Source: a virus. From it: a DNA stretch of 24,126 nucleotides. The stretch lies in the IMG/VR virus record IMGVR_UViG_3300046011_004380, positions 1-24,126 of that record; one strand, written 5' to 3'. The notes under the pieces are model-generated. The model was not told the DNA's origin. It searched no databases and saw only the letters and a list, made by a program, of their open reading frames with translations. The position numbers and the translations under genes were made by a program. Positions 1-24,126 of this stretch are shown here, one piece after another. The first letter of the stretch is position 1. Each line of letters begins with the position of its first letter.

Positions 1-11
1 GAGAGAATTAA
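1..11 (+). CDS. possible 3' end of an upstream gene
   Basis: The first eleven bases can be read as two codons and a TAA stop at 9-11 that shares its last A with the ATG of the GroES-like gene (TAATG). The same stop/start arrangement recurs at 3826 and 4654, so an upstream coding sequence ending here is plausible. Nothing can be said about its product. Confidence 0.3.
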
Positions 12-274
12 TGAAGGCAATAGGTAATAATATAGTTATTTTGCCTAAGAAGGTAGAAGCTACAAAGAAAACAAAAGACGGTCTTATTTTAAAAGAAAAA
101 GATAGTGAAGATATTAGATATAAAGAAGCAATAATTGTATCGATCAGCGATGAAATAAAAGTCATTAAAGAAGGTGACGAAATATATTATGATAAACACG
201 CTGGCCATACTATTGAATTTGAAGGTAATAAATATACAGTTATAAAACTACAAGATATAGTTGTTGTATTATGA
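11..274 (+). CDS. groES-like: GroES-like co-chaperonin (Cpn10)
   Basis: This 87-residue protein has the layout of the Cpn10/GroES family, slightly shorter than the usual 95-100 residues. It opens with the first core strand (GNNIVILPKK, residues 5-14). A Lys/Glu-rich mobile loop follows, carrying Gly-Leu-Ile-Leu at 24-27, which corresponds to the Gly-Ile-Val-Leu segment of bacterial GroES that docks on the GroEL apical domain. After the strand RYKEAIIVSI come the conserved KEGDEIYYDKHAG segment and the closing strand ending DIVVVL. The family caps GroEL as a heptamer; phage versions such as T4 gp31 redirect host GroEL towards capsid protein. It starts on a TAATG overlap and its last four bases overlap the next gene (ATGA). 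A second, double-domain Cpn10-like gene lies at 3826-4443. The fold assignment is strong; the specific client is inference. Confidence 0.9.
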   Translation: MKAIGNNIVILPKKVEATKKTKDGLILKEKDSEDIRYKEAIIVSISDEIKVIKEGDEIYYDKHAGHTIEFEGNKYTVIKLQDIVVVL

Positions 275-717
275 AACGGTTAGAAGCTAGTGACCTACGT
301 GAATCTGGTTTATTAAAACATTACAGAATAATTAGGAGATGGGCTTGTAGAAATAACGGTCTTGCTGATGCAGATTTAGAATTATTAATATATTTTGATT
401 GTTTAGATTTCTTTACTAGACATGATTATGAGGTAGGTACTTATACATATAGTTGGGATAAGATGCGCTGGGACAGGTTGTTAAAAGAAGGGTGGATAGT
501 GGTTTGGAGAAAACGTAACCATACAACTCAAAAATACAATATATATAAAGTCTCTTTCAAGTGCAAACAACTAATAAGTAGAATGTACCGTATTATGATT
601 GGAGACGAAGATATACCAACAAGCGAAAGAAGAAATACTATAATGAGAGGTAAAACATATACAGACACAGTTTTACAATCAGCAATAAAGAACGTTAATA
701 AAGATAAAACACGATGA
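271..717 (+). CDS. winged-helix (MarR-like) DNA-binding protein candidate
   Basis: A 148-residue basic protein rich in aromatic residues and Arg. Residues about 15-100 look like a winged helix: a helical start (LKHYRIIRRWACRNNG), a helix with DADLELLIYFDCLDFF as in the MarR family dimer/HTH region, a recognition-helix-like stretch WDKMRWDRLLKEGWIVVWRK, and a strand-turn-strand wing (NHTTQKYNIYKVSFKC). A basic tail with TSERRNTIMRGKTYTD follows. It overlaps the GroES-like gene by four bases and the next gene by four (ATGA), so all three are probably translated together. It could be a late-gene regulator or a virion/packaging-associated DNA-binding protein. The fold is inferred from the residue pattern only; proteins of this appearance recur in uncultured marine phages, as I recall. 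Confidence 0.6.
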   Translation: MKRLEASDLRESGLLKHYRIIRRWACRNNGLADADLELLIYFDCLDFFTRHDYEVGTYTYSWDKMRWDRLLKEGWIVVWRKRNHTTQKYNIYKVSFKCKQLISRMYRIMIGDEDIPTSERRNTIMRGKTYTDTVLQSAIKNVNKDKTR

Positions 718-1016
718 AAAATTATTTACAAGATGTGCAACCTAAAATGACAGTTGACAATTATACAAATGCATCACAAACTTTAAATCCAAAGATGGAT
801 GCAAATACAGATTTAACATCACAACCTAAAATGGCTAATCCTGCTTTAGCGTCTACGCCAAGACCAATGAATCCTAATATTAAGAATAGTGGCGCACCTG
901 TACCATTTAGTCCACAAAGTGCATCAACAATTAATGGTGTATTCGGAACAGGTATGGAAAATTCATTTGATAGAACAATGTCAAGTATGGATCCAGCTCA
1001 AGAACCTCAAATGTAA
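714..1016 (+). CDS. small Pro/Asn/Met-rich hypothetical protein
   Basis: A 100-residue protein I do not recognise. It is low in complexity and predicted disordered: Asn, Pro, Ser, Thr and Met dominate, charged residues are few and no hydrophobic core is visible. The tripeptide Pro-Lys-Met occurs three times (QPKMT near residue 9, NPKMD near 26, QPKMA near 38), joined by NPALASTPRPMNPNIKN. It begins inside the last codons of the winged-helix gene (ATGA overlap), which supports this start. It may be a small virion or assembly factor like the other Lys/Pro/Met-rich proteins in this cluster (1035-1250, 2174-3001); that link is inference from composition and position. Confidence 0.6.
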   Translation: MKNYLQDVQPKMTVDNYTNASQTLNPKMDANTDLTSQPKMANPALASTPRPMNPNIKNSGAPVPFSPQSASTINGVFGTGMENSFDRTMSSMDPAQEPQM

Positions 1017-1034
1017 TTACTAAACAACAAAGAT

Positions 1035-1250
1035 ATGATGAATAATAAAACAATCGACCCGCACTTAGTTAAAATGGAGAAACCTGGTGTATCTGGATTA
1101 AACCATTTATGGGACGGACCATTAGATATGTCTGCTTATCCAAAAGGACAAGGATTTAGTGGGGGTAAAAATGGTATGAAATTAAAATTAGATTGTGGAT
1201 GCGGAGGCGCACCACTTGAGCCTATTACGCAACGTGCTAAAAGAAGATAA
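1035..1250 (+). CDS. small hypothetical protein with CGCGG motif
   Basis: A 71-residue protein of unknown function. It starts with a double Met (ATGATG at 1035-1040), so the true first codon could be 1038. Residues 18-50 are Gly/Pro/aromatic-rich (GVSGLNHLWDGPLDMSAYP, then GFSGGKNGMK). The C-terminal part has two cysteines in the segment LDCGCGGAP, which could coordinate a metal or form a disulfide but is too short to be a zinc finger. It ends with a basic tail (QRAKRR). It follows the previous gene by 18 bases and precedes the membrane protein gene by three, so it belongs to the same transcript. Confidence 0.6.
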   Translation: MMNNKTIDPHLVKMEKPGVSGLNHLWDGPLDMSAYPKGQGFSGGKNGMKLKLDCGCGGAPLEPITQRAKRR

Positions 1251-1253
1251 AAA

Positions 1254-1418
1254 ATGACATTTACGGATTTGAAGCTTTATACTCTAAACTCAGTGTCATT
1301 AATGTTAAGTATGACAGCAATAGAACCATTCCTAAAAATAACTTTGTTATTGGTATCAATAGGGTATACATTACATAAGTGGATGCATATAGGTGGTAAA
1401 AAAGAAGAGAACAATTAA
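1254..1418 (+). CDS. 54-residue single-pass membrane protein, holin-like candidate
   Basis: A short reading frame starting with ATG three bases after the previous stop and ending TAA at 1416-1418, in the same direction as all neighbours. The 54-residue product begins MTFTDLKLYTLNSVSLMLSM. It has a hydrophobic stretch from about residue 27 to 42 (FLKITLLLVSIGYTL) and a second, weaker one at about 12-24 interrupted by Glu25. The tail is hydrophilic and basic-then-acidic (HKWMHIGGKKEENN). One or two short membrane helices with a charged tail is the usual shape of small phage holins, and a HExxH protein follows immediately. The reading frame and the membrane segment are seen directly; the holin role is inference from size and context. 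Confidence 0.6.
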   Translation: MTFTDLKLYTLNSVSLMLSMTAIEPFLKITLLLVSIGYTLHKWMHIGGKKEENN

Positions 1419-1429
1419 TATATAAACTT

Positions 1430-1741
1430 ATGGCGTTCAAACTAAGAAGTCCATACGAAATTGATAACACTCCTATCTATCAACAAGATATGGGTGATGA
1501 TGTTTTAGGCATGGCTACAAATAAAGGTAGTATACTTATAAATAAAAATGTTTCGCCTGCTGTATTAAAAAAGAATAAAACAATCTCTCATGAGAAAGTT
1601 CATTTAGATCAAATGAATAGGGGTGATTTAGATTACAACGATTCGTATGTATTCTGGAAAGGTAAAAAATACCCTCGAGCTACAATGAAAGAGGGTAGTA
1701 AGAAATTGCCATGGGAACAAGAAGCTTATGCAAAACAATAA
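1430..1741 (+). CDS. mini HExxH metallopeptidase-like protein
   Basis: A 103-residue protein carrying the zinc-peptidase signature His-Glu-x-x-His as HEKVH at residues 54-58, inside a helix-like segment (NKTISHEKVHLDQMNRGDL). Upstream are beta strands (VLGMATNKGSILINKN) typical of the strand that lines the active site. A downstream Glu pair in PWEQEAY (residues 96 and 98) could supply the third, gluzincin-type zinc ligand. The hydrophobic segments before the motif are short, so this would be a minimal catalytic domain with no propeptide or signal peptide. It sits 11 bases after the small membrane protein gene. Possible roles include maturation of a virion protein, cell-wall or host-protein cleavage, or a dead enzyme used structurally. 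The motif is seen; activity and substrate are unknown. Confidence 0.65.
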   Translation: MAFKLRSPYEIDNTPIYQQDMGDDVLGMATNKGSILINKNVSPAVLKKNKTISHEKVHLDQMNRGDLDYNDSYVFWKGKKYPRATMKEGSKKLPWEQEAYAKQ

Positions 1742-1799
1742 AAAGTAAATATTATACGTAATATATATATTAATACTAATCTAATTAAATATATACATT
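1742..1799 (+). promoter_or_regulatory. AT-only leader before the exported protein gene, possible promoter
   Basis: A 58-base gap composed almost entirely of A and T (one CG and two further C), the longest non-coding stretch before the tRNA. It contains ACGTAATATATATATTAATA at 1756-1775, resembling the ACGTAATATTAATATATA at 12979-12996. It precedes a gene that looks acquired, as morons usually carry their own promoter. No clear -35 or flavobacterial TAnnTTTG box stands out, so the assignment is tentative. Confidence 0.3.
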
Positions 1800-2159
1800 A
1801 TGAGAAATTTATTTATTATTACAGCATTGACATTATCGTTATTCTCTAACGCTCAAAAAATGAGTAAAGAATTTTTAAAAGGAGAATGGACATCAAATGG
1901 AGAAGCAACGGAGATTTTGTTTTCTTTTACAGATAAAAAAGAATTTATTATTCAAGAAGTTTCATCAACTAGTGGAAGACCACTTGATGTTATAAGTTAT
2001 CAAATTACAAAAGGGGCTTTATATGTAAAAGCATATTTTGAACCAAATGACTTTGAATCAATAACTAAATTTATAATTGTAGATAATGATACTATGGTGG
2101 CCAACATAGTTAGTGAACATCCTGGTCAGGTTATATATAAAAGAATAAAAAACAACTAA
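1800..2159 (+). CDS. exported small protein, flavobacterial type (moron candidate)
   Basis: A 119-residue protein with a convincing signal peptide: a short basic start (MRN), a hydrophobic core (LFIITALTLSLF) and a SNA cleavage site before Gln19, the ...NAQ ending common in Flavobacteriia. There is no lipobox Cys. The mature part reads as alternating strands (EWTSNGEATEILFSFTDKKE, then SYQITKGALYVKAYFEP, then TKFIIVDNDTMVANIVS) and resembles small host lipocalin-like or DUF-type periplasmic proteins. I cannot name the family. It is preceded by an AT-only gap and sits among virion-type genes. An exported host-like protein here suggests a moron that alters the infected or lysogenised cell, or a superinfection-exclusion factor. 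Export is well supported; the role is inference. Confidence 0.75.
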   Translation: MRNLFIITALTLSLFSNAQKMSKEFLKGEWTSNGEATEILFSFTDKKEFIIQEVSSTSGRPLDVISYQITKGALYVKAYFEPNDFESITKFIIVDNDTMVANIVSEHPGQVIYKRIKNN

Positions 2160-2173
2160 AAAAAATAAACAAA

Positions 2174-3001
2174 ATGAAAACTCCATTTAAAATGACTCCA
2201 GGCAGAGGTAATATGCCAAAAACAGGGAGAGGTATTTCTCCTACATTAATGAGCAAATCTCCAATGTACCAGACAGGTGATGTTGAAAAAACCGGCTATG
2301 GTATGATGAAAGAGAAAGAGAGTAGAGCTAAAGTGAAAGCGGATCCAGCAGGATATGCAAAAAGAGACAAAGAAGCAGGAATGACAAGAAACTTTGCTAC
2401 AAACGAACTTAAGCCAAACGCTTATGAAAAAAAATATTTACCTGGAGGTGAGGGTCAAAACGATAGAATTATAGATGGAGCTGGAAAAGTAATAGCGGAA
2501 TCTAAAGGTACACACCCTAATGCTAGAAAAAAATTAAAAGCTGAATATGACAGAGCAAAATTAATTACAGATACGCAAAGATCTAATAAAACAGAAGTAC
2601 TTAATGCTTTTGGAGGAGGAACGCCTACTGAAAAATTAAGTGAGAAACAAAAACAAGCTTTAATAAATGCAACTAGAGCTAAAGTTTCTGAAACGCCTGC
2701 TAAACAAATGTCAAAAGGTGCATTTAAAAAACCAGCAATGACTTCTACAACTGCAAAACCAAAAGCGTCAAAAACGCCAATGAAACAGTACATTGATCCT
2801 AAGGCCAAAGAAAGAGAACAAAAAAGATTGAAAGATATGACTCCAAGCCAAAGAAAAGCAGAGGGTACCAGTTTAGCCGGAGATAGAGGTAGAATTAAGA
2901 GAGAAGGGCCAACAGGACCGCAAAAAGGCAAAATGGACACAAAATCTAACAGAAAATCTCCAGCTATGCAAATGAGTAAATTAAAAAAGAAGTCTTGCTA
3001 A
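2174..3001 (+). CDS. highly basic, Lys/Pro/Met-rich protein, probable virion or DNA-associated protein
   Basis: A 275-residue protein I cannot assign to a family. It is extremely rich in Lys, with Ala, Thr, Ser, Pro, Gly and Met, and nearly lacks hydrophobic runs, so it should be mostly disordered and strongly positive. Short motifs recur: KSPMYQ near residue 35, KTPMKQ near residue 200 and KSPAMQ near residue 262, with the related PFKMTPGRGNMPKTGRG at the start and QMSKGAFKKPAMT in between. The middle segment (GEGQNDRIIDGAGKVIAES, then THPNARKKLKAEYDRAK) is the most protein-like. The leader AAAAAATAAACAAA ends directly at the ATG and suggests strong translation. It could be packaged with DNA, act in head assembly or neutralise charge; all are inference. 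The antisense frame at 2455-2940 is a composition artefact. Confidence 0.65.
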   Translation: MKTPFKMTPGRGNMPKTGRGISPTLMSKSPMYQTGDVEKTGYGMMKEKESRAKVKADPAGYAKRDKEAGMTRNFATNELKPNAYEKKYLPGGEGQNDRIIDGAGKVIAESKGTHPNARKKLKAEYDRAKLITDTQRSNKTEVLNAFGGGTPTEKLSEKQKQALINATRAKVSETPAKQMSKGAFKKPAMTSTTAKPKASKTPMKQYIDPKAKEREQKRLKDMTPSQRKAEGTSLAGDRGRIKREGPTGPQKGKMDTKSNRKSPAMQMSKLKKKSC

Positions 3002-3241
3002 ATGAAAAATATATCTACAAAAGGTTATAAAAGAAATAGTCCTGATAAAAACAGAGCATACAACATTATACCAAGCGGAGATATAACAATGGAAGATGTA
3101 GATTTTCCAGTATTAGGCATAGACAATAAAGGTAATAAAAAAGTAATGCAACCAGGGAACAATTATAAGTTTCCTGGAAGTGTTGTTTTAGAAGTGCCAA
3201 TAAAAAAACAAAGTTTATATAATAGATTATTTAAAAAATAA
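3002..3241 (+). CDS. small basic hypothetical protein
   Basis: A 79-residue protein that begins on the base after the preceding TAA, so the two genes are probably translated together. The first 20 residues are basic (KGYKRNSPDKNRAY) and recall the composition of the upstream gene. The rest looks folded: GDITMEDVDFPVLGIDNKGN, then MQPGNNYKFPGSVVLEVPIKK with a probable strand. A KNRAYNIIPSGDITMED segment followed by a loop rich in Gly/Asn suggests a small beta domain. No function is recognised. The tRNA-like gene begins about seven bases after its stop. Confidence 0.6.
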   Translation: MKNISTKGYKRNSPDKNRAYNIIPSGDITMEDVDFPVLGIDNKGNKKVMQPGNNYKFPGSVVLEVPIKKQSLYNRLFKK

Positions 3242-3247
3242 ACTGAT

Positions 3248-3320
3248 AGCAGGTGGGAGGTAAGGTATCTCACGGGTCTCATAAGCCCGCTTAAACTGGT
3301 TCGACTCCAGTACGTTGCTA
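3248..3320 (+). tRNA. tRNA-Met-like gene, anticodon CAT, irregular acceptor stem
   Basis: The anticodon arm is 3273-3289: CGGGT pairs with GCCCG (one T-G wobble) around the loop CTCATAA, giving anticodon CAT at 3280-3282. The T arm is 3295-3311: ACTGG pairs with CCAGT around TTCGACT. The D arm is 3257-3271: GAGG with TCTC around TAAGGTA. The variable loop is five bases. The acceptor can be drawn as AGCAGGT (3248-3254) with 3312-3319, seven pairs including one G-T wobble and a bulged G at 3314. Positions 8-9 are then GG rather than the usual T8. CTA follows the discriminator A, so CCA is not encoded. It could be an elongator Met tRNA, an Ile tRNA needing lysidine, or a decayed tRNA kept as a processing element. 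Confidence 0.75.
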
Positions 3321-3348
3321 CTAATTATTAACAATTAAATCAAGTAAA

Positions 3349-3606
3349 ATGAAAAAAGTGGAAACAAAAACTATTAAGAAAGATCAATTAGAAAAAATCG
3401 TTGCTCAACAAAAAGACTTAAACGTATTGTTAACGAACATTGGTGTTCTAGAAACACAAAAGCATTCGTTATTACATCAGGTTGCTGAAGTCAACAAAGA
3501 AGTTGAGGATTTTAAATCAGAATTGGAATCTGAATATGGTGCTATTAATATTAACCTAGAAGACGGTAGTTATACTGAAATCGAAAAGGAAGAAAGTAAT
3601 GGCTAA
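3349..3606 (+). CDS. small coiled-coil protein
   Basis: An 85-residue, highly charged protein. Residues about 10-65 form one long heptad-like helix (KKDQLEKIVAQQKDLNVLL, then QKHSLLHQVAEVNKEVEDF) with hydrophobic residues spaced for a coiled coil. It ends in a short acidic tail (DGSYTEIEKEESNG). No enzyme motif is present. Its last eight bases overlap the next gene, so it is translated in the same block as the Cpn10-like and terminase genes. Small coiled-coil proteins at this position may be scaffolding aids or adaptors, but I do not recognise this one. Confidence 0.65.
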   Translation: MKKVETKTIKKDQLEKIVAQQKDLNVLLTNIGVLETQKHSLLHQVAEVNKEVEDFKSELESEYGAININLEDGSYTEIEKEESNG

Positions 3607-3826
3607 TGTCATTAGAAAAATAAGTATTGGGGCTGACTATAAGAATGAAGCAATGCACTATTCAGTACATCAAGAAGTATACGGGGGACATAAAATCTCC
3701 CATATACTATTTGAGGAAGCGGATAATTCATACAATATTTATATAAAGAAAAGCGATGAGGTTATGCCGTGGAAGAAATTTAACAGTCACATGGCTATTT
3801 CAGTGGAATATGATTTAGAATACTAA
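3599..3826 (+). CDS. small conserved-looking hypothetical protein
   Basis: A 75-residue protein that starts eight bases before the stop of the coiled-coil gene and whose TAA shares a base with the next ATG (TAATG at 3824-3828). It appears to be one compact beta-rich domain: ISIGADYKNEAMHYSVHQEV, a turn GGHKISHILFEE, strands YNIYIKKSDEVMPWKKF and ISVEYDLEY. The pattern of His, Trp and Tyr at strand ends suggests a real globular fold. I recall similar short proteins near the terminase of uncultured marine phages, but no function is known to me. Confidence 0.65.
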   Translation: MANVIRKISIGADYKNEAMHYSVHQEVYGGHKISHILFEEADNSYNIYIKKSDEVMPWKKFNSHMAISVEYDLEY

Positions 3827-4443
3827 TGAGAAGTGCATTTAGCTTTATTGTTAAACCTGTAGGTAACAGATACGACAATACAGTTAAAGTTGGTGATAAA
3901 GATTTAGTTGTTAACACATCGATTGAATCTTTTAAAGCTGTTAATAATATGGCTGAAGTTTTAGCTGTACCCTTATTTGGAACAACTGATATTAAAGTTG
4001 GAGACAAAGTAATAATACATCATAATGTTTTTAGAAGATTTTATGATATAAAGGGTAAACCAAAGAACAGTAGATCATACTTTGACGAAGACAAGTATTT
4101 TGTAGATTTTGATCAGATATATTTATATGGTGATGTTGGTAATTGGAAAGCTTTTGGCGACCGTTGCTTTATACAACCAATAAAAAATAATAACAGTTTT
4201 AGCTTAGAAAAAGAGCAAAGACTTATTGGAATACTAAAATATGGTAATAGCTCCTTAAATGAAGTGAAAATAGTACCAGGTGACTTAGTAGGATATAAAC
4301 CATACGGGGAATTTGAATTTATTATAGAAGGTAAACGATTATACTGTATGAAATCAAATGATATTGTAATTAAATATGAATATAGAGGAGACGAAGCAGA
4401 ATATAATCCAAGCTGGACACAAAGCGGTATTGGAGTTAATTAA
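3826..4443 (+). CDS. tandem two-domain Cpn10/GroES-like protein
   Basis: This 205-residue protein reads as two Cpn10-like halves. The first (about 5-105) has the opening strand FSFIVKPVGN, a loop KVGDKDLVVN that could be the mobile loop, AEVLAVPLFGTTDIKVGDKV with the family's conserved VGDxV step, and a closing strand after a long roof insertion (HHNVFRRFYDIKGKP to YFVDFDQIYLY). The second (about 106-185) repeats the order: FGDRCFIQPIKNNN, a loop, RLIGILKYGNS, VKIVPGDLVGYKPYGEFEF, and KRLYCMKSNDIVIKY, closely resembling the C-terminal end of GroES. A 20-residue tail follows. Tandem Cpn10 fusions are known from plant chloroplast Cpn20. It starts by TAATG coupling and its 3' end overlaps the candidate small terminase by 68 bases. 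Repurposing as a structural protein is an alternative. Confidence 0.7.
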   Translation: MRSAFSFIVKPVGNRYDNTVKVGDKDLVVNTSIESFKAVNNMAEVLAVPLFGTTDIKVGDKVIIHHNVFRRFYDIKGKPKNSRSYFDEDKYFVDFDQIYLYGDVGNWKAFGDRCFIQPIKNNNSFSLEKEQRLIGILKYGNSSLNEVKIVPGDLVGYKPYGEFEFIIEGKRLYCMKSNDIVIKYEYRGDEAEYNPSWTQSGIGVN

Positions 4444-4654
4444 GGTTGCTGAAGAAGCTATCTTAGATAATGGGGAAGATGACTTAGCCGCAGATAAATT
4501 AAAAAATGCCGCAGCAACAAAAAAGTTAGCTATCTTCGATGCATTCGAGATACTTAGTCGTATTGAAGAAGAAAGACAAAAATTAGATGCTCAAGATGCG
4601 AGCGAAAAAGCAAGCAAAGTTTTTAAAGGGTTTGCGGAAGGGAGATCTAAATAA
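4376..4654 (+). CDS. terS-like: small terminase subunit candidate
   Basis: A 92-residue, all-helical, charged protein directly upstream of the large terminase, with which it shares one base (TAATG at 4652-4656). The first 30 residues form an amphipathic helix (ETKQNIIQAGHKAVLELIKV). A second helix contains ADKLKNAAATKKLAIFDAFE, and a third has ILSRIEEERQKLDAQDASEK. Position, size and helical content suit a TerS, which recognises phage DNA and regulates TerL, but no clear helix-turn-helix is visible. Its first 68 bases lie inside the 3' end of the tandem Cpn10-like gene in another frame, an unusually long overlap. The start at 4376 is the only one that keeps the N-terminal helix; a shorter protein from a later start cannot be excluded. 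Confidence 0.55.
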   Translation: MNIEETKQNIIQAGHKAVLELIKVAEEAILDNGEDDLAADKLKNAAATKKLAIFDAFEILSRIEEERQKLDAQDASEKASKVFKGFAEGRSK

Positions 4655-6876
4655 TGTACGAACAAAATTTAATAACCACATTAACTGACTATATTAAACC
4701 AACTATTATAAGTAGGCTTAATAAAAGCAAGAAGTGGGAATACGGATATAATAAAGATCATGATGTAATTGTTATAAGCAAAACAGGTAAGATTGGAGAA
4801 ATTGTAGAAATACAAAATTTAAAGATTGCATTACCTTATATTGAAAACGCTTACAAAAGATCTAATAAGAAGGAAGAACAATATTGGGAACAAGCTAAAT
4901 ATCCAAAAGAGCTTGAGCGTATCAAAAGCGTATTTGACTGGAATAAATATCCAGATAAATTTAAAGAAAATTGGTATGACTTTATTGATGCAGAATTCAA
5001 ATACAGAGAAGAAGGTTTTTCTTTTTACAACAATGGCGTACCTACTTATATAACTGGTACACATTATATGTATTTACAATGGAGCAAGATTGACGTTGGT
5101 GCTCCGGATTTTCGTGAATCTAACAGAGTGTTCTTTATATTTTGGGAAGCTTGTAAAGCAGATAATAGATGTTATGGTATGTGCTATTTAAAGAATAGAC
5201 GTTCAGGATTTTCATTTATGTCTTCTGCTGAATTAGTTAACCAAGCTACATTAAGTTCTGACACAAGATATGGAATACTATCGAAGTCAGGAGCCGATGC
5301 AAAGAAAATGTTTACGGATAAGGTTGTACCTATATCAATAAACTATCCTTTTTTCTTTAAACCAATTCAAGATGGTATGGACCGTCCGAAAACTGAATTA
5401 GCTTATAGAATACCTGCATCAAAATTAACAAGAAGAAAATTAGATGCTCAAGAGCAATTAGAAGAGCTTGAAGGATTAGATACTACGATTGACTGGAAGA
5501 ATACTGGAGACAATAGCTATGATGGTGAAAAGTTAAGATTATTAGTTCATGATGAAAGTGGTAAATGGGAAAAACCGGATAACATTCTAAATAACTGGCG
5601 AGTTACAAAAACGTGTGTTAGATTAGGTAGTAAGATCGTAGGTAAATGTATGATGGGATCTACTTCTAACGCTTTAGATAAAGGAGGAGAAAACTTTAAG
5701 AAATTATATTATAGTTCAGATGTAACTAAGCGTAACCGTAATGGTCAAACAAGTTCTGGATTATATTCTTTATTTATACCAATGGAATGGAACTTTGAAG
5801 GTTTTATAGATAAGTTTGGTATGCCTGTTTTCTTAACTCCAGAGCAGCCTATTAAAGGAGCAGATGATATGTGGATTGATTATGGGGTTATTGAGCATTG
5901 GCAAAATGAAGTTGATGGTTTAAAATCAGATCAAGATGCATTAAACGAATACTACAGACAGTTTCCAAGAACCGAGCAACATGCTTTTAGAGATGAAGCA
6001 AAGCAATCTTTATTTAATCTTTCAAAAATATACGAACAAATAGATTATAATGATGATTTAAGAAACTCAAATGTTTTAACCCAAGGAAGTTTTCAATGGG
6101 AGAACGGTGTGCAAGACAGCAAAGTGATGTTTGTACCAAATAAAGACGGTAGATTTTTAATTTCTTGGATTCCTCCGCTAAATCTTCAAAATCGTGTGAT
6201 TATAAAGAATGGGGTTAAATACCCAGGTAACGAACATTGCGGTGCTTTTGGTTGTGATAGTTACGATATATCAGGAACAGTTGATGAAAGTAGAGGCTCT
6301 AAAGGAGCTTTACACGGATTAACAAAGTTTTCAATGGAAGATGTTCCACCTAGTCATTTCTTTTTAGAATATATAGCTAGGCCTCAAACAGCTGAGATAT
6401 TCTTTGAAGATGTTTTAATGGCTTTGGTATTTTATGGAATGCCAATATTAGCAGAGAATAACAAACCTAGATTGCTTTACTACTTAAAAAGAAGAGGATA
6501 TAGAGGTTATTCAATGAACAGACCGGATAAGATATGGAATAAGTTATCACCAGCAGAAAAAGAAATTGGTGGTATACCTTCAGCTTCACAAGATATGTTA
6601 CAAGCTCATGCAGCAGCTATTGAATCCTACATCGACAAATATGTGGGTTTATTAGAAAGAGGTTACGGTGATATGTATTTTCAAAAAACTTTGAATGACT
6701 GGTCTAGATTTAATATAAATAATAGAACTAAGCATGATGCTACTATTAGTTCAGGTTTAGCTATAATGGCTTGCAACAAAAACGCTTACACACCTGTATT
6801 TCACGCTCCAAAAGAGACCGTGTCTTTAGGTTTTAAAAAATATAATAACGAAGGTTTTAGTTCAAAAATAATATAA
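4654..6876 (+). CDS. terL: terminase large subunit
   Basis: A 740-residue DNA-packaging motor with ATPase and nuclease halves. The Walker A-type loop is KNRRSGFS at residues 180-187, the Arg/Lys-rich form usual in terminases. Walker B is LLVHDE at 296-301, with the catalytic Glu301. The coupling motif is MGSTSN, within the segment CMMGSTSNALDKGG. The RNase H-like nuclease half has Asp535 and Asp538 in GCDSYDI, a central segment with FYGMPILAENNKP, and Asp695 in KHDATISSG near the C-terminus. At 740 residues it is longer than typical terminases (450-600), the extra length lying mainly before Walker A, as in several groups of Bacteroidota phages. It binds the portal, encoded three bases downstream, and translocates DNA into the prohead. 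Confidence 0.95.
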   Translation: MYEQNLITTLTDYIKPTIISRLNKSKKWEYGYNKDHDVIVISKTGKIGEIVEIQNLKIALPYIENAYKRSNKKEEQYWEQAKYPKELERIKSVFDWNKYPDKFKENWYDFIDAEFKYREEGFSFYNNGVPTYITGTHYMYLQWSKIDVGAPDFRESNRVFFIFWEACKADNRCYGMCYLKNRRSGFSFMSSAELVNQATLSSDTRYGILSKSGADAKKMFTDKVVPISINYPFFFKPIQDGMDRPKTELAYRIPASKLTRRKLDAQEQLEELEGLDTTIDWKNTGDNSYDGEKLRLLVHDESGKWEKPDNILNNWRVTKTCVRLGSKIVGKCMMGSTSNALDKGGENFKKLYYSSDVTKRNRNGQTSSGLYSLFIPMEWNFEGFIDKFGMPVFLTPEQPIKGADDMWIDYGVIEHWQNEVDGLKSDQDALNEYYRQFPRTEQHAFRDEAKQSLFNLSKIYEQIDYNDDLRNSNVLTQGSFQWENGVQDSKVMFVPNKDGRFLISWIPPLNLQNRVIIKNGVKYPGNEHCGAFGCDSYDISGTVDESRGSKGALHGLTKFSMEDVPPSHFFLEYIARPQTAEIFFEDVLMALVFYGMPILAENNKPRLLYYLKRRGYRGYSMNRPDKIWNKLSPAEKEIGGIPSASQDMLQAHAAAIESYIDKYVGLLERGYGDMYFQKTLNDWSRFNINNRTKHDATISSGLAIMACNKNAYTPVFHAPKETVSLGFKKYNNEGFSSKII

Positions 6877-6879
6877 TAG

Positions 6880-9297
6880 ATGGTTTATACTAATAATAAT
6901 AGTTCTTTTCCTAGTCAGGTAGTACCAGATTCAGAGAAACAAAGCTACGAGTACGGAGCTAAAGTAGGTAGAGCTATTGAAAACGAATGGTTTAGGGGTG
7001 ATAGAGTTGGTGGTGCTGGAAACAGATGGGGATCCAACTGGCAGAACTTCCACAGATTAAGATTATATGCTAGAGGAGAACAATCAGTTCAAAAGTATAA
7101 AGATGAATTATCAATCAATGGTGATCTATCTTATTTGAACCTTGACTGGAAACCTGTACCTGTTATACCTAAGTTTGTTGACATTGTTGTTAACGGTATA
7201 TCTAGCAAGAACTACGATATTAAAGCATACGCACAAGATCCCGATTCAATTAAAAAGAAAACAAATTATGCTTCCGCAATATTGGAAGATATGATGGCTA
7301 AAGATCTTTTAAATGAAATACAAGGAACATTAGGGGCAAATCTATATAACACTATGGATCCTGCTAATTTACCAGAAGATAAAGAAGAATTAGAAATTAG
7401 ACTTCAATTAAGTTATAAGCAAGAAATTGAAATAGCTGAAGAAGAAGTAATAAGTCAAATATTAGATAACAATAAATATCCGTTAATAAACAAAAGATTA
7501 AATTACGATTTAGTTGTTTTGGGTATTGCAGCAACAAAAACAAATTGGAACAAAGCAGAGGGAGTAACAATAGATTATGTTGATCCTGCTAACCTTGTTT
7601 ATTCTTACACAGAGGATCCCAACTTTGAGGATATATATTATGTTGGTGAAGTTAGATCTGTTACGTTAGAAGAGGTTAAAATGCAATTTCCACATTTAAC
7701 AAAAGCTGATTTAGAAGAGATTGAAAAATATCCAGGTGATGTAAATTATACACGTAACTATTACGGACAAGATTATGACACTTCTAATGTACAGGTATTG
7801 TATTTTGAATACAAAACATTTTCTAATCAAGTATTTAAAATTAAACAAACAGATGTTGGTTTAGAAAAAGCATTAGAAAAAACGGATGATTTTAATCCAC
7901 CAGAAAGCGATACATTTAGCAAAGTATCAAGAAGTATTGAAGTTTTATATTCAGGAGCAAAGATATTAGGTCACGAAAAAATGTTAGAATGGAAACTAGC
8001 AGAAAATATGACAAGACCATTTGCTGATACAACAAGAGTACAAATGAATTATGCTATTTGTGCACCAAGAATGTATAAAGGAAGAATTGAATCATTAGTA
8101 AGCCGTATAACAGGCTTTGCAGATATGATCCAGCTAACGCATTTAAAAATACAACAAGTATTAGCCAGATTAGTTCCGGATGGAGTATTTGTTGATGTTG
8201 ATGGTCTAGCTGAAGTTGATTTAGGTAATGGTACAAATTATAATCCAGCAGAAGCATTAAATATGTATTTCCAAACAGGTAGTATCGTTGGTAGATCAAT
8301 GACACAAGATGGAGATATGAACAGAGCTAAAATTCCAATACAAGAATTACAAACTTCATCTGGTAGTGGTAAGATACAATCATTGATACAAACATATCAA
8401 TATTACTTACAAATGATACGTGATGTAACCGGATTGAATGAAGCTAGAGATGCTAGTACACCAGATAGAGATGCTTTAGTTGGTTTACAAAAAATGGCAG
8501 CTGCAAATTCAAATACAGCAACAAGACACATATTACAATCTAGTTTATATTTAACTTTGCGTATATGTGAAAATATTTCAAGAAGAGTTGCTGATTCATT
8601 AAACTTCCCATTAACAGCAAGTTCATTAATGCAAAGTATATCGGTATCATCGGTAGAAACATTAAAGGAATTACAAAACTTGAACCTACATGATTTTGGT
8701 ATTTTCTTAGAATTAGAACCAGATGAAGAAGAACAAGCACAACTAGAACAAAATATACAAGTTGCTTTACAGTCAGGAGGTATTGACCTTGAAGACGCTA
8801 TTGACTTAAGGCAAATTAAAAATATTAAGTTAGCTAATCAATCTCTTAAATACAAGAGAAAGAAAAAGATGGAAAGAGATCAAGCCAATCAACAAGCTAA
8901 TATACAAGCACAAGCACAAGCGAATGCGGAATTAGCAGAAAAAACGGCGATGTCTGAAGTACAAAAGCAACAAGCAATTACGGAACAAAAGATTCAATTA
9001 GAAAAATCTAAGTTACAATTTGAGATTCAAAAGATGCAGCAGGAAGCATTGATAAAGAAACAATTGATGGCAGAAGAATTTAGTTATCAAATGCAATTAG
9101 CAGAAATGCAGGTTGCTCAAGCACAAGAAAAACTTAATAAAATGGAAGATCGTAAAGATCAAAGAACAAAGTTGCAAGCCACACAACAATCTGAATTGAT
9201 TGAACAAAGACAAAACAACACATTACCAAAAGATTTTGAATCAGCAGGATTTGACAATCTTGGGGGATTTGGTTTGGAGCAGTTCTCTCCTAAATAG
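6880..9297 (+). CDS. portal protein
   Basis: An 805-residue protein immediately after TerL, the normal place for the portal. The N-terminal part has WKPVPVIPKFVDIVVNGI and the mixed alpha/beta wing region; a stretch with RDVTGLNEARDASTPDRDAL resembles the stem/tunnel region seen in podovirus portals. The C-terminal part from about residue 640 is a long Gln/Glu/Lys-rich coiled coil (QQANIQAQAQANAELAEKTA, then EKSKLQFEIQKMQQEALIKK), as in portals with an extended barrel. It forms the dodecameric channel at the capsid vertex that TerL docks on and the connector proteins close. No protease or fusion domain is visible. It is separated from the scaffold-like gene by 31 bases that carry the conserved leader motif. 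Confidence 0.88.
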   Translation: MVYTNNNSSFPSQVVPDSEKQSYEYGAKVGRAIENEWFRGDRVGGAGNRWGSNWQNFHRLRLYARGEQSVQKYKDELSINGDLSYLNLDWKPVPVIPKFVDIVVNGISSKNYDIKAYAQDPDSIKKKTNYASAILEDMMAKDLLNEIQGTLGANLYNTMDPANLPEDKEELEIRLQLSYKQEIEIAEEEVISQILDNNKYPLINKRLNYDLVVLGIAATKTNWNKAEGVTIDYVDPANLVYSYTEDPNFEDIYYVGEVRSVTLEEVKMQFPHLTKADLEEIEKYPGDVNYTRNYYGQDYDTSNVQVLYFEYKTFSNQVFKIKQTDVGLEKALEKTDDFNPPESDTFSKVSRSIEVLYSGAKILGHEKMLEWKLAENMTRPFADTTRVQMNYAICAPRMYKGRIESLVSRITGFADMIQLTHLKIQQVLARLVPDGVFVDVDGLAEVDLGNGTNYNPAEALNMYFQTGSIVGRSMTQDGDMNRAKIPIQELQTSSGSGKIQSLIQTYQYYLQMIRDVTGLNEARDASTPDRDALVGLQKMAAANSNTATRHILQSSLYLTLRICENISRRVADSLNFPLTASSLMQSISVSSVETLKELQNLNLHDFGIFLELEPDEEEQAQLEQNIQVALQSGGIDLEDAIDLRQIKNIKLANQSLKYKRKKKMERDQANQQANIQAQAQANAELAEKTAMSEVQKQQAITEQKIQLEKSKLQFEIQKMQQEALIKKQLMAEEFSYQMQLAEMQVAQAQEKLNKMEDRKDQRTKLQATQQSELIEQRQNNTLPKDFESAGFDNLGGFGLEQFSPK

Positions 9298-9308
9298 AAC
9301 AACACAAC

Positions 9309-9328
9309 TAATTATATAATATTTTATC
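9309..9328 (+). promoter_or_regulatory. conserved 20-base leader, copy 1
   Basis: The sequence TAATTATATAATATTTTATC sits directly before the ATG of the scaffold-like gene. The identical 20 bases directly precede the ATG at 12090, and with the ATG the identity runs 23 bases. There is no Shine-Dalgarno. The core TATAATATTTTA could be a promoter -10/-7 element with a very short leader, or a translation-enhancing leader of the Bacteroidota type. Exact repetition at the same distance from two starts is direct evidence of function; which function is inference. Confidence 0.6.
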
Positions 9329-10489
9329 ATGTCAGAACAAATTAAACAAGAAGGAGACTTTAAAATTAAAAAAGCTAAAGTTCCTACTATTAAACATGTA
9401 TCAGCTCAGTCTGTTGCAAAAGTAGATTTAACAAATAAACCCGTAGAAGATGCCGTTCAAGAGCAAACAACAGATGAAGGCGTGTTACAGCCAGGACAAC
9501 CCGAAATGGGATTGCAAGAAGTGGTCGAAGGAAACTCCGAACAAAAAATCATTACCGAACCGGTTGATGAGAAAGAAGTAGTTGTAGTTAATATTACAGA
9601 AACTACTGAAGAAGCAAAAGAACTTGAGGCGGAAGCTGATAAAGCAATTAATGATTTTAAAGTATCAGGTAAACCATTGCCGGAGAATATTGAAAAGTTA
9701 ATTACTTTTATGGAAGAAACAGGAGGAGACATTGAAGATTATACTCGTTTAAATACGGATTATTCTAAATTGAATCCAGAAGTTCTATTAAAAGAATATT
9801 ACAAGAAAACAAAACCGCATTTAGATTTAGATGAGATTGACTTTCACATGGAAGAAACATTCTCGTATGATGAAGATGAGGATGACGAGCGAGAAATTAA
9901 AAAGAAACGTATCGCTTTCAAAGAAGAGGTTGGTAAAGCCAAAAGCTTTCTAGAGGATCTTAAGAGTAAATATTATGATGAAATTAAATTAAAGTCTAAT
10001 GTAAACCCAGATCAACAAAAAGCAATTGATTTTTTCAATCGATACAAAGAAGATCAACAATCAGTTGAGCAAATGCATTCAGCATTTAAAGATAATACCA
10101 AAAAGTTTTTTACACAGGATTTCAAAGGTTTTGATTTCAACGCGGGTGGAAAAACATTCAGGTTTAATCTACAAAATACTGACGCTGTTGCGGATAAACA
10201 ATCAAACATTACTAACCTACTTAAGAAGTTCTTAAATGAAAAAGGTGAAGTAACAGATATGACTGGGTATCATAAAGCAATGTATGCTGCTGAAAACACT
10301 GACAGTATTGCAAACCATTTTTACGAACAAGGTAAAGCTGACGCTATTAAAGAGATGTTAGCCAAATCAAACAATATTTCAACAGAACCTAGACAAACAT
10401 CTGCTGGTGAAATTAACGTGAATGGTTTTAAAGTAAGAGCTATCAATGGTGTTGATTCTTCAAAATTAAGAATTAAGAGTAAATTTTAA
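9329..10489 (+). CDS. scaffolding-like head assembly protein
   Basis: A 386-residue protein between portal and major capsid protein, the usual place of a scaffold. The first 150 residues are very acidic and low-complexity (VQEQTTDEGVLQPGQPEMG, then TEEAKELEAEADKAINDF). The middle is charged and helical (EDEDDEREIKKKRIAFKEEV). The C-terminal quarter is more structured, with FKGFDFNAGGKTFRFNL and a helical ADAIKEMLAKSNN, ending in the basic segment SSKLRIKSKF. Scaffolds commonly carry a basic C-terminal capsid-binding tail, which this end could be. There is no Ser/His protease motif, so a fused prohead protease is unlikely. It follows one of the two identical 20-base leaders. It may alternatively be a retained internal structural protein. 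Confidence 0.65.
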   Translation: MSEQIKQEGDFKIKKAKVPTIKHVSAQSVAKVDLTNKPVEDAVQEQTTDEGVLQPGQPEMGLQEVVEGNSEQKIITEPVDEKEVVVVNITETTEEAKELEAEADKAINDFKVSGKPLPENIEKLITFMEETGGDIEDYTRLNTDYSKLNPEVLLKEYYKKTKPHLDLDEIDFHMEETFSYDEDEDDEREIKKKRIAFKEEVGKAKSFLEDLKSKYYDEIKLKSNVNPDQQKAIDFFNRYKEDQQSVEQMHSAFKDNTKKFFTQDFKGFDFNAGGKTFRFNLQNTDAVADKQSNITNLLKKFLNEKGEVTDMTGYHKAMYAAENTDSIANHFYEQGKADAIKEMLAKSNNISTEPRQTSAGEINVNGFKVRAINGVDSSKLRIKSKF

Positions 10490-10506
10490 ACTAAAACAAA
10501 CACATT

Positions 10507-11997
10507 ATGGCAACAGTAAATGTTACCCCGAACTTCGGTTCGATTAAGCCGTCACAAAAGCAACAAGCTTTAGACACAAATTATTTAAACTTTACGGATC
10601 CAAGTAATGCGGATTTCGTATCATTTGCACAACAATATTTACCAGAAGTTTACGAAGCTGAGGTAGAGCGTTATGGAAACAGAACATTATCTGGTTTCTT
10701 GCGTATGGTTGGCGCTGAAATGCCAATGTCTTCTGACCAAGTTATCTGGTCTGAACAAAACAGATTACACGTTGCATATACTGGAGTTAACGTAAAAAGC
10801 GCTGTAGGTAATACATTAGAGATTGAATCTACTGTAGCAACGCCTGGAGTAAGCCCTGCTAATTATGTAGCTAACGTTATTTCAAAAAACCAAACGATTG
10901 TTATTATGAATCCTGCAACAGGATTAGAGGTTAAAGCTATTGTTATTACTTCTGGAGCGAATGATACTTCTTCTAACGCTGCAAATGGAGCATTAACTGT
11001 TGCTCCTTATACTGCCGTTTCTTTAGCTGCTGCTGGATTTTCTGATACCGACGATAATTTAAAAATCTTCGTTTATGGTTCTGAATACAAAAAAGGTTCT
11101 ACTTTAACAGGTGATGACTACACTAGTATTGAGCCTTCATTTACTCAGTTTAATAACTCTCCAGTAATTATCCGTAACAAATATGCTGTTAATGGATCTG
11201 ATACTGCACAAATCGGATGGGTAGAAATTGCTACTGAAGATGGAGCTGATGGTTACTACTGGTACTTAAAAGCTGAATCTGAAACAAGATTACGTTTTGA
11301 AGACTATTTAGAAATGACAGTTGTAGAGGGTGAATTAGCTGCTGCAGGATCTGCTGCATTAGCCGCTGGTAAAAAAGGTACACAAGGTTTATTTGCTGCT
11401 GTTGAAGACAGAGGAAATATCTTAAATAACTTTAGTCCAGTTGGTGGTTTAGGTTCTTTCGATAATATCTTGAAAAACTTAGATACTCAAGGAGCGATTG
11501 AAGAGAATATGTTATTCTTAAATCGTCAATTATCTTTAGATTTTGATGATATGTTAGCTGGTTTATCTGCTGGTTCAGCAGGTGGGGTTGCTTACGGTTT
11601 ATTTGAAAACTCATCTGAGATGGCATTAAACTTAGGTTTCTCTGGATTCAGAAGAGGTTCTTATGACTTCTACAAAACTGACTGGAAATACTTAAACGAT
11701 GCTTCAACTCGTGGAGCAATGACAGGTGTTGGTAGTTCAATCGAAGGTGTATTAATTCCTGCTGGAACTTCTACAGTTTACGATCAAATTTTAGGAACTA
11801 ACATCCGCAGACCATTCTTACACGTTCGTTATAGAGCTGCACAAGCTGATGACCGTAGAATGAAATCTTGGATCACTGGATCTGTTGGAGGTGCTTACAC
11901 ATCTGACTTAGATGCAATGGAGGTACACTTCTTATCTGAAAGATGTTTATGTGTGCAAGGTGCTAATAACTTCGTGTTATTCACTGCTTCAGCATAA
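10507..11997 (+). CDS. major capsid protein (HK97-fold candidate)
   Basis: A 496-residue protein downstream of the portal and scaffold genes. An N-terminal arm-like segment (residues 1-45) leads into helical EVYEAEVERYGNRTLSGFLR and GAEMPMSSDQVIWSE, as in HK97-type capsid proteins. A beta-rich insertion of roughly residues 95-230 (Gly/Ala/Thr/Asn-rich, AIVITSGANDTSSNAANGAL) could protrude from the capsomer. The C-terminal half has DDMLAGLSAGSAGGVAYGLF and the P-loop-like ALNLGFSGFRRGSYDFYK, then EVHFLSERCLCVQGANNFVL at the end, which is the conserved final strand. Codon use differs from its neighbours: about nine of nineteen Arg codons are CGT/CGC and AAC, TTC and TAC are frequent, whereas neighbours rely on AGA, AAT, TTT and TAT. 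This fits very high expression. A terminator follows at 12015-12048. Confidence 0.88.
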   Translation: MATVNVTPNFGSIKPSQKQQALDTNYLNFTDPSNADFVSFAQQYLPEVYEAEVERYGNRTLSGFLRMVGAEMPMSSDQVIWSEQNRLHVAYTGVNVKSAVGNTLEIESTVATPGVSPANYVANVISKNQTIVIMNPATGLEVKAIVITSGANDTSSNAANGALTVAPYTAVSLAAAGFSDTDDNLKIFVYGSEYKKGSTLTGDDYTSIEPSFTQFNNSPVIIRNKYAVNGSDTAQIGWVEIATEDGADGYYWYLKAESETRLRFEDYLEMTVVEGELAAAGSAALAAGKKGTQGLFAAVEDRGNILNNFSPVGGLGSFDNILKNLDTQGAIEENMLFLNRQLSLDFDDMLAGLSAGSAGGVAYGLFENSSEMALNLGFSGFRRGSYDFYKTDWKYLNDASTRGAMTGVGSSIEGVLIPAGTSTVYDQILGTNIRRPFLHVRYRAAQADDRRMKSWITGSVGGAYTSDLDAMEVHFLSERCLCVQGANNFVLFTASA

Positions 11998-12014
11998 GCA
12001 TAAATAATTGTAAA

Positions 12015-12048
12015 TTTTACCCTCGTTGAATCTACGGGGGTAATTTTT
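12015..12048 (+). terminator. intrinsic terminator after the capsid gene
   Basis: A ten-base-pair stem, TTACCCTCGT (12017-12026) with ACGGGGGTAA (12034-12043), including one T-G wobble, closes a seven-base loop (12027-12033). A run of five T follows (12044-12048) and then TCTTTT nearby. It lies 17 bases after the major capsid protein stop and before a copy of the conserved leader. It is the clearest rho-independent terminator in the window and would separate or attenuate capsid transcripts from the downstream genes. Confidence 0.85.
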
Positions 12049-12069
12049 ACTCTTTTAATAAACAATAAT

Positions 12070-12089
12070 TAATTATATAATATTTTATC
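12070..12089 (+). promoter_or_regulatory. conserved 20-base leader, copy 2
   Basis: The sequence TAATTATATAATATTTTATC again ends exactly at the ATG (12090), identical to the copy at 9309-9328. It follows the capsid terminator, so a promoter here would restart transcription for the head-tail genes. If it acts only at translation, the downstream genes would depend on terminator read-through. Confidence 0.65.
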
Positions 12090-12977
12090 ATGGCACAAGC
12101 TAAAACTGCTGCTAAAGCAAAAACTATTCAACCAAGTACATACGTTGAACCAGAAAATACATTTGAACAATTTGAACAAAGTGTTGAAGAAACCTATATT
12201 GAAGAACCAGTTGCTAAAACAAAACCGCAACCTTCAGCCCCTAAATGGGAAATTAAAGATAGAACATATATTTTAGCGGGACCACACTCCCCTTTAACAT
12301 ATACTATTTCTTCAAGACATACAAGTAGATTTCCTTTATTATGGTTTGACAAAGATAATGGTGATCAAAAAGAATTAAGATATGCTACGAACCAAAACTC
12401 TGTTTTTGTAGAAGATCAAAAAGGAGAATCAACCTTGGGACATATCATATTTAAAAACGGTACTTTATTTGTACCAAAAGAAAAACAAAACTTACAAAAA
12501 CTATTATCATTATATCACCCAGACTTAAACAAGAAATACAGAGAGTTTGATCCTGTTATTACTGCTGGAGATGATTTAGATGATATGGATATACAATTAG
12601 ATGCAATGAATGCAGCAAGAGAAATGGATATTGATCAAGCTGAAGCAATATTAAGGGTTGAGATTGGATCTAAAGTTTCTAAAATGACTTCTAAAGAAAT
12701 TAAAAGAGACTTAATGTTATTTGCTAGAAACAATCCAGATTTATTTATTGATTTAGCAAATGATGAAAACGTACAGCTTAGAAATGTAGCTATTAGGGCT
12801 GTTGAAGCGGGTATCGTAACTTTATCACAAGATCAACGCACATTCTTATGGACATCGAACAATAGAAAATTAATGACTGTACCATTTGATGAAAACCCAT
12901 ACTCAGCTATGGCAGCATTCTTCAAAACAGATGAAGGTATAGAAGTTTTTAGGTCTATAGAGAAAAAAATAGATTAA
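12090..12977 (+). CDS. structural protein downstream of the capsid gene (head accessory or connector candidate)
   Basis: A 295-residue protein of unknown family. Residues 1-50 are low-complexity (Ala/Lys/Gln/Glu/Pro-rich: AKTAAKAKTIQPSTYVEPEN), followed by a beta-rich stretch (DRTYILAGPHSPLTYTISS to GTLFVPKEKQN, about 55-150). After an acidic linker (GDDLDDMDIQLDAMNAARE, about 165-185) the C-terminal 100 residues are helical: EIKRDLMLFARNNPDLFIDL, then ENVQLRNVAIRAVEAGIVTL and a small hairpin RTFLWTSNNRKLMTVPF. The last segment (ENPYSAMAAFFKTDEGIEVF) recalls a winged-helix-like module found in other phage structural proteins. Position after the capsid protein suggests a head decoration, fibre-anchor or packaged protein. 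It begins with the repeated 20-base leader. Confidence 0.6.
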   Translation: MAQAKTAAKAKTIQPSTYVEPENTFEQFEQSVEETYIEEPVAKTKPQPSAPKWEIKDRTYILAGPHSPLTYTISSRHTSRFPLLWFDKDNGDQKELRYATNQNSVFVEDQKGESTLGHIIFKNGTLFVPKEKQNLQKLLSLYHPDLNKKYREFDPVITAGDDLDDMDIQLDAMNAAREMDIDQAEAILRVEIGSKVSKMTSKEIKRDLMLFARNNPDLFIDLANDENVQLRNVAIRAVEAGIVTLSQDQRTFLWTSNNRKLMTVPFDENPYSAMAAFFKTDEGIEVFRSIEKKID

Positions 12978-12988
12978 CACGTAATATT

Positions 12989-13029
12989 AATATATAGAGC
13001 GGTGGCTTAACGGTTACCGCTTATATATT
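12989..13029 (+). promoter_or_regulatory. long hairpin between head-tail genes (D-arm-like)
   Basis: AATATATA (12989-12996) pairs perfectly with TATATATT (13022-13029), and AGCGGT (12998-13003) with ACCGCT (13016-13021), leaving one bulged G at 12997. The top may extend by two G-T wobbles and a C-G pair around TTAACG. It lies in the 69-base gap between two structural genes and ends 17 bases before the next ATG. There is no T run, so it is a weak terminator at best. It may be an RNA processing or translation-control element. The loop sequence TGGCTTAACGG resembles a tRNA D-arm, but no T arm follows. Confidence 0.6.
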
Positions 13030-13046
13030 ATAATAAAATAAGCAAA

Positions 13047-13970
13047 ATGGCAATAAACGTAGATACAGTTTACAAAACCGTTTTATTAATACTTAACAAA
13101 GAGCAACGTGGTTACATGACTCCTGATGAGTTTAATAAAATAGCAACTCAAGTTCAACTTGAAATATTCGAGGATTATTTTAATAATCTTAATCAACAAT
13201 TAAGAGTACCGGATAATGACAGTGAATATGCTGATAGGATTAAAAATTTAGATGAGCAATTAGCTGTATTTAAAACTATAGGTAATTGTACTTATGTAGG
13301 TAATAGCGAATGGGAATTACCGACGTCGTCAGGCATGGCTGTATATTCTTATAGCTTTACTACGGTTAATGGTCAATCTGAATATCCGCTTGGTAATCAA
13401 TTAAATCAAGCAACAATACAAAATGGTTTGATGAAAGTTTATTTTGGAGGAGTTTTACAAAATCCATCTGCGTATTCTACAGCAAATAACAATATAATAT
13501 TAAGTTCTATACCAACAACCGCTTTTAGTGTGCTTGTTACGGTTACTGCTAATGACTTTTACAGATTAGGTACTGTGATATATGACGATACAATTGAGAT
13601 GCAGAGAGTGCAACGAAACAATTTGTTATATATAAATAAATCACCTTTAACAAAACCGACAAAAAAATACCCACTATATATATACGAAGAAGAAAAACTA
13701 TACGTATATCCAAATACAATAACAACAGGTGTAACTGCTTCATTTGTACGTAAACCAAAAGATGTTATATGGAACTTTACAGCAACTGCTCCTTATTATA
13801 CATATTCGTATAGCCCTAATACTTCGCAACAATTTGAATTAATGGTTTCTGAACAAACAAATGTTATAACAAAAATATTGTTATATTCAGGTGTTGTTAT
13901 TAAAGATCCACAAATAATTCAAGTTGCAGCACAGCAAATACAAAACGAAAACATAAATTCAAAATCATAA
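13047..13970 (+). CDS. head-tail connector / ring protein candidate (A)
   Basis: A 307-residue protein. It starts with a helical region (VDTVYKTVLLILNKEQRGYM, then PDEFNKIATQVQLEIFEDYF, about 3-50). A beta-sandwich-like insert follows at about 105-175 (NGLMKVYFGGVLQNPSAYS, then NNNIILSSIPTTAF and VLVTVTAND), a common phage virion module. The rest (DDTIEMQRVQRNNLLYINKS, KYPLYIYEEEKLYVYPN, ASFVRKPKDVIWNF) resembles ring or connector proteins that stack under the portal in short-tailed phages. The next gene encodes a second protein with a similar insert. Family membership is inferred from order and general shape. The leader ATAAAATAAGCAAA precedes the ATG. Confidence 0.6.
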   Translation: MAINVDTVYKTVLLILNKEQRGYMTPDEFNKIATQVQLEIFEDYFNNLNQQLRVPDNDSEYADRIKNLDEQLAVFKTIGNCTYVGNSEWELPTSSGMAVYSYSFTTVNGQSEYPLGNQLNQATIQNGLMKVYFGGVLQNPSAYSTANNNIILSSIPTTAFSVLVTVTANDFYRLGTVIYDDTIEMQRVQRNNLLYINKSPLTKPTKKYPLYIYEEEKLYVYPNTITTGVTASFVRKPKDVIWNFTATAPYYTYSYSPNTSQQFELMVSEQTNVITKILLYSGVVIKDPQIIQVAAQQIQNENINSKS

Positions 13971-13976
13971 TAAAAT

Positions 13977-15200
13977 ATGGCATTTCCAGATGGTGGTTTA
14001 ATTACCGAAACAAATAGACAATATTATGCTGGAGCGCAAGGTTTCCAAGTAGAAGATTTAGGTGGACAAACGGAATTTACATTCACTTTTGACACTGAAT
14101 TATTTTTAGGTAGCTGGGATCAAGATGATGCTGGTTATGCTTTAAATAATTTTAAATTATATACAAGTACAAACGGTATTGACTTTGTAGAATATTTATT
14201 AGAGTATAGGTTATTAAAAAACACAATAACATTTGATACAGCTGTTCCGTATGGTCATGTAGTAGTTGTTCAACTTAAATCAGTTGAAGGTGGTAATTAT
14301 GGAGACTACGACGCTTATGGGAATGCCGTAGAGAACAATTACGGAGGTTATTCTTATATTACCTTAGATGATGTCATAAATAACTTTATTGTCGCTTACG
14401 TGGGTTCTGGTAAGCTTATATCAGATGTTAAAAGAACTGATGTATTATTTCACGCAAAACGTGGGCTGCAAGAATTTAGCTACGATGTACTAAAAAGCGT
14501 AAAATCTCAGGAACTTACAATACCTCCAAGCTTAAGTATCATATTACCACAAGATTATGTAAACTATGTTAAAATGTCCTGGATAGATAATCAAGGGATT
14601 AAGCATCCTATTTATCCAACATCGTTAACAATAGATCCTTCAGAAACACCATTACAAGATAATATAGGTCAACCAATACAAAGTAGTTATGATGATAACT
14701 TAGAGGGCTCTTCAATAACTGAAGAGAGATGGAAGAAAATGAACAATGGTAAATTACTAAACTATATTAATGGAGTTGGTAATAACGATGGATTTGGTAA
14801 TGGATGGAACAATGGTTATGATTATGGTTACTACGGTAGACGATATGGTATGGACCCACAATACGCAAACTACAACGGCACATTTACAATAAATGACAGA
14901 GAGGGTAAAATATCATTCTCAAGTAATTTAGTTGGTATGTTAATTGTATTTGAATACATATCCGACGGTTTAGCTTACGAATTAGATAGTAAGATACCTA
15001 AGATGGCAGAAGAAGCAATGTATGCACATATATTGCATTCAATAATATCTACAAGATCAAATCAACCTGAATATTTAGTACAACGTCTTAAAAGAGAAAG
15101 AAGTGCTAAATTAAGAAATGCTAAGATTAGATTATCTAATATTAAATTAGAAGAGTTTACACAGGTTATGAGAGGAAAATCAAAATGGATTAAACACTAA
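13977..15200 (+). CDS. head-tail connector / ring protein candidate (B)
   Basis: A 407-residue protein six bases after candidate A. Residues about 30-105 are a beta domain (FKLYTSTNGIDFVEYLLEYR, then TITFDTAVPYGHVVVVQLK) like the insert in candidate A. The core has a helical stretch (DDVINNFIVAYVGSGKLISD, then LFHAKRGLQEFSYDVLKSVK) and PPSLSIILPQDYVNYVKMSW, similar in outline to P22 gp4-type tail-accessory/ring proteins. A Gly/Asn/Tyr-rich loop follows at about 255-305 (GFGNGWNNGYDYGYYGRRYG), then LIVFEYISDGLAYEL and a C-terminal helix pair ending in a basic tail. It probably assembles as a ring beneath the portal. The similarity to known families is by pattern, not by search. Confidence 0.6.
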   Translation: MAFPDGGLITETNRQYYAGAQGFQVEDLGGQTEFTFTFDTELFLGSWDQDDAGYALNNFKLYTSTNGIDFVEYLLEYRLLKNTITFDTAVPYGHVVVVQLKSVEGGNYGDYDAYGNAVENNYGGYSYITLDDVINNFIVAYVGSGKLISDVKRTDVLFHAKRGLQEFSYDVLKSVKSQELTIPPSLSIILPQDYVNYVKMSWIDNQGIKHPIYPTSLTIDPSETPLQDNIGQPIQSSYDDNLEGSSITEERWKKMNNGKLLNYINGVGNNDGFGNGWNNGYDYGYYGRRYGMDPQYANYNGTFTINDREGKISFSSNLVGMLIVFEYISDGLAYELDSKIPKMAEEAMYAHILHSIISTRSNQPEYLVQRLKRERSAKLRNAKIRLSNIKLEEFTQVMRGKSKWIKH

Positions 15201-15206
15201 AATTAA

Positions 15207-18200
15207 ATGGCAGAAGTAAAAAATAGTTTCCTGAAGTCTAAGATGAATCAAGACTTAGACGATAGACTTATCCCTAATGGAGAATATAGATATGCAAATA
15301 ATATTTCGGTTGGTAAATCTGAGACAGATGACATTGGAGCATTAAAGAATGTTTTAGGTAATAATTTACTTACTTTAACTGATAACAACGAATTTTTACC
15401 AGGCACTACTACACCTAATCCTAATTATATACCAGGATTAGAGTGTATCGGTACGTTTATGGATAATCAAAATAACCGTATGTTTCAATTTTTAACAAAC
15501 TATACGGACCCAAATCCAAATCTAATAACTTTTCCAGAAGACGCTCCTTTTCCAAGTGGTATAACAGAATGGAAAATGAAAATTGCTGTATATGATTTTG
15601 ATTCACCTGAAACATATATTACATTAGTAGAAGGTACATTCTTAAATTTTGCAAAAAATAAAGAATTTAAAATAACAGGAGTTAATTTAGTAGAGGGTTT
15701 ATTATTCTGGACTGATAATAGAAATCAACCTAGAAAAATAAATGTTGCAAATGCTCTAACAAGCATAAATTATTACACAAATGAAACGCAAATATCTGTA
15801 GCAAAATATGCTCCTATTGATCCAATACTATTATATAGAAAAGCAACAGCTATTGCAGATGCGGATTCAGTTGGTAATGTAATTGAAATTGAAACAGAAA
15901 ATATTTCTATAGTTCCTGGAATGACATTAATAACAGACGGAATATCTGGTTCAGATTTTTGTACTGTTGTTGATGTCACTGGTACAACTATAACTTTTTA
16001 TGAAAACCTTCCTATAACAGTGGTAAGTGGTGCTCAATTAACTTTTTTAATTTCAACCATGTCCGACAAATCATCTGTGCCTACATGGCCTGGTGATCCC
16101 GCCTTCTTAGAAGATAAATATGTTCGTTTTAGTTATCGTTTTAAATATGATGACAACGAATATTCGTTAATGGCTCCATTTACACAAATAGCATATATAC
16201 CTAAACAGAAAGGATATTTTATTGCAGGTAATGAAACGGATGCTTATAGAAGTACTGTGTTAAACTGGTTTGAAAATAATGTAAATAACATTGAACTAGT
16301 GATCCCGTTTCCTGACAAAATAGGTAATCTTAATAATAGTTACAAGGTATCTGAGATTGATATTTTATACAAAGAATCAGATTCTACGGCAGTAAAAGTT
16401 TTTGAAACATTGCCAATAAGCGCTATAAATACCACTTTAAATACTAATAATAATTATTATATACAACCATACCAGTCGCAAAAGCCATATAAAACATTAC
16501 CAGAAGACCAAACAGTAAGAGTATATGACAAAGTGCCGGTAAGAGCAAAATCTCAAGAGTCAGCTGGTAATAGAATAATTTATGGGAATTACTATGATAA
16601 ATATACTTCATTGTCCTCTATAAATTATTATATATCCGTGCAACCAAAATCAACAAACGGAACAAACTTTATAGAATATCCAAATCATACATTAAAAAAG
16701 AATAGAAATTACCAAGTAGGTTTTGTAATATCTGATAAATTTGGTAGACAATCACCAGTTATTTTATCTTCAAGTGATTTGACTGGACTTAACATAGGTG
16801 GTGGTGAATTCGCAAAAGGATCAACAATTTATTCAAGTTACGAAAATTCTATTTTATTTGAAAATGTACGCGACTGGTTTGGAGATGCTTTAATATTATA
16901 TTTGAATAGCCCAATAGATCAAGAAAGAAATATACCTTCTGGTCAACCGGGGTTATATGCAATACCTACTTCAAATTCAGGGTTTGCAATTACCACTTCA
17001 ACAATAACTGATACAACATATACTTTCACTTTAGATCCACCAGTGCCTGGAGGAGCAGCAAATATTATACCTCTTCCAGGAGATATAATGAGAGGGTTTT
17101 ATACAGATTATGTAAAAGTAATTAGTGTGTCACCAACTCCAACGACTCCTTATTCAGGCTCTTATACAATAACTACAAGCGGTAGAGTCAATGATATATA
17201 TTTACATGTTGATCAAGAAGGAGGTGTTAAAGATATTAAATTTTCTTATAAATACAATCCTATTGGATGGTACTCATATAAAATAGTTGTTAAACAACAG
17301 GAACAGGATTATTACAACGTATACCTTCCAGGAATGTTAAATGGCTATCCTAAAAACCAAACTTCTGGGTCACAAGTTGTTTATTCAGGTGTTGGCCCAA
17401 CAGCTACGTCTACATTACAAAACGGTATAAATACTACACAGTTTCCTGTTAGTGAAACGGGTAATACATCTCACATTGTATTAATTAATGATAATATTAA
17501 TAAAGTACCAAGAGATTTGTCAGAAGTTGGTCCTGACCAAAAACAATATAGAAGTAGCGTACAATTATATGGTAGAGTAGAAAATACTAAGGCTACATTA
17601 GAAATAATAGGTGATGATCCTGATTATTCTGCTAAAGTAACAGTAATAAATTATACTGTTGGACCAGGCTTAAATGAAGATTGGGTATTAATAAAACCAG
17701 GAGACGGAATTCAATGCGTTGAAGCAAATACTCCTGTCACAAATACAGATCCATCCGCCACAGGAGGTACTATGCCTAATCCATATAGATGGTTAGGTAA
17801 TACAGTTGTTGTTAATAATGTTGTTTCTGGAACTACTGGAACTATAACAATATCATCACCTAACTGGGTATTAGGTGGGTCAACGGCACCTATACAATAT
17901 ACTCATTTTATAATAACGAGAGCAGAGAATGTACAGTATTTTCCAACAAGAAAGGCAGATACGGTTATATCTATTGCATCGGCGGATGAATTTAATTTTT
18001 TAGATAGTTCTGAAGATAATTTAAGTGGAACTGCTGGATTAAATTTTTATCAACTACAAACCAAACCTTTAATAGGTAGAGTTTCTACGGTTAATCAAAT
18101 TGGAGTTGTTGCTTCTGAAATGATACCTTTCTTAAGTGTATATGAAACAAGAGCTGAACAAAGTTTATTAGAATTATTTTGGGAAACCGCTACAACCGGT

Positions 18201-20414
18201 TTAATATCTGATTTGAATGCAGATGTATTAACAGGGTTTAATGGTCCCGTAAGTTTTGGTAATGTTAATTATACCCATTTTGAATGGCAAGATCCAAATG
18301 GAAGTGGAGATGTAAAAGGAGCTGAAGACTCAAAATACATAACCGATGAATTCTATGTTTTAAATCAAAACGGAATTATCTTACCGAATACAACAGTTAC
18401 TATTGATACAATTTTTGATGGAAGTGGTGTTAGTAGATTAGGCGATTTTGGAATAGAAGCAACTAATGATGGTACGAATGATTTATATAGATTGTTTATA
18501 ACGCCAACATCTACATTTGTATTTAATAACAATGCTGCTATAAAGGAATCATATACTTTTACATTTAATGTAGTTGATATTTCTATTCCAGACCAACCTA
18601 TTTCATCAACATTAACTATAAATGGCAGATTAAGCAATAACACTCCAATTATAACTACTTCAGTAACAAATTATAATATAACACAAAACACAACAGACTT
18701 TGTAACTTTAGAAGCAAATAATGGTTCGTTTTTATTATCTGAGACTGGGTTAAAATGGAGTATATATAGTGGTAATCCTAGTTCTTATTTTCAAATAGGG
18801 GAATATACTGGGGTATTAAAATTAGATGACGATCAAATACCATTAGGTATATATAATTTGGTAATAAAAGTACAAGACGCTGTTAATACATCTACTGGTG
18901 CAATTTTACCTGTTGAAGGAACTAATTTTGGTACAAAATTTGCTCTTATTGAGTTAATTATAAACGTAGGGGATTCACCTGTACCTTATTGGTTAAGACC
19001 TAATTATACAAGTCAACCTATACAATCAAATGGTATTTGTGGTACTTCATCTGCAAATGACGCTGGTATGGTTTACATAGGCAAAAAAGAAAATCTGACA
19101 AGTGCGTACTTGCCTACTATACCTGGCTTTAGTGGTACTTATGATATTATTGAAAACGTAGAAGTTGAGAATGCACAGGATTATGGGTATGGTGAAATTG
19201 AGGCGGAAGGATTATTTGAAGGTGAGTATAGATTTTCAGTTAAACTAGATGTCTTCGCTCTTCCAATATGTCCAGATGGACCAGCAGGATTTGCTTCTGC
19301 TAAAGGTAGAGCTCAAATATATTTATATAAAAGAATATATAACGAAGCTACACCAGGAGTTTGGGTATTAATAAATAATGAAAATAATTATGGTATTTCT
19401 CCTGTCTATGAAATTGGACCTTTAATAGTTTCTACTTTTGATGATATGGGAACAATAACTTATGGTCAACCAAAATCATTAACGACCACTTTTACAATTC
19501 AAGCAGAAGAAGCAGAAGAAGATGAAAATGACTACGAATACGCAGTTGGAGTTAGGTTAATAAGTGAATTTAATAATGGTTATGGCACTGGACCGTATGT
19601 TACAATATATGGTAATGATGCTAACTACTCCTATAACCAAACATATCCATTTTCACCCCCAACAAATCCACCAGTTACAAATGAATATGAATATTATACA
19701 GGGGTGGAAGAAATTGTTCCAGATCCAATAGGCTATCCATCAGGTGTGCCTTACACTGCGCCTGATGCAACTAGAGGTATTTATTATAGTTCACCAACAA
19801 ATGCAATAGCCTTAGGTGATGTTGACAATGGAGATACATTAATTGTAGTCACATTAAGCACAATTAATCAACAAGCGGTACCGGGTCTTACCGCATATAT
19901 TACTGAGCCTGGAGGGTTTCCTCCACTTGGGTTTGGCGATGTGGTATATGTTAACCCATTAAATGCCGCTGAAATAACAATACAGTTAGCCAACCCTTGG
20001 ATTAGTGGCAATATGAGTTTGATTGGTAAAAACTTACAATTAATTACTGAAGGCAATAGTTTAACAGGTAGATTATACGCTAATACGGAAGAAGGAACAG
20101 AAATAAAAAGATTCTATACGGATTCTAATTTTACACAAAAATGGATTCCACCGGTTGCAAATAGATATTATAATTTTATAACATCAAAAAATTATAATCC
20201 AGACGGAGCGGAATTTGTAGGAGGAGCTCTTAAATATAGTGAATTCCCATATTATTGTGCGTTTATTAATGGTGAAGGTGAAGTTGTAAATCAGCCTACT
20301 CCAGCTCCAAATATACAAACGGCATGGATAGGGCAAAATACCGCTAATACAGCACCTATGATTATTACAAACTATAGTTATAATGTATTATATACAGAAC
20401 CACCAATTCCATAA
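15207..20414 (+). CDS. giant tail/knob (muzzle-like) protein with cadherin-like domains
   Basis: A 1735-residue protein, the largest in the window. It opens with FLKSKMNQDLDDRLIPNGEY, then RYANNISVGKSETDDIGALK, a start I recall from tail-knob proteins of uncultured marine short-tailed phages. Residues about 100-1050 are beta-rich with repeated Gly/Asn/Tyr turns, consistent with a propeller or stacked barrels forming the tail channel. Residues about 1065-1235 hold two Ig/cadherin-like units (FGIEATNDGTNDLYRLFITP; ITQNTTDFVTLEANNG to GVLKLDDDQIPLGIYNLVIK). An acidic segment (AEEAEEDENDYEYAV) lies near 1431-1446. It probably forms the tail knob or nozzle and exposes surface domains. The following gene may supply the missing second half. 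Confidence 0.75.
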   Translation: MAEVKNSFLKSKMNQDLDDRLIPNGEYRYANNISVGKSETDDIGALKNVLGNNLLTLTDNNEFLPGTTTPNPNYIPGLECIGTFMDNQNNRMFQFLTNYTDPNPNLITFPEDAPFPSGITEWKMKIAVYDFDSPETYITLVEGTFLNFAKNKEFKITGVNLVEGLLFWTDNRNQPRKINVANALTSINYYTNETQISVAKYAPIDPILLYRKATAIADADSVGNVIEIETENISIVPGMTLITDGISGSDFCTVVDVTGTTITFYENLPITVVSGAQLTFLISTMSDKSSVPTWPGDPAFLEDKYVRFSYRFKYDDNEYSLMAPFTQIAYIPKQKGYFIAGNETDAYRSTVLNWFENNVNNIELVIPFPDKIGNLNNSYKVSEIDILYKESDSTAVKVFETLPISAINTTLNTNNNYYIQPYQSQKPYKTLPEDQTVRVYDKVPVRAKSQESAGNRIIYGNYYDKYTSLSSINYYISVQPKSTNGTNFIEYPNHTLKKNRNYQVGFVISDKFGRQSPVILSSSDLTGLNIGGGEFAKGSTIYSSYENSILFENVRDWFGDALILYLNSPIDQERNIPSGQPGLYAIPTSNSGFAITTSTITDTTYTFTLDPPVPGGAANIIPLPGDIMRGFYTDYVKVISVSPTPTTPYSGSYTITTSGRVNDIYLHVDQEGGVKDIKFSYKYNPIGWYSYKIVVKQQEQDYYNVYLPGMLNGYPKNQTSGSQVVYSGVGPTATSTLQNGINTTQFPVSETGNTSHIVLINDNINKVPRDLSEVGPDQKQYRSSVQLYGRVENTKATLEIIGDDPDYSAKVTVINYTVGPGLNEDWVLIKPGDGIQCVEANTPVTNTDPSATGGTMPNPYRWLGNTVVVNNVVSGTTGTITISSPNWVLGGSTAPIQYTHFIITRAENVQYFPTRKADTVISIASADEFNFLDSSEDNLSGTAGLNFYQLQTKPLIGRVSTVNQIGVVASEMIPFLSVYETRAEQSLLELFWETATTGLISDLNADVLTGFNGPVSFGNVNYTHFEWQDPNGSGDVKGAEDSKYITDEFYVLNQNGIILPNTTVTIDTIFDGSGVSRLGDFGIEATNDGTNDLYRLFITPTSTFVFNNNAAIKESYTFTFNVVDISIPDQPISSTLTINGRLSNNTPIITTSVTNYNITQNTTDFVTLEANNGSFLLSETGLKWSIYSGNPSSYFQIGEYTGVLKLDDDQIPLGIYNLVIKVQDAVNTSTGAILPVEGTNFGTKFALIELIINVGDSPVPYWLRPNYTSQPIQSNGICGTSSANDAGMVYIGKKENLTSAYLPTIPGFSGTYDIIENVEVENAQDYGYGEIEAEGLFEGEYRFSVKLDVFALPICPDGPAGFASAKGRAQIYLYKRIYNEATPGVWVLINNENNYGISPVYEIGPLIVSTFDDMGTITYGQPKSLTTTFTIQAEEAEEDENDYEYAVGVRLISEFNNGYGTGPYVTIYGNDANYSYNQTYPFSPPTNPPVTNEYEYYTGVEEIVPDPIGYPSGVPYTAPDATRGIYYSSPTNAIALGDVDNGDTLIVVTLSTINQQAVPGLTAYITEPGGFPPLGFGDVVYVNPLNAAEITIQLANPWISGNMSLIGKNLQLITEGNSLTGRLYANTEEGTEIKRFYTDSNFTQKWIPPVANRYYNFITSKNYNPDGAEFVGGALKYSEFPYYCAFINGEGEVVNQPTPAPNIQTAWIGQNTANTAPMIITNYSYNVLYTEPPIP

Positions 20415-20467
20415 TATATAATACTATAATTAAATTAAAAACCATAAAAAAAACGTGATTATAAAGT

Positions 20468-21994
20468 ATGGCAGCAATATTAGAATTAAAATACTTTAAC
20501 TCCTTTTGGTTAAAGAAGTTAGACACAATAGTGGAAGTAGAAAATACAGGTGCAGAAGTAGAGGGTAATGTTTCTAATAATGCTACTATAAATATAACAT
20601 CTTCCAATAATGAAATTAGAGTTGGACAAAATGTTAGTTGGACCGGTGCGCCTACCCCAAATCCTTCCGTATATAAAGTAATAAGTCCTACTCAATTTAT
20701 ATTAAGTGAGCCTGTAACTGTAGCAGATGGCGTAGGTCTACTTTTTGGTCCATTAACTGATTTTACTTATATACCAAATGCTTATGCAGATGGTCCGACT
20801 GATTGGTTTATTGAAGAAGCTAGAATACGAGGTGGATATAATAATACAAATGTCGATCTTGGAGTTAAAGCTTATATTGTGGAGGATAATATTCTACAAC
20901 AGCATAGACAAAATTCTTTGATATATTCTGGAGTATTTAATTCTAGAACAGGAGTTAATAAAACAAATGAATTTTCAGTTGGTGAAGATATAACAAGAAG
21001 TTTAGATCCAGCAAATGGTTCTATTCAAAAATTATATTCAGAAGATACAAACTTAATTGTATTCCAAGAATTTAAAGTTAGTCAAGCATTAATTGATAAA
21101 GATGCTATTTATTCAGCGGAAGGACAACCAATGACAACATCTGGAGCTCAAGTAATTGGCCAGATTCAAGCTTATGCTGGTAACTATGGTATTGGTACTA
21201 ATCCTGAAAGTTTTGCTGTTTATGGCTTCCGTAAGTACTTTGTAGATAGAAACAGAAATGTTGTATTAAGATTGTCACAAGACGGTATATCTGAAATATC
21301 AGAATATGGAATGGGTGATTTCTTTAGAGATAATCTTTCTGAAATTGGTAATGATGGATTTATCTTGGGTATGTGGGACATGCATAATAAAGAATATGTG
21401 TTATCAATGCAACCTGTTGATGGAACTTATAAGACATTGACATTTGATGAAGATGTTGCTGGTTGGACAAGTTTCTTTGATTTTAAACCAAACTGGGGTG
21501 GAAGTTTAAGAAATAACTTTTACACATTTAAAAATGGTGAAATATGGAAACACTATTCGCCAGGTAATAGTGGATGGGGTAGATTCTATGGTGTTACTTA
21601 TGATTCATCAGTTGAGGTTATATTTAACCCTGATGTATCTTTAGTTAAGACTTTTAAAACAATAAATTATGAAGGAAGTACTGGTTGGGAAACTTTATCG
21701 TTTTACACTGACTCTGATATTTCAGTTCCTATATCTAAAGCATCTTATACAACGACTCTTGCTGATTTAGAATTACAATTATTTACTAATTCATTCAAGA
21801 GAAAAGAAGATAAATACTTTGCAAATCTTATTAATATTACACCTGCTTCAAATAGCGAAGTTGTATGGGGTAACTCAATGACAGGAGTTAAAGGGACAAC
21901 AGCAACGGTTAGAATGAATTATTCTAATGAAACATTACAGAAGAGTGGGACACTGTTTGCGGTATCTTCTGATTACATAGATTCATCTTACTAA
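20468..21994 (+). CDS. tail/knob protein, propeller-like second part
   Basis: A 508-residue protein, 53 bases after the giant knob gene. A short N-terminal helix (LKYFNSFWLKKLDTIVEVEN) and a beta domain to about residue 100 are followed by a region that looks like propeller blades: IQKLYSEDTNLIVFQEFKVS, then ESFAVYGFRKYFVDRNRNVV, LRLSQDGISEISEYGMGDFF, EVIFNPDVSLVKTFKTINY. In related marine short-tailed phages, as I recall, blocks like these occur in the same polypeptide as the KMNxDLDxRL start seen in the 1735-residue protein. Here the two are separate genes, suggesting a split ancestor. It is likely a component of the tail knob or nozzle. Confidence 0.7.
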   Translation: MAAILELKYFNSFWLKKLDTIVEVENTGAEVEGNVSNNATINITSSNNEIRVGQNVSWTGAPTPNPSVYKVISPTQFILSEPVTVADGVGLLFGPLTDFTYIPNAYADGPTDWFIEEARIRGGYNNTNVDLGVKAYIVEDNILQQHRQNSLIYSGVFNSRTGVNKTNEFSVGEDITRSLDPANGSIQKLYSEDTNLIVFQEFKVSQALIDKDAIYSAEGQPMTTSGAQVIGQIQAYAGNYGIGTNPESFAVYGFRKYFVDRNRNVVLRLSQDGISEISEYGMGDFFRDNLSEIGNDGFILGMWDMHNKEYVLSMQPVDGTYKTLTFDEDVAGWTSFFDFKPNWGGSLRNNFYTFKNGEIWKHYSPGNSGWGRFYGVTYDSSVEVIFNPDVSLVKTFKTINYEGSTGWETLSFYTDSDISVPISKASYTTTLADLELQLFTNSFKRKEDKYFANLINITPASNSEVVWGNSMTGVKGTTATVRMNYSNETLQKSGTLFAVSSDYIDSSY

Positions 21995-22005
21995 AATTTA
22001 ATTAA

Positions 22006-22479
22006 ATGAATGACAAATTAGAAACAAAAACTGAGAATAGAATAATTAGCCAAGACTATATTGATAAGGTAGAACATTTAGAGCAAACGTTGCTAGCAAT
22101 GAACGATCCTAATGTAGCTAAAGGTAATACAGATTTGTTTCCATTAAAGCATTCATTTTCACACGGTATATACATAAGGGAGATGTTTATGGAGAAAGAT
22201 AGCGTTGTTATTGGTAAACTTCATAAATTCTCCCATACGTGGTTTTTATTAAAAGGTCAATTGCTAGTATCAACAGATGAGGGATCAAATCAATATATAG
22301 CCCCTTGTTATGTAAACGCTCCGGCAGGTACAAAAAGAATCATATATGCGGAAGAGGATTCAATATTTATAAATGTCCACCCAAACCCGGATAATATAAC
22401 AGATACGGATGAGCTTGAGGATATTTTAGCATGCACATCGTATAAAGAATATAATGAATATAAACTATTAAAAGAATAA
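22006..22479 (+). CDS. cupin-like protein
   Basis: A 157-residue protein with a helical N-terminal third (KTENRIISQDYIDKVEHLE) and then a jelly-roll pattern: HGIYIREMFMEKDSVVIGK, HKFSHTWFLLKGQLLVSTD, YIAPCYVNAPAGTKRIIYA, EDSIFINVHPNPDN. It resembles cupin motif 1 (Gly70 then His73 and His77, with a final Gly) and motif 2 (the NAPAGTKR segment), but the second-motif His is replaced by Arg, so metal binding would be incomplete. Cupin-like proteins near tail genes are known in other phages, mostly without a defined role. It may be a tail-assembly or surface protein rather than an enzyme. Its start follows a TTTAATTAA leader 11 bases after the preceding stop. Confidence 0.7.
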   Translation: MNDKLETKTENRIISQDYIDKVEHLEQTLLAMNDPNVAKGNTDLFPLKHSFSHGIYIREMFMEKDSVVIGKLHKFSHTWFLLKGQLLVSTDEGSNQYIAPCYVNAPAGTKRIIYAEEDSIFINVHPNPDNITDTDELEDILACTSYKEYNEYKLLKE

Positions 22480-22482
22480 TAT

Positions 22483-23529
22483 ATGAGTATGGTAGTAGTT
22501 GGAGTTATAGGTGCCGCAGGTACTATAACTTCAGGATTAATTGGAATGGGGGCTGCGAAAAAAAGAGAAAGATCGGCTAGAGAAGCAAAAGATAGATTGG
22601 GAGCAGAACTTAATAGATTAGAAAGCAGCAGACAGGCTATTATAAACCCTTATGAAACAACTAAGGATATGAGTAGTTTAGCTAAAGATTTATCTGGAAC
22701 ACTTAGTAATCCTTATGCTAATTTAGGGGTTGCCACCAATGCAGCTAAATTTGAGGCAGAGCAAATTGATGTTTCATTAGCAAACACATTGGACACATTG
22801 AAAGATACAGGCGCAGGAGCAGGAGGTGCTACAGCGTTAGCTACAGCGGCATTAAAAGCTAAACAAGGTATATCTGCTAGTATTGAATCTCAAGAAGCTA
22901 ATAATGAGAAAATGAGGGCACAAGGCGAAGCAAATCTACAACTTGCCAAAATGGAAGAGAAACAAAGAGTGCAGGGTGTTCAATTAGCTGAAGCACGACG
23001 TGTACAGGAAAGCGAAGCTCAAGGTAAAATGTTTGCGTTTAATGCTCAAGAGACTAGAGAGCAAGGAAGAATAGATAGAGTCGCTGGCCAACTAGCAGGA
23101 GCAGAAGGACAAGAAATGCAAGCTCAAGCGGATAGAACCGGAGCTCTTACTGGTATGATCGGTGGTTTATCATCAATAGCTGGATCAGTTGCGGCCGGTA
23201 GAAAAAGTGGAGATAATACAACAACTAATAATACAACAACTAATAATTCTACAGCCGCTCCGACAGCTAGCCCTTCAAAAGGTGTTAGAAATAAAAGATA
23301 TGGTTGGGAATCTGACAGAAGATTAAAAGAGAATATTGTTAAAGTAGGAAAATCAAATAGTGGGCTTAATATATATAATTTTGAATATAAAGACAAAAAA
23401 TTCGGAGAAGGTATTTACCAAGGTGTAATGTCTGATGAAGTTCCAAAAGAATCTGTAATAGTAGGCTCCGATGGATATGACCGAGTTAACTATTCTTTAT
23501 TAGATGTAGAATTTAAAAAAATAAAATAA
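22483..23529 (+). CDS. Ala/Gln-rich virion protein with C-terminal S74-type autocleavage domain
   Basis: A 348-residue protein with three parts. Residues 1-24 form a Gly/Ala-rich hydrophobic helix (VVVGVIGAAGTITSGLIGMG), and residues 25-245 are a long helical Ala/Gln/Glu/Arg-rich region, including a second Gly/Ala/Ser-rich helix (LTGMIGGLSSIAGSVAAGRK), as in internal virion or ejection proteins. A low-complexity linker follows, encoded by a tandem 15-base repeat. The C-terminal 72 residues contain SDRRLKENI at 277-285, the signature of the S74 intramolecular chaperone, with Ser277 and Lys282 spaced exactly as the Ser-Lys pair of endosialidase domains. Autocleavage before Ser277 is predicted. 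The domain is shorter than the usual 100-150 residues. S74 domains normally fold trimeric tail fibres, so its presence here suggests a trimeric, membrane-active protein. Confidence 0.75.
   Translation: MSMVVVGVIGAAGTITSGLIGMGAAKKRERSAREAKDRLGAELNRLESSRQAIINPYETTKDMSSLAKDLSGTLSNPYANLGVATNAAKFEAEQIDVSLANTLDTLKDTGAGAGGATALATAALKAKQGISASIESQEANNEKMRAQGEANLQLAKMEEKQRVQGVQLAEARRVQESEAQGKMFAFNAQETREQGRIDRVAGQLAGAEGQEMQAQADRTGALTGMIGGLSSIAGSVAAGRKSGDNTTTNNTTTNNSTAAPTASPSKGVRNKRYGWESDRRLKENIVKVGKSNSGLNIYNFEYKDKKFGEGIYQGVMSDEVPKESVIVGSDGYDRVNYSLLDVEFKKIK
23215..23244 (+). repeat. tandem 15-base repeat, two copies, in frame
   Basis: AATACAACAACTAAT occurs twice head to tail (23215-23229 and 23230-23244) and is partly continued by AAT. 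It encodes a Thr/Asn linker (NTTTN twice) between the helical part and the S74-type domain of the enclosing gene. Such repeats in phage virion genes often mark flexible linkers and can change in copy number by slippage. Confidence 0.85.
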
Positions 23530-24126
23530 ATGGGAGCATATTCAAATCCAGAAACACCTATCGATACTCAATCGGGGCAATACTATAGAAACCTTACAAA
23601 TACAATAGTAAGTAATACTGTTAATACTATAAATACATGGGTCGCAAAAGCTGAAGAAAATAAAAAGAAGAATGAGGCTATAGCCATGAAAGTTGGCGAA
23701 GAAGAGAGTGCATTATATAGAAATTTAAGTTCTACACAACAGCAAAATCCAACCGTTAATTTTGAAAATTTATATAGACCCAAAATAAAAAGATATGCTG
23801 AGTTAAGAACAAAAGTACTTAATGGTACAAGCGCTGATCCGTCTGCAGATAGAATGGAAGCAGATGAAATATATGCAAGTGTAGCTAATATTAAAAATTC
23901 AATAGTTGATTTATCAAGTGAGGATTTTGATGTAAAATGGAATAAAAGAGGTGTTGCTGGAGGTATTTCTATGGATTCTGATCCTAATGTAGTAAAGGGG
24001 TTAGCAATATTCTATGGTAAACTTCCGGGAAAAAAAGAACCAAGGTTTGAAAACGGAAAAGTAGGAGCATTTGTTTGGGACGTATATGAAGGAGATACAT
24101 TAGTACAAACATTTTCAGCTGAACAA
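23530..24126 (+). CDS. virion-protein-like gene, 3' end beyond the window
   Basis: An open frame of 199 codons starting on the base after the preceding TAA and running off the right edge, so the product is incomplete. The visible part begins MGAYSNPETPIDTQSGQYYR, then a Thr/Asn/Lys-rich helical region (NTINTWVAKAEENKKKNEAI) and mixed structure (SSEDFDVKWNKRGVAGGISM). The start sits exactly one base after the S74-containing gene. Its place after an internal or ejection-type protein suggests another internal virion protein. I do not recognise a family. Confidence 0.65.
   Translation, partial: MGAYSNPETPIDTQSGQYYRNLTNTIVSNTVNTINTWVAKAEENKKKNEAIAMKVGEEESALYRNLSSTQQQNPTVNFENLYRPKIKRYAELRTKVLNGTSADPSADRMEADEIYASVANIKNSIVDLSSEDFDVKWNKRGVAGGISMDSDPNVVKGLAIFYGKLPGKKEPRFENGKVGAFVWDVYEGDTLVQTFSAEQ

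Follow-up and report, generated by a model that had tools for sequence, protein, structure and literature searches.

The window, by which we mean the whole stretch of 24,126 nt analysed here (IMG/VR virus record IMGVR_UViG_3300046011_004380, positions 1 to 24,126), carries the end of a chaperonin gene and two co-chaperonin genes ahead of a packaging and head block. The following features were assigned, each given with its basis:

1-27, plus strand: end of a phage GroEL, the final 8 codons and the stop (ERINEGNR, then stop), the remainder lying outside the window; from the translation and the GroEL C-termini of relatives.
11-274, plus strand: single-domain phage GroES (Cpn10), 87 aa, mobile loop KTKDGLILKEKD; Pfam Cpn10 match above the cut-off (E=1.1e-11) and PDB co-chaperonins (E down to 1e-6).
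3599-3826, plus strand: 75-aa protein without an assigned function, ending on the first base of the start codon of the next gene, which lies directly downstream; from the ORF list and neighbourhood counts.
3826-4443, plus strand: tandem (double) Cpn10-like co-chaperonin, 205 aa, ATG start; from the ORF, a PHROG match, AlphaFold2 and Foldseek.
3826-4137, plus strand: N-terminal Cpn10-like domain (residues 1-104), with an extra hairpin past the GD step and an HHN motif at 65-67; from the N-half model with Foldseek, conservation and a transitive profile match via phage phi18:3.
3874-3936, plus strand: mobile-loop-like segment of the N domain (residues 17-37), with a hydrophobic tripeptide at 27-29 (L/F-I-V/T/I/L); from low model confidence, conservation and the KTESGLEL segment of phi18:3.
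4138-4374, plus strand: C-terminal Cpn10-like domain (residues 105-183); from a Pfam Cpn10 match at 143-183 and profile comparison with the single GroES.
4186-4227, plus strand: shortened loop of the C domain (residues 121-134), without a conserved GroEL-binding tripeptide; from conservation.
4376-4654, plus strand: helical ORF of 92 aa that shares 68 nt with the tandem gene; a putative small terminase, from its position only.
4654-6876, plus strand: terminase large subunit (TerL); PHROG 6681, E=4e-165.
6880-9297, plus strand: portal protein; PHROG 6547, E=5.6e-147.

The first 27 bases were assigned to GroEL because they match the C-termini of the GroELs of relatives. In L005, for example, the tandem protein is 92% identical to that of the window, and GroEL lies immediately 5' of the single GroES. 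The GroELs of the relatives are 515-529 aa long, mostly end in LRINEGNR or a close variant, and occupy the same place, overlapping the single GroES, in which a GGLLL-type mobile loop is shared among the relatives. Judged from its sequence, the window thus contains a GroEL end, a GroES and the double protein. The first-pass annotation had recognised the single-domain GroES-like gene, which its Pfam match confirms, and had proposed a dedicated folding set; this set proved larger than claimed, since it includes a phage GroEL. The phage GroEL retains G86, D87, D52, T90, D398 and G415, so the ATPase residues are kept, whereas the apical face is altered in most members (L234 to Q, V263 to A, V264 to M), which is consistent with a specialised lid or client. 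The GroEL of phi38:1 has been detected by mass spectrometry both during infection and in virion preparations (PMC13288928). In one relative (L068 record, G007; 14706-16158), GroEL seems to be split into two pieces that both match, one of them interrupted by a stop codon, reflecting either an assembly error or a real break.

We addressed the nature of the 205-aa protein by profile searches and structure prediction. PHROG 13932, "co-chaperonin GroES", matched nearly its full length (residues 1-182 of 205, profile positions 1-197 of 200, E=4.7e-24). In Pfam, the match to Cpn10 (PF00166) was sub-threshold (18.4 bits against a curated cut-off of 21.1, E=0.0023) and was confined to the C half, at residues 143-183; however, the relatives phi18:3, phi38:1, L088 and L089 exceeded this cut-off, and a Pfam Cpn10 match at E<=1 was present in 63 of the 90 family members. 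With the window protein as lone query, phmmer found nothing useful in the PDB. The AlphaFold2 model, computed on an alignment of 90 related sequences, reached a pLDDT of 87.1 and a pTM of 0.80, and, the C-terminal tail aside, its confidence was lowest at residues 21-40, the expected place of the mobile loop. In Foldseek searches of the PDB, the best match of this model was the Cpn20 chain 7ekq_R, aligned over 205 columns across both halves (E=1.3e-5), and ranks 1-35 were co-chaperonins without exception. The N half modelled alone (pLDDT 88.9) matched GroES/Cpn10 structures throughout ranks 1-26 (probability 0.6-1.0), the best of them at a modest E=5.8e-3 with a probability of 1.00. These results indicated that, in the predicted structures, the ORF at 3826-4443 is made of two Cpn10-like domains in tandem. 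The protein of two Cpn10-like halves described in the first-pass annotation is therefore upheld by ORF, models and profile comparison; the separate N-half prediction yielded a Cpn10 barrel whose meaningful-score matches were solely GroES-type structures, and the reported VGD/PGD steps lie at 58-60 and 151-153, with G and D near-invariant. The outcome of the Cpn10 profile search itself was divided, with PHROG 13932 in favour and the window protein below the Pfam cut-off.

Profile comparisons with hhalign placed the two halves differently with respect to the phages' single GroES. The C half matched it at E=1.6e-6, whereas the direct match of the N half was weak (E=0.0016-0.0018), which counts against a role as a GroEL lid, the reading we develop below; the N-half score was 22.3, and 40 column shuffles gave at most 15.8. 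The N half was linked to Cpn10 through gp096 of Cellulophaga phage phi18:3, because this protein matches both sides: it aligned to the tandem family over its full length (E=7.6e-14; N half, E=8e-10), and its own N half aligned in register with the single GroES (E=2.8e-7), with KTESGLEL falling on the mobile loop. A recent internal duplication was considered as the source of the tandem, but the direct comparison of N and C halves was not significant (E=0.012), and therefore gave no sign of such an event. The halves are either old or were fused from different Cpn10s.

The loops of the two domains differ in conservation, as seen among 114 non-redundant family members. In GroES, the GroEL-binding tripeptide is IVL at 25-27. 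The corresponding tripeptide of the N half is hydrophobic in 100% of members at position 27, in 99% at position 28 and in 75% at position 29, although the usual GG immediately ahead of it is lacking, which counts against the lid reading. In the C half the loop is short and variable and no tripeptide is conserved, in agreement with the weak second mobile loop noticed in the first-pass annotation. Since the N-half loop of GroEL-binding type is so well conserved, at least half of the protein looks built for GroEL binding. The C-half loop has probably decayed, because phi18:3 gp096 has near-canonical loops in both halves. With this loop degenerate, double units alone could make fewer than seven contacts with GroEL, a further point against a lid function. 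Outside the loops, Y16, P49, H65, N67, G77, P118 and Y173 are among the invariant residues, and H66, F69 and W107 are present in 113 of the 114 members; the HHN motif at 65-67, Y16, G77 and W107 are not common to the phages' single Cpn10s. When aligned on the GD step to Escherichia coli GroES, HHN falls opposite N68-D69-G70, adjoining Y71, which we take to face the folding cavity; the motif would thus be placed beside a cavity-facing position.

Chloroplasts and apicoplasts also have double co-chaperonins, and how a seven-fold ring is capped there by chains that supply an even number of domains is a standing puzzle. The parallel with chloroplast Cpn20 drawn earlier was borne out by the best PDB match, and, as with Cpn20, two Cpn10 domains are arranged head to tail and coexist with single-domain Cpn10 partners. 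However, the phage protein shares only about 14% identity with Cpn20, its C-half loop is degenerate, and its N half carries the extra hairpin and HHN. Functional-looking mobile loops in both domains, the mark of Cpn20, are not seen in the clade of the window; a near-canonical pair was found solely in phi18:3. There is no sequence evidence for a common origin as a tandem, and the fusion was likely independent of the plastid one, the divergence being too large for a meaningful tree. Compared with bacterial GroES and the phage's single GroES, the protein shares a Cpn10 barrel per half, the GD step and the terminal strands, and differs in being a fused pair with one loop lost and in lying under the Pfam cut-off. 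Phage T4 gp31 is likewise a phage-encoded co-chaperonin without roof loops, but it is a single-domain heptamer that uses host GroEL, whereas the window protein is a two-domain chain; its structure (1g31) matched the full-length tandem model weakly (E=0.54).

The first-pass annotation had presented this arrangement as that of one phage, which understates its range. The IMG/VR scans each gave at least 587-599 confirmed relatives with the tandem gene, and more than 590 contigs encode it; it is also present in the isolates Cellulophaga phi38:1, phi40:1 and Calle, the Flavobacterium elemo phages and Maribacter phage Panino, and in the assembled genome MW202828. Matches in bacterial and archaeal metagenome-assembled genomes, many of which belong to Bacteroidota, were taken to be phage contigs that had been binned with them. 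The gene is carried by a widespread group of Bacteroidota-infecting phages, and "chaperonin cpn10" is listed among the core genes of the Pervagoviridae (PMC8776804). The PHROG 13932 members (phi38:1 gp089, "chaperonin cpn10" of Calle and elemo, Panino CDS0088) are full-length relatives at the same place before TerL and portal; their records name them GroES and leave two domains unmentioned, and the clade of the window differs from them by a C-terminal tail that overlaps the next gene. In phi18:3 (Pachyviridae), a homologous double protein is encoded at the corresponding site before TerL, and a single cpn10 lies apart from it; unlike the window phage, phi18:3 has no GroEL.

The neighbourhood of the gene is fixed. 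Among the matches listed, TerL lies downstream in 207 of the 207 loci with room, the portal gene follows TerL in 143/143, and the 75-aa gene is found upstream in 220 of the 222 relatives with room. The sharing of bases with the small terminase, reported earlier, is real as an overlap (4376-4443) and is conserved, an overlap of 44-92 nt being found in 103 of 221 relatives among the matches listed; the small-terminase label itself is positional, and the 92-aa ORF had no match in Pfam or PHROG. A conserved NPSW tail of the tandem protein is largely confined to the overlap clade, and the reading frame of the overlapping ORF may impose it. The ORF is missing in relatives in which TerL is longer by about 140 aa (L086, L002, L003, L088, L089). 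The N-terminal extension of the longer TerLs resembles the 92-aa ORF (hhalign E=2.5e-4), which suggests fusion or fission of a small-terminase-like domain with TerL. The tandem protein was itself considered as the small terminase, since its gene abuts TerL in phi38:1, elemo and Panino, and this candidate was set aside because TerL in these phages has the N-terminal extension that resembles the 92-aa ORF, a better fit to a small terminase.

This constant placement bears on whether the Cpn10 fold has been recruited for morphogenesis or packaging, for instance forming a ring or adaptor with the terminase or prohead and doing no GroEL work. Apart from the unbroken series of loci in which the gene precedes TerL and the putative small terminase, a second lid seems redundant beside the phage's own GroES, the conserved HHN, Y16, G77 and W107 set the family apart from single Cpn10s, and in Chlamydomonas a co-chaperonin heterotetramer containing Cpn20 caps the ClpP core and not only Cpn60 (PMC8889267; PDB 7ekq). 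We nevertheless consider this explanation unlikely: the tripeptide of the N loop is of GroEL-binding type and hydrophobic throughout the family, the loops of phi18:3 are near-canonical, the tandem gene tracks the single GroES in complete genomes, and phage Gundel has TerL and portal homologues without it. A structural part of the particle, such as a capsid decoration, plug or connector, would likewise suit a gene among head and packaging genes, and the Cpn10 barrel is compatible with oligomeric rings. This is the least supported of the rivals and appears very improbable. In the phi18:3 record (KC821620.1), many structural proteins were annotated from virion MS/MS, whereas gp096, as well as the single cpn10 gp080, was annotated from sequence similarity only; the phi38:1 record names the tandem co-chaperonin GroES and calls at least 11 other genes structural. 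This argument is drawn from record annotation rather than from the full peptide list, and it disfavours the capsid role that the first-pass annotation had entertained.

We then compared the occurrence of the tandem gene with that of GroEL and the single GroES. Among 27 long records, GroEL was found in 21, and a separate Cpn10 in the same 21. Loss of both genes was the first reading of the other six; these contigs extend no more than about 9 kb upstream of the tandem gene, compared with a spacing of up to 17 kb in relatives, and are therefore too short on this side to be informative. In complete genomes, the tandem gene is accompanied by a single Cpn10 in phi38:1, elemo, Panino, MW202828, phi18:3 and phi19:3, and the complete genome of Gundel, which keeps homologous TerL and portal genes, has neither. 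This co-occurrence spans few independent lineages, which counts against the lid reading. A tie of the tandem gene to phage GroEL was rejected, since phi18:3 and phi19:3 carry the tandem gene and no GroEL was found in their genomes. The double plus single Cpn10 without GroEL in these records (L305 and L308 for phi18:3, L307 for phi19:3) is the reverse of the usual expectation that a co-chaperonin comes with its chaperonin. Any action on GroEL in these two phages would be on that of the host, as it would be if the double lid displaced host GroES on host GroEL, favouring phage proteins or throttling host folding; T4 gp31, which folds the capsid protein gp23, does compete with GroES on host GroEL (PMC6318259). 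Diversion of the host chaperonin nonetheless seems improbable as the main role, because most relatives encode their own GroEL and the gene sits in the packaging and head block, not in a takeover block.

Thus, we proposed that the protein is a phage-specific, Cpn20-like double co-chaperonin, in which the N loop docks on GroEL and the C domain completes the lid, helping to fold head or packaging proteins; on the strength of the models, loop conservation and analogy, we hold this to be probable, though well short of firm. The flexible loop of the N domain, with its hydrophobic tripeptide, would dock on the apical domains of GroEL, be it that of the host or that of the phage, whose gene runs into the window from its 5' side, and the C domain, having lost most of its loop, would mainly complete the lid. 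The seven-fold ring might be capped by a tetramer or a trimer of the tandem protein, each leaving one position unmatched; Cpn20 homo-oligomers are functional although one position has no partner, and active mixed rings of Cpn20 and Cpn10 are formed as well (PMC5780408, PMC4242682). Alternatively, three double units and one single GroES would supply seven domains, as proposed for chloroplasts. This 3+1 mixed ring is attractive, because the single GroES steadily accompanies the tandem protein, but unproven. Late expression is suggested by the position of the gene in the packaging and head block. Made alongside the terminase, portal and capsid proteins, the tandem protein would help at least one of these products to fold, in the manner of gp31 for gp23. 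It counts against this proposal that nothing explains why a phage with both a GroEL and a GroES of its own should need a second lid. A second half acting as a ring-shaping adaptor, as the first-pass annotation had it, is possible. More speculatively, an asymmetric ring of three doubles and one single, with fewer GroEL contacts and a cage whose lining, through the invariant HHN patch, suits one particular head or packaging protein, would make a dedicated viral folding chamber that arose independently of Cpn20, a version that we regard as doubtful.

The family is already known in databases as "co-chaperonin GroES/cpn10" and as a Pervagoviridae core gene. What is new here is the Cpn20-like two-domain architecture, the conserved N-half loop against the degenerate C-half loop, the invariant HHN, and the finding that, in complete genomes, the tandem gene and the single GroES are either both present or both absent. 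Neither the two-domain, one-loop architecture nor the coupling to the single GroES was found in the searchable literature, a scope outside which most subscription journals lie, and the doubled, lopsided build appears to have gone unremarked so far. It would represent a second, apparently independent occurrence of a double co-chaperonin. The phages concerned are abundant; they also encode a single GroES and, in most cases, a GroEL of their own, which suggests that a full set of folding proteins for head assembly comes with the phage. Cellulophaga phi38:1 and phi18:3 and Flavobacterium elemo offer a compact, cultivable system for mixed rings and client-specific folding.

Two further elements lie between the single GroES and the tandem gene. 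A tRNA-like element with a CAU anticodon at 3249-3319 matched the Rfam tRNA model at E=0.001 (26.8 bits against a gathering score of 29) and was not called by ARAGORN; it is possibly a divergent or decaying tRNA-Met. At 1430-1741, a 103-aa protein with an HEKVH motif (HExxH) and a WEQEAY ending resembles a small zinc peptidase-like core, and its relatives retain the WE-EAY end.

What the first reader, a model, noticed from the sequence alone, without database searches (positions are those of the whole stretch)
9309..9331. Identical 20-base leader plus ATG before two separate genes
TAATTATATAATATTTTATC ends exactly at the start codon at both 9329 and 12090, while the surrounding genes have unrelated leaders. 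One copy is before the scaffold-like gene, the other follows the capsid terminator. Perfect identity at identical spacing implies selection: a late promoter with nearly leaderless transcript, or a translational control site that balances scaffold and head-accessory protein levels.
Basis: seen in the sequence. Interest (0 to 1): 0.6.

Follow-up and report, generated by a model that had tools for sequence, protein, structure and literature searches.

The report
Conserved start-site element in marine phages
In a large group of uncultured marine phages the same 20-letter DNA switch sits directly against the start of two genes on either side of the coat-protein gene; it is most likely a promoter read with the help of a sigma factor these phages encode, so that the message starts at the gene itself.

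Summary
TAATTATATAATATTTTATC abuts the ATG at 9329 and at 12090. The reversed sequence has 3 hits; 257 Gb of bacterial genomes gave 13, the only one before an ATG being a phage contig. In 19 phage records chosen without reference to the motif, a family consensus (TAATTWTATWATATTWTATY|ATG) occurs at exactly these two genes. These phages form one clade (98/97 support, window inside) and encode a sigma-70-type factor. Sister phages, where no sigma was found, carry the Bacteroidota box TAnnTTTG about 23-29 nt before the scaffold-like gene instead (59/68). The second copy follows a hairpin terminator. Best reading: a phage-sigma-dependent late promoter whose transcript starts at or within a few bases of the AUG. 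The sigma link and the leaderless start are inferred; a translation-level element remains the main rival. By-product: the clade has a separate early-strand promoter-like family (TTTACAAAC-N-AAATACGA-N10-GATAATA).

The parts
9309..9328 (+). Element, copy 1 (TAATTATATAATATTTTATC), touching the ATG of the scaffold-like gene
9329..10489 (+). Scaffold-like gene (386 aa, between portal and capsid; role inferred from position only)
10507..11997 (+). Capsid gene (496 aa, phrog_13704 virion structural protein); A-rich leader, no element
12010..12050 (+). Hairpin with U-rich tail after the capsid gene, probable intrinsic terminator
   Evidence: same feature in 17 relatives
12070..12089 (+). Element, copy 2, identical, touching the ATG of the post-capsid gene
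12090..12977 (+). Post-capsid gene (295 aa, unknown function; phrog_34748)
12979..12994 (+). Candidate promoter of another late-strand family (ACGTAATATTAATATA) upstream of a hairpin and the next gene (13047)
   Evidence: weak, 18 non-coding late-strand sites against 3 early-strand

Best explanation
The element is a late promoter private to one clade of uncultured podophages related to Bacteroidota phages. It is read by the host RNA polymerase carrying a phage-encoded sigma-70-family factor made from the early strand. The AT-rich stretch supplies a -10-like box (TAATAT at -12 to -7 in this window) and an easily melted discriminator, with no conserved -35 box. Transcription starts at or within a few bases of the A of the ATG, which explains the fixed zero spacing, and the (nearly) leaderless message is translated without a Shine-Dalgarno sequence. 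Copy 1 starts the scaffold-capsid unit, which ends at the hairpin after the capsid gene; copy 2 restarts transcription for the post-capsid gene. SHOWN: the conservation, the restriction to two genes, the sigma gene in the clade, TAnnTTTG at the scaffold position in the sister clade, the hairpin. INFERRED: that it is a promoter, that this sigma reads it, the start point, the late timing.
For: 124/124 exact occurrences touch an ATG. 19/19 sigma-selected records have the element at both genes; matrix scan finds essentially only these sites, Markov control 0. Sister clade: TAnnTTTG before the scaffold-like gene in 59/68, element 0/68, sigma 0/18 long records. Sigma gene; absent in six named relatives. 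Hairpin before copy 2 in the window and 17 relatives; portal-to-scaffold gap of 20-33 nt leaves room for little else. With +1 at the A of ATG, A-8 and T-7 hold in all listed sites and T-12 in all but one. T4 late promoters have the same plan: TATA-type box, AT-rich DNA below it, no -35 (PMC2988020).
Against: No 5' end has been mapped. Conservation extends to -1, more than a -10 box needs. No single canonical TATAAT sits at one distance in all variants. Gain of sigma and element is one event on the tree, so the association is not replicated. The sigma could instead read the early-strand or YGTAATANTA sites. Only two such sites per genome is few for a general late promoter. The window itself is a fragment without the early region, so its own sigma gene is not seen.
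Confidence: 0.6

Rival explanations
1. It acts in RNA: a conserved translation-initiation or translational-control element (ribosome contact, or binding of a phage regulator) that sets synthesis of the scaffold-like and post-capsid proteins; the promoter lies elsewhere.
For: Zero spacing to ATG in every case and conservation up to -1; A at -3 is a positive determinant of Bacteroidota initiation (PMC6847099); only two genes carry it.
Against: Relatives have a promoter box, not a leader motif, at the scaffold position; copy 2 lies behind a terminator and needs a promoter nearby; leaders of the other genes are A-rich, not T-rich.
Confidence: 0.22
2. It is a promoter, but read by the host's own sigma (or with another phage activator), not by the phage sigma, which serves other sites such as the early-strand family.
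For: TAnnTTTG is not enriched anywhere in this clade (19 sense, 56 antisense), so the host may have another promoter type; the early-strand family carries conserved upstream boxes that a sigma region 4 or an activator could contact.
Against: The sigma lies on the early strand, 6 nt downstream of an early-type site in one genome, which suits an early product acting later; the element was not seen in host genomes.
Confidence: 0.15
3. The two copies in this window are only a recent duplication or recombination, without function.
For: The window and its closest relatives have identical copies where most relatives have two variants, so one site may have been converted to the other's version.
Against: Flanks differ, identity stops at the ATG, and the 20-mer persists across lineages whose flanks and proteins have diverged.
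Confidence: 0.01

Closest known systems
T4-type late promoter and gp55 sigma (PMC2988020)
   Same: AT-rich -10-type box, AT-rich DNA below it, no conserved -35, small phage-encoded sigma-70-family protein, late virion genes
   Different: Only two strict sites per genome, fixed zero distance to the ATG, longer conserved sequence; this sigma also has a weak region 4 match in the same chain; no gp33 or clamp requirement shown
Bacteroidota sigma-A promoter (TAnnTTTG, -12 to -5; PMC9723704)
   Same: Occupies the same place before the scaffold-like gene in the sister clade
   Different: The element has no TTTG and lies against the ATG instead of 23-29 nt before it
Leaderless promoters of bacteria
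   Same: -10-like sequence placed so that the transcript could begin at the start codon
   Different: Nearly the whole 20 bp is fixed and phage-specific; the start point is not mapped
T7-type phage promoters
   Same: About 20 bp of contiguous conserved sequence
   Different: No single-subunit RNA polymerase was found in these phages

Membership tests
T4-type late promoter system | Phage-encoded sigma-70-family protein | tested here: met
   (in clade members; window is a fragment)
T4-type late promoter system | -10-type TATA box without conserved -35 box | tested here: met
   AT-rich element conserved from -20 to -1; scaffold-site columns above -21 carry little information; box is TAATAT or TTATAT, not the T4 8-mer
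T4-type late promoter system | Many late promoters of one consensus across the genome (about 50 in T4) | tested here: not met
   Two strict sites per genome
T4-type late promoter system | Late transcription dependent on sigma, gp33-like co-activator and sliding clamp | not testable with these tools
   Needs infection or in vitro work
Bacteroidota sigma-A promoter | TAnnTTTG box | tested here: not met
   Absent from the element
Leaderless promoter | Transcript 5' end at the start codon | not testable with these tools
   Spacing compatible; no RNA data
T7-type single-subunit polymerase promoter | Phage single-subunit RNA polymerase | tested here: inconclusive
   PF00940 found in none of 18 records, but the tool's own control did not ring; none among scanned proteins
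Rfam cis-regulatory RNA | Match to a known RNA family | tested here: not met
   No match at gathering thresholds

The most novel reading that the evidence does not exclude
A dedicated two-gene control element fused to the start codon, restricted to the two genes flanking the capsid gene, through which a phage sigma with regions 2 and 4 in one chain (possibly tied to replication by its conserved C-terminal tail) starts leaderless late messages, in phages that have given up host-type promoters for both early and late genes.
Probability: 0.2. Interest if true: 0.75.

Novelty: new variant of a known kind. Interest (0 to 1): 0.58.

Why it matters
If true, it outlines the transcription programme of a widespread uncultured phage clade: an early-strand promoter family, a phage sigma, and a late promoter recognisable by eye, next to a sister clade that kept host-type promoters. 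It would be a natural experiment in how a phage moves from host promoters to its own, a case of leaderless expression of key virion genes, and a 20-bp signature for finding these phages in metagenomes.

Tried and rejected
Chance or simple repeat: rejected. Host-sequence origin: rejected; 12 of the 13 bacterial-genome hits are not next to an ATG and the other is a phage contig. Known RNA family: none in Rfam. Virion RNA polymerase in the ~3000-aa virion protein: the scanned part has only AAA/zeta-type kinase-like domains. Within-genome co-evolution of the two copies: not significant, permutation p=0.125. Use of the element at other genes: none seen; the post-type 19-mer has 103 occurrences, of which 100 gave testable proteins, 90 post-capsid and 10 scaffold-like. 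Literature: no description of this element or of promoters in these phages was found in the searches made of the held library; absence there is not proof.

Full report
OBSERVATION. The 20-mer TAATTATATAATATTTTATC is present exactly at 9309-9328 and 12070-12089, each touching an ATG that opens a long ORF. No third copy exists in the window with up to 3 mismatches; dinucleotide shuffles gave 0.05 matches on average and never two. Other leaders in the window share at most 10 nt with each other, and shuffled leaders never shared more than 16.

CONTEXT. The window is a 24 kb virus record, a fragment. Gene order is terminase large subunit, portal, scaffold-like gene, capsid, post-capsid gene, two virion genes and a large virion protein. 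The scaffold-like and post-capsid genes have no functional annotation; a model of the post-capsid protein resembles uncharacterised proteins of Gundel_1, phi14:2 and crAss-like phages. Named relatives are Flavobacterium elemo phages, Cellulophaga phi38:1 and phi13:2 types, Maribacter Panino and Tenacibaculum Gundel_1.

THE ELEMENT IS WIDELY CONSERVED. Together with the two loci made from the window itself these hold 124 occurrences, and all 124 are followed immediately by ATG; the proteins begin like this window's scaffold-like protein or, for second copies, its post-capsid protein, while the upstream 25 nt differ between lineages. The same sequence read backwards has 3 hits. In 257 Gb of bacterial and archaeal genomes there are 13 hits; 12 are not before an ATG and the other is a phage contig with the same gene order. 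A post-capsid-type 19-mer that includes the ATG occurs 103 times in the examined loci; of 100 testable proteins 90 are post-capsid homologues and the remaining 10 are scaffold-like.

UNBIASED TEST. I selected records by a sigma gene (below), not by the motif. All 19 have an ATG-abutting AT-rich element at both genes. Ungapped identity over the last 20 nt is 0.72-0.92 against 0.28-0.37 upstream of -30. A weight matrix from these sites, run over both strands of the 20 sequences, gave 40 hits: 38 are the two known sites, one is the post-capsid gene at the other end of a record, one is unexplained; a Markov control gave 0. The matrix was trained on the same sites, so this shows restriction to two genes rather than independent discovery. 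The consensus is TAATTWTATWATATTWTATY|ATG. The capsid gene between the two copies has only an A-rich leader.

A PHAGE SIGMA. A 61.6 kb record with the exact element encodes a 251-aa protein matching phrog_351 RNA polymerase sigma factor (E=1e-20) and, weakly, Pfam sigma-70 regions 2 and 4. A profile of 20 relatives matches solved sigma factors to E=4e-9, mainly over region 2; an AlphaFold model (pLDDT 77) matches SigA chains (Foldseek E=3e-6, low global TM-score). At least 136 IMG/VR stretches encode close relatives. It is absent at useful scores from six named relatives (one E=0.02 fragment in phi13:2 was disregarded). Several motif-bearing records of 22-44 kb show no sigma hit; they are fragments, so this is uninformative.

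WHAT SITS THERE IN RELATIVES. Among 80 capsid-selected relatives closest to MW202828, the scaffold-like gene has the Bacteroidota box TAnnTTTG, typically 23-29 nt before the ATG, in 59 of 68 and the element in 0 of 68; the post-capsid gene mostly shows neither motif (1 weak element in 72). Eighteen long records of that group have no sigma hit (the tool notes that an empty answer lacks an internal positive, though one search shows that a sigma query does ring in this collection). In elemoA, phi38:1 and Panino TAnnTTTG-type boxes are seen before the scaffold-like gene and, in part, the post-capsid and next genes. A capsid tree puts the window and all sigma-bearing records on one side of a branch (98/97), so gain of sigma and element counts as one event.

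HOW IT MOST LIKELY WORKS. The portal-to-scaffold gap is 20-33 nt in all 20 sequences, so the element fills it; behind the capsid gene a -19 to -25 kcal/mol hairpin precedes the second element in the window and in all 17 other genomes folded. A promoter is therefore expected where the element lies. If the A of ATG is +1, the window has TAATAT at -12 to -7 and TTTATC as discriminator; A-8 and T-7 hold in all sites listed and T-12 in all but one (G058 post). T4 late promoters likewise have a TATA-type box, AT-rich DNA downstream and no -35 (PMC2988020). F. psychrophilum sigma-A boxes lie at -12 to -5, and 5.5% of the mRNAs examined there are leaderless (PMC9723704). The start point and the sigma assignment are inference.

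LIMITS. Conservation up to -1 exceeds what a -10 box needs and would suit an RNA-level element too; A at -3 is a known positive determinant of Bacteroidota initiation (PMC6847099). The sigma might read other sites: on the early strand I found TTTACAAAC-N-AAATACGA-N10-GATAATA (135 early-strand hits against 1 late-strand, 0 in six named relatives; matrix trained on these genomes), and on the late strand YGTAATANTA (18 non-coding sites against 3 early). Early and late here mean gene strand and content, not measured timing. TAnnTTTG is not enriched upstream of genes in this clade (19 sense, 56 antisense) but is in the six named relatives (73 against 31) (sums of the listed counts), so the host and its promoter type are uncertain.

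VERDICT. A real, strongly conserved, two-site element; most likely a late promoter with a near-leaderless transcript read by a phage sigma (0.6), with translational control as the main rival (0.22).

Noticed in passing
L135-L145 and L256-L314, early strand; not in the window: A promoter-like family TTTACAAAC-N-AAATACGA-N10-GATAATA, up to about a dozen per genome, almost only on the early strand and absent from six named relatives.
   Followed up: partly
L137:16228-16983 (-) and homologues in alignment A2: Phage sigma with an almost invariant C-terminal tail (SQV[IL]DYL). T4 gp55 ends in a clamp-binding epitope, so a link to replication is conceivable; pure speculation (PMC2988020).
   Followed up: no
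window 12979-12994 and homologous sites before the next gene in relatives: A further late-strand motif, YGTAATANTA, upstream of a hairpin in front of the gene at 13047 and before some other late genes.
   Followed up: partly
19 sigma-bearing records against six named relatives: The Bacteroidota box TAnnTTTG is under-represented on the sense strand upstream of genes in the sigma-bearing clade and enriched in the sigma-less phages; the host's promoter type is open.
   Followed up: partly
L144:1-7934 (-): Part of a ~3000-aa virion protein holding an AAA/zeta-toxin-like kinase domain, with no polymerase domain.
   Followed up: no
window 12070-12089 against L026, L098 and G050: In the window's lineage the post-capsid copy carries the scaffold-type sequence, while most relatives, including the nearest capsid relative G050, carry a distinct post-type variant.
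   Followed up: partly
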